From assembly GCA_013204985.1 (NCBI GenBank), contig JABMLG010000002.1:1-64000 (forward strand): a DNA stretch of 64,000 nucleotides. Reading direction: 5' to 3'. The DNA is from Microbacteriaceae bacterium VKM Ac-2855. Lineage in GTDB: Bacteria > Actinomycetota > Actinomycetes > Actinomycetales > Microbacteriaceae. Both the position numbers and the translations under genes were made by a program. The notes under the pieces are model-generated. The model was not told the origin of the DNA. It saw nothing but the letters and a program-made list of their open reading frames with translations, and searched no databases. Below, in pieces: positions 1 through 64,000 of the stretch. Position 1 is the stretch's first letter. Every line of letters starts with the position of its first letter.

Positions 1-70
1 GGAAGCTAAGACTCTCAGCGCCGATGGTACTGCAGGGGGGACCCTGTGGGAGAGTAGGACACCGCCGGAC
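1..70 (+). rRNA. rrf: 5S ribosomal RNA, 3' part
   Basis: The first bases carry the conserved 3' half of bacterial 5S rRNA: the CUCAGCGCCGAUGGUACUGC segment followed by the GGGG...CCC helix and the GUGGGAGAGUAGGAC segment typical of actinobacterial 5S. The 5' end and the rest of the rRNA operon lie outside the window. The mature 3' end near base 70 is estimated from the conserved ending. Two strong hairpins follow immediately, as expected at the end of an rRNA operon. Confidence 0.93.
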
Positions 71-77
71 ACCCATT

Positions 78-113
78 AACGAAAGCGACCCGCCACGCGG
101 GTCGCTTTCGTTT
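78..113 (+). terminator. rRNA operon terminator 1
   Basis: Bases 78-93 and 97-112 form a perfect 16-bp stem around a 3-nt loop and end in a short T run. It lies directly after the 5S rRNA, so it is read as the intrinsic terminator of the rRNA operon. Confidence 0.9.
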
Positions 114-147
114 ATCAGCAGATACACGTGTCCACAGAACACACACC

Positions 148-176
148 GATGGCCACCCAGACTCTGGGTGGCCATC
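148..176 (+). terminator. rRNA operon terminator 2 (tandem)
   Basis: A second perfect stem (148-160 with 164-176, 13 bp, loop ACT) follows the first by about 35 bp. The T run after it is weak. Tandem terminators are common after rRNA operons. Confidence 0.7.
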
Positions 177-227
177 CGTGTTTAACGCCCGCGATCGAAT
201 CCGTTGTGCGGACTTCGTCCTCCGCGC

Positions 228-256
228 TTGCGATCGGCCTGTGCTTCGGTTATTCT
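228..256 (+). promoter_or_regulatory. Predicted sigma-70-type promoter of rplJL
   Basis: A TTGCGA -35 element (228-233) and a TATTCT -10 element (251-256) are separated by exactly 17 bp. The predicted transcription start is near 263, giving an unusually long leader of about 220 nt before rplJ. Confidence 0.55.
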
Positions 257-262
257 TGACGA

Positions 263-480
263 AGCCAAAGACCGCCGGTTTTCGATGTGCACCGAGGTGG
301 GTTCTCCCATCACGTTTCACTCGGACGAAGGATTCGCAGAGCGAACCGCCCGCGCAGGTGTGAACGAGATCTTGCCTCGCGATTCATCGCGAACCAGAAG
401 CTCCGAGCGCTTGCGCCGGAGCTTTTTTCTTTGCTCAGTTTCCTTGAGGGCTACCGGCACGAGAATTCACAGGAGTGGCC
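263..480 (+). promoter_or_regulatory. rplJ leader with attenuator-like hairpin (L10 leader candidate)
   Basis: This long untranslated leader contains a hairpin at 398-424: an AAGCTCCG arm, an inner GCG/CGC extension and a CGGAGCTT arm, followed directly by a six-T run. It therefore has the form of an intrinsic terminator lying upstream of rplJ with no gene before it. In many bacteria the L10(L12)4 complex binds a leader of this kind and represses its own operon. That this leader works by premature termination is inference; I did not fold the whole RNA. Confidence 0.55.
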
Positions 481-996
481 ATGGCGAACAAGGAAGCCTC
501 GGTTGCCGAACTCACGGACAAGTTCCAGAGCTCGACCGCCGTTCTGCTGACCGAGTACCGCGGTCTCACTGTTGCTCAGCTGAAGACGCTGCGCAAGGAA
601 ATCAGTGAGCACGCAACCTACGCCGTGGTGAAGAACACGCTGACCAAGATCGCGGCGAACAACGCCGGGATCTCGTCCTTCGACGACGAACTCGCCGGCC
701 CTTCGGCCATCGCGTTCGTGCACGGTGACCCTGTCGCCGTTGCGAAGTCGCTGCGTGCCTTCGCCAAGGCGAACCCCCTTCTCGTGGTCAAGGGTGGTTA
801 CTTCGACGGTAACCCGCTGACCGCAGAAGAGGTAGGCAAGCTCGCCGACCTCGAGTCCCGCGAAGTTCTGCTCGGCAAGCTTGCCGGCGCCTTCAAGGCC
901 TCGCTGTTCGGTGCTGCATATCTGTTCAACGCACCGTTGTCGAAGGCCGTTCGCACGGTCGAGGCGCTGCGCGAGAAGCAGGAGTCCGCGAGCTAG
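481..996 (+). CDS. rplJ: 50S ribosomal protein L10
   Basis: Encodes ribosomal protein L10 (171 aa), which anchors L7/L12 dimers to the stalk base of the large subunit. The N-terminal part has the family pattern [12 protein letters not shown]...[17 protein letters not shown], followed by [11 protein letters not shown] and the [13 protein letters not shown] block. The C-terminal helix that binds L12 dimers is present. The ATG at 481 is chosen over an in-frame GTG at 475, because that GTG overlaps the AGGAG ribosome-binding site (471-475), which is well spaced from 481. It is cotranscribed with rplL, 63 bp downstream, as in nearly all bacteria. Confidence 0.97.
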
Positions 997-1059
997 TCAC
1001 TTCCCTCCGGGAAGTACGAGACACGCGGTTACGAGACAAGAAAAACAAGGAGAAAAATC

Positions 1060-1443
1060 ATGGCAAAGCTGTCGCAGGACGAGCTCATCGAGGCTTTCAA
1101 GGAGCTCACGCTCATCGAGCTGTCGGAGTTCGTCAAGAAGTTCGAAGAGGTCTTCGAGGTCACCGCTGCTGCTCCCGTCGCGGTCGCCGCGGCCGGTGGC
1201 GCTGCTGCTGACGTCGAAGAGGTCGAAGAGAAGACCGAGTTCGACGTGGTCCTCGAGGCCGCTGGCGAGAAGAAGATCCAGGTCATCAAGGAGGTGCGCG
1301 CGCTCACCAGCCTCGGCCTCGGTGAGGCGAAGGCACTCGTCGATGGCGCCCCCAAGGCTGTCCTCGAGGGCGTCAACAAGGAAGCCGCTGAGAAGGCCAA
1401 GGAGCAGCTCGAGGCTGCTGGCGCCACCGTCACGGTCAAGTAG
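1060..1443 (+). CDS. rplL: 50S ribosomal protein L7/L12
   Basis: Encodes the stalk protein L7/L12 (127 aa), which recruits translational GTPases to the ribosome. Visible parts are the N-terminal dimerisation domain (about residues 1-35), an Ala-rich hinge (about 38-52) and the C-terminal domain. That last domain carries the conserved [22 protein letters not shown] segment (about 68-90) and ends in GATVTVK. The start has a clear AAGGAG site. The gene follows rplJ and is closed by an 18-bp terminator stem, so rplJ-rplL form a complete two-gene unit. Confidence 0.98.
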
Positions 1444-1470
1444 TCACTGCCTTCGGGCACACTTCTCTAC

Positions 1471-1510
1471 GCGAAAGGCGTCACTCCCTGCCGGGAGTGA
1501 CGCCTTTCGC
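1471..1510 (+). terminator. Terminator of rplJL
   Basis: A perfect 18-bp stem (1471-1488 with 1493-1510) around a TGCC loop lies 27 bp after the rplL stop. The 3' arm contains a TTT run but no T tail follows, so termination efficiency is uncertain. Confidence 0.8.
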
Positions 1511-1545
1511 CGTGTGCGCAGCCTTCCAGCTTCTATGATCGGGAC

Positions 1546-2013
1546 GTGACTGTGCACGCATCCTCCGCCCTCGCGAGCGCCGGCGACGACGCCTCGCTGA
1601 GCGAGTTGCTCAGCGACCTCGTGTCGGTGACGCACCGAATGACACGCCTCGCGGCGCAAGCGACCGGTAATCAGGAGTCTCCAGCCGTGTGGCGCACCCT
1701 GTCGGTGCTCGTCGGCCTGGGGCCCATGCGGTTGGGTGAATTGGCGGTGCAGAGTCGTGTGTCCCAACCCACCATGACGAAGATCGTGAAGAACCTCGTC
1801 GAGGAGGGATGGATCGAGCGCCTCGCCGACAAAGCGGATGCGCGGGCGTGGCAGATCGGTGCGACGTCCGTGGGCGCGGCGGCCCTCAACGACTGGCGGA
1901 CGCAGCTCGGCGACGCCCTGACCCCGATTTTCCGCGATCTCTCCGCAGAGGACAGGCGCACCCTGGAGCGTTCGGTCGAGATCATGGTCGACCGGCTCGC
2001 AGTGAGTGGCTGA
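1546..2013 (+). CDS. MarR-family winged-helix regulator
   Basis: A 155-aa DNA-binding protein of the MarR family. It has the usual order: an N-terminal dimerisation helix, the wHTH around residues 60-95 (LGELAVQSRVSQPTMTKIVKNLVEEGWIER), the wing with DKADARAWQIGAT, and a C-terminal dimerisation helix. Length is normal for the family. The start is a GTG at 1546. The gene stands alone, divergent from nothing obvious and converging on the small GNAT gene at 2017, so its target cannot be read from context. Confidence 0.88.
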   Translation: MTVHASSALASAGDDASLSELLSDLVSVTHRMTRLAAQATGNQESPAVWRTLSVLVGLGPMRLGELAVQSRVSQPTMTKIVKNLVEEGWIERLADKADARAWQIGATSVGAAALNDWRTQLGDALTPIFRDLSAEDRRTLERSVEIMVDRLAVSG

Positions 2014-2016
2014 GCC

Positions 2017-2304
2017 CTACCGAGGCCATTCGATCGCGACGGCCGCGTCGGGATGCTTACGCAGATACGCGGCGATGAACGGGCAGCGCGGAACGACAGT
2101 GTCTCCGGATTCCGCAACGTTGGCGAGAGCCTCGCGCGCGAGGATGCTGCCGAGGCCGTGACCTTCCCAGCCGTCGCCGATTTCCGTGTGCGTGAAGACC
2201 ACGCGCCCCAGGCGTCGGGTGTAGGCGGCGAACCCAGCGGCGACGCCGTCCACCGTGATATCGAAGCGGGAGAGCGCGGGATTGTCGGTGACCGTTGTCG
2301 TCAT
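2017..2304 (-). CDS. Small GNAT-like N-acetyltransferase (YjdJ/Acetyltransf_CG type)
   Basis: A 95-aa protein matching the short GCN5-related fold found in the YjdJ group. It has the acetyl-CoA loop region as EGHGLGSILAREAL (about residues 47-60) and the ending VPRCPFIAAYLRKHPD, which is characteristic of this subfamily. Members of this group are about 90-100 residues, so it is complete. The substrate is not known for the subfamily. It is convergent with the MarR gene, with only 3 bp between the stop codons. Confidence 0.85.
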   Translation of the reverse strand: MTTTVTDNPALSRFDITVDGVAAGFAAYTRRLGRVVFTHTEIGDGWEGHGLGSILAREALANVAESGDTVVPRCPFIAAYLRKHPDAAVAIEWPR

Positions 2305-2311
2305 GTCCCTA

Positions 2312-2343
2312 TTCTGCTCCGTCGGTCTTCTGCTCCGTCGGTC
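2312..2343. repeat. 16-bp tandem duplication
   Basis: The 16-base unit TTCTGCTCCGTCGGTC occurs twice in direct tandem, just upstream of the small GNAT gene start. It is perfect, so it is probably a recent slippage event. Confidence 0.8.
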
Positions 2344-2408
2344 GCGCCGGGGTGAAGAGGTGGCGGTGGGCGATGGTCACGACGTCGGCGATCTTGCTCA
2401 GCCCGGTC

Positions 2409-2434
2409 GCTCACCCCGGCCGCTCACCCCGGCC
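2409..2434. repeat. 13-bp tandem duplication at the lacI-type 3' end
   Basis: The unit GCTCACCCCGGCC occurs twice in tandem. It overlaps the last codons of the LacI-family gene (stop at 2424-2426) and duplicates the stop-codon neighbourhood. Confidence 0.75.
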
Positions 2435-3455
2435 GCAGTGCCCGTGGCGCCGACGTGCTGGTACGGATGCGCAGTGTCGCGGGAATCGTCGTGTGGTGCG
2501 CAGCGGGCACCTCCGCTCCGAGATCACCGAGTCGCTTCAGGATGATCGCGACAGCGCGTTCGCCGAGCTGGCGGGGGTCCTGTCGGATCGACGTCAGTCC
2601 GAACATCTCGGCGAGCGGATGGTCGTCGATCCCGATGATCGAGAGGTCGTCCGGGATCGACAATCCCAGCTCGCGTGCCGCGAGGATGACGCCGATGGCG
2701 ATCTCATCGGCGGCGGCGAAGATCGCGGTGGGTCGGTTGTGCGGGTTGCCGAGCACTTGGCGGCCCGCTTCGTGGCCGCCCGGGATGTCGAACGTGGTCG
2801 CGACGAATCGGCTTTCGTCATACGGCAGGCCCGCGCCGGCCAGCGCGTCCTGGAACCCTCGCAGGCGACGCGTGTGGACCCGGAAGTCCATCTCCTCCTC
2901 CGCCAGACCGCCGATGTGCATGATCCGTTCGTGACCGAGCGAGATCAGGTGTTCGGTCGCGAGGCGTGCGACGGCGACGTCGTCGATCGAGAAAGTGGGG
3001 ATGCCGGGAAGCGCGCCACCGATACCCACGACAGGCTTCCCGAGCGCCAGGAGCGACTCGGTCTCTTCGGGGGAGATCTCCAGAGTGACGGCGATGATGG
3101 CGTCGACCCTCTTGCGCACCAGGTAGTACTCGAAGACGCTGCGACGCGCATCCCGCTGCTTGTCAATGTTGTAGAGCAGCAGGTCGTAACCGGCGTCGAG
3201 GAGGGCGTGCTCGATGCCCTCGATGATGCCGCCGAAGAACCACTTGTTGATGATCGGGATGATCACGCCGACGTTGTTCGTCCGCCCGGTCACGAGGCTG
3301 GACGCGTTGGAGGAGACGACGTAGCCGAGCTCGGTCGCGGCCTGTTCCACCCTCTCCTTCGTCGCCGGCGAGACGTACCCGCGCCCGCTCAGAGCCCGGG
3401 ACACCGTCGCCTTCGACACACCGGCAAGGTCTGCGACCTCCTCGATACCCGCCAT
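2424..3455 (-). CDS. LacI-family regulator of the adjacent alpha-glucoside-type importer
   Basis: A 343-aa repressor. It has the LacI helix-turn-helix at the N-terminus (EEVADLAGVSKATVSRALSG, residues 5-24), the hinge helix ending near residue 55, and a periplasmic-binding-protein-like effector domain from about residue 60. The start ATG at 3455 has a GGAGG site upstream on the minus strand. It is divergent from the sugar importer at 3804-7567, so it most likely controls that operon and itself. A consensus LacI-type operator lies at 3490-3503, between the two. The effector is probably an alpha-glucoside, by association only. Confidence 0.93.
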   Translation of the reverse strand: MAGIEEVADLAGVSKATVSRALSGRGYVSPATKERVEQAATELGYVVSSNASSLVTGRTNNVGVIIPIINKWFFGGIIEGIEHALLDAGYDLLLYNIDKQRDARRSVFEYYLVRKRVDAIIAVTLEISPEETESLLALGKPVVGIGGALPGIPTFSIDDVAVARLATEHLISLGHERIMHIGGLAEEEMDFRVHTRRLRGFQDALAGAGLPYDESRFVATTFDIPGGHEAGRQVLGNPHNRPTAIFAAADEIAIGVILAARELGLSIPDDLSIIGIDDHPLAEMFGLTSIRQDPRQLGERAVAIILKRLGDLGAEVPAAHHTTIPATLRIRTSTSAPRALRPG

Positions 3456-3489
3456 TTATGGTCCTCCGTCACCGCGCGGCATCGTTGCC

Positions 3490-3503
3490 TGCAAACGGTT
3501 CCA
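3490..3503. promoter_or_regulatory. LacI-family operator candidate
   Basis: TGCAAACGGTTCCA fits the CG-centred LacI-family consensus TGNAANCGNTTNCA at every fixed position. It lies 35 bp upstream of the LacI gene start and in the intergenic region shared with the importer operon. Confidence 0.6.
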
Positions 3504-3646
3504 GGAATTTATATCCCGGACGCTCCGGCTCCGCCACTCGAAGAATCGTCAGCCGGGATGCGAGAGCGCTCTCACCTATGTTTGACGCCAAATCGTTACC
3601 CGCGCAACGCCCCCGTTTCGCCGTCTTGTGGTTTCGTGATCTTTGT

Positions 3647-3658
3647 GGAAAGGTTTCC
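3647..3658. promoter_or_regulatory. Second palindrome between regulator and importer
   Basis: GGAAAGGTTTCC has perfect 5-bp arms around GG. It lies nearer the importer gene and could be a second regulator site. Apart from this and the operator at 3490, the 348-bp region 3456-3803 shows nothing I can name. Confidence 0.35.
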
Positions 3659-3803
3659 CTCTGTTGGGACCCCTTCCCACGAAGACCTTGCGAAAACCCT
3701 TGCACCACTCTGGTTTCTCTCAAGAACCGACATCGAGTCACCCGATCGCTGCATCGACCGGTCACGTCTCTGTCTGTGAATCAACGCTCAATGAGGAGGA
3801 AGA

Positions 3804-5132
3804 ATGCGGTCATCCCTGCACCGCCGTATCACTGCACCCCTGGCCATCCTGGCCGTCGCGGGTCTGACCCTGGCCGGATGCGCCGAGGGTGGCTCGACCG
3901 GCTCGAGCACCGACGTCGCCGGCCAGACGGTCAAGATCTCCGGTGGTATCACCGGTACCGAAGCCGACGCGCTCAACTCCACGTTCGACAAGTTCACCGA
4001 GGACACCGGCATCAAGGTCGAGTACACGGGTGACAAGAGCTTCGAGGGCAACATCGTCACGAAGGTGTCCGGTGGCTCCGCCCCCGACATCGCGATCGTG
4101 CCGCAGCCGGGTCTCCTGAAGACCCTGGTCGAGACCGGCGAGGTCAAGGAGGCCCCCGAAGGCGTCGTGGCCAACGTCGACAAGAACTGGTCGCCCGACT
4201 GGAAGACCTACGGCTCCGTCGACGGCACCTTCTACTCCGCCCCGATGCTCGCGAGCATCAAGGGCTACGTCTGGTACTCGCCGGCGAAGTTCGCCGAGTG
4301 GGGCGTCTCCGTGCCGACCACCTGGCAGGAGACCCTCGACCTGACCAAGACCATCCAGGAGAAGACCGGTGCCGCCCCGTGGTGCGCAGGCTTCGCCTCG
4401 GGTGATGCCTCCGGTTGGCCGGGCACCGACTGGATCGAGGACCTCGTCCTCCGCCAGGCCGGCCCCGACGTCTACGACCAGTGGGTCGCCGGCGACGTGA
4501 AGTTCACCGACCCCGACATCAAGGCCGCGTTCGACTCCGTGGGTCAGATCCTGCAGAACCCGGACTACGTCAACGCGGGCTTCGGCGACATCAAGTCGAT
4601 CAACTCCACCGCTTTCGCGGACGTCGCGGCCAAGGTCGCCGACGGCAGCTGCCCGCTGACCCACCAGGCTTCGTTCCTCTCGGCCAACTTCCTCGACGTG
4701 AAGAACGCCGCTGGTGAGACCCCGACCGTCGCCCCCGACGGCGACGTCTACGGCTTCGTCCTTCCGGGTGTCGAGGCCGGCGCCTCGAACATCGAGGTCG
4801 GTGGCGAGTTCGTCACCGCGTTCTCCGACTCCGCCGCGACTCAGCAGGTCCTCGAGTACATGTCCACCTCCGAGTGGGCCGATGCTCGCGTCAAGCTGGG
4901 TGGCAACATCTCCGCCAACCTGAACGCCGACCCGTCGCTGGCCTCCAGCCAGCTGCTGACCGACGCGATGACGCTGCTGCAGGACCCGAACACGACCGTC
5001 CGCTTCGACGCATCCGACCTGATGCCGTCCGTCGTGGGTGCCGGTTCGTTCTGGAAGGGCATGGTCAGCTGGATCGACGGCAAGGACACCGACACGGTTC
5101 TGAGCGACATCCAGGCCGGCTACGCGAACTGA
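3804..5132 (+). CDS. Sugar-binding lipoprotein of ABC importer (alpha-glucoside type)
   Basis: A 442-aa extracellular solute-binding protein (family 1). The signal peptide ends in a lipobox, LTLAGC, with the lipidated Cys at residue 26. The mature protein starts with a Ser/Thr/Gly linker and then the family-1 fold (VKISGGITGTEADALNSTF...). Its overall sequence, including APWCAGFASGDASGWPGTDW, resembles AglE-like alpha-glucoside binders more than maltodextrin binders. The start ATG has an AGGAGG site. It is the first gene of a binding protein-permease-permease operon without its own ATPase. In actinobacteria such importers usually borrow a shared MsiK-type ATPase from elsewhere in the genome. 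Confidence 0.9.
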   Translation: MRSSLHRRITAPLAILAVAGLTLAGCAEGGSTGSSTDVAGQTVKISGGITGTEADALNSTFDKFTEDTGIKVEYTGDKSFEGNIVTKVSGGSAPDIAIVPQPGLLKTLVETGEVKEAPEGVVANVDKNWSPDWKTYGSVDGTFYSAPMLASIKGYVWYSPAKFAEWGVSVPTTWQETLDLTKTIQEKTGAAPWCAGFASGDASGWPGTDWIEDLVLRQAGPDVYDQWVAGDVKFTDPDIKAAFDSVGQILQNPDYVNAGFGDIKSINSTAFADVAAKVADGSCPLTHQASFLSANFLDVKNAAGETPTVAPDGDVYGFVLPGVEAGASNIEVGGEFVTAFSDSAATQQVLEYMSTSEWADARVKLGGNISANLNADPSLASSQLLTDAMTLLQDPNTTVRFDASDLMPSVVGAGSFWKGMVSWIDGKDTDTVLSDIQAGYAN

Positions 5133-5166
5133 CGCCGCGGTCAACACAACTCGGCACTGAGTAGAG

Positions 5167-5195
5167 GGGGCCGCCCGCAACACGCGGGCGGCCCC
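5167..5195 (+). terminator. Hairpin between binding protein and permease
   Basis: A 12-bp GC stem (5167-5178 with 5184-5195) with loop AACAC and no T tail. At this position such hairpins usually stabilise the binding-protein mRNA or partly terminate, which lets the binding protein be made in excess of the permeases. Confidence 0.6.
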
Positions 5196-5279
5196 TGATC
5201 TCGGCTCCTGCGGCATCCGTATCTCGGACGCGGCGGCAGGGCCATCCAAGAGTCCAAGGTCGTACTCGGAAGGGTATCC

Positions 5280-6599
5280 ATGTCCGGATCCACTACGGCA
5301 GACGTCTCGAAACCCGCTCGGCGGGCTCCTCGAAACAGCCGAACCACCACCATCATCGTCAGTGTCGGCCTCGTCGTCGTCCTGGCCCTGTTCTTCATCC
5401 TGGTCACGAGCGCGCCGATGGAGGACGCCCGTCCGGTGTCCCTCGGCTTTTCGCTGAACAGCCTCTTCTTCTTCCTGGGCAACCTGCATCCGCTGGTACA
5501 GATCCCGATCATCCTCGTGATCTTCGGGGCTGTGGTCGGCGTGATCCTCGTGCTGATCGAGTACGCGCCGCGTGTCGGCAAGGGGTACTTCTACCTCCGA
5601 CTGGCCGCATGCTTCGTGATCCCCGTGCTGGCGTTCATGCTGCTGCGTCCGTATCAGAATGCGGTGCTGTACGTCGTGATCATCGCGCTGGTCCTGGGCG
5701 CCCTGCTCTTCCTCGCCGACTATCGGGCGAGTCAGGGAGCGGGCTACTTCTTCCAGCTGATCATCTTCGTGGCGCCCGCCGCGCTGATGCTGATCATCGG
5801 CCTGATCTACCCGACGATCTCGACCCTGTTCCAGTCCTTCATGGACAAGACGGGTGACAACTTCGTCGGCCTCGAGAACTACATCTGGACCTTCACCAAC
5901 CCCGAGGGCTTCTGGTCGGTGATCAACACGCTCGTCTGGGTGCTGATCGCCCCGCTCTTCTCCACGGTGTTCGGTCTGGCGTACGCAGTCTTCATCGACA
6001 AGGCCGCCGGCGAGAAGTTCCTCAAGGTGCTGGTGTTCATGCCCGTCGCGATCTCGTTCGTCGGCGCCGGCATCATCTGGAAGTTCGTCTACGACTTCCG
6101 CCAGGGCAACCAGGTCGGCCTGCTCAACGCGATCGTCACGGCCTTCGGCGGCGACCCGGTGTCGTGGCTCGACGCTCGCCCGCTCCTCAACACCCTGCTC
6201 CTGCTCGTAGTCTTCATCTGGACCCAGACGGGCTTCGCGATGGTCATCCTCTCGGCGGCGATCAAGGCAGTTCCTTCCGAGCAGCTCGAGGCGGCTCAGC
6301 TCGACGGCACCAACGCCTGGCAGAGCTTCCGCAACGTCACCGTGCCCGGAATCCGTTCGTCGCTCGTCGTGGTGCTGACCACGATCGCGATCGCGTCGTT
6401 GAAGGTATACGACATCGTCGCGGTGATGACCGGTGGTCGTGCGGACACGACCGTGCTCGGCTTCGAGATGGTCAACCAGCAGCAGCGCTTCCAGAGCTAC
6501 GGACACTCCGCGGCGCTGGCCGTGGTGCTGTTCCTCTTCGTGCTGCCCCTCATCATCTACAACGCCAACCAGATCAGGAAGCAGAGGGAGATCCGATGA
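5280..6599 (+). CDS. Sugar ABC importer permease with extra N-terminal membrane domain
   Basis: A 439-aa inner-membrane permease of the MalF/AglF type. The core (from about residue 155) carries the binding-protein-dependent transport domain, with the EAA loop EAAQLDGTNAWQSFRNVTVPGI near residue 340. Ahead of it lies an extension of about 150 residues with roughly four predicted membrane segments (around 24-43, 70-93, 103-122 and 125-145). Typical AglF proteins are about 300 residues, so this is an enlarged form. Its stop overlaps the next permease start (ATGA). It works with the lipoprotein at 3804 and the permease at 6596. Confidence 0.9.
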   Translation: MSGSTTADVSKPARRAPRNSRTTTIIVSVGLVVVLALFFILVTSAPMEDARPVSLGFSLNSLFFFLGNLHPLVQIPIILVIFGAVVGVILVLIEYAPRVGKGYFYLRLAACFVIPVLAFMLLRPYQNAVLYVVIIALVLGALLFLADYRASQGAGYFFQLIIFVAPAALMLIIGLIYPTISTLFQSFMDKTGDNFVGLENYIWTFTNPEGFWSVINTLVWVLIAPLFSTVFGLAYAVFIDKAAGEKFLKVLVFMPVAISFVGAGIIWKFVYDFRQGNQVGLLNAIVTAFGGDPVSWLDARPLLNTLLLLVVFIWTQTGFAMVILSAAIKAVPSEQLEAAQLDGTNAWQSFRNVTVPGIRSSLVVVLTTIAIASLKVYDIVAVMTGGRADTTVLGFEMVNQQQRFQSYGHSAALAVVLFLFVLPLIIYNANQIRKQREIR

Positions 6600-7567
6600 G
6601 CGTCAGCCCCGCTGGAGTCGAACTCGACACGCGTACCGCGCGCCAGATCAGCCGCGCCACGGCCAAGAGCGACAAGATGGCGCAGAAGCGCCTCACCTCG
6701 CGCGGCGCCACGATCGCGGCGATCATCATCGCGATCTTCTGGACCATCCCGACCTTCGGCCTGTTCGTCACCTCGTTCCGACCCGGTGCCGACACGCAGG
6801 CCACCGGTTGGTGGACGGTGTTCGTGAACCCTTCGTTCACGTTCGACAACTACGTGCAGGCGTTCACCTCGGGTGGCACCTCGCTGACGTTGGCGCAATC
6901 GTTCTTGAACTCGCTCGCCATCACGATCCCGGCGACCGTCTTCCCGATCGTGATCGCCTCCCTCGCCGCGTACGCCTTCGCGTGGATCGATTTCAAGGGC
7001 AAGAACCTCCTCTTCGTCTTCGTCTTCGCTCTGCAGATCGTGCCGATCCAGATGGCCCTCGTGCCGCTGTTGACGCTGTTCTCCAAGGGCCTCACGATCA
7101 ACGGCGTCGGTATCTTCCCTGGCTTCGAACTGCGCGACACGGAGCACAGCTTCGCGACGGTGTGGATCGCGCACGCGATCTTCGCCCTGCCGCTGGCGAT
7201 CTTCATGTTGCACAACTTCATCTCGGAGATCCCGGGTGAAGTCATCGAAGCGGCTCGTGTGGACGGTGCCGGTCACGGTCAGGTGTTCTTCCGGATCATC
7301 CTGCCGCTGGCGATGCCGGCGATCGCGTCGTTCGCGATCTTCCAGTTCCTCTGGGTCTGGAACGACCTCCTGGTCGCCACGATCTTCGCGCCGTCGACAT
7401 CGCTGCCACTGACGCAATCGCTGAACTCCCTCTCGGGCACCTGGGGTAACCAGTGGTTCCTGCAGTCGGCCGGTGCGTTCATCTCGATCGTCGTCCCCCT
7501 CATCGTCTTCTTCTCGCTGCAGCGCTTCTTCGTTCGCGGTCTGCTCGCCGGAGCGACGAAGGGCTGA
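6596..7567 (+). CDS. Sugar ABC importer permease (MalG/AglG type)
   Basis: A 323-aa permease with about six membrane segments. The EAA loop, EAARVDGAGHGQVFFRIILP, lies at about residue 220. It ends in the MalG-like tail QRFFVRGLLAGATKG. The ATG at 6596 overlaps the preceding stop (ATGA), so translation is coupled. The same frame stays open upstream, but that part lies within the previous gene and is not coding. No ATPase gene follows; a strong hairpin ends the operon. Confidence 0.93.
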   Translation: MSVSPAGVELDTRTARQISRATAKSDKMAQKRLTSRGATIAAIIIAIFWTIPTFGLFVTSFRPGADTQATGWWTVFVNPSFTFDNYVQAFTSGGTSLTLAQSFLNSLAITIPATVFPIVIASLAAYAFAWIDFKGKNLLFVFVFALQIVPIQMALVPLLTLFSKGLTINGVGIFPGFELRDTEHSFATVWIAHAIFALPLAIFMLHNFISEIPGEVIEAARVDGAGHGQVFFRIILPLAMPAIASFAIFQFLWVWNDLLVATIFAPSTSLPLTQSLNSLSGTWGNQWFLQSAGAFISIVVPLIVFFSLQRFFVRGLLAGATKG

Positions 7568-7611
7568 CACGTCAGACTCGGTGCGGTATGCCCTTCCCGT
7601 TCCGACTCCCA

Positions 7612-7645
7612 GGGGCCCCGACCACATGTGGTCGGGGCCCTCTTC
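7612..7645 (+). terminator. Terminator of the sugar importer operon
   Basis: A nearly perfect 12-14-bp stem (about 7613-7626 with 7627-7640), closed at the palindrome CACATGTG and followed by TCTT, lies 45 bp after the operon's last stop. Confidence 0.8.
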
Positions 7646-7674
7646 CGTGCATCCTCGGGCCGCGTCTCAGCGCC

Positions 7675-7736
7675 GCGCTGTCGTTTTCGCCGCGCGCGGG
7701 TGGCATGCCGGCCGCGCGCGGTGAAAACGACAGCGC
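7675..7736. repeat. 62-bp palindromic repeat, family A, copy 1
   Basis: The outer arms GCGCTGTCGTTTTC... and ...GAAAACGACAGCGC pair over about 25 bp, with GC-rich inner arms and a variable centre. Copies of exactly the same length recur at 39329 and 56815. It lies between the sugar operon terminator and the ABC exporter gene. Confidence 0.9.
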
Positions 7737-7804
7737 AATGCAAGCCGGTCCGCCCAGAGCGGACGAGGGGGAGCGTGTCGGGGGTCGGGCGTAAGGTCGG
7801 CTCA

Positions 7805-9700
7805 ATGAGCAGGATGGGAAGCGTCGGCGGGGCCGGCGCGGTACGAGGCGGGCCGGGCGGTCGCGTGGCCGGCGGTGATGCCGCCAGCCAGCGCGCGGTG
7901 AACGCCGAGGCTCCGAAGGTCGATCACCTGTTCCGTCGGATCACCACCCTCTTCGCACCCTTCAAGAGCAAACTCACCGTCACCGTGGTGCTGGTGCTGA
8001 TCGGCGCGGCGCTCACGGTCATCCCGCCGCTGCTGACGCAGCTCGCCTTCGACGACGGCCTGTTCCCGCCCTCGGGCACGCCGAACCTGCCCGTTCTGCT
8101 CGAACTCGTGCTGGCGATGGTGTTGATCTGGGTGATCTCCGCCGTGCTCGGCGTCTGGCAGACCTACCTCACCGCGACGGTCGGCAACGGGGTCATGGGG
8201 CAGCTGCGCATCCGCCTGTTCCGACACCTGCAGAGCATGGAACTCGGCTTCTTCACCCGCACCAAGACGGGCGTGATCCAGTCGCGACTGCAGAACGACG
8301 TGGGCGGCGTCGCGAACGTACTGACCAACACGGTCTCGAGCGTGCTCGGCAACACCGTCACCGTCATTGCCGCGGTGGTGGCGATGCTCCTGCTGTCGTG
8401 GCAGATGACCCTGGTCGCCGTCGTGCTCACGCCGGCACTGGTGTTCGCCCAGCGGCGGGTCGGTCAGGTACGGGCGCGCATCGCGACCAAGACCCAGGAG
8501 TCCTTATCGGAGATGACGGCGATCACTCAGGAGACGCTGAGCGTCTCCGGCATCCTGCTGGCCAAGAGTTTCGGTCGGCAGGAGTCGGAGGTCACGCGCT
8601 ACGCCGATGAGAACGGGCGGCAGATCTCGCTCCAGGTGCGCCAGCAGATGTCGGGGCAGTGGTTCTTCGCGATGGTGCAGATCTTCCTGTCGATCCTGCC
8701 CGTCGTCGTCTATCTGGTCGCGGCCTGGCTGATCACGGGCGGCACGGAGGTCACCGCGGGCACGATCGTCGCCTTCACCACCGTGCAGGCGCGACTGATG
8801 TGGCCACTGCTCGGGTTGATGCGCGTCGCCCTCGACCTGCAGACGGCCGGTGCTCTGTTCGCGAGGATCTTCGAGTACCTCGATCTGCGTCCGGCGATCA
8901 CCGATCGTGCCACCGCTCGACCCGTCGACGTGCGCTCGGGCGCATTGGGTCGGGTCGAGTTCGACGACGTCACCTTCCGCTACCCCGACGCCACGGAGGA
9001 GACCCGTCCCACACTCGACCGCGTCTCGTTCGACATCGAGCCGGGGCAGTTCGTCGCGTTCGTCGGGCCGTCGGGTGCGGGCAAGACGACCGTGTCGTAT
9101 CTGGTGCCGCGACTGTACGAGGCCGGTAGCGGGCAGGTGCGCTTCGCCGGCACGGATGTCCGCGAACTGGCGCAGGAGTCGCTGATCGCGAATATCGGCA
9201 TCGTCAGCCAAGAGACGTACCTGTTCCACGCGACGATCGCCGAGAACCTGCGCTACGCGAGTCCGGAGGCGACGGACGCCGAACTCGAGGCGGCAGCGCG
9301 GGCGGCGAACATCCACGAGACCATCGCATCGTTCCCCGACGGCTACGCCACCATGGTGGGCGAGCGAGGTTACCGGCTCTCGGGCGGCGAGAAGCAGCGG
9401 ATCGCCATCGCTCGCGTGCTGCTGAAGGACCCCGCCGTGCTCATCCTCGATGAGGCGACCAGCGCGCTCGACACCGTCTCCGAGCGGATCGTGCAGTCCG
9501 CCCTCGACGACGCATCCCGCGGACGCACCACGATCGCCATCGCGCACCGGCTCTCGACCATCGTCGCGGCCGACGTGATCAACGTCGTCGTGGCCGGCCG
9601 CATCGCCGAATCGGGCACCCACCGCGAGCTGCTGGCGCAGGGCGGCGTCTACGCCGACCTCTACGCGGAGCAGTCCGCCCTCTCCTCCGACGCCCGCTGA
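7805..9700 (+). CDS. ABC exporter, fused membrane and ATPase domains
   Basis: A 631-aa half-transporter of the type I exporter family (MsbA/BmrA-like) that acts as a dimer in the membrane. The six-helix membrane domain spans about residues 50-340. The ATPase domain carries Walker A GPSGAGKTT, signature LSGGEKQR, Walker B VLILDEATSALD and the H-loop AHRLST. The ATG at 7805 is chosen because upstream in-frame sequence falls in the palindromic repeat. It is a stand-alone gene, so the substrate (lipid, drug or peptide) cannot be inferred. The N-terminal 40 residues are Gly-rich and low in complexity. Confidence 0.9.
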   Translation: MSRMGSVGGAGAVRGGPGGRVAGGDAASQRAVNAEAPKVDHLFRRITTLFAPFKSKLTVTVVLVLIGAALTVIPPLLTQLAFDDGLFPPSGTPNLPVLLELVLAMVLIWVISAVLGVWQTYLTATVGNGVMGQLRIRLFRHLQSMELGFFTRTKTGVIQSRLQNDVGGVANVLTNTVSSVLGNTVTVIAAVVAMLLLSWQMTLVAVVLTPALVFAQRRVGQVRARIATKTQESLSEMTAITQETLSVSGILLAKSFGRQESEVTRYADENGRQISLQVRQQMSGQWFFAMVQIFLSILPVVVYLVAAWLITGGTEVTAGTIVAFTTVQARLMWPLLGLMRVALDLQTAGALFARIFEYLDLRPAITDRATARPVDVRSGALGRVEFDDVTFRYPDATEETRPTLDRVSFDIEPGQFVAFVGPSGAGKTTVSYLVPRLYEAGSGQVRFAGTDVRELAQESLIANIGIVSQETYLFHATIAENLRYASPEATDAELEAAARAANIHETIASFPDGYATMVGERGYRLSGGEKQRIAIARVLLKDPAVLILDEATSALDTVSERIVQSALDDASRGRTTIAIAHRLSTIVAADVINVVVAGRIAESGTHRELLAQGGVYADLYAEQSALSSDAR

Positions 9701-9734
9701 CCGGCGTCGCCCCGCCCCGCCCGCCCCGCCCCGC

Positions 9735-9811
9735 CCTGCGAGGGACCCCTCCCGTGCACGACGGACCCGCCCAGCGCGGGTCCGACGCGCACAGGAGGGG
9801 TCCCTCGCAGG
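9735..9811. repeat. Palindromic repeat, family B, copy 1
   Basis: The 71-bp core (9738-9808) begins GCGAGGGACCCC and ends GGGGTCCCTCGC, with an inner GGACCCGC...GCGGGTCC palindrome. A second copy of identical core length lies at 18301-18371. This copy sits between convergent genes, so it may also act as a terminator. Confidence 0.88.
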
Positions 9812-9817
9812 ACGGGG

Positions 9818-10495
9818 TTAGGCGGCCGGGCGGGCCTCGAGCATGGCTTGCATCTGCGAGATCTCGGCGGTCTGGGCGACGATGAGTCGGTCGGCGAAGT
9901 CGGTCACGACACCGTTCGTACTGCGCGCGAGCAGCGCCTCCGCCATCTCGATCGCGCCCTCGTGGTGCGCGATCATCAGCTGCAGGAAGAGCCGGTCCTC
10001 CGCGACCCCGCTCGCAGCCCGGAGTTGTGCGATCTGATCCGAGGTGGCCATACCGGGCATCAGCGCCGGCACGGCGGAGTCGCCGCCGGATCCGCCCATG
10101 CTGCCGTGATCGTCGTCGGTCGCCGTCGGCAGGGCCGGTCGGGTCATCCAGGTCATCGACGGTTCGGAAGCGGCCGGAGCGAGCCCCCACACCGACAACC
10201 AGCCGAACATCTGGCCGGCCTGCTGCTGCTGCGTGAGCAGGATGTCGCGCGAGATCGCCTCGATCTCGGGGTCAGTGCTGCGTTCGTGGGCGATCAGGGC
10301 GAGCTCGGCCCCCTGCAGATGGTGCACCTGCATGTCGCGGCTGAATCCGGCCTCGGCGCTGGTGTCGGACGGCATCGCCTCGCCGGCGACAGGACTGACG
10401 AGTCCGATGAGATAGCCGCCGACACCACCGAGGATGACCGCGAGAACGACCGCGGCGGCAAGGAGCCCGCGGATGCTAGAGCTTGCCGGGCGCAT
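9818..10495 (-). CDS. DUF305 family membrane-anchored protein
   Basis: A 225-aa protein with one N-terminal membrane segment (about residues 10-35) and an outer domain of the DUF305 (ferritin-like) family. It shows both family His-pair motifs, FSRDMQVHHLQGAE and LQLMIAHHEGAIEMAE. A His/Asp/Gly-rich stretch (DDDHGSMGGSGGD) lies between them. DUF305 proteins are often linked to copper handling, but the role here is not shown. I chose the second Met (10495); an upstream Met at 10519 would lengthen the overlap with the DUF3105 gene. The two genes overlap by 20 nt and are surely cotranscribed. Confidence 0.85.
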   Translation of the reverse strand: MRPASSSIRGLLAAAVVLAVILGGVGGYLIGLVSPVAGEAMPSDTSAEAGFSRDMQVHHLQGAELALIAHERSTDPEIEAISRDILLTQQQQAGQMFGWLSVWGLAPAASEPSMTWMTRPALPTATDDDHGSMGGSGGDSAVPALMPGMATSDQIAQLRAASGVAEDRLFLQLMIAHHEGAIEMAEALLARSTNGVVTDFADRLIVAQTAEISQMQAMLEARPAA

Positions 10496-11168
10496 CGACT
10501 CCACCTGTGCAGGCCGCACCGATCTCGGGGGCAGTGCCGCTCTGCCAGTACTGCGTGACGAAGGCCGACACCCGCGAGTCGTCGGGCGAGTCGATCTGCA
10601 GCTGAGCGTTCCACGCGCTCAGGACGATCGGCGAGGGCAGTCCCTCGAAGGGCGAGACGGTGACGTAGGTATCGGGCAGCTCGGCGATCAACGCATCGAT
10701 CTCGCTCTGCGGCAGCGATGGGTCGTAGGTGGCCCAGATGGCGCCGTGCTCGAGGTCGTGCACGGCGTTCTCACTCGGCACGGGCTCGGTGTAGACGCCG
10801 CAGTTGAGCCAGTAGGCGTTGTGGTCGCCGCCGGCGGGCGGAGTCTGCGCGTAGTCGACCGTGCCCGTGACATGGTTGGCGGTGTTGTCGAAGGTCTCGA
10901 CGCCCTCGATGGGCGCGGAGTCTGCCTCCTTCTGGGCCGCGATCTGACCGTTGCCGATGATGACCACGGTGGCGATCGCGCCGACGGCGAGGACGGCCAC
11001 ACCCGACAGGATCCAGGTGGTGAGGCGGCGCTTCTGCGCCTTCTTCGCCTCCTCGCGCCGGAATGCCTCGACCTTCTCGAGACGCGCGCGATTCTTCGCC
11101 GAGGTAGGGCCGGATCCGTTCGGACGGTCGGATCCGGACGGGGACTTCGGCGTGGAGGAGTTCGGCAC
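10476..11168 (-). CDS. DUF3105 family membrane protein
   Basis: A 230-aa protein. It has a basic, Lys/Arg-rich cytoplasmic start, one membrane segment at about residues 52-72, and an extracellular DUF3105 domain. The domain is recognisable from HVTGTVDYAQTPPAGGDHNAYWLNCGVY and the ENAVHDLEHGAIWATYDP block. Conserved His and Cys residues suggest metal binding, which is inference. It is upstream of and overlaps the DUF305 gene, a frequent pairing in actinobacteria. The gene is divergent from mntH. Confidence 0.87.
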   Translation of the reverse strand: MPNSSTPKSPSGSDRPNGSGPTSAKNRARLEKVEAFRREEAKKAQKRRLTTWILSGVAVLAVGAIATVVIIGNGQIAAQKEADSAPIEGVETFDNTANHVTGTVDYAQTPPAGGDHNAYWLNCGVYTEPVPSENAVHDLEHGAIWATYDPSLPQSEIDALIAELPDTYVTVSPFEGLPSPIVLSAWNAQLQIDSPDDSRVSAFVTQYWQSGTAPEIGAACTGGVDAPGKL

Positions 11169-11327
11169 GCGGCAGCTCGCTTTCGCTGGGGGATCAGGCC
11201 GGGTCGGCAGTGGCGGACCCGTCGGGCCGCGCCCAGTGCGCTGGAGGCCCCAACAGGATAACGAGACGCACTGGCAAACGGATCAATGCATCCGCACCGA
11301 AGAAGCTCTGACGTAGCGATGACAGCA

Positions 11328-11342
11328 AAGTTAAGCTAACTT
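11328..11342. promoter_or_regulatory. MntR/DtxR-type operator upstream of mntH
   Basis: AAGTTAAGCTAACTT has 6-bp inverted arms around AGC and closely matches the core of the DtxR-family operator (GGTTAGSCTAACC). It lies about 45 bp before mntH, and a DtxR-family gene follows mntH, so it is probably the site for metal-dependent repression. Confidence 0.7.
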
Positions 11343-11384
11343 AACTCTCACGTGAACCACCAGGTATCCGATGAGGGAGCAACC

Positions 11385-12638
11385 GTGACGAAGACGACGA
11401 CGGCGTCGCCGAACGTGCAGCGCCGACCGGAGTCGAGGCTCTTCTGGCTCCTCGGCCCCGCCTTCGTCGCCGCGATCGCCTACGTCGACCCCGGTAACGT
11501 CGCGGCGAACCTCACGGCCGGTGCCTCCTACGGCTATCTGCTGGTGTGGGTCCTCGTCGCGGCGAACGTGATGGCGGTGCTGATCCAGTACCTCTCAGCC
11601 AAGCTCGGCCTGGTCACCGGACGCAGCCTGCCCGAACTGCTGGGCGATCGACTGCCGCGGGTCGGACGCCTCGCGTTCTGGCTGCAGGCCGAGGTCGTCG
11701 CCGCCGCCACGGATGTAGCGGAGGTGATCGGCGGAGCGCTCGCGCTGTACATCCTGTTCGGCGTGCCTCTCCCGTTGGGCGGTTTGATCGTCGGAGTCAT
11801 CTCGATGGCGATGTTGAGCGTGCAGTCGCGACGGGGCCAGCGTCCGTTCGAATCGGTGATCATCGCTTTCTTGGCGATCATCGCCGTCGGCTTCCTCGCC
11901 GGCCTGTTCGTCAGCCCGGTCGACTGGGGGGCCGCGGCGGCTGGGATCGTGCCTCGTTTCGAAGGCACGCAGACCGTGCTGCTGGCGGCCAGCATGCTCG
12001 GCGCCACCGTGATGCCCCACGCGATCTACCTGCACTCCGCGCTGGCTCGTGACCGGCACGGCAGCGCGAACGATGCACCGCGCCTGCGACGCCTCCTCGT
12101 CGCCACACGCTGGGACGTCGCGATCGCCCTGGTGATCGCCGGATCGGTGAACATCGCGATGCTGCTGCTCGCGGCGGCGAGCCTGCGCGGAGTCGACGGC
12201 ACCGAGTCGATCGAGGGCGCGCACGCGGCGATCGTCGACAACCTCGGCGCCGGTATCGGTGTCGTCTTCGGGCTGGGTCTGCTCGCCTCCGGGCTGGCTT
12301 CGACGTCGGTCGGCTGCTACGCGGGTGCGACGATCATGACCGGGCTGCTGCACATGCGCATCCCCCTCCTCGTTCGCCGTGTGCTGACCCTGATCCCCGC
12401 CTTGATCATCCTCGCCGTCGGAGTGGATCCGACCTGGGCGCTGGTGCTCAGCCAGGTGCTCCTCTCCGTCGGCATCCCCTTCGCTCTCATCCCGCTCGTC
12501 ATCTACACGAGCAAGCGCGCTCTGATGGGCGCCTTCGTCAACGGGATCGCCCTGCGGATCGCCGCGTGGACCGCGACCGTCGCCATCGTGGCGCTCAACG
12601 TGGCGCTGCTCGTGCTGACCTTCACCGGAACCACCTGA
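11385..12638 (+). CDS. mntH: Nramp-family divalent metal (Mn2+) transporter
   Basis: A 417-aa membrane protein of the Nramp/MntH family that imports Mn2+ (and possibly Fe2+) with protons. The metal-site motif DPGN is in the first helix (AIAYVDPGNVAANLTAGA), and the helix-6 motif is MPHAIYLHSAL. About eleven membrane segments are expected. The GTG at 11385 has an AGGGAG site five bases upstream; an ATG at 11352 lacks one. It is followed after 23 bp by the DtxR-family regulator and preceded by a matching operator. Confidence 0.93.
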   Translation: MTKTTTASPNVQRRPESRLFWLLGPAFVAAIAYVDPGNVAANLTAGASYGYLLVWVLVAANVMAVLIQYLSAKLGLVTGRSLPELLGDRLPRVGRLAFWLQAEVVAAATDVAEVIGGALALYILFGVPLPLGGLIVGVISMAMLSVQSRRGQRPFESVIIAFLAIIAVGFLAGLFVSPVDWGAAAAGIVPRFEGTQTVLLAASMLGATVMPHAIYLHSALARDRHGSANDAPRLRRLLVATRWDVAIALVIAGSVNIAMLLLAAASLRGVDGTESIEGAHAAIVDNLGAGIGVVFGLGLLASGLASTSVGCYAGATIMTGLLHMRIPLLVRRVLTLIPALIILAVGVDPTWALVLSQVLLSVGIPFALIPLVIYTSKRALMGAFVNGIALRIAAWTATVAIVALNVALLVLTFTGTT

Positions 12639-12661
12639 GCCCGCGGGGGTAGGGTCACCGC

Positions 12662-13366
12662 GTGGACATCGAGTCGATCAGCCCCGTCGCCCAGGACTAC
12701 CTGAAGGCGATCTGGTCGGCGACCGAGTGGGGTGAGCCGCCGATCACCGGCAAGGCGCTCGCGGAGCGTTTCGGCACCACACCGGCCAACATCACCGACA
12801 CGGTCAAGCGCCTCGCTGCGCAGGGGCTCGTCGTGCACGAGCCGTATCGTCCGGTTGTGCTGACGCCGGCGGGGGAGCGCTACGCGATCCAGATGGTGCG
12901 GCGCCACCGGTTGCTCGAATCGTTCCTCGTCACCACCCTCGGCTACTCGTGGGACGAGGTGCACGACGAAGCCGAGCGCCTCGAACACGCCTGCACGGAT
13001 CTGATGATCGACCGCATCGACGCCCTGCTCGGGCACCCGGAGCGCGACCCGCACGGCGACCCCATCCCGACCAAGGACGGACGTACGTCGAGACCGCAGG
13101 ACGCGGTGCAGCTCAGTGAAGCGCGCGACGGTCGGTACTCGATCACCCGGATCTCGGATGACGATCCGGCCCTGCTCGCCGAGTTCGAGGTGCACGGTCT
13201 CGGACCCGGAGCGGACATCACGGTGACGGCGCACGACGAGGATCGAGTGGTCGCGACACCGGAGGGTTCCGTCACGGTCGGCCTCCTGGCGAGCGCCGCG
13301 ATCTGGCTGCTGCCTCGTACCGGAGCGACCGAGCACTCCGCAGGCGCCGCATCCCCTCACGACTGA
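12662..13366 (+). CDS. mntR: DtxR/MntR-family metal-dependent repressor
   Basis: A 234-aa regulator. It has the N-terminal winged helix (AQDYLKAIWSATEWG...TTPANITDTVKRLAAQGLV), the metal-binding/dimerisation region around residues 75-130 (RRHRLLESFLVTTLGYSWDEVHDEAERLEH) and a C-terminal FeoA/SH3-like domain. This is the full three-domain form seen in actinobacterial MntR/IdeR. Position in the mntH operon makes Mn2+ the likely corepressor. The start is a GTG at 12662. A DtxR-like operator precedes the operon, so autoregulation is likely. Confidence 0.9.
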   Translation: MDIESISPVAQDYLKAIWSATEWGEPPITGKALAERFGTTPANITDTVKRLAAQGLVVHEPYRPVVLTPAGERYAIQMVRRHRLLESFLVTTLGYSWDEVHDEAERLEHACTDLMIDRIDALLGHPERDPHGDPIPTKDGRTSRPQDAVQLSEARDGRYSITRISDDDPALLAEFEVHGLGPGADITVTAHDEDRVVATPEGSVTVGLLASAAIWLLPRTGATEHSAGAASPHD

Positions 13367-13536
13367 CGCATCCGCTCGCGACTAAGGCGAGCGACTCTCC
13401 GTCGCACCATAGCGAGCGGTTGGTACGCTGTGCCCATGTTCTTCGACCGAACCCCCAGGACCGTGTTCACCACGACCTCGAGCCGGGTTCGTCGCTGTTG
13501 CCCCGCCGCGCTTGGCGCCGCGGGGGAGCGAACGCT

Positions 13537-14916
13537 GTGAAGTACGCCGACTCGATCCTCGACCTCATCGGCAACACCCCGCTCGTCAAGCTCGGCCCGG
13601 TCGCGGCGGACGTCGCGGCGACGATCCTCGTGAAGGTGGAATACCTCAACCCGGGGGGCTCCTCGAAGGACCGCATCGCCACGCGGATCATCGATGCGGC
13701 CGAGCGCGACGGCCTGCTCGAGCCGGGCGGCACGATCGTCGAGCCGACCAGTGGCAACACCGGCGTCGGCCTGGCACTGGTCGCCCAGCAGCGCGGGTAC
13801 CGCTGCGTCTTCGTGCTGCCCGACAAGGTCGGCGAGGACAAGCGCAACGTGCTCACGGCCTACGGTGCCGAGATCGTGGTGACGCCCACATCGGTGCCGC
13901 CGGACCATCCGGACTCCTACTACTCGGTCTCGGATCGACTGGCTCGGGAGATCCCGGGCGCGTTCAAGCCCAACCAGTACGCGAACCCCAACGGCCCGCT
14001 CAGCCACTACGAGACCACGGGCCCCGAGATCTGGCGTGACACCGACGGCGAGATCACCCACTTCGTCGCGGGCGTAGGCACGGGCGGAACGATCAGTGGT
14101 ACCGGACGCTACCTGAAGGAGGTCTCCGACGGTCGCGTGCGCGTCATCGGTGCGGACCCCGAGGGCTCCGTCTATTCGGGCGGCACCGGTCGGCCGTATC
14201 TCGTTGAGGGAGTCGGCGAGGACTTCTGGCCCTCGGCCTACGACCCGAGCGTCGTCGACGAGGTGATCGCTGCGAGCGACGCCACCTCGTTCGCAATGAC
14301 CAAGCGGCTCGCCCGCGAGGAGGGGCTGCTCGTGGGCGGCTCCAGCGGTCTGGCCGTCGCGGTCGCTCTCGAGGCGGCGAAATCGCTCAGTAAGGACGAT
14401 GTCGTGGTGGTGCTCCTGCCCGACGGCGGACGCGGCTATCTCGGCAAGATCTTCAACGACCGATGGATGCGCTCCTACGGATTCAGCGAAGTGCCGGAGG
14501 AGCGCACGGTGCGCGACGTCCTCGCCGCCCGCGCGCGCGGGGCCCAGTCCGGCGCGCTCCCCGACCTCGTGCACGCGCACCCGAGCGACACCGTCCACGA
14601 CGTGATCGAGATCATGGCGACGTACGGGGTCTCGCAGCTGCCGGTGCTGACCGCCGAACCGCCCGTGGTGATGGGCGAGGTGGTCGGAGCGATCGACGAA
14701 TCCGCCCTGCTCGAGAAGGTCTTCGCCGGCGGGGCGTCGATGAGTGACAGCGTCGGCGACATCGTGGGCCCTCCTCTCACGCAGATCGGTCTCGGTGAAT
14801 CGGTCGGCGCCGCGCGCCAGGCGCTCGCCGCGGCGGCCGCGCTCCTCGTGATCGACGGCGGCAAGCCTGTCGCGGTGGTCACCCGCCAAGACCTGCTGGC
14901 CTTCGCCTCCGAGTAG
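13537..14916 (+). CDS. cbs: Cystathionine beta-synthase
   Basis: A 459-aa PLP enzyme that condenses serine and homocysteine to cystathionine in reverse transsulfuration. The catalytic domain (about residues 1-310) shows the PLP lysine motif NPGGSSKDRIA, the substrate loop SGNTG and the phosphate-binding GTGGTISG. The C-terminal half has two CBS repeats (VHAHPSDTVHDVIEIM... and the final VTRQDLLAF). The CBS repeats separate it from plain cysteine synthases. The GTG at 13537 follows a GGGGGAG site. It forms a two-gene unit with metB, as is usual in actinobacteria. Confidence 0.94.
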   Translation: MKYADSILDLIGNTPLVKLGPVAADVAATILVKVEYLNPGGSSKDRIATRIIDAAERDGLLEPGGTIVEPTSGNTGVGLALVAQQRGYRCVFVLPDKVGEDKRNVLTAYGAEIVVTPTSVPPDHPDSYYSVSDRLAREIPGAFKPNQYANPNGPLSHYETTGPEIWRDTDGEITHFVAGVGTGGTISGTGRYLKEVSDGRVRVIGADPEGSVYSGGTGRPYLVEGVGEDFWPSAYDPSVVDEVIAASDATSFAMTKRLAREEGLLVGGSSGLAVAVALEAAKSLSKDDVVVVLLPDGGRGYLGKIFNDRWMRSYGFSEVPEERTVRDVLAARARGAQSGALPDLVHAHPSDTVHDVIEIMATYGVSQLPVLTAEPPVVMGEVVGAIDESALLEKVFAGGASMSDSVGDIVGPPLTQIGLGESVGAARQALAAAAALLVIDGGKPVAVVTRQDLLAFASE

Positions 14917-14968
14917 CCCTCGGTCTTCTTCTTCTCTTCTCCTCTTTCTTTTCGGAAGGTTTTTCCCG

Positions 14969-16123
14969 ATGCCCAAGAAGCAGCATTTCGAGACCCGCGC
15001 GATCCACGCCGGGCAGGATTTCGATCCGACGACCGGGGCCGTCGTGCCTCCGGTGTACTTCACCTCCACCTTCGTCCAGGACGGCATCGGCGGGTTCCGC
15101 GGCGGCTACGAGTACGCTCGCGGCGGCAACCCGACCCGCGACTCCGTGCAGGAACTGCTCGCCTCGCTCGAGGGCGGCGACCAGGCCTATTCGTTCTCCT
15201 CCGGGCTCGCGGCGGAGGACACCCTGCTGCGCGCGGCGCTCAAGCCCGGCGACCACATCGTGCTCGGTAACGACGCGTACGGCGGAACCCACCGCCTGAT
15301 CGACCGTGTCTTCGGCGCCTGGGGGATCCGCAATACGACCGTCGACATGTCGAACCTGCGCGAGGTGCAGAAGGCGATCATCCCCGGCGAGACGAAGCTG
15401 CTCTGGGTCGAGACCCCGTCGAATCCGTTGATGAAGATCAGCGACATCGCCGAGCTCGCCGACCTCGCGCACTCGCTGGGCGTGCAGGTGGTCGTCGACA
15501 ACACCTTCGCCTCGCCCGCGCTGCAGCAGCCGCTCGCGCTCGGCGCCGACGTCGTGGTGCACTCGACCACGAAGTACCTCGGCGGACACTCGGATGTACT
15601 CGGCGGAGCCCTCGTGCTGAACAAGGGAGCCCTCGCCGATCAGGTGAAGTTCTTGCAATTCGCGGTCGGCGCCGTGTCGGGGCCGATGGATGCGTGGCTC
15701 ACGGTGCGCGGCATCAAGACGCTCGCCGTGCGGATGGAGCGGCACTCGGCCAACGCGCAGAAGGTCGCCGAGTTCCTCGACGGTCACCCCGCCGTGTCGG
15801 CCGTCTACTACCCCGGCCTGCCGACGCATCCGGGTCACGAACTGGCGAAGCAGCAGATGTCGGGCTTCGGAGGGATGCTCTCGGTCGAGCTCGCCTCGGG
15901 GCCGCGCGCGGCGCGCAAGTTCGCGGAATCGACGAGCGTGTTCCAGCTCGCCGAGTCGCTCGGTGGAGTCGAGTCGCTGATCGGCTACCCCTCGGAGATG
16001 ACCCACGCGTCGGTGAAGGGCACCCCGCTCGAGGTGTCCGAGAGCCTGGTGCGCCTGTCGGTGGGACTCGAGAGCGTGGACGATCTCATCGCCGACCTCG
16101 CGGCGGCGCTGCCCCGGAAGTAG
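14969..16123 (+). CDS. metB: Cystathionine gamma-synthase/lyase
   Basis: A 384-aa PLP enzyme of the Cys/Met metabolism family. The PLP lysine lies in VVHSTTKYLGGHSD (about residue 196), and the family signature begins DNTFASPALQQPLALGAD. Members make cystathionine from an activated homoserine or cleave it to cysteine. With cbs just upstream, the pair suggests reverse transsulfuration (lyase activity), but the sequence does not settle synthase versus lyase. An unusual pyrimidine tract and a GGAAGG site precede the ATG. Confidence 0.92.
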   Translation: MPKKQHFETRAIHAGQDFDPTTGAVVPPVYFTSTFVQDGIGGFRGGYEYARGGNPTRDSVQELLASLEGGDQAYSFSSGLAAEDTLLRAALKPGDHIVLGNDAYGGTHRLIDRVFGAWGIRNTTVDMSNLREVQKAIIPGETKLLWVETPSNPLMKISDIAELADLAHSLGVQVVVDNTFASPALQQPLALGADVVVHSTTKYLGGHSDVLGGALVLNKGALADQVKFLQFAVGAVSGPMDAWLTVRGIKTLAVRMERHSANAQKVAEFLDGHPAVSAVYYPGLPTHPGHELAKQQMSGFGGMLSVELASGPRAARKFAESTSVFQLAESLGGVESLIGYPSEMTHASVKGTPLEVSESLVRLSVGLESVDDLIADLAAALPRK

Positions 16124-16328
16124 GCGGGGGGCCGGCCGCCCGACCTCGCGTACTGGCGGAGAACGTCGCGTGGCTGGCAGTCGCGGCGGGGTTCGCCGTC
16201 GGTGGTGGAGGCCACCATGGTGGCATGACGATATCGCGGTTCGAGGCACCATCGACGGTGCTGAGCGTGCTCATCACGGTCATCCGCCGACGCTCGCACC
16301 CGGCGCCGCGCACCTCGAAAGGACAGCC

Positions 16329-17243
16329 GTGACCGAGTACCGCGCGCACTTCGACGCCCGCATCGTCTTCGTGAACGGTGGCTCCCTCGACGCGGCCGGG
16401 TTCCGTCTCGACGTCGCCGGGCCCACGGTTTCGGCGGATGAGGTGGGGCGCCCCTTCGTCGCGCACCTCGGTCTCGCACTCGTGGACTCCATCGAACTGA
16501 GCGGATTCGCGGTGGTCGCCGAGCCGCACCGCGGCAGCCGCGGCACGCCGGTCGCCGTTGAGGCCGCCCGCCGCGTCATCGATCTGAGCCACACCATCGA
16601 GGCCGGAATGGTGACCTATCCGGGTCTACCGGCTCCGTCGATCGCGCCGCACCTCACGCGCGCCGACTCCCGCCTGCACTACGCGCCCGGCGTCGAGTTC
16701 GCGATGGATACGATCACGCTGCTCGGGAACACCGGCACCTATCTCGACAGCCCCTACCACCGCTACGCCGGTGGCACCGATCTCGCCGGGCTCGCGCTCG
16801 AGACGCTCGTCGATCTGCCCGCCGAGGTGTTCCGGCTGACGGATGCGCGTGGTCGCGGCATCGGTGCCGAGGTCTTCCTGGATCGCGAGCTCCGTGGATC
16901 CGCTGTGCTGCTGCACACGGGCTGGGATGTGCGCTTCGGCACACCGGCCTACGCCGTCGGTGCCCCGTTCCTCACCGAGGCGGGGGCGCGGCATCTCGTC
17001 GACGCCGGCGTTGCACTGGTGGGGATCGATTCGCTGAACATCGACGACGCGGAGAACGGCGGCACGCGCCCGGCGCACTCGCTGTTGCTCGAGGCCGGGA
17101 TCCACGTCGTCGAGCACCTGACCGGCCTGTCCTCAGTGCCGCCGCGCGGTGCGCGCTTCACGGCGGTGCCTCCGAAGGTGCGCGATTTCGGCACTTTCCC
17201 GGTGCGCGCCTTCGCGACGGTGGGCGGCTCGGGCACGTCCTAG
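16329..17243 (+). CDS. Cyclase/kynurenine-formamidase-like protein with altered metal site
   Basis: A 304-aa protein. Residues from about 78 match the cyclase (PF04199-type) fold: RVIDLSHTIEAGMVTYPGLP, then GNTGTYLDSPYHRY and the late HTGWD and GIDSLNID motifs. In metal-dependent family members the central motif is HxGTHxDxPxH. Here the first His is Asn and the second is Tyr, while Asp and the last His remain. It therefore belongs to a variant subgroup, perhaps with another metal mode. About 75 extra residues precede the domain. The GTG at 16329 follows AAAGGA. It sits 40 bp before a LacI regulator, which may control it. Confidence 0.8.
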   Translation: MTEYRAHFDARIVFVNGGSLDAAGFRLDVAGPTVSADEVGRPFVAHLGLALVDSIELSGFAVVAEPHRGSRGTPVAVEAARRVIDLSHTIEAGMVTYPGLPAPSIAPHLTRADSRLHYAPGVEFAMDTITLLGNTGTYLDSPYHRYAGGTDLAGLALETLVDLPAEVFRLTDARGRGIGAEVFLDRELRGSAVLLHTGWDVRFGTPAYAVGAPFLTEAGARHLVDAGVALVGIDSLNIDDAENGGTRPAHSLLLEAGIHVVEHLTGLSSVPPRGARFTAVPPKVRDFGTFPVRAFATVGGSGTS

Positions 17244-17283
17244 GCTGGGGGCGCGGCCGTTCGGGTCGGCGGAGAGGGTGGCG

Positions 17284-18297
17284 ATGAGTCCGGATCGCGT
17301 GCCCGTTCGCCCACCGAGCATCCGCGACGTCGCTCGAATGGCCGAGGTCTCGCACCAGACCGTGTCGCGGGTGCTCAACGACAGTCCGAGCATCCGGCCC
17401 GAGACGAAGCAGCGCGTGCTGGATGCGATGGCGACGCTCGGGTACCGCCCCAATCCGGCGGCCCGAGCGTTGGTGACCAGTCGTACCCGCAGTTTCGGCG
17501 TGCTGGCGGCGCAGAGTGCGCACTACGGGCCGGCATCGAGCATGCAGGCGATCGAGGCGGCGGCGCGGGAGGCGGGCTACACCGTGAGCGCGACGAACGT
17601 GGACGGCACCGATGTGGCGTCGATCGAGCGGGGGCTGCGGCGACTGCTCGACCTGAAGGTCGAGGGCCTCGTGGTGATCGCTCCCCAGGTGCGGGTGCTC
17701 GAAGTCATCGCCGGGCTTCGATTGACGGTGCCGTACGTCACGCTGCAGTCGGCCGGCGAGGTCGACGACCACTCGTATTCCGTCGACCAGGTCGCGGGCG
17801 CGCGATTGGCGACCCGGCATCTCATCGAACTGGGGCACACCCGCATCCGCCATCTCGCCGGGCCGCAGGACTGGATCGAGGCGCAGGCCCGGATGCGCGG
17901 CTTCTTCGCCGAGCTGGAGGCGCACGGCCTCGAGGCCGCCGAGCCGATCGAAGGGGATTGGACGGCGGAGCGCGGCTATCGTGTCGGGCTGCAGCTGCTG
18001 CACGCGCGCGACGCGACCGCCGTGTTCTCGTCCAACGATCAGATGGCGCTCGGTTTGCTGCACGCGTTCAACGAGGCCGGGGCCTCGGTGCCGGGCGACT
18101 TCAGCGTGATCGGCTTCGACGACGTGCCGGAGGCTGCGCACTACTGGCCACCGCTGACGACGGTTCGACAGGATTTCCGCGAACTCGGCCGCCGCTGCGT
18201 CGCGCTTCTGCTCGGCGAACTCGATGCCGCTCACTCCGGTTACAGCGGCCGCATCCAACCGGAACTCGTCGTCCGCAGCTCCACCGCCGCCCTCTGA
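17284..18297 (+). CDS. LacI-family transcriptional regulator
   Basis: A 337-aa regulator with the LacI helix-turn-helix near the start (SIRDVARMAEVSHQTVSRVLND, residues 12-33), a hinge (YRPNPAARAL) and a sugar-binding-like effector domain to the end. Length is normal. The ATG at 17284 is preceded by GGAGAGGG. It follows the cyclase-like gene on the same strand. No sugar gene is directly attached, so its regulon is unknown. Confidence 0.93.
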   Translation: MSPDRVPVRPPSIRDVARMAEVSHQTVSRVLNDSPSIRPETKQRVLDAMATLGYRPNPAARALVTSRTRSFGVLAAQSAHYGPASSMQAIEAAAREAGYTVSATNVDGTDVASIERGLRRLLDLKVEGLVVIAPQVRVLEVIAGLRLTVPYVTLQSAGEVDDHSYSVDQVAGARLATRHLIELGHTRIRHLAGPQDWIEAQARMRGFFAELEAHGLEAAEPIEGDWTAERGYRVGLQLLHARDATAVFSSNDQMALGLLHAFNEAGASVPGDFSVIGFDDVPEAAHYWPPLTTVRQDFRELGRRCVALLLGELDAAHSGYSGRIQPELVVRSSTAAL

Positions 18298-18300
18298 CCC

Positions 18301-18371
18301 GCGAGGGACCCCTTCCGTGCACGTCGGACCCTCCCAGCGCGGGTCCCTCGTGCACGGAAGGGGTCCCTCGC
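18301..18371. repeat. 71-bp palindromic repeat, family B, copy 2
   Basis: This copy begins GCGAGGGACCCC and ends GGGGTCCCTCGC, exactly as at 9738-9808, with the same 71-bp length and the inner CCAGCGCGGGTCC segment. It lies three bases after the LacI stop and between convergent genes, so it may serve as a terminator for both. Confidence 0.9.
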
Positions 18372-18387
18372 AGTAACTGGGACGGGC

Positions 18388-18630
18388 CTAGCGACCGCCG
18401 GCGGCGCGGACGCGCCCGTCGAGGCTCGTGGCGATGCGTTCGCGGACGCGGTCGACGAGGCGTCGGTCGCTGCCCATCGCGTTGCGTTCGCTCAGGATGC
18501 GACCGAGGAGCGCGTAGTACTGCACCGGGTCGAGGGCGAACATCTCACGGATCTCGGCGACCTTGGCCGCGTCGTGGACGCTGTGCGAATCCTCGAAGAC
18601 GAGGATTGCGCGATGGGCTCGATCGAGCAT
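18388..18630 (-). CDS. DUF3263 family protein
   Basis: An 80-aa protein with the DUF3263 pattern: LDRAHRAILVFEDSHSVHDAAKVAEIREMFALDPVQYYALLGRIL, then a basic tail. In actinobacteria this small family has a helix-turn-helix-like look and no proven function. The reading frame is open further upstream, but the ATG at 18630 has an AAGAGG site six bases before it and matches the usual family start. It is convergent with the LacI gene. The 298 bp upstream of it, up to the ROK gene, show no further gene. Confidence 0.75.
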   Translation of the reverse strand: MLDRAHRAILVFEDSHSVHDAAKVAEIREMFALDPVQYYALLGRILSERNAMGSDRRLVDRVRERIATSLDGRVRAAGGR

Positions 18631-18928
18631 GTCGTACCTCTTGATCAGCGGGACACGCAGCCGAAGTTCGGGTTCGGGTGTCGCTCGGCTGGGGGCCGCT
18701 CTGCGGCTCGACTGATCATAGCGAGCATTCGTCGGTCGATTGGTGAGACCGGTTCGCTTTTCCGGCTCGGTGTGCCCCGCGGCGACCGTTCGTGCCGGTG
18801 CATCGCGCCGACATCCTCCGACGAACGTGAGGCGTGTACCCCGGTCGCCGCTGATTTCCGGCACTCCGATTGGGGGTCGGCTTTGCGCCCCAGCGCTCGG
18901 GTGCCGGCGCGGAAGCTAAGGTGATGCC

Positions 18929-20119
18929 GTGAGTAGCACGCGCTCGACGCCGGGGTCGCAGGCCTCGTTACGTGAGGCGAACCGTGCGCGCATCCTGGAG
19001 GCGGTCAAGAAGCACGGCGGGTTGACGCAGGTCGAGCTCGCCGGAGTCACGGGGTTGTCGGCCGCGACCGTCTCGAACATCGTGAAGGAACTCTCGGCCT
19101 CCGGGGTGCTGACCACGACGCCCACCTCGCGCAGCGGTCGACGTGCGCAGCACGTGACGCTCGCGCGGAGCACGGGTCTCGTCGCCGGCGTGCACTTCTC
19201 CACCCGGCACATGCGGGTCGCGCTGGCCGATTCGGCGCACACCGTGCTCTCCGAGTACCACATGCCGCTCGCGCGCGATCATCGGGCCGACAACGAGCTC
19301 GACAAGGTCGCCCGACTGCTGGCCGACATGCTCGACACCGTCGAGGCGCGGATGGACGAGATCCTCGGTATCGGTCTCGCGCTTCCGGCGCCCATCGATC
19401 GGAGCACCGGCGGCATCACCCGCACCGGCATCCTGCGCGGCTGGGACAACGTCGACGTCGCCGAATCGCTTCAGCGTCGGCTGAAGCGCCCCGTGTACCT
19501 CGATAACGCGGCGAATCTCGGCGCGCTGGCGGAGTCGCGGATGGGCGCACTGCGCGGATACGAGAACGCCGCCTACATCTCGGTGAGCCACGGCATCGGC
19601 GCGGGTCTGATCCTGAACGGCGGCGTCTTCCGCGGCAGCAACGGGAGCGCGGGCGAGTTCGGTCACACCGTGATCGACGAGGAGGGGCCGGTCTGCCGCT
19701 GCGGCAATCGCGGCTGCCTCGAGGCGATCGTGGGGGCGGATGCGCTTCTCGCCGGCCTGCGCGCCGAGCGCCCCGGACTCAAGCTGCACGATGTGGTGGT
19801 GCGCGCGGTGGGCGGCGACGCCGCGTGCATCCGTGCGATCGCGGACGCGGGCCGGCACATCGGCATCGCCGCCGCGAACCTGTGCAATCTGCTCGATCCG
19901 GGCAGGCTCGTCATCGGCGGCGAACTCGCGCGTTCCGGCGAGCTCCTGCTCGGCCCGTTACGGCACAGCCTCGAACGGTCCGTGATCTCGGCACGCGGCA
20001 GCATCCCGGAGGTGCTGCCCTCGCAACTCGTCGACCGCGCTGAACTGCTCGGCGCCGTGCTCTACGCCACGGATCGGGCATCGTCGGCTGCCGACGAGTC
20101 CGCCGCGAGTGGTGGCTGA
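18929..20119 (+). CDS. ROK-family transcriptional regulator (NagC/XylR type)
   Basis: A 396-aa protein. It has an N-terminal winged helix (residues 20-75, LTQVELAGVTGLSAATVSNIVKEL) and a ROK sugar-kinase-like domain. The ROK zinc signature shows as GEFGHTVIDEEGPVCRCGNRGCLEA, and the sugar-binding GIGAGLILNG is present. With the DNA-binding domain it is a repressor rather than a kinase. It lies 58 bp upstream of a xylose-type importer on the same strand and probably controls it in response to xylose or a related sugar. The start is a GTG at 18929. Confidence 0.92.
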   Translation: MSSTRSTPGSQASLREANRARILEAVKKHGGLTQVELAGVTGLSAATVSNIVKELSASGVLTTTPTSRSGRRAQHVTLARSTGLVAGVHFSTRHMRVALADSAHTVLSEYHMPLARDHRADNELDKVARLLADMLDTVEARMDEILGIGLALPAPIDRSTGGITRTGILRGWDNVDVAESLQRRLKRPVYLDNAANLGALAESRMGALRGYENAAYISVSHGIGAGLILNGGVFRGSNGSAGEFGHTVIDEEGPVCRCGNRGCLEAIVGADALLAGLRAERPGLKLHDVVVRAVGGDAACIRAIADAGRHIGIAAANLCNLLDPGRLVIGGELARSGELLLGPLRHSLERSVISARGSIPEVLPSQLVDRAELLGAVLYATDRASSAADESAASGG

Positions 20120-20177
20120 CCGGATCGTCCCCCATGCTTGAAGGAATCCGGCAACGACGTCGAACGGAGAAACGGCA

Positions 20178-21317
20178 GTGATGCGCTCCTTCCGCCGTAC
20201 CCTGCTGCGAGCCGCCGTGCTGCTCACCGCTGCGGCCGTACTCGCCGGCTGCAGTAACGGCCGTGCTCCCGATGCCGTGGCCACGGGCGAGTCGCTGCGG
20301 ATCGGACTGCTGCTGCCCGATTCGGTGACGGCGCGGTATCAGAGCGCCGATCGCCCTTACTTCGAGGCGGAGATCGAGCGGATCAGTCCCGACACGACCA
20401 TCCTGTACGGCAACGCCGACGGTGACGCGGCCAAGCAGTTGCAGCAGGCCGAGTCGATGCTCACGCAGGGCGTCTCCGTGCTGGTGCTCAGTCCGTTCGA
20501 CTCGAGCGCCGCGGCGACGATCGTCTCGGAGGCGAGTGAGCGCGGGGTCCCGGTGATCTCGTACGACCGGATGATCGACAGCAGCGACATCGCCTACTAC
20601 GTCTCTTTCGACAACCGCCAGGTCGGTCGGCTGCAGGCCCTCGCGCTGGTCGACCGGATCCGGACGCTCGGTGACACGTCCGCAGGCGAGGGCATCCTGA
20701 TCGTGAACGGGTCGCCGACCGACAACAACGCCGGCGAGTACAAACTCGGCGCGCACGACGTGCTCGACGACAGCGGCATCGCAGTTCTCGCCGAGTACGA
20801 CGTACCCGGCTGGGACCCGATCCAGGCGCAGAACTGGGTCGCCGGGCAGATCACGAAGTACGGCGACCGCATCGCGGGGGTGTACGTCGCGAACGACAGC
20901 ATGGCCGCGGGCGCGATCGCCGCGATCCGCTCGGCGGGCATCACGACGGTGCCGCCGGTGACGGGGCAGGATGCCGAACTGGCCGGCATCCAGCGCATCC
21001 TGAGCGGCGACCAGTACGTGACCGTGTATAAGGCAATCAAGCCGGAGGCGGAGAAGGCGGCGCAGGTGGCCGTGCTGCTGGCCGCCGGCGGCACGCCCGA
21101 AGGCGACACCACGATCGACGGCATCCCGAGTACGTTGTTGACTTCGGTCACGGTCACGGTCGACGACATCGCCTCGACCGTGATCGCCGACGGCTTCCTC
21201 ACAACGGAGCAGATCTGCACGACCGCGTACCGGCGGGCGTGTACTGAACACGGTCTCGACGGCGCGACCGCGACGCCGACCGCCACGCCGACACCGACCG
21301 GAGAGAACGCCCCGTGA
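20178..21317 (+). CDS. Xylose-type sugar-binding lipoprotein
   Basis: A 379-aa periplasmic-binding-protein (family 4, XylF/ChvE-like) lipoprotein. The lipobox is VLAGC (Cys 25) and the domain starts SLRIGLLLPDSVTARYQSADRPYFEAEI. The motifs VLVLSPFDSSAAATIV, YDRMI and VTGQDAELAGIQRIL are typical of xylose binders. The C-terminus ends in a Thr/Pro/Ala-rich tail (ATPTATPTPTG), unusual for a binding protein. GTG 20178 and ATG 20181 are both possible starts. The last bases overlap the ATPase gene, so this is the first of three coupled importer genes. Confidence 0.9.
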   Translation: MMRSFRRTLLRAAVLLTAAAVLAGCSNGRAPDAVATGESLRIGLLLPDSVTARYQSADRPYFEAEIERISPDTTILYGNADGDAAKQLQQAESMLTQGVSVLVLSPFDSSAAATIVSEASERGVPVISYDRMIDSSDIAYYVSFDNRQVGRLQALALVDRIRTLGDTSAGEGILIVNGSPTDNNAGEYKLGAHDVLDDSGIAVLAEYDVPGWDPIQAQNWVAGQITKYGDRIAGVYVANDSMAAGAIAAIRSAGITTVPPVTGQDAELAGIQRILSGDQYVTVYKAIKPEAEKAAQVAVLLAAGGTPEGDTTIDGIPSTLLTSVTVTVDDIASTVIADGFLTTEQICTTAYRRACTEHGLDGATATPTATPTPTGENAP

Positions 21318-22093
21318 CCCTGGACGCACCCGTGCGCGAATCGATCCTCTCGATGCGCGGCATCACCAAACGCTTCGGGGCGGTGCACGCCCTCGACGGC
21401 GTGGATTTCGACGTCGACGCGGGCGAGGTGGTCGCCCTGGTGGGTGACAACGGTGCCGGCAAGTCGACGCTGATCAAGGTTCTCTCGGGTGTGCATCCGG
21501 CCGACTCGGGATCGATCGCTTTCCGCGGCCGCGAGGTGTCGATCCCCACCCCGGCGCAGTCGCAGCAGCTCGGGATCGCGACGGTGTTCCAGGAGCTCTC
21601 GCTGTGCGAGAACCTCGACGTGGTGTCGAACCTGTACCTCGGGCGAGAGCTCGGCCGCGGCACGCTCGACGAGGTCGAGATGGAGAAGCGCTCCTGGGAG
21701 CTGCTGCGCCGGCTCTCGGCCAAACTCCCGTCGGTGCGGGTGCCGGTCGCATCGCTCTCGGGCGGTCAGCGGCAGACCGTCGCGATCGCGCGCTCGTTGA
21801 TCGGCGACCCCAGCATCGTGGTGCTCGACGAACCGACCGCCGCGCTCGGGGTCGCGCAGACGGCGGAGGTGCTGAACCTGATCGAGCAGCTGCGTGATCA
21901 GGGGCTCGGCGTGGTGCTGATCAGCCACAACATGGCGGATGTGCAGGCCGTCGCGGATCGTGTGGTCGTCCTGCGGCTCGGCCGCAACAACGGCGACTTC
22001 CGCATCCCCGAGGCGGGCTACGAAGACATCATCGCCGCGATCACCGGCGCGACCGACGACTCCGTCTCGCGTCGATCCGGGCACGCCTCGTGA
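21314..22093 (+). CDS. Xylose-type importer ATPase, single ABC domain
   Basis: A 259-aa ATP-binding protein with Walker A GDNGAGKST, Q-loop VFQELSLCENL, signature LSGGQRQTVAIARSL, Walker [13 protein letters not shown] and H-loop ISHNM. Xylose/ribose-type ATPases are usually about 500 residues with two ABC domains. This one is a single-domain form that must homodimerise. The GTG start overlaps the preceding stop (GTGA), and the stop overlaps the permease start. It energises import through the permease at 22090. Confidence 0.92.
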   Translation: MTLDAPVRESILSMRGITKRFGAVHALDGVDFDVDAGEVVALVGDNGAGKSTLIKVLSGVHPADSGSIAFRGREVSIPTPAQSQQLGIATVFQELSLCENLDVVSNLYLGRELGRGTLDEVEMEKRSWELLRRLSAKLPSVRVPVASLSGGQRQTVAIARSLIGDPSIVVLDEPTAALGVAQTAEVLNLIEQLRDQGLGVVLISHNMADVQAVADRVVVLRLGRNNGDFRIPEAGYEDIIAAITGATDDSVSRRSGHAS

Positions 22094-23265
22094 CGGCGTT
22101 CGCGAAGATCCGCGCACGGATCGAGGCCGGCGAGCTGGGCGCCCTGCCCGTCGTGCTCGGGCTCGTCATCATCGCGGTCGTGTTCCAGAGCGCCAACCCC
22201 GCGTTCCTCTCGCCCGACAACCTGGTGAATCTCTCGCTGCAGTGCGCGGCGGTCGGCACGATCGCCGTGGGTATCGTGCTGGTGCTGCTGCTGGGCCAGA
22301 TCGACCTCTCGGTGGGTTCCGTCAGCGGGCTCGCGGCGGCGATCCTCGGGGTCGGGCTGACGCGCTACGGATGGCCGTTACCGGTCGCTATCGCGGCCGC
22401 CGTTGCTGCCGGCGCGATCGCGGGGCTCGCGTACGGAGTGCTGTTCGCCCGCTTCGGAGTACCGAGCTTCATCGTCACCCTGGCGGGTCTGCTGGGCTTC
22501 CTCGGTGTGCAGCTCTGGGTTCTCGGCCCGCAGGGTTCGATCAACCTGCCGTACGACTCCTGGATCGTGATCGTCGCGCAGCAGGTCTTCCTCCCGCCCT
22601 GGCTCGACTACCTGTTGGCGGCGCTCGCTGCGGGCGGCTACGCGTTCTTCGCCCTGCGCACGGTACAGCGGCGCGGGGCTGCTGGGCTGCCGGCGGTACC
22701 GAGGGTGGAGATCGTGGTGAGGGCAGCGCTGTTGCTCGCCCTCCTCGTGGCGGTATCGGCGTACCTGTCGCTGGATCGGGGCGTGGGGGTGACCTTCCTG
22801 CTCTTCGTCCTGCTCGTCGCCGGAGCGGATCTGGTGCTGCGCCGCACCCGCTGGGGTCGGGCGGTCTTCGCGGTCGGCGGCAGCGTGGAGGCGGCTCGAC
22901 GAGCGGGCATCCCGGTGAACCGCATCTACGTCTCGGTGTTCGTGCTCTGCGGGATGCTCGCCGCCACGGGCGGGCTGCTCGCGGCGGCGCGGCTCACCTC
23001 GGCCTCGCTCTCCTCCGGGGCAGCCGACACGAACCTCACCGCGATCGCTGCCGCGGTGATCGGCGGTACGTCGCTGTTCGGAGGGCGGGGGAGCGCCTAC
23101 TCCGCTCTGCTGGGCATCATCGTCATCCAGTCGATCTCGAGCGGGCTCACCCTACTGAGCCTCGACTCGTCGGTGCGGTACATGATCACGGGCGGTGTAT
23201 TGCTGCTGGCCGTTGTGGTGGATTCGGTCTCGCGGCGCTCGCGCGCGGCGCATGGACGGGCCTGA
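22090..23265 (+). CDS. Xylose-type importer permease
   Basis: A 391-aa membrane protein of the BPD-transport-2 (XylH/RbsC) family with about ten membrane segments. Typical blocks are [39 protein letters not shown], the coupling-region AVGGSVEAARRAGIPV and AAAVIGGTSLFGGRGS. It is the last gene of the regulator-linked importer. Start GTG 22090 overlaps the ATPase stop. Confidence 0.92.
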   Translation: MTAFAKIRARIEAGELGALPVVLGLVIIAVVFQSANPAFLSPDNLVNLSLQCAAVGTIAVGIVLVLLLGQIDLSVGSVSGLAAAILGVGLTRYGWPLPVAIAAAVAAGAIAGLAYGVLFARFGVPSFIVTLAGLLGFLGVQLWVLGPQGSINLPYDSWIVIVAQQVFLPPWLDYLLAALAAGGYAFFALRTVQRRGAAGLPAVPRVEIVVRAALLLALLVAVSAYLSLDRGVGVTFLLFVLLVAGADLVLRRTRWGRAVFAVGGSVEAARRAGIPVNRIYVSVFVLCGMLAATGGLLAAARLTSASLSSGAADTNLTAIAAAVIGGTSLFGGRGSAYSALLGIIVIQSISSGLTLLSLDSSVRYMITGGVLLLAVVVDSVSRRSRAAHGRA

Positions 23266-23290
23266 GCGACGCGAAGCGTTGCTCGTGCCC

Positions 23291-23377
23291 GTCACAGGCG
23301 GCAGCCCTCAGCCGACTCATCTGCGAGACGCGCCGGCGACCCTCACTGGGTCGCATCCTGGTCGCCGGTGTTGACCG
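23291..23377. repeat. Left imperfect direct repeat flanking the export cassette
   Basis: This segment shares ordered blocks with 27923-28008. One is a 16-bp block CACAGGC(GG/AA)CAGCCCT (14 of 16 identical). Another is CCGAC. The main one is a 24-bp core starting at 23339 (22 of 24 identical to 27973-27996), and a GTG-TGACCG-like tail follows. The spacing of the main blocks is 46 and 45 bp in the two copies. It also folds: 23331-23341 pairs with 23360-23370 (10 of 11). Confidence 0.7.
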
Positions 23378-23402
23378 CTCTGTACCGGCGTGTGTCGCGT
23401 GG

Positions 23403-23432
23403 TTGAGCGGGGCGGAATCCGACGTGTAGATT
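23403..23432 (+). promoter_or_regulatory. Predicted promoter of the export cassette
   Basis: TTGAGC (23403-23408) and TAGATT (23427-23432) are separated by 18 bp. The start would be near 23439, about 46 nt before the first gene. This lies inside the left repeat boundary, so the cassette appears to carry its own promoter. Confidence 0.45.
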
Positions 23433-23484
23433 CTCGGTATGGCCACTTGTGTATGGTCAGCGGCCCGACTGAGATGAGCACACG

Positions 23485-23886
23485 ATGAACGAGAACCACG
23501 CCCGCACCCGCCGCACCGTTGCGCAGGGAATCGCGACGGCCATGATCGCGGTATGTGCCGTCGGCTTCGTTGCGCCGGCTGCCAATGCATCCCAGACGCT
23601 CTATTGCCCGCGAGGTCAGTACTGCGCGTGGGAGGACGATCTCAAGCAGGGAAAGATCTTCAATACGAACGCGACATTCGGCTATGTAGGAGATGGATGG
23701 AACGATCGGTTCTCGTCGCTCGAGAACAACACGACACGAACTGTGACCTACTACCAGCACGCCTACGGCACAGGCAGCGCACCTCCGCTCAGCGCGGGGA
23801 CGTCTGCCCTACAGCTCCAGTACGAGTGGCAGACCGGTTTAGCCGGCACATGGAACGACCAGATCTCCAGCGTCACGGTGTTCTGA
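23485..23886 (+). CDS. Small secreted protein, peptidase-inhibitor I36-like
   Basis: A 133-aa exported protein. The N-terminus RTRR, a hydrophobic core and the cleavage-site-like APAANAS (about residue 36) form a signal peptide, leaving a mature domain of about 97 residues. The mature part has one Cys pair (CPRGQYC, then AWED). It shows two copies of a GxWNDxxSS motif (GDGWNDRFSSLEN and GTWNDQISSVTVF), the pattern of I36/SMI inhibitors with a beta-gamma-crystallin-like fold. Target protease or other role is unknown. It is the first gene of a cassette with a lipoprotein, an adaptor and a MacB-like ABC protein. The ribosome-binding site is weak. Confidence 0.75.
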   Translation: MNENHARTRRTVAQGIATAMIAVCAVGFVAPAANASQTLYCPRGQYCAWEDDLKQGKIFNTNATFGYVGDGWNDRFSSLENNTTRTVTYYQHAYGTGSAPPLSAGTSALQLQYEWQTGLAGTWNDQISSVTVF

Positions 23887-24747
23887 ATGGTCGCGATTCG
23901 CCCGTTCGGCCTCCTGGTGTTCACAACCGTCGCCCTGGCGGCGCTCAGCGGCTGCGCCTCCTCGCCGAACGGAGCACCGCTGAGTCGCCCGTCCGTGAAC
24001 TACGTACCGGGTGTGGCCGTCCTCGATCCGAAAACGGCGACGGTGACGGAGCCTCTCGACGCCTACGACGCGGACGCATCCGCCCAGCTCGAGCTCGATC
24101 GAGCCGCCGACCTGCTCATGCAGGAATGCGCGGCGGAGAAAGGCGTCGACCTCGCTTATCCGAACGTGTTCGATTACCCTCCCTCGACGTTCTATCAGCT
24201 GACATATTTCGGACCCTGGACCGAGGATCGAGCATCGAGGACCGGGTTCGACTTCCCGGAGGACAAACTGTCTCTCGCTCGGACGGTGTTCTACAGCTCG
24301 ATGTCCCCGGAGGTCTCGGACGTGATCGACGACTGTGCACGGAACGAACTGACGGATCCGGTGACCATTGACGTGTCCGGAGAATCGAGCATCGTCCGTC
24401 GGGGCAAGACGGAGAGCTGGGACTGGGCCTCCGGGGATCCGGTCTGGGCTGCCGCGATGGATGCCTATGCGACCTGTATGACGGATGCGGGTTACACGTT
24501 CGACGAGTCCCGCTCGCCGTACGTGCCCACTATTCAGGGTGAGCCCAGCAGCGCTGAGGGCATCACCGCCGCCCTGCGTGAGGTCTCGTGCATGAATTCC
24601 GTCGGCGCGCCGCAGATCTTCAGTGATGTCGCTGCGGCGTATCAGACGGTCTTCATCGCCGACAACGAGGCCGCCCTCGTCGCCGAGAAGGCCGCGATCG
24701 ACGAGAAGATCGAAACCGCACGGCAGATCATCGCTCGGAATGCATAA
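23887..24747 (+). CDS. Lipoprotein of unknown function in the export cassette
   Basis: A 286-aa protein with a lipobox, ALSGC (Cys 23). The mature part contains four further Cys residues. One lies in LLMQECAAEKG, one in DDCARNEL, one in WAAAMDAYATCMTDAGYTF and one in TAALREVSCM. A long C-terminal helix (AYQTVFIADNEAALVAEKAAIDEKIETARQII) looks coiled-coil-like. The start codon directly abuts the preceding stop, with no Shine-Dalgarno site of its own, so it is probably translated by coupling. It overlaps the adaptor gene by 8 nt. I do not recognise a characterised family. Confidence 0.75.
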   Translation: MVAIRPFGLLVFTTVALAALSGCASSPNGAPLSRPSVNYVPGVAVLDPKTATVTEPLDAYDADASAQLELDRAADLLMQECAAEKGVDLAYPNVFDYPPSTFYQLTYFGPWTEDRASRTGFDFPEDKLSLARTVFYSSMSPEVSDVIDDCARNELTDPVTIDVSGESSIVRRGKTESWDWASGDPVWAAAMDAYATCMTDAGYTFDESRSPYVPTIQGEPSSAEGITAALREVSCMNSVGAPQIFSDVAAAYQTVFIADNEAALVAEKAAIDEKIETARQIIARNA

Positions 24748-25990
24748 GACGGAGCCGGTCGAGCTCGCATCAGCACCGAGCGTGGGGGTGCGCCTCGGAC
24801 CCCGACCGCTCGTCGTCACATCGATCCTCGTCGTCGTCCTCGTCCTCATGGGCGGAGCCTTCGGCGTCGGGTGGATGCTCCGCGCGCCGGACGAGACAGC
24901 GTTTCAGAACAGCTTGAAGGCGGTGACCACGACCGCGACGGTCGAGTTGCACGCGCCGACGGCACCGACCGCCCTCGGCACGGTCGGGACCGGCTCGAAC
25001 ATCTCCGTACCTGCAACCGCGTCGGACGGGGCCGATACCGGTCAGGTCACTGCCGCACCCCTGTCAGCGGGCGCTCCGGCCGCGACCGGCTCCGTCCTCT
25101 TCGCCGTCAACGAGCGTCCGGTGTTCGCATTGAGTCTGGACGGGCCGCACTACCGCGACCTCGTCTTCGGCGACGACGGCGAGGACGTACAAGCGCTCAA
25201 TGCGGCACTGTCCGATCTCGGCTACGCGGCGGATCCGGATGAGACGTCGTACGACTCCGACACCGTCGAGTCCGTCGCCGCCTTCTACGACGATCGTGGC
25301 TACACCGCGCTTCGCACGAACTCGGTCTCGGTCACCACCACCGCAACAGCGGCGGCCACGGCCGCCCCGACCGCAGGGGCGACGGCTGCCGCGGCGGTGC
25401 CGACCGCGATGCCGAGGGGATCGAGAATGCCTTTCAGTGAAGTGTTCGATCTCGAGCAGCCCGACCTCACGGTGCTGACTGCCCCGGGCCTGTACTCGTC
25501 GATCGGTGACGGCAGCGCGGTGATGACGCTCGGGCGCCCGCTCGATCACGTTCACGCCCGCGTCGATGCGCTCACGGCGCCGAACGTCTCGGTCGGTCAG
25601 GCGGTCGCCGTGGCCGACGCGACCAGCGGGACGACCGCGGACGGCACCGTCGAATCGATCAGTGACTTCCGGTCCGCGGTGACCGGAGAGGACGGGAGCA
25701 TCTCCTCACCACCGGGCTACGACGTGTCCGTTCTCATATCGGAGCAGACGCGCGCCGCGCTCACCGCGGGAGCGAGCGTTTCGTTGCGCTTCGCGATCGA
25801 CGATGTGCAGCGGATCGCCGTTCCCGCCTCCGCGCTCCGGCAGGACGGAACGGCGAGCTTCGTGCTGACCTCACCCGCGCGGTCGACGCCGAACCGTGTC
25901 GACGTGACCGTCGTCGCTATGGCGGACGGCTGGGCACTCCTGGCCGAGGGGAGCCCCCTCGCGGTGGGCGACCTCGTCGTGGTGGGCTGA
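24740..25990 (+). CDS. Membrane-fusion-type adaptor with peptidoglycan-binding-like domain
   Basis: A 416-aa protein with one membrane segment (about residues 28-50). A peptidoglycan-binding-like helical domain spans about residues 133-188 (VFGDDGEDVQALNAALSDLGY...ESVAAFYDDRGY). An Ala/Thr-rich stretch follows, then HlyD/RND-adaptor-like beta domains, with VPASALRQDG near the end as in efflux adaptors. Such adaptors sit in the envelope and bridge an ABC protein to the wall layer. It overlaps the lipoprotein gene and lies 3 bp before the MacB-like gene, so the two are partners. Confidence 0.82.
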   Translation: MHKTEPVELASAPSVGVRLGPRPLVVTSILVVVLVLMGGAFGVGWMLRAPDETAFQNSLKAVTTTATVELHAPTAPTALGTVGTGSNISVPATASDGADTGQVTAAPLSAGAPAATGSVLFAVNERPVFALSLDGPHYRDLVFGDDGEDVQALNAALSDLGYAADPDETSYDSDTVESVAAFYDDRGYTALRTNSVSVTTTATAAATAAPTAGATAAAAVPTAMPRGSRMPFSEVFDLEQPDLTVLTAPGLYSSIGDGSAVMTLGRPLDHVHARVDALTAPNVSVGQAVAVADATSGTTADGTVESISDFRSAVTGEDGSISSPPGYDVSVLISEQTRAALTAGASVSLRFAIDDVQRIAVPASALRQDGTASFVLTSPARSTPNRVDVTVVAMADGWALLAEGSPLAVGDLVVVG

Positions 25991-25993
25991 CGG

Positions 25994-27913
25994 GTGTCTC
26001 ACGTGCTCGAGTGCATCGGATTGCACAAGCGTTACGACGCCGACAATCACCCGCTGCAGGGTGTGGACCTCGTCGTCGACGCCGGCGAGTTCGTGGCGAT
26101 CACGGGGCCGTCGGGATCGGGGAAGTCGACGCTCCTGAACATCCTCGGTCTGCTCGACCGGCCGACGGAGGGGGAGTACCGGATCGATGGCGAGCCCACG
26201 GATGCGATGGACCGCCGTCGGCTCGACGACGTCCGCGGGCGGCGATTCGGATTCGTCTTCCAGGCGTCGCATCTCATCACCGGGCGCACCGTCGCCCAGA
26301 ATCTGGCGGTCGGACTCGCCTCCGCTGACCCGGCATCGGACGCTGTGATGGACGACATCAGGCGCGCCCTGCGAAGCGTCGGGCTCGAGCACAAGGTGGC
26401 GACGCGGGTGGAGCTGCTCTCGGGCGGGGAGAAGCAGCGCGTGGCGATCGCGCGAGCACTGGTGCACTCTCCTGCCGTGTTGATGCTCGATGAACCGACC
26501 GGCAGCCTCGATGAGGACAACACGGAGGCTGTGCTCCGAGTCGTGGAGGGACTGCGCGACAGGGGTCTTGCACTCGTCATCGTCACTCACGACTTGGCGA
26601 TCGCGGCCAGGGCGGACAGGCACCTGACGATGCAACACGGACGCCTGATCGATGTCCGGCGCGCGACATCGGCCCCTCCTCGTTCCGCAGCTCCACGGCG
26701 CACCGCGCAGGTGCGGCCGACGCGATGGCGGCGAGCGCGCCTCACGACACGCGATGCCGCTCTCGGGCTGCTGTCGAAGCCGGCGCGGGCGATCATGGCC
26801 GTCGGCATCATCGCGCTGGGCGCCGGTGGCTACGTCGCGGCTGGAGCGCTGACGGCCACAGCGTCGGAGCAGGTGGACGCTTCCTTCCAGGAGGCGGCCG
26901 GCGACATGGTCCGGCTGAATCCCTCACCGTCCGCCGATCGGGATGTCGGCGCGGAGGACGCGACCCGGCTCGAAACGGTGGACGGGGTGCTGTCGGTCGG
27001 ACTGCGCTGGGACCTGACCGATCTGCGCGGAGCCGTCGCGCGCACCTTCGGTTCTGCCGGGGCGACGGACGTGCCCGGGCTCGCGGTGTCCGCTCTCGGC
27101 GGTGAGGCGATGGACACCCTCGATATCGTGACCGCACCCGCGACGGCGGTCGACCTGCTGGCGGGCCCTCCCGCCGTCGCCGACGGGGTCGCCGTGATCG
27201 GACCGGCGGCGGCAACGGCACTGGGAATCGTTCCAGGCACTCCCGGAGTAGCGCTGTGGATCGGTGATCGCAGCTTCAGCGTGGTGGGGAAGATCGAATC
27301 CGCGGGTCCGCAGGCCGGCGAGCTCGGCAGGTCGATCCTGATCAGTGCAGGGGCACGGGAGTCGGTGTCGAACCGGTCGACGACAGGCCTCCTCCTGGTG
27401 AAGACGAGACCCGGGATGGCCAAGGCGGTCGCCGACATCGCTCCGCTCGCTCTCGACGCGGCGCATCCGGAGTTCTTCGACGTCGAGACCACCGCGGACC
27501 TCGCTCGACTGCGCGGCCGGATCAACGGCCAGCTGGACCTTCTGATCCGGAACACCGGGATCGTCCTGCTCGCGCTCGCCGTACTCGCCACCGTTGCGGC
27601 GGGCTGGAACGGCGTGAATGCGCGGCGGTCCGAGATCGGGCTCCGCCGTGCGCTCGGAGCGACCAGGGCGCAGATCGGCGCACTGTTCATAGCGGAGAGC
27701 GTGCTGACCGGAGTCGTCGGCGGCGCACTCGGAACCGCTCTCGGGATCGCGGTCGTCATCGTCGGCTCGACCGCGCAGGGATGGACTCCGGTGATCGGGG
27801 TCTCGCTTCTGGTCACCGGTCCCGCCCTCGGCGCAGGAGTCGGAGCCGCGGCCGCGGCTCTTCCCGCCTGGCGTTCGGCCGCCGTGGACCCGGCACGGGA
27901 GCTGCGTGCGTGA
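25994..27913 (+). CDS. MacB-like ABC protein, fused ATPase and FtsX-type permease
   Basis: A 639-aa protein. The N-terminal ATPase (about residues 1-225) shows Walker A GPSGSGKST, Q-loop VFQASHLI, signature LSGGEKQR, Walker B VLMLDEPTGSLDED and H-loop VTHDL. A membrane segment at about 260-285, a large extracellular domain (about 290-505) and three C-terminal segments (about 520-625, with RRSEIGLRRALGATRAQI) give the MacB topology. MacB proteins do not carry substrate through the membrane but push periplasmic substrate outward. With the adaptor at 24740 it probably handles the secreted I36-like protein or the lipoprotein, which is inference. Start GTG 25994. Confidence 0.87.
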   Translation: MSHVLECIGLHKRYDADNHPLQGVDLVVDAGEFVAITGPSGSGKSTLLNILGLLDRPTEGEYRIDGEPTDAMDRRRLDDVRGRRFGFVFQASHLITGRTVAQNLAVGLASADPASDAVMDDIRRALRSVGLEHKVATRVELLSGGEKQRVAIARALVHSPAVLMLDEPTGSLDEDNTEAVLRVVEGLRDRGLALVIVTHDLAIAARADRHLTMQHGRLIDVRRATSAPPRSAAPRRTAQVRPTRWRRARLTTRDAALGLLSKPARAIMAVGIIALGAGGYVAAGALTATASEQVDASFQEAAGDMVRLNPSPSADRDVGAEDATRLETVDGVLSVGLRWDLTDLRGAVARTFGSAGATDVPGLAVSALGGEAMDTLDIVTAPATAVDLLAGPPAVADGVAVIGPAAATALGIVPGTPGVALWIGDRSFSVVGKIESAGPQAGELGRSILISAGARESVSNRSTTGLLLVKTRPGMAKAVADIAPLALDAAHPEFFDVETTADLARLRGRINGQLDLLIRNTGIVLLALAVLATVAAGWNGVNARRSEIGLRRALGATRAQIGALFIAESVLTGVVGGALGTALGIAVVIVGSTAQGWTPVIGVSLLVTGPALGAGVGAAAAALPAWRSAAVDPARELRA

Positions 27914-27922
27914 CGCACCGGC

Positions 27923-28008
27923 GTCACCACAGGCAACAGCCCTTGAGCAACCCGACCACACGATGTGACGGGACCCTCAGTGGGTCGCATCCCGGTTCGT
28001 GCTCACCG
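27923..28008. repeat. Right imperfect direct repeat flanking the export cassette
   Basis: This is the partner of 23291-23377, in the same orientation and of nearly the same length (86 versus 87). The core 27973-27996 is 22 of 24 identical to 23339-23362. It starts 10 bp after the MacB-like stop, so the four genes lie neatly between the two copies. Confidence 0.7.
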
Positions 28009-28143
28009 ATTCTTCGTCCACGAATCGCCGCGCGCGTGGCCGGGGCTCCCGCGGACGGCGGGATAATCCACACGCGTTGGCTTCAAGCAGTGACGCGAGT
28101 GTGCTCGAACCATGACTTCACCCCCGGTAAACCGGCATTTACG

Positions 28144-28192
28144 CTTGAACTCAACGGTGTTATCGGCTCGTTATCAACTCGCTGAGTTCAAG
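28144..28192. promoter_or_regulatory. Inverted repeat upstream of the MmsA-type importer
   Basis: CTTGAACTCA (28144-28153) and TGAGTTCAAG (28183-28192) are perfect 10-bp inverted arms 29 bp apart. The position, about 170 bp before the operon, suits a regulator binding site or a looped pair of half sites. The regulator is not identified. Confidence 0.5.
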
Positions 28193-28361
28193 ACTTGACG
28201 CCAACGAGCGAACGGTGTTGGCTGTGTGCAGCGAACGGCACCCCGTTCGTGTCCCACCATGCAGACGCAGACGTCCTGCAGACGGAGGCAGATGTGAACA
28301 TCGCTGTTCCCCTCACCCGGAGCCCCCGCACGACGCATCCCGCCACGCCGGAGGTGCGCTC

Positions 28362-29912
28362 ATGACGGAGCAACCGATCATCCTCGAGATGCGTTCGATC
28401 ACCAAGGAGTTCCCTGGTGTGAAGGCGCTCTCCAACGTTTCGTTGAGCGTGCGCGCCGCCGAGATCCACGCGATCTGCGGCGAGAACGGCGCCGGCAAGT
28501 CCACCCTGATGAAAGTGCTCTCGGGCGTGTACCCCTACGGCACGTACGAGGGCGACATCTACTACCGCGGTGAGGAGGTGCGCTTCAAAGACATCCGCTC
28601 CAGCGAGCAGGCCGGCATCGTGATCATCCACCAGGAACTCGCGTTGATCCCCGAGCTGTCGATCACGGAGAACATCTTTCTCGGCAACGAACCCACCCGC
28701 TTCGGCGCGATCGACTGGAAGGGTGCGAAGAAGCGCGCCATCGAGCTGCTCGCCCGCGTCGGATTGACCGACGAGCCCGACACGTTGATCAAGAACATCG
28801 GCGTCGGCAAGCAGCAGCTCGTCGAGATCGCGAAGGCCCTGAACAAGGACGTCAAGCTCCTCATCCTCGACGAGCCGACCGCCGCGCTCAACGAGAACGA
28901 CTCGCAGCACCTGCTCGACCTCATCCGGGGCCTCAAGGGCCGCGGGATCTCGTCGATCATGATCAGCCACAAGCTCAACGAGATCGAGGCTGTGGCGGAT
29001 GAGATCACCATCATCCGCGACGGCAAGTCGATCGAGACGCTGAACGTGAAGCGCGACGGCGTCAATGAGGACCGCATCATCCGCGGGATGGTCGGCCGCG
29101 ACCTCGAGAGCCGCTTCCCGGAGCACACGCCGAACATCGGCGAGACCTTCTTCGAGGTGCGCGACTGGTGGGTGCAGCATCCGCTGGTCAGCGAGCGAAT
29201 GGTGTGCAAGGGCTCGAACATCCACGTTCGTCGCGGCGAGATCGTCGGCATCGCGGGCCTGATGGGCGCCGGCCGCACGGAGTTGGCGATGTCGATCTTC
29301 GGCCGCTCCTACGGCACGTTCCTCTCGGGCACGATCGTCAAAGACGGCAAGGAGATCCAGCTGAAGTCCGTCTCCGACGCGATCGACGCCGGCCTCGCCT
29401 ACGTGAGCGAAGACCGCAAAGCGCTCGGCCTGAACCTGCTGGACGACATCAAGCGCTCCACCGTCGCCGCGAAGCTGACCAAGATCAGCAAGGGCGGTGT
29501 GGTCGACGACTCCGCGGAATACAACTTCGCGGAGGGCTTCCGCAAGAGCCTGCGGATCAAGACCCCCACCGTGGACGAAGGAGTCGCGAAGCTCTCCGGC
29601 GGCAACCAGCAGAAGGTGGTGCTGGCGAAGTGGATGTTCACCGACCCCGACCTGCTGATCCTCGATGAACCCACCCGCGGCATCGACGTGGGCGCGAAGT
29701 ACGAGATCTACGGCATCATCCAGCAGCTCGCGAACCAGGGGAAGGGCGTCATCGTCATCTCCTCCGAGCTGCCCGAGCTGCTGGGCCTCTCCGACCGGAT
29801 CTACACGATCTTCGAGGGCGCCGTCACCGCCGACCTCACCGCCGAAGAAGCCGACCCCGAAACCCTGATGAAGAACATGACCTCGACGAAGAGGAGAGCA
29901 CAGGCCTCATGA
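28362..29912 (+). CDS. mmsA: Multiple-monosaccharide importer ATPase (two ABC domains)
   Basis: A 516-aa ATPase of the XylG/MmsA type. Domain 1 has Walker [10 protein letters not shown] and Walker [16 protein letters not shown]. Domain 2 has a degenerate Walker A (GLMGAGRTE), signature [15 protein letters not shown] and Walker [15 protein letters not shown]. The asymmetry is normal for this family. The ATG at 28362 follows GGAGG. Its stop overlaps the permease start. Together with the permease and the ChvE-like protein it should import xylose, glucose, arabinose or galactose. Confidence 0.9.
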
Positions 29913-31345
29913 GTGCCAAGACCCCCGCACCCGCAACGACCCCCATCTCCACGCCCATCCCGCAGAAACGCGGCTTCTTCCACGACGCGATGAAGATCTT
30001 CGGCGGCGGCACCACCTCCGGTGGCCGTCAGCTCGGCATGATCCTCGCCCTCGTCGTGATCATCGTGCTCTTCCAGGTGCTGACCAACGGGCTGACGCTC
30101 GACCCGGTCAACCTGATCGCCGTGGTGAGCCAGTACTCCTACATCCTGATCCTCGCGATCGGCATGGTGATGGTCATCATCGCCGGCCACATCGACCTCT
30201 CCGTCGGATCCGTCGCTGCCTTCGTCGGCATCGTCGTCGCGATCTCGATGAACTCCTGGAACCTGCCCTGGCCGCTCGCCATCGTGCTCGGGCTCGCGCT
30301 CGGCGCCGTGATCGGAGCCTGGCAGGGATTCTGGGTCGCCTACATCGGCGTCCCGGCCTTCATCGTCACGCTGGCCGGCATGCTGCTCTTCCGCGGCCTG
30401 AACCAGTTCGTCGGTAACTCGGCCTCCGTGCCGGTGCCGCAGGACTTCCAGTACATCGGTGCGGGCTACCTGCCGGAGGTCGGCCCCGACACCGGTTACA
30501 ACAACCTCACGCTGCTACTCGGCCTCATCGTCGCCGCAGCCGTCGTCTGGCGCGAGTTCCGTGCGCGCAAGGTGCAGCGCGACATGGGTTCGCAGCTCGC
30601 CCCGATCTGGACGATGTACGTGCGGATGATCCTCCTCGTCGTTGTGGTCGTGTACGCCGCGTTCCTCTTCGCCGGCGGACGCATCGGCACCAGCTTCCCG
30701 GTGTCGGGCATCATCCTCGCCGTCCTGGTCCTCTTCTACTCGTTCGTCACCCGCAGCACGATCCTCGGTCGACACATCTACGCGGTCGGTGGCAACTCGC
30801 ACGCCGCTGAGCTCTCGGGTGTGAAGAGCCGCCGGGTCAACTTCTTCGTGATGATGAACATGTCGATCCTCGCGGCCGTCGCCGCCATGATCTTCGTCGC
30901 CCGCTCGAACGCCTCCGGTCCGTCCGACGGCACCGGGTGGGAGCTCGACGCGATCGCGGCCGTGTTCATCGGCGGCGCCGCCGTCGCGGGTGGTGTCGGC
31001 ACCGTGACCGGCTCGATCATCGGTGGCCTCGTGATGGCGCTGCTCAACAACGGCTTGCAGCTGATGGGCATCGGCGCCGACCGCGTGCAGATCATCAAGG
31101 GTCTGGTGCTGCTGGTCGCCGTCGCGATCGACGTCTGGAACAAGAAGCAGGGTCGACCCTCCGTGATCGGCTTCCTCACTCGCGGCAACAAGCGCCGCGC
31201 CGACGACGCCACCCCGCCCGGCGTGAGCGGAGGCGGCACCGCGGTGCGCGACTCGGCAGGCCGCGAAGAGGACGACACGAACGCCCTCGTGCCCACCACC
31301 GGCACCCCCGAGACCGCCCGACCGGGCGCCGTCACCCCCAATTAG
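29909..31345 (+). CDS. mmsB: Multiple-monosaccharide importer permease
   Basis: A 478-aa membrane protein of the MmsB/XylH family with ten or more membrane segments. Blocks include [60 protein letters not shown] and the [19 protein letters not shown] loop. A Pro/Ala/Thr-rich tail of about 60 residues follows the last segment. The ATG at 29909 overlaps the ATPase stop (ATGA). Confidence 0.9.
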
Positions 31346-31475
31346 CTCGCCGCCGCCCGCATCCGCTCGCTCACACGCACGGATGCGGCGGTCGGCGCGC
31401 CCCGAAGACCCTCAGCGGCTCTCCCTGGTCGCCGAGTTCCTCAATCCATCACCCTCAACGAAGAAAGTGATCAGT

Positions 31476-32573
31476 ATGCGCAAAATCGCATTCGCCGCCA
31501 CGGCCGTCCTGGCCGCCGCCGCCCTCGCCCTCTCCGGCTGCTCCAGCCGTGGCGGCGAGACCACCTCGACCGACGGCGCCGCCGCCGGCTTCGCGGCCGA
31601 CTCCCTGATCGGCGTCGCGCTGCCCTCGAAGACCTCGGAGAACTGGGTGCTCGCCGGCCAGCTCTTCACTGACGGCCTCAAGGAGGCGGGCTTCGAGTCG
31701 GACGTGCAGTACGCGGCCGCCTCGGGCACCGTCGCCGACCAGCAGGCCCAGGTGCAGTCGATGGTGACCAAGGGCGCGAAGGTCATCATCATCGGTGCCG
31801 CCGACGGTTCGCAGCTCGGCACGCAGGTCAAGGCGGCGCACGACGCCGGCGCGATCGTGATCGCCTACGACCGCCTCATCCTGAACACCGAGGACGTCGA
31901 CTACTACGTGGCCTACGACAACTTCAAGGTCGGCGAACTGCAGGGCCAGGCCCTGCTCGACGGCATGGCCGCGAAGAAGGCGAGCGGCCCGTACAACATC
32001 GAGCTGTTCTCCGGCTCGTCGGACGACGCCAACTCGGCCGTGTTCTTCAACGGTGCGATGAGCGTGCTCCAGCCGAAGATCGATGACGGCACGGTCAAGG
32101 TCGTCTCCGGCCAGACCGACATCAAGCAGACGGCGACGGCCGGCTGGAAGGCCGAGAACGCGCAGAGCCGCATGGACTCGCTGCTCACCGCGAACTACGC
32201 CAGCGCCGAGCTCGACGGCGTGCTCTCGCCGAACGACACCCTCGCCCGCGCGATCATCACGTCGGTGAAGTCGGCCGGCAAGCCGATCCCGGTCGTCACC
32301 GGTCAGGACTCGGAGGTCGAGTCGGTCAAGTCGATCATGGCCGGCGAGCAGTACTCGACGATCAATAAGGACACCCGTGCCCTCGTCGCGCAGGCCATCA
32401 CCATGGTCGGCGAGCTGCAGAAGGGCGACGCCGCCGAGACGAACGACGACGAGTCGTACGACAACGGCTCGAAGGTCGTCCCGGCCTACCTGCTCGACCC
32501 GGTCATCGTGACCAAGGACAACGCGGCCGAGGCCTACGCCAACGACCCCACCCTCGAGCCCCTCACCAAGTAA
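31476..32573 (+). CDS. chvE: Multiple-sugar-binding lipoprotein (ChvE type)
   Basis: A 365-aa family-4 binding protein with a lipobox, LALSGC (Cys 22). ChvE-like motifs are IGVALPSKTSENWVLAGQLF, IIIGAADGSQLG, IAYDRLILNTEDVDYYVAYDN and VTGQDSEVESVKSIMAGEQYSTI. It ends in TNDDESYDNGSKVVPAYLLDPVIV. The ATG at 31476 is chosen because upstream in-frame sequence lacks a signal peptide. Placing the binding protein last, after ATPase and permease, differs from the operon at 20178. A strong terminator follows. Confidence 0.92.
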   Translation: MRKIAFAATAVLAAAALALSGCSSRGGETTSTDGAAAGFAADSLIGVALPSKTSENWVLAGQLFTDGLKEAGFESDVQYAAASGTVADQQAQVQSMVTKGAKVIIIGAADGSQLGTQVKAAHDAGAIVIAYDRLILNTEDVDYYVAYDNFKVGELQGQALLDGMAAKKASGPYNIELFSGSSDDANSAVFFNGAMSVLQPKIDDGTVKVVSGQTDIKQTATAGWKAENAQSRMDSLLTANYASAELDGVLSPNDTLARAIITSVKSAGKPIPVVTGQDSEVESVKSIMAGEQYSTINKDTRALVAQAITMVGELQKGDAAETNDDESYDNGSKVVPAYLLDPVIVTKDNAAEAYANDPTLEPLTK

Positions 32574-32587
32574 GGCTCTCCAACGCA

Positions 32588-32621
32588 CGAAGGCCGGACC
32601 CCCTCGGGGGTCCGGCCTTCG
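32588..32621 (+). terminator. Terminator of the MmsA-type operon
   Basis: A perfect 16-bp stem (32588-32603 with 32606-32621) with a tight TC apex lies 15 bp after the chvE-like stop. Confidence 0.85.
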
Positions 32622-32637
32622 TCGCGTTCACCTCATG

Positions 32638-32680
32638 CGAGAAGTCGCAGGAGTGGGCGCCCCACTCCTGCGACTTCTCG
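32638..32680. repeat. 43-bp perfect palindrome, family C, copy 1
   Basis: Perfect 20-bp arms surround a CGC centre. It lies between convergent genes, 2 bp from the oxidoreductase stop, and can act as a two-way terminator. A second copy of equal length lies at 63919-63961. Stem bases differ between copies but always remain paired. Confidence 0.9.
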
Positions 32681-32681
32681 G

Positions 32682-33782
32682 TTAAAGGGTGGCTTCCGCC
32701 GGGCTCCAGGTCGCGGGAACCGGCTCGGGCTTGGCGACCGACGAGGTGACGTCGACCGGCGAGCCGGAGTCGGCCGCGTCGCGGATCGCGAGCAGGATGT
32801 CGAGCACGTGCGCCGCGACGGCGCCGCTCGCGCGCTCGCCGACGCCCGCGCGGATCGAGCGGGCGAGGTCGAGAACGCCGGTGCCGCGCCCGAAGGTGGA
32901 ACCCTCCGCGGTCAGCGTGGTCGGCTCCTCCTGACCGAAGCGGTACAGGATCGAGTCACCGTCGAACATGTTCGGGTCGGGCAGCGAGATCGTGCCCTCG
33001 GTGCCGCTGATCTCGACGAAGCCCATACGGGGCAGAGCGTTCTGGAAGGAGAACGTCGACTGCGCCGACTGGCCGCTCTCGAAGCTGATCAGAGCCGCGT
33101 GATGCGTGGGCACGTCGACCGGGAAGGTCGTGCCGGCCTTGGGTCCGGTGGCGATGGTGCGCTCCGTGAAGGAACGCGAGCTGACCGCGCTGACCCGGCT
33201 GGCCGCGCCGAAGGCGTGCACCAGCGTGGTCACGTAGTACGGCCCCATGTCGAACAGCGGACCGGCTCCGTAGGTGAACAGGAACTCGGGGCTCGGGTGC
33301 CACGCCTCGGGACCGGGGACGTGGAACAGCGTGGTCGCGGTGAGCGGCTCGCCGATGTCGCCGCGGGCGATGGCGCGCATCGCCGACTGGATGCCCGCGC
33401 CGAGCACGGTGTCGGGCGCGCAGGCGGCGCGCAGACCCTTGGCCGCAGCCGCCTCGAGCAGGGCCGCTCCGGACTCGTGGTCCATGGCGATCGGCTTCTC
33501 GCTCCACACGTTCTTGCCCGCGGCGATGACCTGCTGGCCGATCTCGGTGTGCGTGGCCGGGAGGGTGAGGTTGACGACGATCTCGATCTCGTCGATCGCC
33601 AGCAATTCCTCGACGCTGCCCCAACCCGGGACGCCGTACTTCTCGGCCGCCTCCTGAGCGCGCTCGGGAATGATGTCCGCGACGAACAGGACCTTGAGGT
33701 CCGGCATCTGCGTCATGTTCTCGAGGTAGGTGCCGCTGATGACACCGGCGCCGATGACGCCGACTCCGATAGCCCCGCTCAC
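32682..33782 (-). CDS. Gfo/Idh/MocA-family oxidoreductase
   Basis: A 366-aa NAD(P)-dependent sugar or polyol dehydrogenase. The N-terminal Rossmann motif is GVIGAGVISGTYL, and the family EKPIAMD motif lies near residue 95. The C-terminal domain carries GPLFDMGPYYVTTLVHAFG and matches GFO_IDH_MocA C-terminal folds. Start GTG 33782 overlaps the stop of the preceding gene, so the pair is translationally coupled. Its partner is a sugar-phosphate-isomerase-like protein, a common pairing in catabolism of inositols and rarer sugars. Confidence 0.92.
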   Translation of the reverse strand: MSGAIGVGVIGAGVISGTYLENMTQMPDLKVLFVADIIPERAQEAAEKYGVPGWGSVEELLAIDEIEIVVNLTLPATHTEIGQQVIAAGKNVWSEKPIAMDHESGAALLEAAAAKGLRAACAPDTVLGAGIQSAMRAIARGDIGEPLTATTLFHVPGPEAWHPSPEFLFTYGAGPLFDMGPYYVTTLVHAFGAASRVSAVSSRSFTERTIATGPKAGTTFPVDVPTHHAALISFESGQSAQSTFSFQNALPRMGFVEISGTEGTISLPDPNMFDGDSILYRFGQEEPTTLTAEGSTFGRGTGVLDLARSIRAGVGERASGAVAAHVLDILLAIRDAADSGSPVDVTSSVAKPEPVPATWSPAEATL

Positions 33783-34582
33783 TTGTCGTTCTCCGCGAGC
33801 CAAGCGAACGACGTCGCGACGCCCTCGAAGACATCGCCGGCGTAGCCGTCGAACTCGACGACGCGCAGGGCGTGAGGAGCGGCCGCGAGGATCGCGGGTA
33901 CGTTCACGTCGCCGGAGCCGGCGGGGAGCTGGCTCGTGAAGGCGTTCGCGAGGGCGTCCGGAACCTTCAGCGCGCTCTCGCTGGAAGGCAGCGCGGTGGC
34001 GATGTCGCCGGCGATGGGGCCGTCCTTGATGTGCAGCGCGACGACGCGGTCGCCGAGCGAGCGGAGGAAGGCGGGGGTGTCGGCGCCGCCGACGGTGGCC
34101 CAGAAGGTGTCGATCTCGAGAACTACCTCGGGCGAGAGCGCCTCGAGGAAATAGTCGTAGACGGGGCGGCCGTCGACCTTGTTCGCGAACTCCCACTGGT
34201 GGTTGTGGTAGCCGAACTTGAGGCCGGAGGCGGCAGCGAGGACGGTCAGCTCGTTCACGCGCTCGGCGATCTTCTTCGCGTCGTCGGCGGTCTGCCAACG
34301 GTCGCTCGGGATGAACGGGTCGATGACCGTTCCGATGCCCAGCTGCACGGCGGCAGCGAAGGCCTTCTCGGGCTCGGTCGAGTCGATGACGGGCGCGTGT
34401 GCGGTCGGTGCGGTGAGGCCGTTGTCGGCGAAGGCCTTCTCGAACTCGTCGGCGCGCTCGACGAACGAGTACGGCTCGACCTTGGTGAAGCCGATCTCGG
34501 CGATGCGGGCGACGGCGGCGGGGAGGTCCGCGGCGATCGCGTCCCTCACGGTGTAGAGCTGTACGGAGGGTGACGAGGACAT
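33779..34582 (-). CDS. Sugar phosphate isomerase/epimerase-like TIM-barrel protein
   Basis: A 267-aa protein of the AP-endonuclease-2/IolE-like TIM-barrel family. Metal and substrate motifs visible are SVQLYTVRDAI at the start, GYHNHQWEF (about residue 120), VLEIDTFWATVGG and VVALHIKDG. These carry the expected His and Glu ligands. The exact sugar is unknown. It is the first gene of a two-gene operon with the oxidoreductase and is divergent from glycerate kinase. A palindromic operator candidate lies midway between them. Confidence 0.9.
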   Translation of the reverse strand: MSSSPSVQLYTVRDAIAADLPAAVARIAEIGFTKVEPYSFVERADEFEKAFADNGLTAPTAHAPVIDSTEPEKAFAAAVQLGIGTVIDPFIPSDRWQTADDAKKIAERVNELTVLAAASGLKFGYHNHQWEFANKVDGRPVYDYFLEALSPEVVLEIDTFWATVGGADTPAFLRSLGDRVVALHIKDGPIAGDIATALPSSESALKVPDALANAFTSQLPAGSGDVNVPAILAAAPHALRVVEFDGYAGDVFEGVATSFAWLAENDK

Positions 34583-34675
34583 GGGACGGTACTCCTTTGT
34601 AGACCGGGCGCTCGCGGATCTGAACGCGTGTACGTGGCGGCAAGCGGCTCAGGACTCGAACCGCCGAGGGTTAAC

Positions 34676-34688
34676 TTACCACTGGTAA
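34676..34688. promoter_or_regulatory. Palindromic operator candidate in divergent region
   Basis: TTACCACTGGTAA has perfect 5-bp arms around ACT and AT-rich flanks. It stands almost exactly midway between the divergent starts at 34582 and 34782. The regulator is not identified. Confidence 0.5.
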
Positions 34689-34781
34689 ATTTGTCGGACA
34701 AGTACGTTTCGCAGGTTGTTGCATCCGAATGCGGAATGCGTTTTCCTCGCGACGTGGCCGCGTCTGCAGGAGGATGGGGGC

Positions 34782-35876
34782 ATGAGCATCGCCGCCCGCC
34801 GCATCGTCATCGCCCCCGACTCGTTCAAAGGATCCGCCTCGGCGGTCGAGGTCGCGTCCGCGCTGGCCGAGGGATGGCGCTCCGTGCATCCGCACGACGA
34901 GATCGTGCTCGCTCCGATGGCCGATGGCGGAGAAGGCACGGTCGACGCATTCGCTGTGGCGGTGCCCGGTTCCGTTCGGAACGCGGTGACCGTGACGGGC
35001 CCGGACGGCGCAGCGGTGTCGACGGAGTGGCTGATGCTGCCGGACGGCGCGGCGGTCGTCGAACTCGCGTCGGCGAGCGGCATCACCCTGCTGCATCCGC
35101 TCGCGCCGCTCACGGCGCACACGCGCGGGTTCGGGCACGCGATCGCTGCGGCGCTCGACGGGGGAGCGACGTCGCTGCTGCTCGCGATCGGCGGTAGCGC
35201 GTCGACGGACGGTGGGGTCGGCGCGCTGCGTGAACTCGGGGCGCGCTTCCTCGACGTGAACGGCCACGACATCGGCGAAGGCGGTGAGGCGCTGCACGAC
35301 CTGGCGGATGTGGAGCTCGCGGGGTTGCGGCCGGTGCCGCGCGGTGGCGCGCGCATCCTGAGTGACGTGACGAATCCGTTGCTCGGAGACTCGGGTGCCG
35401 CCCACGTCTTCGGTCCGCAGAAGGGCGCGAGCATCGACGACGTGCTGCGACTGGACGACGGGTTGCGGCACCTGGCGTCGCACCTCGACGCTGACGCGGA
35501 GGCGGCCGGGGCCGGGGCTGCGGGTGGAACCGGTTTCGGGCTGCTCGCCTGGGGTGCCCGCCTCGCCGCCGGTTCTGCCGCGGTGGGGGAGGCGCTGGGC
35601 CTCGCCGGGATCGTCGCCGGCGCGGATGTGGTGCTCACCGGAGAGGGCCGCTTCGACGCGCAATCGATGGCCGGAAAGGTCCCCTCCTACGTGCTCTCCC
35701 TCGCGGCGGATGCGGGAGCGAGCGTCGGCCTCGTCGCGGGCGCGGTGCAGGCGCCCACGGACGCCTTCGCGGCCGCCATCGCGCTGGTCGACGTCGCGGG
35801 CTCCGTCGACGAGGCGATCGCGCATCCGCTGCCGGCGCTGCGGGAGGCCGGCGCGCGGCTGGCCCGTGCACTCTGA
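34782..35876 (+). CDS. Glycerate kinase
   Basis: A 364-aa glycerate kinase of the GarK/GlxK family, which phosphorylates glycerate with ATP. It begins RRIVIAPDSFKGSASAVEVA, the family signature. The motifs APMADGGEGTVDAF, IGGSASTDGGVGALRELGA and GEGRFDAQSMAGKVP are all present. Length is typical. The ATG at 34782 follows CAGGAGGATGGGGG. It is divergent from the isomerase/oxidoreductase operon and could share its operator, feeding a degradation product into glycolysis. Confidence 0.94.
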   Translation: MSIAARRIVIAPDSFKGSASAVEVASALAEGWRSVHPHDEIVLAPMADGGEGTVDAFAVAVPGSVRNAVTVTGPDGAAVSTEWLMLPDGAAVVELASASGITLLHPLAPLTAHTRGFGHAIAAALDGGATSLLLAIGGSASTDGGVGALRELGARFLDVNGHDIGEGGEALHDLADVELAGLRPVPRGGARILSDVTNPLLGDSGAAHVFGPQKGASIDDVLRLDDGLRHLASHLDADAEAAGAGAAGGTGFGLLAWGARLAAGSAAVGEALGLAGIVAGADVVLTGEGRFDAQSMAGKVPSYVLSLAADAGASVGLVAGAVQAPTDAFAAAIALVDVAGSVDEAIAHPLPALREAGARLARAL

Positions 35877-36183
35877 GCCCATCGCTCGAAGTCCGAGCGC
35901 CCGAAGTCCGTGCGTGCGGCGAAGCCGCTGTCGAAGCGAATCGTCGTACGCGGATCTCGGACGCTCTGCGGTGCTCGGGCAGCTGCGTGAGCCGACCGCG
36001 GCCGGGCGACGAGGAACGAGGAGCGAGGCGAATATCCACTGTCGGTGGTGCGGCGTAGCGTTCGGATATGGGAACAGCGACACGCCCGCGAGCGTTATCA
36101 ACAGGGAACAAACTTCGTCCCTCCACAGCTGTGGAGAGCCGCCCCCCACCGGCGGAAATCCGGGGCTCCGCGCGAGGTGTCCT

Positions 36184-36192
36184 GTGTATAAC
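36184..36192 (-). promoter_or_regulatory. DnaA-box match
   Basis: TGTGTATAA is the complement of TTATACACA, a perfect match to the DnaA consensus TTATNCACA. A one-mismatch site (TTATCAACA) lies at 36095-36103. DnaA control of ribonucleotide reductase is known in other bacteria, but the role here is inferred. Confidence 0.45.
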
Positions 36193-36228
36193 TCCCGGTG
36201 TCTTGGTGGAAAACTACACAAATGTAAC

Positions 36229-36244
36229 TACTGCATCTAGTGAT
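36229..36244. promoter_or_regulatory. NrdR box 1
   Basis: CTACTGCATCTAGTGA agrees with the core of the NrdR consensus ACACWATATATWGTGT. The right half is nearly perfect and the left half is weaker. It is paired with box 2 at a start-to-start distance of 32 bp, about three helical turns, which is the usual arrangement. Confidence 0.7.
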
Positions 36245-36260
36245 GCTCCCCGGCGGCTGC

Positions 36261-36276
36261 CCCTATATGTAGTATT
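36261..36276. promoter_or_regulatory. NrdR box 2
   Basis: CCCCTATATGTAGTAT matches the central CTATATNTAG of the NrdR consensus very well. With box 1 it predicts repression of nrdHIEF by NrdR when dATP is high. Confidence 0.78.
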
Positions 36277-36416
36277 GGTCCACCGGCAACGACGAGCCCC
36301 GAATTTCGGGCCCACCGGCCGAGGCGCCCCTCGTGAGCGCGCACCCCAGAGCATCGAAGAACACCTCACCAGAGACCATCGCAGGCCCCGAAAGCCCGCG
36401 GAAAGGACGACGACAC

Positions 36417-36638
36417 ATGGCTGTCACGGTCTACACCAAGCCCTCGTGCGTTCAGTGCACCGCTACCTACCGCGCACTCGACAGCAAGGGCATCGAGTAC
36501 GAGGTGTTCGACCTCTCGGTCGACGAGAAGGCGCTCGAGGCCGTCAAGGCGCTCGGCTACCTCCAGGCTCCCGTCGTCATCACCGACGACGACCACTGGA
36601 GCGGGTTCCGCCCCGACAAGATCGCGACGCTGGCCTAG
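36417..36638 (+). CDS. nrdH: Glutaredoxin-like protein NrdH
   Basis: A 73-aa redoxin that reduces the class Ib ribonucleotide reductase. The active site CVQC is at residues 11-14 ([17 protein letters not shown]), and the NrdH-specific WSGFRPDKI ends the protein. The ATG at 36417 follows GGAAAGGA. It is the first gene of nrdHIEF, downstream of two NrdR boxes. Confidence 0.96.
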
Positions 36639-36763
36639 TCCGCACGCCCCTCCTCTTCGTCGGTCCGGGCCGGCCTTGGCCCCCGGGCCGACGAACAGGC
36701 TTCCGCAACGGAAGCCACCACCATCAGTACGGCAGCACGATCCGCAGGGGATGATCCATCACC

Positions 36764-37176
36764 GTGCCCGATCTCGTGTACTTCTCCAGCGCCTCCGGCA
36801 ACACCCATCGCTTCATCGAGAAGCTCGGACGCCCGGCGGCACGCATCCCGCTCCACTCACACCAGGACGGTGTTCCTCAGGACACCCTCCGCGTCACCGA
36901 ACCCTACGTTCTCGTGCTGCCCACCTACGGCGGCGGGATCCACGGGGGAGCGGTGCCCAAGCAGGTCATCCGGTTCCTCAACGATCCGGGCAACCGCTCG
37001 CTCATCCGCGGCGTCATCGGCGCGGGAAACACCAACTTCGGCGAGGCCTACTGCCTCGCCGGGGACATCATCGCTCGCAAGTGCACGGTGCCCCACCTCT
37101 ATCGATTCGAAGTCTTCGGTACGTCCGACGACGTCGAAGCCGTCTCACACGGATTGGAAACGTTTTGGAAGCAGCA

Positions 37177-37180
<4 letters not shown>
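36764..37180 (+). CDS. nrdI: Flavodoxin-like NrdI
   Basis: A 138-aa flavoprotein that supplies the oxidant for assembling the Mn-tyrosyl cofactor of NrdF. It starts [19 protein letters not shown], the NrdI FMN-phosphate loop, and contains VLPTYGGG and [18 protein letters not shown]. The start is a GTG at 36764. Its stop overlaps the nrdE start, so the two are coupled. Confidence 0.95.
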
Positions 37181-40409
<3,229 letters not shown>

Positions 40410-40490
40410 TCACTCAGGGACGTCCAGCATCGGGCTGCGCCGGTTCGCGACCGAACGTCTCACAATCTGCGCGTCGCGGGTGGTCATCCG

Positions 40491-40904
40491 TCAATCAGGT
40501 GTCGACGGACTCGAAGCCAGGGCCGCCTCGATCCTCGCGATCAACGCCGGCGCGTACACGCTCACGGTGAGCCACAGGCGACCGTTGTCGAGTTCGGCAT
40601 ACTCGTGGGCGGCGATGTTGCGGGTGCGGCGAAGGCCTTGCACGGCGTCGGGCGGCAGCTGAGAGACGATCTCCGGGAGCAGTTCGCGGGTCACGAAGTC
40701 GGCCAGATTGATGATCGCGAGGGTGCCGATGTCGTGCGTGTCGGATTGCTCCGCGACGAACGCAGCCTCTCCGTCCCGTGTCGCGCGCTCGAGGCGGTGG
40801 CGTAGCCGAGCCAGTTGGGTGAGCTGACGCTGATGTTTCGACGTATCCGGAGCCGCCGCGCGGGGTCGACTCCGGAAACTCCGTTCGGGCGTGCCCCCGT
40901 TCAC
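40491..40904 (-). CDS. HEPN-domain toxin (HepT-like)
   Basis: A 137-aa protein of the HEPN/DUF86 family. It shows the toxin motif RX4HXY as RNIAAHEY at residues 95-102. In HepT toxins Arg and His cut RNA, and the Tyr is the residue AMPylated by the MNT antitoxin. The GTG at 40904 overlaps the stop of the upstream MNT gene. The N-terminal 25 residues are basic and disordered-looking, so the true start might be further in. With its partner it forms a type VII-like toxin-antitoxin pair. Confidence 0.83.
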   Translation of the reverse strand: MNGGTPERSFRSRPRAAAPDTSKHQRQLTQLARLRHRLERATRDGEAAFVAEQSDTHDIGTLAIINLADFVTRELLPEIVSQLPPDAVQGLRRTRNIAAHEYAELDNGRLWLTVSVYAPALIARIEAALASSPSTPD

Positions 40905-41365
40905 AGCGGTACCGCCTGCTCCCGGATCAGTCGTACGACGTCGCTTCGAGGATCGTCGATGACGGCATCGACCGGGAAGCCGAGGATGTCCTCGGCGGCG
41001 CCGCGAAAGGCCGCGAGGCGGAGAAAGTCGACGTCGTCGTCGGCTCCGACCAGGAGGTCGACGTCGCTGCGCTCGGTGTCCGTGCCGCGAATCGTCGATC
41101 CGAAGACGCGGACATCGTGCAGTCCGTAGGACGCGGCGAGGTCGCGGATGCTCTCCGCGTAGAGCTCCAGCGGGATCGACGGCCGCAGGCGCGCAGCGGA
41201 AAGGATCCGGGAGACGAGCTCGGGACTCGCCTCCCTCGTGCCGGACTCGATCGCGGCCAGGTTCGGTTGTTTCATACCGGCCGCCGCGGCGAGATCGCGC
41301 TGCGAGTACCCGATGTCCTCGCGCGCGCGACGGATGAGGTCCGCTGGGCTGGAGGGCGCGGTCAT
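40901..41365 (-). CDS. XRE-MNT fusion antitoxin (nucleotidyltransferase)
   Basis: A 154-aa protein. Residues 8-62 are an XRE helix-turn-helix (AREDIGYSQRDLAAAAGMKQPNLAAIESGTREASPELVSRIL). Residues 75-154 are a minimal nucleotidyltransferase with the catalytic pattern GS(89-90)...D101-V-D103. Standard MNT antitoxins lack the DNA-binding domain. Here one chain probably both represses the operon and modifies the toxin Tyr. That dual role is inferred from the domains. The ATG at 41365 is the first gene of the pair. Confidence 0.85.
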   Translation of the reverse strand: MTAPSSPADLIRRAREDIGYSQRDLAAAAGMKQPNLAAIESGTREASPELVSRILSAARLRPSIPLELYAESIRDLAASYGLHDVRVFGSTIRGTDTERSDVDLLVGADDDVDFLRLAAFRGAAEDILGFPVDAVIDDPRSDVVRLIREQAVPL

Positions 41366-41433
41366 ATCCCCACGATATCAGCATGGCCGTTCTCGGCTCA
41401 GCTCGATTCCGCGAGCCGCTCGCATGTGACAGG

Positions 41434-41754
41434 TCAGCTGTCCTCCGCGAGGCGCTTGATCGCGGTGAGGCGTGCATCCCACGCGCTGCCGACGGCGTCG
41501 AGGCGACGGGCGACGGCGTTGAGTTCCGAACCGACGACGCGGTAGCGCAGTTCGCGGCCGACGCGGAACGGTTCGACGACGCCGACCTCGTGCAGAACGG
41601 TGAGGTGTTTCGCGATCGCCTGACGGGTCACCGGCAGGCGGTCGGCGAGAGCGGATGCGGATGCCTCGCCCTCGCCGAGCGCCTGCAGGATGCTCCACCG
41701 GGTTTCGTCGCCGAGCGCGGCGAACACGGCGACCAGGCCGGGCGATGCGGTCAC
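41434..41754 (-). CDS. ArsR-family winged-helix regulator
   Basis: A 106-aa regulator with the ArsR/HTH_20 pattern ALGDETRWSILQALGEGEASASALADRLPVTRQAIAKHLTVLHEVGVVE. It lacks the Cys metal site of classical ArsR. The GTG at 41754 overlaps the stop of the AHSA1-type gene. This regulator-plus-SRPBCC pairing is common in actinobacteria and suggests autoregulation; the ligand is unknown. Confidence 0.88.
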   Translation of the reverse strand: MTASPGLVAVFAALGDETRWSILQALGEGEASASALADRLPVTRQAIAKHLTVLHEVGVVEPFRVGRELRYRVVGSELNAVARRLDAVGSAWDARLTAIKRLAEDS

Positions 41755-42215
41755 GACGAGAGCAGGGCGACCAGCTTGTCGAGCTCGCTGTTCCACCCCT
41801 GACGGTGATCCTCGAGGTTCGCCAACGGCGCCGACGTGGTCTCGAAGCCGGTCTCGACGACCGTGAGCTGCGTGCCTCCATGGACCTCTTCGAGGGTGAA
41901 GGTGAAAACAGTCGAATTGTCTTCGTCCACGGCGGTGGGGGAGGTGCCGAGCGCGTCGTCGTTGTTCCAGCGGAACGAGATCAGCCGTGGCGCATCCAGC
42001 TCTTCGATGCGCACGGGGATCGGGTCGCGGCCCTCCCAGGTGAGCGTGCCTTCGGGGCCGTCGAAGGATGCCTGGCCGAACCATTGCGAGATGGACGCGG
42101 GTTCGGAGACGGCGCGGAACACCTTCTCGATCGAGGCGTTGATGTGGATCGTGCGACGGACGCTGAAGGCCGCCTCGTCGATGACGGATTCGGATGTACT
42201 CACGGTGCTCATCAT
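41751..42215 (-). CDS. SRPBCC/AHSA1-domain protein
   Basis: A 154-aa START-like fold protein (activator of Hsp90 ATPase homologue 1-like). Family landmarks are RRTIHINASIEKVFRAVSEPASISQWF near residues 20-45 and TQLTVVETGFE, plus a closing helix WNSELDKLVALL. The start is Met-Met at 42215 after AAGGAAG. It is cotranscribed with, and overlaps, the ArsR-type gene. No function is proven for most members. Confidence 0.88.
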   Translation of the reverse strand: MMSTVSTSESVIDEAAFSVRRTIHINASIEKVFRAVSEPASISQWFGQASFDGPEGTLTWEGRDPIPVRIEELDAPRLISFRWNNDDALGTSPTAVDEDNSTVFTFTLEEVHGGTQLTVVETGFETTSAPLANLEDHRQGWNSELDKLVALLSS

Positions 42216-42301
42216 GCTTCCTTCCGGCTACGGCCGGAACATCCGACCTGCAACTCGATCATTGCAGGAAGAGAAACATACTGCAATCAAAAAGTTGCAC
42301 A

Positions 42302-42877
42302 TCACCCTAGTTCCAACCGCATCAGCACCCGCGGGAACCCGTTCAGGACCGAATCCGTATCAGCGGCGTGCGTGAATCCGGCCTTCTCGAACAGCCTTCG
42401 GGTGCCGACGTACGCCATCGTCAGATCGACCTTCTTCGTGCCGTTGTCGACCGGGTAGCCCTCGATCGCCGGGGCGCCGTGTGCACGCGCGAAGTCGACC
42501 GCGCCGGCGAGCAGGGCATGCGAAATCCCTGATCCACGGTGGCCGGGGCGTACCCGGACGCACCAGACCGACCAGACGTCGAGGTCGTCGACGTGCGGGA
42601 TCTTGCGGTTCGTCGCGAAGCTGGTGTCGGCTCGCGGATGCACGGCCGCCCAGCCGACGACGTCATCGCCATCGTACGCGAGCACGCCGGGAGGCGGATC
42701 CTGGCGAACGAGCGCGCGCACCCTCTCGCCCCGAGCGGTGCCGCTCAGCTCTCGATTCTCGGCCGAGCTCGTCAGTCGATAGCTCAGGCACCAGCAGACG
42801 TTCGCATCCGGCCTTTTCGGCCCGACCATCGTCGCCACGTCGGCGTACTCGGAGGCGGGCCGCACCTCGATCCCCAT
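42302..42877 (-). CDS. GNAT-family N-acetyltransferase
   Basis: A 191-aa acetyltransferase. The acetyl-CoA loop is VRVRPGHRGSGISHALLAGAVDFARAHGA (about residues 105-130). It ends with the GTRRLFEKAGF pattern of the fold. A Cys/Trp-rich section (NVCWCLSYRL) near residue 30 is typical of a subgroup with this motif. The ATG at 42877 has AGGG upstream; an in-frame TTG at 42904 is less likely. The substrate is unknown. Confidence 0.85.
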   Translation of the reverse strand: MGIEVRPASEYADVATMVGPKRPDANVCWCLSYRLTSSAENRELSGTARGERVRALVRQDPPPGVLAYDGDDVVGWAAVHPRADTSFATNRKIPHVDDLDVWSVWCVRVRPGHRGSGISHALLAGAVDFARAHGAPAIEGYPVDNGTKKVDLTMAYVGTRRLFEKAGFTHAADTDSVLNGFPRVLMRLELG

Positions 42878-42916
42878 ATCGGTACCCTGCCACCCGATGG
42901 GCAACCGATCAACCGG

Positions 42917-44062
42917 CTACGCCGATGACCGCTCGCGTCGCCGGGCGGCCAGCGCCCGCGTCACCGCGGCGCGCACCGCATCCGTGTTGCGTTCGGTGGC
43001 GAAGCCGAACGCCCAGCCGACGGCCATCGCGAGCGCGATGATCGCGATCACACCGCACCAGCCGAGCAGGTCCGGCGCCCAGCGGGACTGACCGGCTCCG
43101 AAGAACGTGGCTTCGAGGAGAACCAACAGTGCGAGGTGCGTCGCGTAGAGCGAGTAGGAGTAGCTCGACACCCAGGAGCCGAAGCGGAACGCGTGGCGCA
43201 CGACCAGCGGACTGCGCTCGGCCGGGCGCAGCAGTGTGCAGATCAGCAGCGCGGTGACGAGGGTCAGCGCCCACGTCGTCACGCCGATGTTGTCGGGTTC
43301 GGCCTTCGCGAGACGGTCGGCCGTCATCGCGATGAACAGTGCACCGAGAGCGATGGTCGTGCTGGTCACGATCGCGACGCGACTCATCCGGGCGAGTAGC
43401 GAGCGGATGCGCTCCGCCTGCCACGCGACGGCCGCACCCGCGGCCCACGACAGGAACAGGATCGTCCCGATCGGTCCGAGGACAACGATCACCGCCGCGG
43501 TCGCCACGCCGAACAGGACGCGCCGGAGTGCCGAGCCGCGAACGATGCCGATCAACAGCAGGGGGAAGAGGAGGTAGTAGCCCGCCTCGAAACCGATCGA
43601 CCAGAGCGCGCGGTTGGATCCGTACGGCTGGAACCAGTTCGGTTCGAGGAAGAAGACGTTGGCGAGCGCGAGGCCGAAGCCGTTGTTCTCCGCGAAGCTG
43701 AACGGACCGTACTGCAGCGAATCCGGAAAGAGGCTCATCCCGATCGTGTCGAGGATCGCGGTGAACAGCACTGCGGGAATGAGCACCAGCCAGAGCCGGG
43801 TCAGTCGTGAGATCAGGTAGCGCGACCACGAGAACGTGCCGCGCCGAACGCCTGCGATCACGCTGCCGCCGACGAAATAGCCGCTCAGCACGAAGAACAC
43901 GATCACCGCGCCGTGACCGAACGAGGTGAGCAGGTACGCCGCTGAGAGCAACGGGTTCATCTCGACGTCGTCGGCCGGAACCAGGAAGGCCTGTCGCGCG
44001 TGCGCGGCGAGGACAAGGAACGCCGCGCAGGCGCGGATGGAGTCCAGTGCCAGATTCTTCAC
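42917..44062 (-). CDS. Acyltransferase family 3 membrane protein
   Basis: A 381-aa membrane acyltransferase (OafA-like). It begins LALDSIRACAAFLVLAAHARQAF, which contains the family's R-(x)-H pair. The second motif is VIVFFVLSGYFVGGSVI. About ten membrane segments are present, and no extracellular SGNH domain. Such enzymes O-acylate cell-surface sugars. The GTG at 44062 follows a GGGGGG run; more upstream starts are possible. It stands alone, with no glycan gene next to it. Confidence 0.85.
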   Translation of the reverse strand: MKNLALDSIRACAAFLVLAAHARQAFLVPADDVEMNPLLSAAYLLTSFGHGAVIVFFVLSGYFVGGSVIAGVRRGTFSWSRYLISRLTRLWLVLIPAVLFTAILDTIGMSLFPDSLQYGPFSFAENNGFGLALANVFFLEPNWFQPYGSNRALWSIGFEAGYYLLFPLLLIGIVRGSALRRVLFGVATAAVIVVLGPIGTILFLSWAAGAAVAWQAERIRSLLARMSRVAIVTSTTIALGALFIAMTADRLAKAEPDNIGVTTWALTLVTALLICTLLRPAERSPLVVRHAFRFGSWVSSYSYSLYATHLALLVLLEATFFGAGQSRWAPDLLGWCGVIAIIALAMAVGWAFGFATERNTDAVRAAVTRALAARRRERSSA

Positions 44063-44167
44063 GCCGATCCCCCCGAGTTCGATGAAGACTCCGTCGGCTG
44101 CATACCGAACGTATCGGCAACAGATGTCGGCCTGCAAGGGAGTCAAGGATCTGGCCCGGGTCGCGGC

Positions 44168-44455
44168 TCAGGCGCCGACGCTCAACCGCACCGTCACGAC
44201 GTCGTCCACCTCGACGCCCTCGGCGCGGCGCACGGCGGTCTTGATCGGCACGATGAACGCGCCGTCCTTCGGCCAGAGCGAGGTGGTGAAGCTGCTCGCG
44301 CCGAGCTGGGCGGTCACAGGGATCATGCCCCAGCCGTAACTCACGTGCGCAGCGACGGCGTCGATCGCGGCGCACTCATCGGGCGGCACGGTGACGAAGT
44401 GCCAGGGCGCGGGGCCGCGCCAGAACCAGATCGGGCCGGTGATCTCGAATTCCAC
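44168..44455 (-). CDS. DUF1905-domain protein
   Basis: A 95-aa beta-rich protein of the DUF1905 family, recognised from FEITGPIWFWRGPAPWHFVTVP at the start, GWGMIPVTAQLG and KDGAFIVPIK in the middle and GVEVDDVVTVRLSV at the end. It has no known function. It is divergent from the ClpC-like gene. Confidence 0.85.
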   Translation of the reverse strand: MEFEITGPIWFWRGPAPWHFVTVPPDECAAIDAVAAHVSYGWGMIPVTAQLGASSFTTSLWPKDGAFIVPIKTAVRRAEGVEVDDVVTVRLSVGA

Positions 44456-44494
44456 GCGGTAAGGATACGAAGATCGAGGCTCCTGGGAGAAGTT

Positions 44495-44504
44495 GAGTCG
44501 ACTC
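44495..44504. promoter_or_regulatory. GAGTCGACTC palindrome upstream of the ClpC-like gene
   Basis: A perfect 10-bp palindrome carrying TTGAGT and ACTCGA halves resembles a contracted HAIR site. It lies in the same region as the full HAIR match at 44554 and could be an additional regulator site. Confidence 0.35.
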
Positions 44505-44526
44505 GACTAAAGTTTTCGCGGACTCG

Positions 44527-44551
44527 GGAATACCCGAACCACGCCCGCGTT
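44527..44551 (+). promoter_or_regulatory. SigR/SigH-type stress promoter
   Basis: GGAAT (44527-44531) and GTT (44549-44551) are separated by 17 bp, matching the ECF SigR/SigH consensus GGAAT-N16..19-GTT. The start would fall at about 44558, within the HAIR element. Confidence 0.55.
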
Positions 44552-44553
44552 TA

Positions 44554-44574
44554 CTTGAGTGCAACCGACTCATG
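44554..44574. promoter_or_regulatory. HAIR element (HspR-binding site)
   Basis: CTTGAGT, a 7-bp spacer and ACTCATG match the HAIR consensus CTTGAGT-N7-ACTCAAG at 13 of 14 positions. It lies about 22 bp before the TTG start of the ClpC-like gene, so HspR would block this promoter at normal temperature. Confidence 0.75.
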
Positions 44575-44596
44575 TTTCATCACCAAGGAGGATTTG

Positions 44597-47143
44597 TTGC
44601 CCAACGACTTCACCGATGCCGGCGATCCCAACGATGCAGGCTCGAGCTCATTCGACGAGTTCCTCGCCCGATACCTCGATGGCGAGCGCAACCGGGCGGC
44701 TCGATCGATCGACCTCAGCCGCTTCCTGACCGCGCGCACCCAGAGCATCCTGCAGCAGGCGGGGCGTTTCGCCCTCGAGCGCGGTCAGACCGAACTCGAC
44801 GCGCTGCACATCCTGCGCGTCATCATCGACGACGACACCGTCAAGGCCGCGATCGGTCGTCTCGGCGTCGACCCGGCGAACATCGCCACGGCCACGGAGG
44901 CGCGTCTGCCGCAGGCGGGCGGAGCCACGAGCCGCGCCGCCACGATCACCAACAGCGCCCAGCGCGCACTGTTCCACGCCTACCAGGTCGCGAAGTCGAG
45001 CGGATCCACCTACATCGACCCGGAGCACCTGTTCTTCGCTCTGGTGCTCGCACAGGATGCGCCGGCAGGCCAGGTGCTGGCCCGTGCCGGCGTGACGGCG
45101 GAGGCGCTGACCCAGGGCGTGCGCGAGACCGTCGCGCCCGACGGCGCACCCGCCCCGGAGAACACCGAGAGCAGCACCCCGATGCTCGACCAGTTCGGCA
45201 CCGACCTCACCGAGCGCGCTCGCAACAACGAGCTGGACCCGGTGATCGGCCGCGCCGACGAGATCGAGCAGACCATCGAGATCCTGAGCCGCCGCACCAA
45301 GAACAACCCGGTGCTCGTCGGCGAGGCGGGCGTCGGCAAGACCGCGATCGTCGAGGGTCTCGCGCGCGCCATCGTGGCGAACGAGGTGCCCGAGCAACTG
45401 CGGGGCAAGCGCGTGGTCGCGCTCGACTTGCCGGCGATGCTCTCGGGCACCCGCTACCGCGGCGACTTCGAGGAGCGCCTGACCAAGACGATGGATGAGA
45501 TCGCCGCCCACACGGGCGAGCTGATCGTCTTCGTCGACGAGATCCACACCGTGGTCGGAGCCGGCGGCTCCGGCGAGGGCGGGATGGACGCGGGCAACAT
45601 CCTCAAGCCGCGTCTGGCGCGCGGCGAACTGCACCTGGTCGGTGCGACCACGCTGAACGAATACCGTCGGATCGAGAAGGACGCCGCTCTCGAGCGTCGC
45701 TTCCAGCCGGTGCGTGTCGGCGAGCCGTCGATCGAGGACGCGGTGCTCATCCTGCACGGTCTGCGCAGCGCCTACGAGGAGCACCACCGCGTGGAGTACA
45801 CGGACGACGCCCTCCGCGCCGCCGTGGAGCTCTCGGCCCGGTACCTCACCGACCGCGTTCTGCCGGACAAGGCGATCGACCTGATCGACCAGGCGGGCGC
45901 GCGGCTGCGTCTGCGGCTGGGCGTGGGCGTGGACGCATCCGCTCTGCTGGAGCAGCTGGCGACGCTGGAGGCCGACAAGAACGCGGCCGTCAGCGCCGAG
46001 CACTACGAGGAGGCGTCGCGCATCCGCGACGAGATCACCTCGGTGCAGAGCAAGCTCGACGACGCTTCGAAGCACGCGCCGACGACTGCCGTGATCGACG
46101 AGACACAGATCGCGGCCGTCATCTCGCGGGCCACGGGGATCCCGGTGAACCGTCTGACCGAGGGGGAGCGCGAGCGCCTCGGCAACCTGGAAGGTGAACT
46201 GCACCAGCGGGTCATCGGTCAGGACGACGCGGTCACCGCGGTGGCGAAGGCCGTGCGGCGCAACCGCACCGGCATGGGTGACGCCACACGCCCGGTGGGC
46301 TCGTTCCTCTTCCTCGGCCCCACGGGCGTCGGCAAGACGGAACTCGCCCGGGCATTGAGCGGTTCGCTGTTCGCCGACGAGAACTCCGTGATCCGTTTCG
46401 ACATGAGCGAGTTCGGCGAGCGGCACACCGTTTCACGACTGGTCGGCGCCCCTCCCGGATACGTCGGCTACGACGAGGCCGGTCAACTGACCGAGCGCGT
46501 GCGCCGCAACCCTTACTCCGTGGTGCTGTTCGACGAGATCGAGAAGGCGCACCCCGATGTCTTCAACCTGCTGCTGCAGGTCCTCGACGACGGGCGCCTC
46601 ACCGATGGCCAGGGCCGTACGGTCGACTTCCGCAACACGGTGATCATCATGACGTCGAACCTCGGTTCGGAGTTCCTGGCATCGCGCTCGGGAGCGCTCG
46701 GGTTCGTCGGTCAGTCGGATGCGGGTGCTGAGGGATTCGCGTCGGAGAAGGATCTCCGCGACCGGGTGATGGGGACGCTCCGCCAAGCGATGCGCCCCGA
46801 GTTCCTGAACCGGATCGACGAGATCGTGCTGTTCCGCAAGCTCGGCACGGCCCAGCTGCGCGAGATCGTCTCGATCGTGCTGCAGGCCACCCGGGCCCGC
46901 CTCGCCCATCGCGAGGTGACTCTCGAGGTGTCCGTATCGGCGGTCGATTGGCTCGCCGAGCACGGCTACGAGCCGCAGTACGGGGCACGTCCGCTGCGCC
47001 GCCTGGTGCAGCGCGAGGTCGACGACCGGATCGCGGACCTCTTCGTGAGCGGCGAGGTCGTAGACGGCGGCGCGGTGCGGGTCGACGCGGTCGACGGCGC
47101 ACTCGTGGTCGTCCCGGCCCACGCAGCGGCGCTCGCCGCCTAG
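44597..47143 (+). CDS. ClpC-like AAA+ unfoldase
   Basis: An 848-aa Hsp100 protein that unfolds substrates, probably for ClpP. It has an N-terminal Clp-N repeat domain (about residues 35-190), AAA-1 (Walker A GEAGVGKT at 242), a short UVR-like middle helix (about 450-495) and AAA-2 (Walker A GPTGVGKT at 574). A LGF tripeptide near residue 705 fits the ClpP-docking loop. The short middle region separates it from ClpB. TTG 44597 is chosen because AAGGAGG lies five bases upstream. Regulation by stress is indicated by a SigR-like promoter and a HAIR site. Confidence 0.9.
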   Translation: MPNDFTDAGDPNDAGSSSFDEFLARYLDGERNRAARSIDLSRFLTARTQSILQQAGRFALERGQTELDALHILRVIIDDDTVKAAIGRLGVDPANIATATEARLPQAGGATSRAATITNSAQRALFHAYQVAKSSGSTYIDPEHLFFALVLAQDAPAGQVLARAGVTAEALTQGVRETVAPDGAPAPENTESSTPMLDQFGTDLTERARNNELDPVIGRADEIEQTIEILSRRTKNNPVLVGEAGVGKTAIVEGLARAIVANEVPEQLRGKRVVALDLPAMLSGTRYRGDFEERLTKTMDEIAAHTGELIVFVDEIHTVVGAGGSGEGGMDAGNILKPRLARGELHLVGATTLNEYRRIEKDAALERRFQPVRVGEPSIEDAVLILHGLRSAYEEHHRVEYTDDALRAAVELSARYLTDRVLPDKAIDLIDQAGARLRLRLGVGVDASALLEQLATLEADKNAAVSAEHYEEASRIRDEITSVQSKLDDASKHAPTTAVIDETQIAAVISRATGIPVNRLTEGERERLGNLEGELHQRVIGQDDAVTAVAKAVRRNRTGMGDATRPVGSFLFLGPTGVGKTELARALSGSLFADENSVIRFDMSEFGERHTVSRLVGAPPGYVGYDEAGQLTERVRRNPYSVVLFDEIEKAHPDVFNLLLQVLDDGRLTDGQGRTVDFRNTVIIMTSNLGSEFLASRSGALGFVGQSDAGAEGFASEKDLRDRVMGTLRQAMRPEFLNRIDEIVLFRKLGTAQLREIVSIVLQATRARLAHREVTLEVSVSAVDWLAEHGYEPQYGARPLRRLVQREVDDRIADLFVSGEVVDGGAVRVDAVDGALVVVPAHAAALAA

Positions 47144-47154
47144 GGGCTCCACAC

Positions 47155-47220
47155 CGAACGGCGGGAGGGCCGGTTCCGGGTGCGTACTCACGCACACGGG
47201 CCCGGCCCTCCCGCCGTTCG
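47155..47220 (+). terminator. Long double hairpin after the ClpC-like gene
   Basis: Perfect 19-bp arms (47155-47173 and 47202-47220) enclose a second small hairpin (GTGCGT/ACGCAC). It lies 12 bp after the stop and has no T tail. It is probably a terminator and resembles the other palindromic elements in this window. Confidence 0.75.
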
Positions 47221-47246
47221 TGCGCGTTGCGGTGCAGGATGAGCGG

Positions 47247-48068
47247 GTGAATACCTGGATCCGCGTGGCCGACGGCGTCTGGCAGCGTCGGTACCAACCC
47301 GTCGACGTCTCCGTGGTGGCGATCGAGGGCCCGACGGGTGTCGTCATCGTCGACACCCGCAACAACGGTGCCGAAGGCGCCGAGATCAAAGCGGATGCGG
47401 CCGCCGTCTTCGAAGGACCCGTCGTCGCCGCGATCAACACTCACGCGCACTACGACCACACTTTCGGCAATCGGGCGTTCAGCGAGGTGCCGATCTTCGG
47501 CCACCATCGCGTCCCCGCGCACTTCGCGGCGTTCGAGGCTCCGCGCCTGGCGCGCGTGCAGGCGGACCCGACGCTCGAACCCGATCAGCGCTGGGCCGAT
47601 GTCGAGCTCACTCCGCCCACGGTGCTGGTGCGGCAGGAGACGGCGATCGCACCCGGCGGGCGCCGCATCGTGCTGCTGCCGCTGCCGCCCGGCCACACCG
47701 ACACCGATCTGGCGATCCTGGTTCCGGATGCACGGGTTTGGCTTCTCGGCGACGTGATCGAGGAATCGGGTCCGCCGATGTTCGGCTCAGGCAGCCATCC
47801 GCTGGAGTGGCCGCAGGTGCTCGACGCGCTGCTCGAGCGCATCGAACCGGGGGACGCCATCGTGCCCGGACACGGGACCGTGGTCGACCGCGAGTTCGTT
47901 CGGCGGCAGGCGGACTCGCTCCGCGCCGTGGCGGCCGCGATCCGCGCTGCGTACGACGCAGGACAGTCGATCGACGATGCAGTGGGCGGGCACGGGCTGC
48001 CGTGGCCGGACGCTTTCCTGCGCTCGGCATTCGCGGACGGCTTCGCCCAGCTCGGCGCGACGGCTTGA
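47247..48068 (+). CDS. Metallo-beta-lactamase-fold hydrolase
   Basis: A 273-aa MBL-fold protein with the HxHxDH motif as NTHAHYDH (about residue 75). Later metal ligands lie in LLPLPPGHTDTDLAI and VWLLGDVIEESG, with VPGHG near the end. The GTG at 47247 follows AGGAT; a GTG at 47220 lies inside the terminator. The substrate is unknown; the subgroup is closest to general MBL hydrolases. Confidence 0.87.
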   Translation: MNTWIRVADGVWQRRYQPVDVSVVAIEGPTGVVIVDTRNNGAEGAEIKADAAAVFEGPVVAAINTHAHYDHTFGNRAFSEVPIFGHHRVPAHFAAFEAPRLARVQADPTLEPDQRWADVELTPPTVLVRQETAIAPGGRRIVLLPLPPGHTDTDLAILVPDARVWLLGDVIEESGPPMFGSGSHPLEWPQVLDALLERIEPGDAIVPGHGTVVDREFVRRQADSLRAVAAAIRAAYDAGQSIDDAVGGHGLPWPDAFLRSAFADGFAQLGATA

Positions 48069-48117
48069 CGCGTCGCTGCCCTGCCGATAGACCGGATCAA
48101 AACGAACAGGAGTCCGG

Positions 48118-48363
48118 ATGAGCAACCCGCGATACTACGACCCGATCGGCCGCAGCATCCGCGCGTTGTTCGTCGTCGCTCTCGTCTGTTTCGGCGTCGC
48201 GCTCGGGCTGTTCGTGCTCGATATCGTCACGCCGGGAACGGTCGACGACCCGAACCGGCCGCTGGCCGGTTTCAGCGAGATGCTGATCGGTTTCGGGGTC
48301 TTCGCGCTGATCATCCACTACGCGACCGCCGCGATCGTCGGCGCGCTGCGCGGCCGCGGCTGA
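48118..48363 (+). CDS. Small two-segment membrane protein
   Basis: An 81-aa protein with two predicted membrane segments (about residues 16-36 and 55-76), joined by a short outside loop with TPGTVDDPNRPLAG. The ATG at 48118 has CAGGAG five bases upstream. I recognise no family. It lies 49 bp after the MBL-fold gene on the same strand and may share its transcript. Confidence 0.65.
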   Translation: MSNPRYYDPIGRSIRALFVVALVCFGVALGLFVLDIVTPGTVDDPNRPLAGFSEMLIGFGVFALIIHYATAAIVGALRGRG

Positions 48364-48398
48364 GCGGCGACTCCGCCCCCGAGCCCGCCACCGACGCG

Positions 48399-48470
48399 GA
48401 GGGGGCTGTCACCGCGTCCCGTGTTCCGGTCCATTCGGACTCGGAGGCGGGACGGAGTGACAACCCCCTG
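48399..48470. repeat. Long imperfect palindrome between convergent genes
   Basis: The arms GAGGGGGCTGTCAC...GCGTCCCG and CGGGACGGAGTGACAACCCCC pair at about 19 of 23 positions across a 25-bp loop. It lies between the small membrane gene and the penicillin-binding protein gene, and is likely a two-way terminator. Confidence 0.65.
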
Positions 48471-48491
48471 ACAGCAGGCGTTAGCGGTGCG

Positions 48492-51032
48492 TCAGCACTT
48501 CTTGGATTGCACGTTCACCGTGATCTTGATGCCGTCCGTCACCGCGGTGCCGGCGGGCGGATCCTGGGCCGTGACGAGCCCCGCATCCGGAGCGTTCGGG
48601 TCGGTGGCGCAGACGAGCGTCACACTGCCGATACCCGACGAGGAGAGCGCCGCCTTCGCCTGTTCGACCGTCTGGCCGACGAGGTTAGGCACCAGCTTGC
48701 CCTGGCCGTTACTTGTGAAGATCTGGATCTCGGCGCCGCGGGGCGCGGTGCCGGTCGGGTTGGTGCGGGTGACCTGGCCGGCCGGCAGGGTCGAGGTCTC
48801 GGATCCGCCGTCGGTGTAGCTGAAGCCGGCGGCCTCGATCTGCGCCTGCGCGTCGTCGACCGACTTGCCGACCACATCCGGGATGTTCACCTGCGTCACC
48901 GTCTTCAGCGAGTCGTCGGCCTCGGGGAAGGCCGCGCCGCCGTAGCGCTGGTTCGCGACCTCCATCACCGCGGGCCAGACGCGGTGCCGCGCCGTCGCCG
49001 CGGTGCCGCCGCTGAAACGGATCGCCCGGAGGTTGGCGTCGCCCGAGATGTTGTAGACGCCGACGACCGTGGCGACCTTGGTGCTGGAGCCGCTCATCCA
49101 GGTGTCTTTGTTGTCATCGGTCGTGCCGGTCTTGCCCAGCAGCGGGATGCCGTCGCCGATGCGCGACGCGGAGGTGGTGCCGCCGTTGAACGTCGCCTGC
49201 AGCGCGATCGCCGCAGTGGCTGCGACGTTCTGGTCGATGGACTGGCGGCAGTTGGCCGACGGTACCGGCTGCTCGGCACCGGTGGCGTCGACGACCCGGT
49301 CGATCGCGATCGGGTCGCAGGTGATGCCGCCGGAGGCGATGGTGGCGTACGCACCGGCCATCGAGATCGGGGCGACGTAGTTGGTGCCGAGGATGGCGGC
49401 GACGTTGTGCTCGAGCTCGCCGCCCTTGGCCGCCTTCACGCCCATGTCGGCAGCGGTGTTGCGGATACCGCACTGGTCGAGCTGCTTCGCCATGCCGGCG
49501 AAGCCGGTGTTCAGCGAGGTCTGCGTGAACGACACGGGGGTCGAGACGGCGCCATTGCTGAGGTCGTCATTGCGCGGGGCCCAGGGGTAGGAGGGCTGAT
49601 AACCGCCATCCCAGCATGAGTCGCGGAAGGTGCCCCAGTTCGTGCGATACGTGCCGTTGACGGTCTCGTAGATGCTGTGTCCCTCCTTCAACCACTCCAC
49701 CAGCGTGAACAGCTTGTAGGTCGAGCCCGGCTGCATACCGCCGGAGCTGCCGTAATCGATGTCGGCGTTGAGGTTCACGGCGGATGCGGCCGGGTCGGCC
49801 GCGAGCACGTCGGGGTCTTGCGAGTAGTTCTTGTTCTGCGTCATCGCGAGCACACGGCCGGTGCCCACCTGCACGCTGACCACGCTTCCGCCGACGTCGA
49901 AGTTGGCGACCTTCGGAACCTGCGCGTCGAGCGCGGCGACCGCGGTGTTCTGGAGGGTCAGGTCGAGAGTCGTGTACACGTCGAAGCCGCCGCGGCGGAA
50001 GTTGAGCCACCGGGAGTCCTCGTCGGCGCCGAAGATCGGGTCGTTCTTGAAGACATGGCTGACGTAATCGCAGAAGAAGCCCGCGTTGCCGGCGGTCCCG
50101 CATCCGGTACTGGGCTCGGTGATCGCCGGTTGGATCGGGGTCGCCGCCGCTTCTTGCAGCTGCTCGATGGTGATCTTCTTCTCGTCGTACATCTTGCCGA
50201 GGATGTAGTTGCGCCGGTCGAGGTTGCGCGAATAGCCGTCGGCAGCGCCGTTGGTCTCGTTCTCGGGCTGGTCGATGCGCAGGTTCGCCGGGTTGTTCAC
50301 GATGGCGAGCAGGCTCGCCGCCTGGGCGACGCTGAGGTTCGCGGCCGTGGTGCCGTAGTAGTAGTTGGCGGCCGACTCGATGCCGTAGACCGTGCCGCCG
50401 AAGAAGGCGATGTTGAGGTACCCGCGGAGGATGTCGTCCTTCGAGTACTCCTTCTCGATGCCGATCGCGAGCTTCATCTCGCGGATCTTGCGCTCGGGCG
50501 TCGCAATGGTCGCGTCTTCGACGGCCTGGTCGCGCTCCTCATCGGTCTTCGCGGTGCGCACGGCCTTCTCGACCAGCACGTTCTTCACGTACTGCTGCGT
50601 GATCGAGGATCCGCCCTGCACGTCGTTACCGAGCACGTAGGTCTCGGCGACCGCGCGCAGCGTGCCCTGCAGGTCGACGCCGCCGTGCTCGTAGAAACGC
50701 GGGTCCTCGCCGGCGATCGCGGCGTCCTTCGCGAACTGCGAGATCTGGTCGAACGGCACCTCCACGCGATTCTCGACGTAGAAGGAGGCGAGCAGCTGCG
50801 TGGAGCCGTCGTCGCGCGTGGCGTAGATGTTGCTCTTCTCGGAGAGCTTGTCGAGTTCGATGTACTCGGGGAGTCCGTCGAAGATGCCGATGGTCTGGTT
50901 CGCGGCGACGCCGGCGACAGCGACGCCCGGGGTGACCGTCACGGTGACGAGTACTCCCGCCACGACGCTCATTCCGAGGAAGCCGACCAGTGCCTTCACG
51001 ACGCTGCCGGCGGTGCGTTTCTCCGACGCCAA
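48492..51032 (-). CDS. Bifunctional penicillin-binding protein with two PASTA domains
   Basis: An 846-aa class A PBP that polymerises and cross-links peptidoglycan. It has a short cytoplasmic part, a membrane segment (about residues 12-40) and the GT51 transglycosylase with the catalytic Glu 109 (AGEDPRFYEHGGVD). The transpeptidase has Ser 437 in STYK, SLN and KTGTTDD. Two C-terminal PASTA repeats begin NIPDVVGKSVDDA and VPNLVGQTVEQA. The TTG at 51032 follows AAGGAG at six bases. It ends in VNVQSKKC. It resembles the PonA-type enzymes of actinobacteria. Confidence 0.95.
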   Translation of the reverse strand: MASEKRTAGSVVKALVGFLGMSVVAGVLVTVTVTPGVAVAGVAANQTIGIFDGLPEYIELDKLSEKSNIYATRDDGSTQLLASFYVENRVEVPFDQISQFAKDAAIAGEDPRFYEHGGVDLQGTLRAVAETYVLGNDVQGGSSITQQYVKNVLVEKAVRTAKTDEERDQAVEDATIATPERKIREMKLAIGIEKEYSKDDILRGYLNIAFFGGTVYGIESAANYYYGTTAANLSVAQAASLLAIVNNPANLRIDQPENETNGAADGYSRNLDRRNYILGKMYDEKKITIEQLQEAAATPIQPAITEPSTGCGTAGNAGFFCDYVSHVFKNDPIFGADEDSRWLNFRRGGFDVYTTLDLTLQNTAVAALDAQVPKVANFDVGGSVVSVQVGTGRVLAMTQNKNYSQDPDVLAADPAASAVNLNADIDYGSSGGMQPGSTYKLFTLVEWLKEGHSIYETVNGTYRTNWGTFRDSCWDGGYQPSYPWAPRNDDLSNGAVSTPVSFTQTSLNTGFAGMAKQLDQCGIRNTAADMGVKAAKGGELEHNVAAILGTNYVAPISMAGAYATIASGGITCDPIAIDRVVDATGAEQPVPSANCRQSIDQNVAATAAIALQATFNGGTTSASRIGDGIPLLGKTGTTDDNKDTWMSGSSTKVATVVGVYNISGDANLRAIRFSGGTAATARHRVWPAVMEVANQRYGGAAFPEADDSLKTVTQVNIPDVVGKSVDDAQAQIEAAGFSYTDGGSETSTLPAGQVTRTNPTGTAPRGAEIQIFTSNGQGKLVPNLVGQTVEQAKAALSSSGIGSVTLVCATDPNAPDAGLVTAQDPPAGTAVTDGIKITVNVQSKKC

Positions 51033-51243
51033 ACCTTGCTCCTTAACCCTGCTTCTTTGTGCGTTGAGGTGACGCGACGGAGCGCCGACTCAACCTGGAC
51101 AGACTAACCTGTGCCTCCGACACAGACGAACCCCAGGTAGCTGGGGGTTTCCGCAACGCCGTGCCTGCCTCGCCGGGCGACATGTGTCGGAGTGTTGCGG
51201 GCCCGGTGGTCTTCGCTCGGCCTCCGGGTTACCGTCGAGGACC
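51033..51243. other. Divergent region between PBP and LysR genes
   Basis: This 211-bp region holds a small hairpin (51131-51136 with 51141-51146, loop GTAG, then GTTT) but no gene. The hairpin may be part of a leader of either divergent gene. Confidence 0.4.
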
Positions 51244-52140
51244 ATGGCCGAAACACTCGATATCGTGCAGTTGCGCACCTTCGTGGCCATCGCGGACTGC
51301 GGTGGCTTCGGCCGCGCCGCGTCCGCTCTTCACCTTTCGCAGCCGACCGTCTCGCAGCACGTGCGCTCCCTGGAGCGCAAGCTGCAGCAGACACTGGTCG
51401 AGAAGGCGGGGCGCCAGGCTCAGTTCACGCAGCGCGGCGAGCGGTTGCTGGTGCAGGCCCGCCGCATCCTGCGCGTGCACGACGAGGCGCTTGAGGCGCT
51501 GGACGCGGTGAATGAGACGCCGATCATCGTCGGCTCGACCGAAACGGCGGCCGATCAGATCCTGCCCGAGCTGCTCGGCACCGTGCGCGCCGCCTTCCCG
51601 GGTCGCCCCGTGCAGTTCTTGATCGACCGGTCGACGCAATTGAGCGACGCCGTGCTCCGCGGTGTGGTGGACGTCGCGGTGATCCTGGGCATCGGCGGCG
51701 ATCTGCCGGGTCGCCAGGTGGGCACGCTGCCCCTGGACTGGTACGCGGCACCCGGTTTCGAGGTACCAGACGGCGACGCGCTGCCGCTGGTGGCCTACGT
51801 CGAACCGTGCGGGATGCGCCAGCGCGCACTGCAGCAGCTCGGCGCGTACGGGCACGCGGTTCAGGTCGTGGCCGAGTCGACCAGCCTCGAGGGCGTCATC
51901 GCTGCCGCTCGCGCCGGGCTCGGAGTCGCTGTGCTGCCGACCGCGCGCTCGCTCGGGCACTCGGGCGGAGCCGCGGTGCCCGCCGGGCTCGAGATCCGAC
52001 GTGATCTGCCCGCCCTCGGCTCCATCAACGTCCGCCTCGTGTCGCGCCGCGGCGTGTCGAGCGAGGTCGAGGAGACGGCCATCTCCGCGCTCGAACCCTT
52101 CTTCACCGCACGCCGGCTCGTGCACCGCCTCACCGCCTGA
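51244..52140 (+). CDS. LysR-family transcriptional regulator
   Basis: A 298-aa regulator with the LysR helix-turn-helix LRTFVAIADCGGFGRAASALHLSQPTVSQHVRSLERKL (about residues 10-47) and a substrate-binding domain to the end. The ATG at 51244 is the normal family start; the frame runs 20 codons further upstream without support. It is followed after 23 bp by a sulfurtransferase gene on the same strand, which it may accompany. The effector is unknown. Confidence 0.93.
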   Translation: MAETLDIVQLRTFVAIADCGGFGRAASALHLSQPTVSQHVRSLERKLQQTLVEKAGRQAQFTQRGERLLVQARRILRVHDEALEALDAVNETPIIVGSTETAADQILPELLGTVRAAFPGRPVQFLIDRSTQLSDAVLRGVVDVAVILGIGGDLPGRQVGTLPLDWYAAPGFEVPDGDALPLVAYVEPCGMRQRALQQLGAYGHAVQVVAESTSLEGVIAAARAGLGVAVLPTARSLGHSGGAAVPAGLEIRRDLPALGSINVRLVSRRGVSSEVEETAISALEPFFTARRLVHRLTA

Positions 52141-52163
52141 CGCCCCTCGAAAGGATCCCCGCA

Positions 52164-53021
52164 ATGACCGAATCCACTCCCTCCTCCGCCGTGCTGGTCA
52201 CCGCTGACGAACTCGCGGAGGCGCTGGCCTCGGCCACCCCGCCCGTTGTGCTCGACGTGCGGTGGCGGCTGGACCGACCGGACGGCCGCCCCGCGTATCT
52301 CGAGGGGCACATCCCGGGTGCCGTGTACGTCGATCTCGACCACGAACTCGCGGAGCACGGCGAGCCCACCGATGGCCGGCACCCGCTGCCGTCGGTCGAG
52401 ACCCTGCAGGAGGCGGCCCGCGGCTGGGGCCTGAACGACGGCGACAGTGTGGTGGTCTACGACGACCTGAAGAACCTCTCCTCGGCCCGCGCCTGGTGGC
52501 TGCTGCGGTACGCGGGCGTCGCCGACGTGCGCCTGCTCGATGGCTCGCTGCGCGCGTGGACGGGCTCGGGCCGCGAACTCGCCTCGGGCGAGTACACCCC
52601 GGAGCCCGGAGACGTGACCCTGAGCTACGGCGCCCTGCCCACCCTGAGCATCGAGGACGCCGGCGCCTTCCCCGAGACCGGCGTGCTGCTCGACGCCCGT
52701 GCGGGCGAGCGGTACCGCGGCGAGACCGAACCGATCGACCCGCGCGCCGGGCACATTCCCGGCGCGCTCAACGCACCGGCGACCGAGAACGTCGACGAGA
52801 ACGGCCGCTTCCACTCGTCCGAAAAGCTGCGGGAGCGGTTCGAGTCCATCGGTGTGCGCGCCGACGCACCGGTCGGCGTGTACTGCGGCTCGGGCGTGAC
52901 GGCGGCGGCGGATGCGGTCGCCCTGACGCTCGCGGGCTACGAGCCGGCTCTGTACCCGGGCTCGTGGTCGCAGTGGTCGAACCACCCGGAGCTGCCGGTC
53001 GCGACGGGCGCCGAGGCGTAG
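52164..53021 (+). CDS. Two-domain rhodanese-like sulfurtransferase
   Basis: A 285-aa enzyme with two rhodanese domains, of the thiosulfate/3-mercaptopyruvate sulfurtransferase type. The N-terminal inactive domain has DVRWRLDRPDGR and GHIPGAVYVDLD. The C-terminal domain has the GHIPGALNAP motif and the active-site loop CGSGVTA with the catalytic Cys at about residue 241. It lies downstream of the LysR gene. The donor (thiosulfate or mercaptopyruvate) is not certain, though the CGSGVTA loop fits the mercaptopyruvate type. Confidence 0.93.
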   Translation: MTESTPSSAVLVTADELAEALASATPPVVLDVRWRLDRPDGRPAYLEGHIPGAVYVDLDHELAEHGEPTDGRHPLPSVETLQEAARGWGLNDGDSVVVYDDLKNLSSARAWWLLRYAGVADVRLLDGSLRAWTGSGRELASGEYTPEPGDVTLSYGALPTLSIEDAGAFPETGVLLDARAGERYRGETEPIDPRAGHIPGALNAPATENVDENGRFHSSEKLRERFESIGVRADAPVGVYCGSGVTAAADAVALTLAGYEPALYPGSWSQWSNHPELPVATGAEA

Positions 53022-53040
53022 ACCACGACGGAGTGCGGCC

Positions 53041-53151
53041 CGTGCCGTCGGTCGGCAGCGTTCGGACCCCGGGCCGGGGGCGAGCCTGTGCAGACGCGTG
53101 AATCCGCGGACCTGAGTGTGCGCGCGGTCGGCACTGCCGACCGACGGGACG
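53041..53151. repeat. Inverted repeat between convergent genes
   Basis: Arms 53041-53058 and 53134-53151 pair at 17 of 18 positions across about 75 bp. It lies between the sulfurtransferase gene and the SDR gene on opposite strands. The distance resembles other long palindromic elements of this window. Confidence 0.6.
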
Positions 53152-53160
53152 CGGTGCGCC

Positions 53161-53973
53161 TCAGCTCTCCTGCCGGTGAACCCGATCGGCCGCCCGAGAC
53201 GCCGCCTCCCCGCTCGCCCAGTCGGCGAGGCGGGCTCGGGCGGCGTCGGTGATCCAGTCGTAGGCGGCTCCGCCCAGGATCAGTCGCGTCGGCGGATCCG
53301 GCGAACCCGCCACCTGCCACACCGCTTCTGCGGCGAGACGCGGCGCGCTGTCGACGCCGCCGGCCTGCATCCGCTCGATCTCTTCGCGCAGCCCGGCGTA
53401 GTCGTCGATCGGCGTGGTGGTGGCCATCGCGGTATAGAGCGGCGTGTCGTAGCCGCCGGGCTCGATGATCGTGACGGCGGCGCCGAAGGCTGCGGCCTCA
53501 CCGCGCAGGGCTTCGCTGAACCCCTCGAGCGCGAACTTGCTCGCGCTGTACAGTCCGCTCATCGGGGCCGACATCGCACCGCCGAGGCTCGAGATCTGCA
53601 GGAGCCGGCCTGAGCGCTGGGCCCGGAACGCGCGCATCGCCGCCTGGCTCACCCACAGTGCGCCGAAGACGTTGGTCTCCAGTTGGGCCCGGGCCTCGGC
53701 CTCGGTGAACTCCTCCACCATGCCGAGTGAGAGCGTGCCCGCGGTGTTCGCGACCACGTCGATCCGGCCGAAGTGGTCGGCCGCGTGCTCGAAAGCGGCG
53801 AAGACCGCGCCGCGGTCGGTGACGTCGAGGGGGAGTCGCAGCTCCTGTTCCGACGCGAACGGTTCGGTGGAACGCGAAGCGGACACCACGCGTTCGTCCT
53901 GTTCGAGGGCGACCTCGGCGAACGCCCGACCGAGTCCGGTGCGTGCGCCCGTGATGAACCAGACCCGGCTCAT
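53161..53973 (-). CDS. Short-chain dehydrogenase/reductase
   Basis: A 270-aa classical SDR with cofactor motif TGARTGLGRAF (residues 8-18), NTAGTLS, catalytic Ser in ISSLGGAMS and catalytic YSASK (about residue 150). The ATG at 53973 is 100 bp from the divergent TetR gene. Two matching palindromes lie between them, so the TetR protein probably represses this gene. The substrate is unknown. Confidence 0.93.
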   Translation of the reverse strand: MSRVWFITGARTGLGRAFAEVALEQDERVVSASRSTEPFASEQELRLPLDVTDRGAVFAAFEHAADHFGRIDVVANTAGTLSLGMVEEFTEAEARAQLETNVFGALWVSQAAMRAFRAQRSGRLLQISSLGGAMSAPMSGLYSASKFALEGFSEALRGEAAAFGAAVTIIEPGGYDTPLYTAMATTTPIDDYAGLREEIERMQAGGVDSAPRLAAEAVWQVAGSPDPPTRLILGGAAYDWITDAARARLADWASGEAASRAADRVHRQES

Positions 53974-53993
53974 GGTGGTGTCCTTTCGTTAGG

Positions 53994-54010
53994 CGAGACG
54001 GTGCGTCTCG
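53994..54010. promoter_or_regulatory. TetR operator candidate 1
   Basis: CGAGACGGTGCGTCTCG has 7-bp inverted arms around GTG. It lies 21 bp from the SDR start. Confidence 0.65.
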
Positions 54011-54042
54011 TCTCCATCCTGCGCGCCGTGCTGGCGAAAATC

Positions 54043-54058
54043 AAGACGGACCGTCTCG
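54043..54058. promoter_or_regulatory. TetR operator candidate 2
   Basis: AAGACGGACCGTCTCG shares the half-site GAGACGG with operator 1 in inverted form and lies 15 bp from the TetR start. Two similar sites in one divergent region fit co-repression of both genes. Confidence 0.6.
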
Positions 54059-54072
54059 TCTAGGCTGAAGAT

Positions 54073-54648
54073 ATGCCCGATCGTCGCAGTCATTCCTCCC
54101 GTGCCGCGATCCTCGACGCGGCGTTCGCTCTGGTCGGCGAACTCGGCTACGGCCGTCTATCGATCGAGGCGATCGCGGCGCGCGCCGGAGTCGGCAAGCA
54201 GACCATCTACCGGTGGTGGCCGTCGAAGGGGGCGGTGCTGTTCGAGGCCGTCCTTGCAATGACCGAGGGAGTGGACGGTGCAACGGGGTTGCCCGACACG
54301 GGCGATCTGGAGGCGGATCTCACCTCGGTCCTGCGCGCGACCGTCGCGGAATTCGCCGACCCGGGCTTCGATGCTCCGCTGCGTGCCCTCACCGCCGCGA
54401 TCCTCGAGGATGAGCGGCTCGCGGCCGACTATCGCGAGCGCCTCGATGAGCCGACGCGCGAGCTGAAGCGCGAGCGACTGCGGTCGGCTCAGCGCGCCGG
54501 CCAGTTGCCTCAGGGCCTCGATCTCGATGTCGCCGTCGACGCGATCTGGGCGCCTCTCGCCCAGCGCTGGTTGCTGCGTACCGGGCCGCTGACCGAGGCG
54601 TACGCGGATGCGCTCGTCGTCACGGCTCTCCGCGGCCTGCGCGGCTGA
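54073..54648 (+). CDS. TetR-family regulator
   Basis: A 191-aa regulator with the TetR helix-turn-helix SIEAIAARAGVGKQTIYRWWPSKGAVLFEAV (about residues 30-60) and a variable ligand-binding C-terminal domain. It is divergent from the SDR gene and likely regulates it and itself through two operator-like palindromes. The ligand is unknown. Confidence 0.93.
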   Translation: MPDRRSHSSRAAILDAAFALVGELGYGRLSIEAIAARAGVGKQTIYRWWPSKGAVLFEAVLAMTEGVDGATGLPDTGDLEADLTSVLRATVAEFADPGFDAPLRALTAAILEDERLAADYRERLDEPTRELKRERLRSAQRAGQLPQGLDLDVAVDAIWAPLAQRWLLRTGPLTEAYADALVVTALRGLRG

Positions 54649-54783
54649 GCGAAGCCTGTGCGGGATCTCAGTAACCGCTCCGATCAGTGAGCGACCCGAG
54701 CGCGGCTGCGTAGCGTCGAGCGGGCACGAGGGCGTGCAGCACCCGCATCCGATGCTCGATCCGTCTCGACCGGAAGGCCCGTT

Positions 54784-55245
54784 ATGACCGCCACACTCGA
54801 TCGCCCCGACACGTCATCCGCCACGTCGCACCGTGCCGCTCCCGGCCTCGGCAGTTCAGCGGGCCTACTGGTGCTGCGGATCGCCCTCGGCGCCGTGTTC
54901 ATCGCGCACGGCGCGCAGAAGATCTTCGTCGACGGCCTCGCCGCCACCACCGAGGGTTTCGCCGGGATGGGCATCCCCTTCGCGGCGGTGCTGGCGCCCG
55001 TCGCCGCCTTCACGGAGCTCCTCGCGGGCGCGGCGATCATCGTCGGGCTGCTGACGCGCATCGCTGCGGCCGGGCTGGCGGTCACCGCTCTCGTGGCGCT
55101 GTTCGTCGTGCACGCACCGAACGGCTTCTTCGCCGCCGACGGTGGCATCGAGTTCCTGCTGCTGCTCGCGGCCGGAGCGTGCGCCCTCGTCCTCACCGGT
55201 GCGGGTCGGATCTCCGCCGACGCCGCGCTCCGCCGCCGCCGCTGA
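54784..55245 (+). CDS. DoxX-family membrane protein
   Basis: A 153-aa protein of the DoxX family with four predicted membrane segments (about residues 25-45, 65-90, 95-112 and 120-142). Characteristic blocks are LVLRIALGAVFIAHGAQKIF at the first segment and LLTRIAAAGLAVTALVALFVVHAPNGFF. The ATG at 54784 follows GGAAGG. DoxX-like proteins are linked to oxidative stress and quinone metabolism in some actinobacteria. The role here is unknown. Confidence 0.88.
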   Translation: MTATLDRPDTSSATSHRAAPGLGSSAGLLVLRIALGAVFIAHGAQKIFVDGLAATTEGFAGMGIPFAAVLAPVAAFTELLAGAAIIVGLLTRIAAAGLAVTALVALFVVHAPNGFFAADGGIEFLLLLAAGACALVLTGAGRISADAALRRRR

Positions 55246-55279
55246 GCTCGGCCCTCGGCGGCGTCTGCGCTACGGACGC

Positions 55280-56686
55280 CTACTCCGTCGGCGGCGCCTC
55301 GTCCGACACGCCGTAGCCGCGTACCCGACGGTCGATGAAGGTGACCAACCAGAGCAGCACGCCGACCGCGAGGAGCACGAGTGCGATCTCGTACTGTTCG
55401 ACCGCACGGCCGGAGGTCCACGGCAGCACGAGGTGGACGCAGGCGAGCGTGCCGATGATCGGGAGCGCGGTCGGCGTGCGGAAGTGCCGGTGCTCGACCG
55501 GCTGACGTCGCAGCACCAGCACGGCGACGTTGACCACGGCGAACACCGCGAGCAGCAGCAGCGAGGTGGTGCCGCCGAGCAGTACGGCGATCGGATCGGA
55601 GGGGTCGCGCGACACGTAGGCGGTCAGCGCGAGAGCGATCACCGTGGTGAACAGGATCGCCGCCCACGGCGTGCGGCGACCGCGCAGGACATTGCCCAGG
55701 AACAGGGGCAGCACGCCCTGGTTGCTCATCCCGTAGAGAAGACGGCTCGCCATCATCATGTTGATCAGCGCACTGTTCGCGACGGCGAACAGCGAGATGA
55801 AAGGCAGCAGGGTGGAGATCGGGAAGTCCGGCGCGGCGGTCTCGACGACGGTCACCAGCGGAGTGTCGTTGCCGGCCAGTTCGCCGACGGGGACCACGGC
55901 GACCGCGAGGGTGGAGACGAGGATGTAGACGACGGCGGTGATGCCCAGGCCGCTCAGCATCACCTTGGGAAAGATCCGGCTCGGATCCTTCGTCTCCTCG
56001 GCCATGTTCACCGAGTCCTCGAAGCCGACCATCGCGAAGAACGCCAGCGAGGTGGCCGTGCTGATCGCGAGAAGCAGGCTCTTGTCCTCCGGGGTCTCGA
56101 AGGCGACGACGCGTGAGAAATCGGCCTGCCCGCCGAAGACGGCGAAGAAGCTGACGAAGATCACCAGCAAAAGCCCCGACAGCTCGATCAGCGTGAGGAC
56201 CACGTTGAGGCCGACGCTCTCGGCGACGCCCCGCAGGTTGATCAGGGCGATGCACGCCATGAAGATCAACGCGATGGTCAGCCGAGTGCCCGAACCGTCG
56301 CCGAGGCCGAAGCCGATCGCGAAGTTGCTGGCGAAGGCGCCCGAGGCGGCGGATGCGGAGGTGATGCCCGAGGCCATCACCGTGAAGCAGACCAAGAAGG
56401 TGACGAAGTGGATGCCGAACGCCTTGTGCGCGTACAGCGCGGCGCCGGCGGCCTGCGGGTACTTCGTCACGAGTTCGAGATAGGAGCAGGCGGTGATGGT
56501 CGCGACGACGAAGGCGATCAGGAACGGCAACCACGCCGCCCCGCCCACCTCGGCCGCGACCTGCCCGGTCAGCGCGTAGATGCCCGTCCCGAGGATGTCG
56601 CCCACCACGAACAGCAGCAGCAGTTTCGGGCCGAGCACCCGCTTCAGCTCGGGCTTGTCGTTCGTCTTCTCGTCGATCGCAGTCAT
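55280..56686 (-). CDS. APC-family amino acid permease
   Basis: A 468-aa amino acid/polyamine/organocation transporter with about twelve membrane segments. It begins KRVLGPKLLLLFVVGDILGTGIYALTGQVAAEVGG, the family's first unwound helix with GxG. AFFAMVGFEDSVNMAEETKDPSRIFPK is the helix-6 signature. The ATG at 56686 is the accepted start since upstream sequence falls in the palindrome. The substrate is unknown. Confidence 0.9.
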   Translation of the reverse strand: MTAIDEKTNDKPELKRVLGPKLLLLFVVGDILGTGIYALTGQVAAEVGGAAWLPFLIAFVVATITACSYLELVTKYPQAAGAALYAHKAFGIHFVTFLVCFTVMASGITSASAASGAFASNFAIGFGLGDGSGTRLTIALIFMACIALINLRGVAESVGLNVVLTLIELSGLLLVIFVSFFAVFGGQADFSRVVAFETPEDKSLLLAISTATSLAFFAMVGFEDSVNMAEETKDPSRIFPKVMLSGLGITAVVYILVSTLAVAVVPVGELAGNDTPLVTVVETAAPDFPISTLLPFISLFAVANSALINMMMASRLLYGMSNQGVLPLFLGNVLRGRRTPWAAILFTTVIALALTAYVSRDPSDPIAVLLGGTTSLLLLAVFAVVNVAVLVLRRQPVEHRHFRTPTALPIIGTLACVHLVLPWTSGRAVEQYEIALVLLAVGVLLWLVTFIDRRVRGYGVSDEAPPTE

Positions 56687-56814
56687 GGCTCTCGCCCCCG
56701 GTTCGTCGTCGGATGCTGCGAGCCTATTCAGCAACACGACGTGAGGAAACGGCCTTGCGCATCCGGTGTTCCTGGGCGCTGCCGTACGGCGCCGTGCAAC
56801 TGAGCGGTCGCACT

Positions 56815-56876
56815 GCGCTGTCGTTTTCGCCGCGCGCTGCCGCAATGCCACCCGCGCGCGGCCAAAACGACAGCGC
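56815..56876. repeat. 62-bp palindromic repeat, family A, copy 3
   Basis: It shares the outer arms of the copies at 7675 and 39329 and the same 62-bp length. Two short partial repeats of CGACAGCGC follow directly (56877-56900). It lies upstream of the phosphopantetheinyl-transferase-like gene. Confidence 0.9.
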
Positions 56877-56979
56877 GGCGCGACAGCGCGGCACGACAGC
56901 GCGGGAGATGGGTCGGGAAGGGGCGGGCGTTCACCGCCCGGCCACCGTGGCGTCGCGTGCGCGGCGTAGCGTGCCGCCC

Positions 56980-57588
56980 ATGACCGGACTCCCGACCCTG
57001 GCCACCGGCGACGTCCAGCTCCGCTGGGCCCGCCCCGAGGTGCTCGACTCCGCTCGGCACCGGATGCTCCGTCTGCTCACCCTCGCCGAGCGCCTCCGCT
57101 ATGAGGCGACCCCGCGCCGCGAGGTGCGCGTCTCGTTCCTGCTCGGCCGCGTCCTGGTGCGCGAGCTGGCCGCCGAAACGCTCGGTGCGGATCCGCTCGA
57201 CATCGAGGTGGAGGCGCGCTGCGCCGACTGCGGCGGGCCGCACGGCAAGCCCGTGCTGCTCGGTCGGGCCGCACATCTGCGCGTGAGCATCGCCCACTGC
57301 GACGGCGCCGTCGTGGCGGCGCTCGCCGTGGGCCGCGACATCGGTATCGATGTCGAGCGGATGCGCGTGCTGCGCGAGCGGGTCGCTGCGGACCCGACCC
57401 TCGACCCGATTCGCGGCACTCGCGTCAACGCCGTGCGCAAGGCCCACGGCGGTCGCCCCTCCGCCGAGGCGGTGCGCTTCCGCGCCGACAGCCCAGAGGC
57501 GTGGATCGACGGCTCGGACACCTACTACGGCCTCACGGAGCCGGCCGTGCACCAGGCGCTGCTGGTCAGCGTCGCGCTCGCACGCTGA
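56980..57588 (+). CDS. Phosphopantetheinyl-transferase-like protein with degenerate motif
   Basis: A 202-aa protein resembling 4'-phosphopantetheinyl transferases of the Sfp type. The first motif shows as GRDIGIDVERMRV (about residue 118) with Asp and Glu that bind Mg-CoA, preceded by the HGKPVLL and LRVSIAHCDGAVVAAL segments. The second motif, normally WxxKEAxxK, is replaced by NAVRKAHGGRPSAEAV, and the Trp and the catalytic Glu are not evident. It may be inactive or have changed function. ATG 56980 stands after a palindromic repeat. No carrier-protein gene lies nearby. Confidence 0.75.
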   Translation: MTGLPTLATGDVQLRWARPEVLDSARHRMLRLLTLAERLRYEATPRREVRVSFLLGRVLVRELAAETLGADPLDIEVEARCADCGGPHGKPVLLGRAAHLRVSIAHCDGAVVAALAVGRDIGIDVERMRVLRERVAADPTLDPIRGTRVNAVRKAHGGRPSAEAVRFRADSPEAWIDGSDTYYGLTEPAVHQALLVSVALAR

Positions 57589-57606
57589 GCCGCGGTGGCG
57601 CCGGCA

Positions 57607-57696
57607 TTCAGCGCCAGGCGACTCAGCGCCAGGCGACTCAGCGCCAGGCGACTCAGTGCCAGGCGACTCAGTGCCAGGCGACTCAGCGCCAGGTGT
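57607..57696. repeat. Six-copy 15-bp tandem repeat over a stop codon
   Basis: Six copies of CTCAGCGCCAGGCGA (two with T for C at one site, and the first and last with end changes) lie head to tail. Read on the minus strand, each unit carries TGG CGC TGA, the last two codons and stop of the LON-domain gene. Because the unit is 15 bp, all the copied stops are in frame. Confidence 0.92.
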
Positions 57697-58288
57697 ACGA
57701 CGCGATCGCCTCGTCGGCCCGATCGTGCACCGCGGTCAACAGCGCCGAGAGCGTCGGGGCGCGGAGGAACGCCTGCTGGTCGATCTCACCGGCCGGCACG
57801 ATGCCGGCGAGCTGCCAGCAGGCCGCGACCGGATCGGTGGCGAGTTCGACCGTCGCGGCGAAGGCCTGCTCCTCGAACTCGCTGGCCACGGCGAGGGCGC
57901 GGCGAACGGCAGCCTCCGCCTCGATCCGCTCCTCGGAGAGGGAGTCGCTCCATTCGAGCGGATCCCGCATCCGCAGCGTGGCGCGCGGATAGGGATCGTC
58001 GGGCAGCCACTCCACGACGTCGAAGCGCGCACCGCCGACCGCGATGAGTTCGACGGAGTCGTCGCCGGCCGCCACCTCTGTGATCTCGGCGATGGTGCCC
58101 ACGTCGAAACGGCGCTCGCCGCCGCCGACTTCTTGACCTCGCTCGATCAGCACCACGCCGAAGTCGGTCTTCTCGGCCTGGATCATCTCGGCGAGCATCG
58201 TGAGGTAGCGCGGCTCGAAGAGCCTGAGCGCGAGCGGCATGTGCGGCAGCAACACGGAGCCGAGCGGGAAGATCGGAAGATCGGTCAC
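57683..58288 (-). CDS. LON-substrate-binding-domain protein
   Basis: A 201-aa protein consisting of the N-terminal domain of Lon proteases alone. It starts LPIFPLGSVLLPHMPLALRLFEPRYLTML and contains FGVVLIERGQEVGGG and the DVGTIAEI beta segment. A helical part of about 60 residues follows. Such stand-alone PUA-like proteins occur in many bacteria, with unknown function. GTG 58288 is the start. Its stop lies in a tandem repeat. Confidence 0.9.
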   Translation of the reverse strand: MTDLPIFPLGSVLLPHMPLALRLFEPRYLTMLAEMIQAEKTDFGVVLIERGQEVGGGERRFDVGTIAEITEVAAGDDSVELIAVGGARFDVVEWLPDDPYPRATLRMRDPLEWSDSLSEERIEAEAAVRRALAVASEFEEQAFAATVELATDPVAACWQLAGIVPAGEIDQQAFLRAPTLSALLTAVHDRADEAIASYTWR

Positions 58289-58451
58289 TCGATGAGAGTC
58301 GCACGCGAACGCGCCGAGCGTTACCGCTTGACGCCGGATCAACGCGCCCCCTCGCCTTACCACCCCTGAGTCTCGTAGAGTCTGGCTCACTGCTTCCTCC
58401 CAGAGCAGCGCCTCACCCCATTCTGCGTCGACCCCCTCAGATCGGATCGCC

Positions 58452-60200
58452 ATGCGCCCTCGCCGTCTCCTCGCTGCTTTCACCCCGGTGATCGCCGCGG
58501 CCGCCGTGCTGACGCTCGGCGTCGGTTCCGCCTCCGCTGCCGCGCCCCTCGATGGGGCACCGACCTCCGGCGACTCGCTGCTGCCGAACGCGGGCAACGG
58601 CGGCTACGACGTGCTGCACTACGACATCGACCTCGCGTACGCCGAGGACGGCTCCGTCCTGGCGAACACCGTCGTCGATGCGACGGCGATCGATCCGCTC
58701 GCCTCGTTCTCCCTCGATTTCGAGGGCCTCACCGTCGACGCGGTGACCGTCGACGGAACGCCCGCCGCGTTCACCCGCGAGGACGACGATGCGGATGCGG
58801 GGCTGCACAAGCTCGTCGTGACGCCGACCGCGGCCGTGCAGGGCGATTTCGAGGTGGACGTGACCTATCACGGCACCCCGGTCGTGCACACGGATGTGGA
58901 CGGCTCGGATGAGGGCTGGGTGCCCAATTCCGACGGCATCGGCATCACCGCCCTGGGCGAACCGCTCGGCGCGCAGACCTGGTACCCGAACAACAACACT
59001 CCCAGCGACAAGGCGACCTTCGAGGTCTCCGTCACGGCCGACTCGGAGCTCGCCGTCGCTGGTAACGGCGTACTCAGCGCGAAGACGCCCGTGGGCGAGG
59101 CGACCACGTGGACCTGGACGCAGACGAAGCCGATGGCGACGTACCTCTCGATGGTCTCGATCGGCGACTACGACGTCTACGAGTCCTCGACCACGCTGAG
59201 CGACGGATCCGTGCTGCCGATCTGGAGCTTCATCTCACCCGAACTCGGCGCGCTGCAGGAGTACCAGGACCTGGTGCCCGAGGTGATCGCCTGGGGCGAG
59301 CAGCAGTTCGGCGCGTATCCCGGCACCAGCGCGGGCATCGTGGTCAAGGACACGGGCGTCGGCTACGCCCTCGAGACCCAGGACCGGCCGTACTTCGAGA
59401 GCTGGATCGACGAGGCGACCGTGGTGCACGAGTTCGTGCACCAGTGGTTCGGCGACTCGGTCAGCCCCGGCGACTGGAACGACATCTGGCTGAACGAGGG
59501 CCCGGCGGAATTCTTCACGCAGCGGTGGCTGAGCGAGAACCGCGGTGACCAGACCATGAACGACTTCTACCTCGCGGCGTACGACGAGAACGACACCGAC
59601 TCCGACCTCTGGTCGCCGGCGACCGCCGATCTGCAGGATCCGATCAACCTCTTCGGCGGCCCGGTCTACCTCCGCGGCGGCATGGCGCTGGAGGCGCTGC
59701 GCGTGGCGATCGGTGAAGACGCCTACAACACGACGATGTCGCGCTGGGTGACGGACAACGCCGGCAGCTCGCCGCGCACCTCCGACTTCATCGCGCTCGC
59801 GGAGGAGGTCTCGGGCAGCGACCTCACGGCGTTCTTCGACGACTGGATCTACGACGCGGACAAGCCGGCGTGGCCCGCGGCCTGGGTGCCGCCGACATCG
59901 ACGCCGACCCCGACGCCCACTCCGACCGTGACGCCCACGGCCACGCCGACGCCGACCCCGACCGCGACGCCCACTCCGACCGCCACGCCAACGCCGACGC
60001 CCGCCCCGACCGCGACGGCCACGACCGTGCCGACCACTCCGACCACGTCCACGCCGGCCCCCATCGCCACGCTCCCGGCCGCGCCGTCGGCCGCCGGGCT
60101 CGCCCACACCGGCTTCGATCTGACGCCGCTGTGGCTGGCCCTGGGCGCCCTCGCGCTCGGTCTGCTCGCGCTGATGGTGCGCCGACTGCGGATGCGCTGA
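58452..60200 (+). CDS. Sortase-anchored M1-family metallopeptidase
   Basis: A 582-aa secreted aminopeptidase-like protein. The signal peptide ends near residue 30 (GSASAAA). A beta domain precedes the M1 catalytic domain, with zinc motif HEFVH at 326-330 and the third ligand Glu 349 in NEGPAEFF (HEXXH-X18-E). A Thr/Pro stalk spans about residues 480-535. LAHTG (550-554), a hydrophobic segment and RRLRMR form a class E sorting signal. It is probably anchored on the wall by a class E sortase outside this window. The M1 exopeptidase GAMEN motif is not obvious, so specificity is uncertain. Confidence 0.9.
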   Translation: MRPRRLLAAFTPVIAAAAVLTLGVGSASAAAPLDGAPTSGDSLLPNAGNGGYDVLHYDIDLAYAEDGSVLANTVVDATAIDPLASFSLDFEGLTVDAVTVDGTPAAFTREDDDADAGLHKLVVTPTAAVQGDFEVDVTYHGTPVVHTDVDGSDEGWVPNSDGIGITALGEPLGAQTWYPNNNTPSDKATFEVSVTADSELAVAGNGVLSAKTPVGEATTWTWTQTKPMATYLSMVSIGDYDVYESSTTLSDGSVLPIWSFISPELGALQEYQDLVPEVIAWGEQQFGAYPGTSAGIVVKDTGVGYALETQDRPYFESWIDEATVVHEFVHQWFGDSVSPGDWNDIWLNEGPAEFFTQRWLSENRGDQTMNDFYLAAYDENDTDSDLWSPATADLQDPINLFGGPVYLRGGMALEALRVAIGEDAYNTTMSRWVTDNAGSSPRTSDFIALAEEVSGSDLTAFFDDWIYDADKPAWPAAWVPPTSTPTPTPTPTVTPTATPTPTPTATPTPTATPTPTPAPTATATTVPTTPTTSTPAPIATLPAAPSAAGLAHTGFDLTPLWLALGALALGLLALMVRRLRMR

Positions 60201-60229
60201 CGCCGACGCGATTCGGCTACGGTGGCGGT

Positions 60230-60700
60230 GTGCCCCAGATCCGCCCTGCCACTCCCGACGACGCCGCCGAGATCCTGCGTCTGATCGTCGAACTCGCCGT
60301 CTACGAGAAGGAGCCGGATGCCGTGGCGACCACGGAATCCGATCTTCGGGCGGCGCTGTTCGCCGAGCATCCGGCGGTCTTCGCGCTCGTGATCGACGGC
60401 GACGAGCCCGGCACCCTTGCGGCGATCGCGATCTGGTTCCTCACCTTCTCGACCTGGGAAGGCGTGCACGGCATCCATCTCGAAGACCTGTACGTGAGCC
60501 CCGATCTTCGCGGGCGGGGCTACGGCAAGGCGCTGCTGTTGCGGCTCGCGGCGATCTGCGTGGAGCGCGGCTACGCCCGGCTCGAGTGGGCGGTGCTCGA
60601 CTGGAACGAGCCGGCGATCGGCTTCTACCGTGCGCTCGGCGCGGAGCCGATGGACGACTGGACCACCTTCCGCCTCTCGGGCTCGGCGTTGCGCGCATGA
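60230..60700 (+). CDS. GNAT-family N-acetyltransferase
   Basis: A 156-aa acetyltransferase of the diamine/spermidine-acetyltransferase-like group. It has RPATPDDAAEILRLIVELAVYEKEPD at the start. The acetyl-CoA loop is LYVSPDLRGRGYGKALLLRLA (about residues 85-105), followed by WAVLDWNEPAIGFYRALGAEPMDDW. The GTG at 60230 is in frame and lies 30 bp after the peptidase stop. Its stop overlaps the next gene (ATGA). Polyamine-like substrates are suggested by family resemblance only. Confidence 0.9.
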   Translation: MPQIRPATPDDAAEILRLIVELAVYEKEPDAVATTESDLRAALFAEHPAVFALVIDGDEPGTLAAIAIWFLTFSTWEGVHGIHLEDLYVSPDLRGRGYGKALLLRLAAICVERGYARLEWAVLDWNEPAIGFYRALGAEPMDDWTTFRLSGSALRA

Positions 60701-61107
60701 GCCTGCTCAGCGCGGAGGGCTTGGCGTTCGTCGCCGAGCGTCACCTCGCCGTTCTCTCGACCTTCGGGCCCGACGGCTCGATCCACGCCGTTCCGGTGGG
60801 GTTCACGTTCGACCCCGAGGACGACACCCTGCGGATCATCACCGGCGGGCCGACCCGTAAGGCGTGGAACGTGCGCCGCGCGGGTTCCGCATCCGTCTGC
60901 CAGGTCGACGGTGCCCGTTGGCTCACGCTCGACGGTCCGACCGTCGTCGACGACGACCCGGACGCGGTGGCCGATGCGGTACGCCGCTACGCCGAGCGGT
61001 ACCGGCAGCCCCGGCCGAACCCGGAGCGGGTCGTGCTGCGGATGCACGTGCGCCGGGTTCTCGCCTCCACAGGGATCCGCAACCCGCAGCAGCCCGCAGC
61101 GTTGTAG
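60697..61107 (+). CDS. PPOX-class F420-dependent-oxidoreductase-like protein
   Basis: A 136-aa protein of the split-barrel flavin-binding family. It has the start FVAERHLAVLSTFGPDGSIHAVPVGF, RIITGGPTRKAWNVRRAG and the VDGARWLTLDGPTVV block of PPOX-class proteins. Actinobacterial members often bind F420, but the cofactor is not proven. The ATG at 60697 overlaps the GNAT stop, so the two genes are coupled. Confidence 0.85.
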   Translation: MSLLSAEGLAFVAERHLAVLSTFGPDGSIHAVPVGFTFDPEDDTLRIITGGPTRKAWNVRRAGSASVCQVDGARWLTLDGPTVVDDDPDAVADAVRRYAERYRQPRPNPERVVLRMHVRRVLASTGIRNPQQPAAL

Positions 61108-61170
61108 TCTCGGGCTCCGGACCGCGTCGGTCCGGACCGCGAGCCTGCCGGAGACCACGAGGGAGTGCAG

Positions 61171-61725
61171 TTGAGGATCGTCATGATGGGCCCGCCCGGT
61201 GTGGGCAAAGGGACGCAGGCCGCACGGCTCGCCGATCATCTCGGCATCCCGGCGATCTCGACGGGGGAGCTGTTCCGCGAACACGTGCGCACCGAGACGG
61301 CGCTGGGCATCGAGTTGCGCGATCTGATCTCCTCCGGCCACTACGTTCCCGATGAGACCACGAATGCGGTGGTCTTCGAGCGGCTGGGGCTGCCGGATGC
61401 GGCTGCGGGCTTCATCCTGGACGGTTACCCGCGCACGCGGGCGCAGGTCGTCGAACTCGATCGGATGCTCGGCGACACCGGTGTCGAGCGCGCCGTCCTG
61501 CTGACCGCGGACCTCGAGGCGATCGTCGCCCGGCTGGAGGCTCGAGCCGCCGAGCAGGGGCGCGCCGACGACACTCCCGAGGTGATCCGGCATCGCATCA
61601 GCGTGTACGAACGCGAGACGGCCACGCTCGTCGAGGTGTACGCGGAGCGCGGTTGTCTTGTGCGCGTCGAGGGTGACGGCTCGCCCGAGGCGGTGGCCGA
61701 GCGCGTGCGGCGCGCGCTCGGCTGA
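61171..61725 (+). CDS. Adenylate-kinase-like nucleoside monophosphate kinase
   Basis: A 184-aa nucleotide kinase. It has a P-loop, GPPGVGKGTQAARLADHLGIPAISTGE, and the NMP-binding part with VPDETTNAVVFERL. The lid-side motif FILDGYPRTRAQV is present, but the long LID insert of typical Adk is reduced to a short loop (ARAAEQGRADDTPEV). It is therefore the short-type form, and probably a second adenylate kinase beside a ribosomal-operon copy elsewhere. TTG 61171 is chosen since AGGGAG precedes it at five bases. Confidence 0.85.
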   Translation: MRIVMMGPPGVGKGTQAARLADHLGIPAISTGELFREHVRTETALGIELRDLISSGHYVPDETTNAVVFERLGLPDAAAGFILDGYPRTRAQVVELDRMLGDTGVERAVLLTADLEAIVARLEARAAEQGRADDTPEVIRHRISVYERETATLVEVYAERGCLVRVEGDGSPEAVAERVRRALG

Positions 61726-61745
61726 GCGGGCGATACCGTGGAGCA

Positions 61746-62396
61746 ATGCGTCTCATCCTCATCCGACACGGCCAGACTCCCTCGAACGTCGCCGGGCTGC
61801 TCGACACCCGCATCCCCGGACCGGGCCTGACCGAGCTCGGCCTGGAGCAGGCCGCCGCTCTGCCGGCCGCGCTGGCGGGTGAGCGGATCGACGCGATCTA
61901 CGTCTCGAACATGGTGCGTACGCGACTGACCGCGGCGCCGCTGCTGGCGGATCGGGCCGTCGTGCCGATCGAGCGCGCCGGCGTGCGTGAGATCACCTCG
62001 GGCGACCTCGAGATGAAGAGCGACGAGGACTCGGTGCGCACCTACATGTCCGCCGTGTTCCGCTGGGCGGAGGGGGAGCTCGAGCTGCGCGTGCCGGGCG
62101 GCGAGAGCGGAGCCGAGTTCTTCGAGCGCTACGACGCCGTGGTGGCCGAGGCGGAGGCCTCGGGCTACGCGACGGCGGTGATCGTGAGTCACGGCGCCGC
62201 GATCCGCTGCTGGACCGGGCTGCGCGGAGCCAATCTCGACTCCGCCTTCGTCGCCGAGCACGCCATCGACAACACCGGTGTCGTGGTGCTCGAAGGCAGC
62301 GGCACGGAGTGGACGGTGCTGACCTGGGCCGGCGAGCCGGTCGGCGGTCTCGGCGCGACGTCGCCGTCCGGTCCGGCCGGCGACGTCACCGCCTAG
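61746..62396 (+). CDS. Histidine phosphatase family protein
   Basis: A 216-aa phosphoglycerate-mutase-like phosphatase. The catalytic motif LIRHGQTPSN is at residues 5-14, and the second His lies in VIVSHGAAIRCW. The conserved Arg in VSNMVRTRLTA and an acidic catalytic Glu (GESGAEFFERY) are also visible. It follows the kinase gene by 20 bp on the same strand. The substrate is unknown. Confidence 0.92.
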   Translation: MRLILIRHGQTPSNVAGLLDTRIPGPGLTELGLEQAAALPAALAGERIDAIYVSNMVRTRLTAAPLLADRAVVPIERAGVREITSGDLEMKSDEDSVRTYMSAVFRWAEGELELRVPGGESGAEFFERYDAVVAEAEASGYATAVIVSHGAAIRCWTGLRGANLDSAFVAEHAIDNTGVVVLEGSGTEWTVLTWAGEPVGGLGATSPSGPAGDVTA

Positions 62397-62406
62397 CGCG
62401 GCGCGG

Positions 62407-63897
62407 TCATCCGGCGTACCGGGCGTACTGCTCGCGGATGAGCGCGCGGGTGTCGGGAGCCGGTTCGGCCACCGTCGTCACCTGCCACGCCGGACGCTCG
62501 CCCGTCAGTGCCCACGCGGCCTGCACCGCGGCGCCGTCGGCCACGTACTCGCCCGGCGTCGGTACGACGACCGGTGCGTCGAAGACCTGGGCGGCGATCG
62601 CCTGCACCGCCGGGTTCTGCGCCGCGCCGCCGATGAGCAGGATGCGGGTGGCCGAGACTCCGAGCCGACGCACAGCGTCGAGTCCGTCGGCGAGGCCGCA
62701 GAGCATGCCCTCGATCGATGCGCGCGCCAGGTTCGGCCGGGTCGTGGCGGCGAGGGTCATGCCGTTCAGGCTGGCGGTCGCGTCGGGCAGGTTCGGCGTG
62801 CGCTCGCCTTCGAAGTACGGCACCAGGACGAGTCCGCCCGCACCCGGCTCCGCGTCCAGGGCGAGGCCGCCGAGCTCATCGAAGTCGACACCGAGCAGCG
62901 CTGCCGTCGAGGCGATCACTCGAGCCGCGTTCAGCGTCGCGACCAGGGGGAGGAAGCGACCGCTCGCATCCGCGAAACCCGCGACCGTGCCGGAGGCGTC
63001 GCGGACGGAGTCGTCGGTCACCGCGAACACCGTGCCGCTCGTGCCGATGCTGACCACCACGTCGCCGGCTCGAGCACCGAGCCCGAGCGCGGCTCCGGCG
63101 TTGTCGCCGGCGCCGGGGCCGACGACGATGCCGGCCGGGATGGTGTGGAACGAAGGATCGCGGGAGTCGGCACCGGAATTGCCGGGCGTCGATCCGCACG
63201 ATTCCGCGGGTCTGAGCACTCGGGGCAGGAGTGCGATCACGTCGCGTCCTTCGTTTCGTACACCGGCCCCCGCTGCCTCGCGCGCCGGCCGTCCGAGCGC
63301 GCGCTCGAAGAGCTCGAGGTCGTAGCCGTTCTCACCCCAGTAGGACGTGCCGGAGGCGTCGGAGCGATCGGTGGTCAGTGCCTCGAGATCGGGGCCGAGA
63401 ATCGATTCGCCCACCGGGCCGTAGCCGAGCAGACGCCAGCTCAACCAATCGTGGGGAAGGGCCACGGCGGCGACGCGCGCCGCGTTCTCGGGCTCGGCGT
63501 CGCGCAGCCAGCGCAGCTTCGTCGCAGTGAACGAAGCGACCGGCACCGTGGCGGTGCGCCGCGCCCACTCCTCGGCCCCGAGTTCGTCGACGAGATCTCG
63601 CGCCGCCTGGGCGCTACGCGTGTCGTTCCAGAGCAGGGCCGGGCGGATGACCCGTCCTTCGGCGTCGAGCACGACCATGCCGTGCTGCTGCCCGCCGACC
63701 GAGATCGCGGCGACGTCCTCGAGGCCGCCCGCATCCGTGATCGCCGCATCGAGCGCCTGCCACCATGCGGCGGGGTCGACCTCGGTGCCGTCCGGATGCG
63801 CGCCGCGCCCCGTGCGCACGATCGCGCCGGTGTCGAGGTCGCGCACGACCACCTTGCAGCTCTGCGTCGACGAGTCGACTCCTGCGACGAGCGTCAT
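62407..63897 (-). CDS. xylB: Xylulokinase
   Basis: A 496-aa FGGY-family kinase that phosphorylates D-xylulose. It starts [22 protein letters not shown], has the substrate motif [12 protein letters not shown] and the FGGY signature around [14 protein letters not shown], and ends with the ATP-site [20 protein letters not shown] and [13 protein letters not shown]. These are typical of XylB. The ATG at 63897 is chosen over more upstream codons. It is downstream of xylA (minus strand, next to the window edge), with a 43-bp palindrome between. It would use the xylose imported by the systems at 20178 and 28362. Confidence 0.95.
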
Positions 63898-63918
63898 CGC
63901 TGCGTCCTCTCGAATGTG

Positions 63919-63961
63919 CGAGACGTTGCAGGAGTGGGCGACCCACTCCTGCAACGTCTCG
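63919..63961. repeat. 43-bp perfect palindrome, family C, copy 2
   Basis: Perfect 20-bp arms around a CGA centre, the same length as copy 1 (32638-32680). The apical part TGCAGGAGTGGG... is shared, while five lower stem bases differ but stay paired. It lies between xylA and xylB. Confidence 0.9.
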
Positions 63962-63973
63962 GAAGGGGGTGGG

Positions 63974-64000
63974 TCAGCGCGCGCCGAGCAGGTGCTCGGT
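63974..64000 (-). CDS. xylA: Xylose isomerase, C-terminal end (partial)
   Basis: The minus strand ends in an open frame translating to TEHLLGAR before a stop. This is the usual C-terminus of actinobacterial xylose isomerases. The rest of the gene lies beyond the window. The order xylA-xylB on the same strand supports the identification. Confidence 0.7.

What the first reader, a model, noticed from the sequence alone, without database searches (positions are those of the whole stretch)
23485..27913. Four-gene secreted-protein/MacB-adaptor cassette between two sugar importers
Seen: a small signal-peptide protein with an I36-like domain and a doubled GxWNDxxSS motif, a cysteine-bearing lipoprotein, a membrane-fusion adaptor with a peptidoglycan-binding-like domain, and a MacB-like ABC protein. 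They are joined by tight or overlapping junctions (0, -8 and +3 bp) and have one predicted promoter at 23403. Known: MacB proteins use an adaptor and act on periplasmic substrates; in a Gram-positive cell no outer-membrane partner exists, so the role of this set is unclear. Inference: the I36-like protein may be the substrate, an antagonistic or protective envelope protein, with the lipoprotein as immunity or chaperone factor. I know of no described system with this exact composition.
Basis: partly seen in the sequence, partly recalled or inferred. Interest (0 to 1): 0.72.

Follow-up and report, generated by a model that had tools for sequence, protein, structure and literature searches.

The report
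Crystallin-like secreted protein with lipoprotein partner
A small secreted protein related to eye-lens crystallins travels, in many related bacteria, with a partner lipoprotein and sometimes a pump, in a pattern that looks like a weapon with its antidote, though no activity has been tested.

Summary
The four genes are real and correctly placed. Gene 1 (CRY) encodes a Sec-type beta-gamma-crystallin/I36 protein whose doubled motif is the crystallin calcium motif. Gene 2 (LIP) is an unnamed, predicted all-helical lipoprotein with four invariant cysteines. Genes 3 and 4 are an adaptor with a weakly supported peptidoglycan-binding domain and a fused MacB-type ABC protein. The cassette recurs in Rathayibacter (the window's genus), other Microbacteriaceae and Rothia. 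The core is the CRY-LIP pair, found across the class, mostly without the adaptor directly beside it. In 60 relatives, 18 of 21 strong CRY hits adjoin LIP, two lie at contig ends and one looks broken; 10 of 28 strong LIPs lack an intact CRY. R. iranicus has three LIPs but one intact CRY. At one shared site CRY and most of LIP diverge far more than adaptor and MacB (92-95% identical), and CRY is missing in one strain. A relative lacks the cassette. Best reading: a bacteriocin-like secreted protein with a lipoprotein immunity factor and an ABC protection module, working like NisI/NisFEG or YknWXYZ. Activity is untested. MacB is unlikely to be CRY's general exporter.

The parts
23485..23886 (+). 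CRY: small Sec-type beta-gamma-crystallin/I36 protein, 133 aa
   Evidence: Pfam I36 3.6e-14; profile of 18 members matches M-crystallin in the PDB at 1.4e-9 (P0001 alone finds nothing there)
23701..23718 (+). first crystallin calcium motif, NDRFSS (residues 73-78)
   Evidence: both motifs in 12 of 18 members, one in 2, none in 4
23854..23871 (+). second crystallin calcium motif, NDQISS (residues 124-129)
   Evidence: N124, D125, S129 invariant in 18 of 18
23887..24747 (+). LIP: lipoprotein of an unnamed, predicted all-helical family, 286 aa
   Evidence: no Pfam match for P0002, no PDB match by sequence (E<=1) or fold (E<=0.001); lipid Cys plus four invariant Cys (81, 150, 197, 235)
23944..23955 (+). 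lipobox LSGC of LIP
   Evidence: Cys 23 invariant in 28 of 28
24740..25990 (+). MFP: membrane-fusion adaptor, 416 aa
   Evidence: weak RND_mfp match, 1.3e-5; profile matches CusB, 4.3e-4
25178..25285 (+). peptidoglycan-binding-like domain in the adaptor (residues 147-182)
   Evidence: sub-threshold, 9 of 19 members match at E<=0.01, PDB peptidoglycan-binding domain 2e-8
25994..27913 (+). MAC: MacB-type ABC protein, ATPase and FtsX permease in one chain, 639 aa
23338..23362 (+). left copy of a 25-nt direct repeat flanking the cassette (23 of 25 identical)
   Evidence: motif also scattered in the genus
27972..27996 (+). right copy of the 25-nt direct repeat
23308..28064 (.). segment with no counterpart in a same-genus genome that has both flanking importers (G008)
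   Evidence: 82.6% identity up to 23307 and 90.9% from 28065; about 150 nt lie between in G008

Best explanation
The cassette is a bacteriocin-like antagonism and self-protection module. CRY is secreted by the Sec route, loses its signal peptide and folds in the wall zone as a small (probably calcium-stabilised) beta-gamma-crystallin that harms or binds the envelope of related cells. LIP is held on the outer face of the producer's membrane and binds CRY or shields its target. The adaptor and MacB-type ABC protein work with LIP, using ATP-driven mechanical movement to remove CRY from the membrane or target. Shown: gene content, linkage, conservation, one-sided loss, divergent alleles, presence/absence. 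Inferred: that CRY is harmful, that LIP protects, that MacB acts in protection.
For: (1) Dependence runs mostly one way. In 60 relatives, of 21 CRY hits at E<1e-15, 18 adjoin a LIP, 2 sit at contig ends (G013:C60, G057:C37) and 1 looks broken (G002:C1:700482); of 28 LIP hits at E<1e-60, 10 lack an intact CRY neighbour. (2) R. iranicus (L146) has three LIPs; one CRY is intact, one has lost its middle and one is a 3' scrap, each just before a LIP. (3) At one site shared by three Rathayibacter genomes, CRY and the first ~600 nt of LIP are 73-83% identical per 200-nt window (L036/L040), or LIP 74-81% with CRY missing (L040/L052), while the LIP 3' end, MFP and MAC are 86-98%; for L036/L040 synonymous divergence is also higher (CRY 0.81, LIP 0.51, MFP 0.19, MAC 0.14), as expected if alleles are swapped; control L046/L048 is even, 90-92%. 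(4) Presence/absence: G008 lacks the cassette, and LIP occurs on three plasmid records. (5) Precedents: NisI lipoprotein with NisFEG (PMC8538875, passages); YknWXYZ against SDP (PMC4887032, abstract and passages). (6) dN/dS is 0.14-0.52 in the 22 of 24 gene comparisons that are usable, so the genes are maintained.
Against: No activity is known and no killing residue or domain is seen. Crystallin/I36 proteins include non-toxic ones. Of 12 weaker CRY hits (E 1e-10 to 1e-3) in the 60 relatives, 2 adjoin a LIP, 4 are signal-peptide matches only and 6 are crystallin-like stretches with no LIP in the 5.6-8 kb fetched, so distant crystallins without LIP exist. LIP-like lipoproteins sit with adaptor and MacB in loci without a crystallin, so LIP may have an older role. 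10 of 60 class loci show no candidate secreted partner that I could see, one of them (L117) at a contig end. Over 20 cassettes all four genes diverge together (Mantel r 0.84-0.95); the CRY-LIP tie is only slightly the strongest of those with CRY (0.862 against 0.854 and 0.842), and the conserved C-terminal part of LIP follows MFP and MAC no more closely than its N-terminal part does (0.877 and 0.866 against 0.900 and 0.904). The flanking repeats are a dispersed motif. The CRY fold model was poor (pLDDT 45). LIP diverges about as much as CRY, which a receptor pair would also show.
Confidence: 0.45

Rival explanations
1. CRY is a protective protein: a protease inhibitor of the I36 kind or a calcium-bound wall protein, and LIP is its membrane anchor or receptor. 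MacB loads, recycles or clears it.
For: Pfam I36 match at E<=0.01 in 16 of 18 members, P0001 included; at least one crystallin calcium motif in 14 of 18; three members (L043, L045, L047) do have two cysteine pairs; Myxococcus protein S is a calcium-binding crystallin-family coat protein (PMC10574481, passage).
Against: P0001 has one cysteine pair and 5 of 18 members have no mature cysteine, so the second disulfide I recall for the type inhibitor is often absent. Does not readily explain LIP kept after CRY decay, nor divergent alleles at one site.
Confidence: 0.22
2. LIP with adaptor and MacB is a sensing or envelope-stress device, and CRY is the secreted ligand or self-signal that LIP reads out.
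For: LIP-like lipoproteins sit with adaptor and MacB in loci without CRY. Three Rathayibacter LIP loci (L038, L039, L144) carry a divergent, related histidine kinase and response regulator next door; distant response regulators (27-38% identity) lie within 12 further class loci.
Against: The kinase pair is not at the window locus or at the other loci searched. Of 41 class loci with crystallin/I36 upstream of LIP, 3 have the adaptor directly downstream.
Confidence: 0.15
3. One reading: MacB with its adaptor releases CRY from the cell surface as its substrate, and LIP is a chaperone.
For: Tight operon in Microbacteriaceae; all four genes co-diverge.
Against: CRY has its own Sec-type signal peptide (by eye); of 60 class loci 41 have crystallin/I36 upstream of LIP but 8 have the adaptor directly downstream, though an adaptor elsewhere in those genomes was not ruled out. 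L035 and L052 have the triad without CRY, and L029 has LIP-adaptor without CRY up to a contig end.
Confidence: 0.1
4. The co-occurrence is mere operon hitch-hiking without a shared function.
For: Separate LIP-adaptor-MacB loci and CRY-LIP pairs exist.
Against: 18 of 21 strong CRY hits beside LIP in 60 relatives, and CRY or I36 upstream of LIP in 41 of 60 distant loci; CRY profile matches downstream in 3 of 60 against 31 of 60 upstream.
Confidence: 0.05

Closest known systems
Nisin/subtilin immunity: LanI lipoprotein plus LanFEG ABC transporter
   Same: Immunity lipoprotein and ABC exporter encoded with a secreted antibacterial agent (PMC8538875, passages)
   Different: CRY is a Sec-type crystallin protein, and none of the cassette's four genes is a lanthipeptide enzyme; P0002 has no Pfam match and its family none in the PDB; the ABC protein is MacB-type with an adaptor
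YknWXYZ of Bacillus (SDP protection)
   Same: Gram-positive MacB-like permease and ATPase with a membrane-fusion adaptor that protects against an endogenous secreted toxin (PMC4887032, abstract and passages)
   Different: YknW is a Yip1-family protein, here a lipoprotein; CRY is a crystallin and not an SDP-type peptide; ATPase and permease fused here; peptidoglycan-binding-like domain in the adaptor
Beta-gamma-crystallins / peptidase inhibitor family I36
   Same: CRY domain family and calcium motifs
   Different: Linked lipoprotein partner and MacB set; the second cysteine pair recalled for the type inhibitor is absent in P0001
Lactococcin 972 system
   Same: Small Sec-type beta-rich bacteriocin with an ABC ATPase (recalled); P0004 gives 186.7 bits to the NCBIfam Lcn972 exporter model
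   Different: Below that model's cut-off (254.85), no Lactococcin_972 Pfam match for P0001, extra lipoprotein and adaptor

Membership tests
Beta-gamma-crystallin / Pfam I36 domain | Profile match above curated cut-off | tested here: met
   P0001 52.9 bits against 21.1; 16 of 18 members, P0001 included, match at E<=0.01
Beta-gamma-crystallin / Pfam I36 domain | (N/D)(N/D)xx(S/T)S calcium motif in each half (name recalled) | tested here: met
   Both in P0001; in the 18 members both in 12, one in 2, none in 4
Beta-gamma-crystallin / Pfam I36 domain | Double Greek-key fold | tested here: inconclusive
   Model pLDDT 45; sequence profile matches solved M-crystallin at 1.4e-9
I36 metalloproteinase inhibitor (SMI type) | Two disulfides, one holding the reactive site (recalled, from no call) | tested here: not met
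   P0001 has two mature cysteines; 5 of 18 members have none; L043, L045 and L047 have four
I36 metalloproteinase inhibitor (SMI type) | Inhibits thermolysin-like proteases | not testable with these tools
   Needs a bench assay
MacB exporter (NCBIfam equivalog) | Score above equivalog cut-off | tested here: not met
   202 against 966 bits
MacB superfamily (ABC plus FtsX in one chain) | ATPase domain followed by FtsX permease domain | tested here: met
   ABC_tran 21-169 and FtsX 523-629
MacA/RND-type adaptor | Score above subfamily cut-off | tested here: not met
   24.3 against 94.9 bits
LanI/LanFEG immunity | Lipoprotein beside an ABC protein and a secreted antimicrobial | tested here: inconclusive
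   Lipoprotein and ABC present; antimicrobial action of CRY unknown
LanI/LanFEG immunity | LIP belongs to the NisI/SpaI family | tested here: inconclusive
   No Pfam match for P0002, no PDB match of the family by sequence or fold; a direct comparison with NisI was not run
YknWXYZ | Protection against a self-made toxin | not testable with these tools
   Needs gene removal and challenge
YknWXYZ | YknW-like Yip1 membrane protein | tested here: not met
   Fourth component is a lipoprotein with a lipobox and a predicted helical domain and no Pfam match at E<=1
Lactococcin 972 system | Lactococcin_972 domain in the secreted protein and exporter above cut-off | tested here: not met
   No such Pfam match for P0001 at E<=1; 186.7 against 254.85 bits

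The most novel reading that the evidence does not exclude
A previously undescribed class of Sec-secreted beta-gamma-crystallin bacteriocins, spread over the actinobacterial class, each matched to a cognate all-helical lipoprotein of a new fold. In some lineages the pair is coupled to a MacB-type mechanical ABC protein, perhaps through the more conserved end of the lipoprotein, and strains swap CRY-LIP alleles in front of a fixed transporter, much as polymorphic toxins swap tips.
Probability: 0.33. Interest if true: 0.82.

Novelty: new variant of a known kind. Interest (0 to 1): 0.62.

Why it matters
It gives a testable role to crystallin/I36 secreted proteins of actinobacteria, which the Pfam name alone would make peptidase inhibitors, and to a lipoprotein family with no Pfam model and no matching fold in the PDB. 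If the pair is a weapon and antidote, it would be a crystallin scaffold turned into a bacteriocin, and a MacB protein coupled to a lipoprotein in cells without an outer membrane.

Tried and rejected
Promoter and terminator scan: none found. Lactococcin 972 idea: exporter model below cut-off, no Lcn972 domain. Defence-system library: no match for P0001-P0003; seven matches for P0004 through its ATPase or FtsX stretches. Phage records: no CRY. Solved structures for LIP: none by sequence at E<=1, none by fold at E<=0.001 among 99 weak matches. Pfam on the 28 LIP members: only scattered weak matches in 1-4 members each, FlgN in 4, Immunity protein 72 in 1 at 0.084. CRY fold model too poor to search. 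NCBIfam on CRY members: two unrelated weak matches. Flanking repeat as a mobile-element mark: the motif is dispersed, 11 of 15 genus genomes have it, and of 16 other cassettes tried none shows this repeat; L036, L037, L040 and L052 have a different, shared repeat. Co-divergence did not clearly single out CRY-LIP.

Dropped rows: the L033/L034 MAC value (dN/dS 1.87) comes from a coordinate slip of mine and the L033/L034 CRY value is saturated; both are left out, while the nucleotide identities use corrected coordinates. The L032 hit was only a signal-peptide match. In some searches the 12 CRY hits weaker than 1e-15 and the 15 LIP hits weaker than 1e-60 are outside the counts (the former are told in the Against line). 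Searches scored at most 8 and 41 candidates per genome, so their tallies are lower bounds.

Papers: ten searches gave no description of this gene set in the listings shown; the library holds open-licence papers only, several listings were cut far below the number of papers found, and most terms were narrow.
Full report
Observation. P0001 (CRY, 133 aa) has a signal peptide by eye and matches Pfam I36 at 3.6e-14; a profile of 18 family members matches solved microbial beta-gamma-crystallins (M-crystallin, 1.4e-9; protein S, 2.5e-9), though P0001 alone finds nothing in the PDB at E<=5. The doubled motif is the crystallin calcium pattern (N/D)(N/D)xx(S/T)S, which I name from recall; the reference list of PMC10574481 cites a paper on such a universal motif. 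It is present twice in 12 of 18 members, once in 2 and not at all in 4; 26 motifs were seen against 0.53 in shuffles. P0002 (LIP) has a lipobox and, across 28 members, four further invariant cysteines. It has no Pfam match at E<=1 (scattered weak matches in other members) and its family no PDB relative at E<=1. Its AlphaFold model from 8 sequences is almost all helical with pLDDT 79 and has no PDB fold match at E<=0.001. P0003 is a weak membrane-fusion adaptor with a sub-threshold peptidoglycan-binding domain; 9 of 19 members match PG_binding_1 at E<=0.01. P0004 is ABC plus FtsX in one chain. The claimed promoter was not found.

Host. So the window is from a Rathayibacter, with a 4.7 Mb genome. 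One species of that genus, R. toxicus, is a listed agent (PMC5552033 and PMC7143919, starts of abstracts in the listing). Nothing here concerns its toxin, and I propose no test with Rathayibacter genes.

Recurrence. P0002 found 16 of 60 relatives and the wider profile 20 of 60. I fetched 24 neighbourhoods and searched them with profiles of all four genes. CRY-LIP-MFP-MAC, in that order on one strand (with one to three LIPs), stands in the window and in L031, L033, L034, L036, L037, L040 and L043-L051. In L030 CRY-LIP is divergent from MFP-MAC. In L038 the adaptor/MacB part is broken. L035 and L052 have LIP-MFP-MAC without CRY; L029 has LIP-MFP without CRY up to a contig end. L039, L041 and L042 have LIP alone. 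L032 was a false hit. The window genome itself has four cassettes. Rothia nasimurium, of another family by my recall, has the full set.

Core pair. The LIP profile hits 64 of 296 class genomes, in 21 of 115 genera, a lower bound. From its listing I fetched 60 neighbourhoods, E from 2e-61 to 2e-11, several from one genome. Of these 60, 31 have a CRY profile match within 900 nt upstream on the same strand and 10 more an I36 gene by Pfam, 41 in all; CRY profile matches downstream number 3. Of the other 19, five (L086, L099, L104, L123, L133) have an upstream secreted protein that looks similar by eye but scores nothing in Pfam, one (L092) an SH3-like protein by eye, one (L122) a ricin-type lectin domain by Pfam, two (L136, L141) a CRY match only downstream, and 10 nothing I could recognise, L117 at a contig edge. 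The adaptor lies directly downstream (within 400 nt) in 8 of 60, and in 3 of the 41; L133 has one about 800 nt downstream, and L119, L132 and L134 one on the other strand nearby. So the common unit is CRY-LIP, and the transporter is an extra. The adaptor-MacB pair also occurs with more distant LIP-like lipoproteins and no CRY (for example L242, L246, L249), so LIP probably came from an older lipoprotein-adaptor-ABC system (inference). Plasmid records of Rathayibacter festucae, Kitasatospora aureofaciens and an Arthrobacter carry LIP, the second with a CRY-like gene by eye (no Pfam match) and the third with adaptor and MacB.

One-way dependence. In the same 60 relatives, CRY hits at E<1e-15 number 21: 18 beside a LIP, 2 at contig ends and 1 that looks broken (no in-frame signal peptide) and has no LIP in 11.5 kb, where R. 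iranicus has a whole cassette beside the same methyltransferase. LIP hits at E<1e-60 number 28: 18 beside CRY, 10 without an intact CRY next to them, two of these being second copies in tandem. Against this, of 12 weaker CRY hits two adjoin LIP (G018, G045), four are signal-peptide matches and six are crystallin-like stretches without LIP in the fetched 5.6-8 kb. In R. iranicus the array holds three LIPs, one intact CRY, one CRY with its middle gone and one 3' scrap, each just in front of a LIP. Antidote genes can outlive their toxins in this way; a receptor would do so less readily.

Allelic module. Four Rathayibacter loci share a protein kinase upstream. Three of them, L036, L040 and L052, were compared by nucleotide: flanks mostly 84-98% away from CRY, adaptor and MacB 91.8-94.8%, but CRY 71.8% (L036/L040) and missing in L052, and LIP about 81%, with the divergence in its first ~600 nt. 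By protein, L037/L040 give CRY 82, LIP 77, adaptor 91, MacB 95%. L033 against L034 shows the same trend (CRY 63, LIP 68, adaptor 81, MacB 79% by nucleotide). L046 against L048 is even at 90-92%, and L044 against L046 fairly even at 68-75%. Synonymous divergence follows the same steps in L036/L040, which suggests exchange of alleles and not only fast change. Over 20 cassettes all genes co-diverge (Mantel r 0.84-0.95; CRY-LIP 0.862), so the unit is also inherited together; the idea that the C-terminal part of LIP is the one that couples to the transporter gains no support from that analysis.

Insertion. G008, same genus, holds both flanking importers, 82.6% and 90.9% identical, with only about 150 nt between them; it has no LIP match, and one CRY match of 3.6e-4 that covers only profile positions 3-47. 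The cassette is thus a presence/absence feature. 25-nt repeats flank it, but that motif is scattered in 11 of 15 genus genomes, so I do not read it as an insertion scar.

Mechanism. I rank a secreted antagonist with lipoprotein immunity and an ABC protection module first (0.45). NisI/NisFEG and YknWXYZ show that such parts can work so (passages only). Membership in those families is not met or not settled on the tested features, so this is 'works like', not 'is'. A protease inhibitor or envelope protein with its anchor is next (0.22), then a sensing device (0.15; three LIP loci have a divergent related two-component pair), then MacB as CRY exporter (0.10).

Limits. Profiles were built in part from the loci they later searched; searches are the wider looks. 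Genomes are one per species, some in many contigs. No killing activity, binding or calcium effect has been shown. The CRY fold rests on sequence. Literature statements rest on ten open-licence searches.

Noticed in passing
L038 (10450-12200), L039 (6600-8390), L144 (3960-5750): A related histidine kinase and response regulator (63-78% identical) stands divergent beside LIP genes in three Rathayibacter loci, one on a plasmid; absent at the window locus.
   Followed up: partly
L036, L037, L040, L052 flanks: Repeats of the form GTCGAGTAGCC...GGCGTATCGAGACC surround cassettes at one shared site; they may be a common genus repeat.
   Followed up: no
window 23338-23362 and 27972-27996; G000:C20:474356 and 474419: GACCCTCAnTGGGTCGCATC, with GACCC/GGGTC arms, is found 0-4 times per genome in 15 Rathayibacter genomes (11 of 15 have it, up to 3 mismatches); may be a regulator site or repeat.
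   Followed up: partly
L241-L249, L252: More distant lipoprotein-adaptor-ATPase-permease loci (ATPase and permease apparently separate) without a crystallin profile match; function unknown to me.
   Followed up: partly
L132 5556-6745 and L101: Three tandem CRY genes before one LIP (L132), and a CRY-LIP-CRY order (L101), in distant genomes of the class.
   Followed up: no
L092 2598-2912, L122 2122-2730: In two loci the gene before LIP is not crystallin-like: one looks SH3-like by eye, one has a ricin-type lectin domain, perhaps a swapped secreted partner.
   Followed up: no
L143 4925-5746: On the Arthrobacter plasmid the LIP-adaptor-MacB triad follows an ORF that looks like a non-specific DNA/RNA endonuclease by eye, with no CRY profile match.
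   Followed up: no
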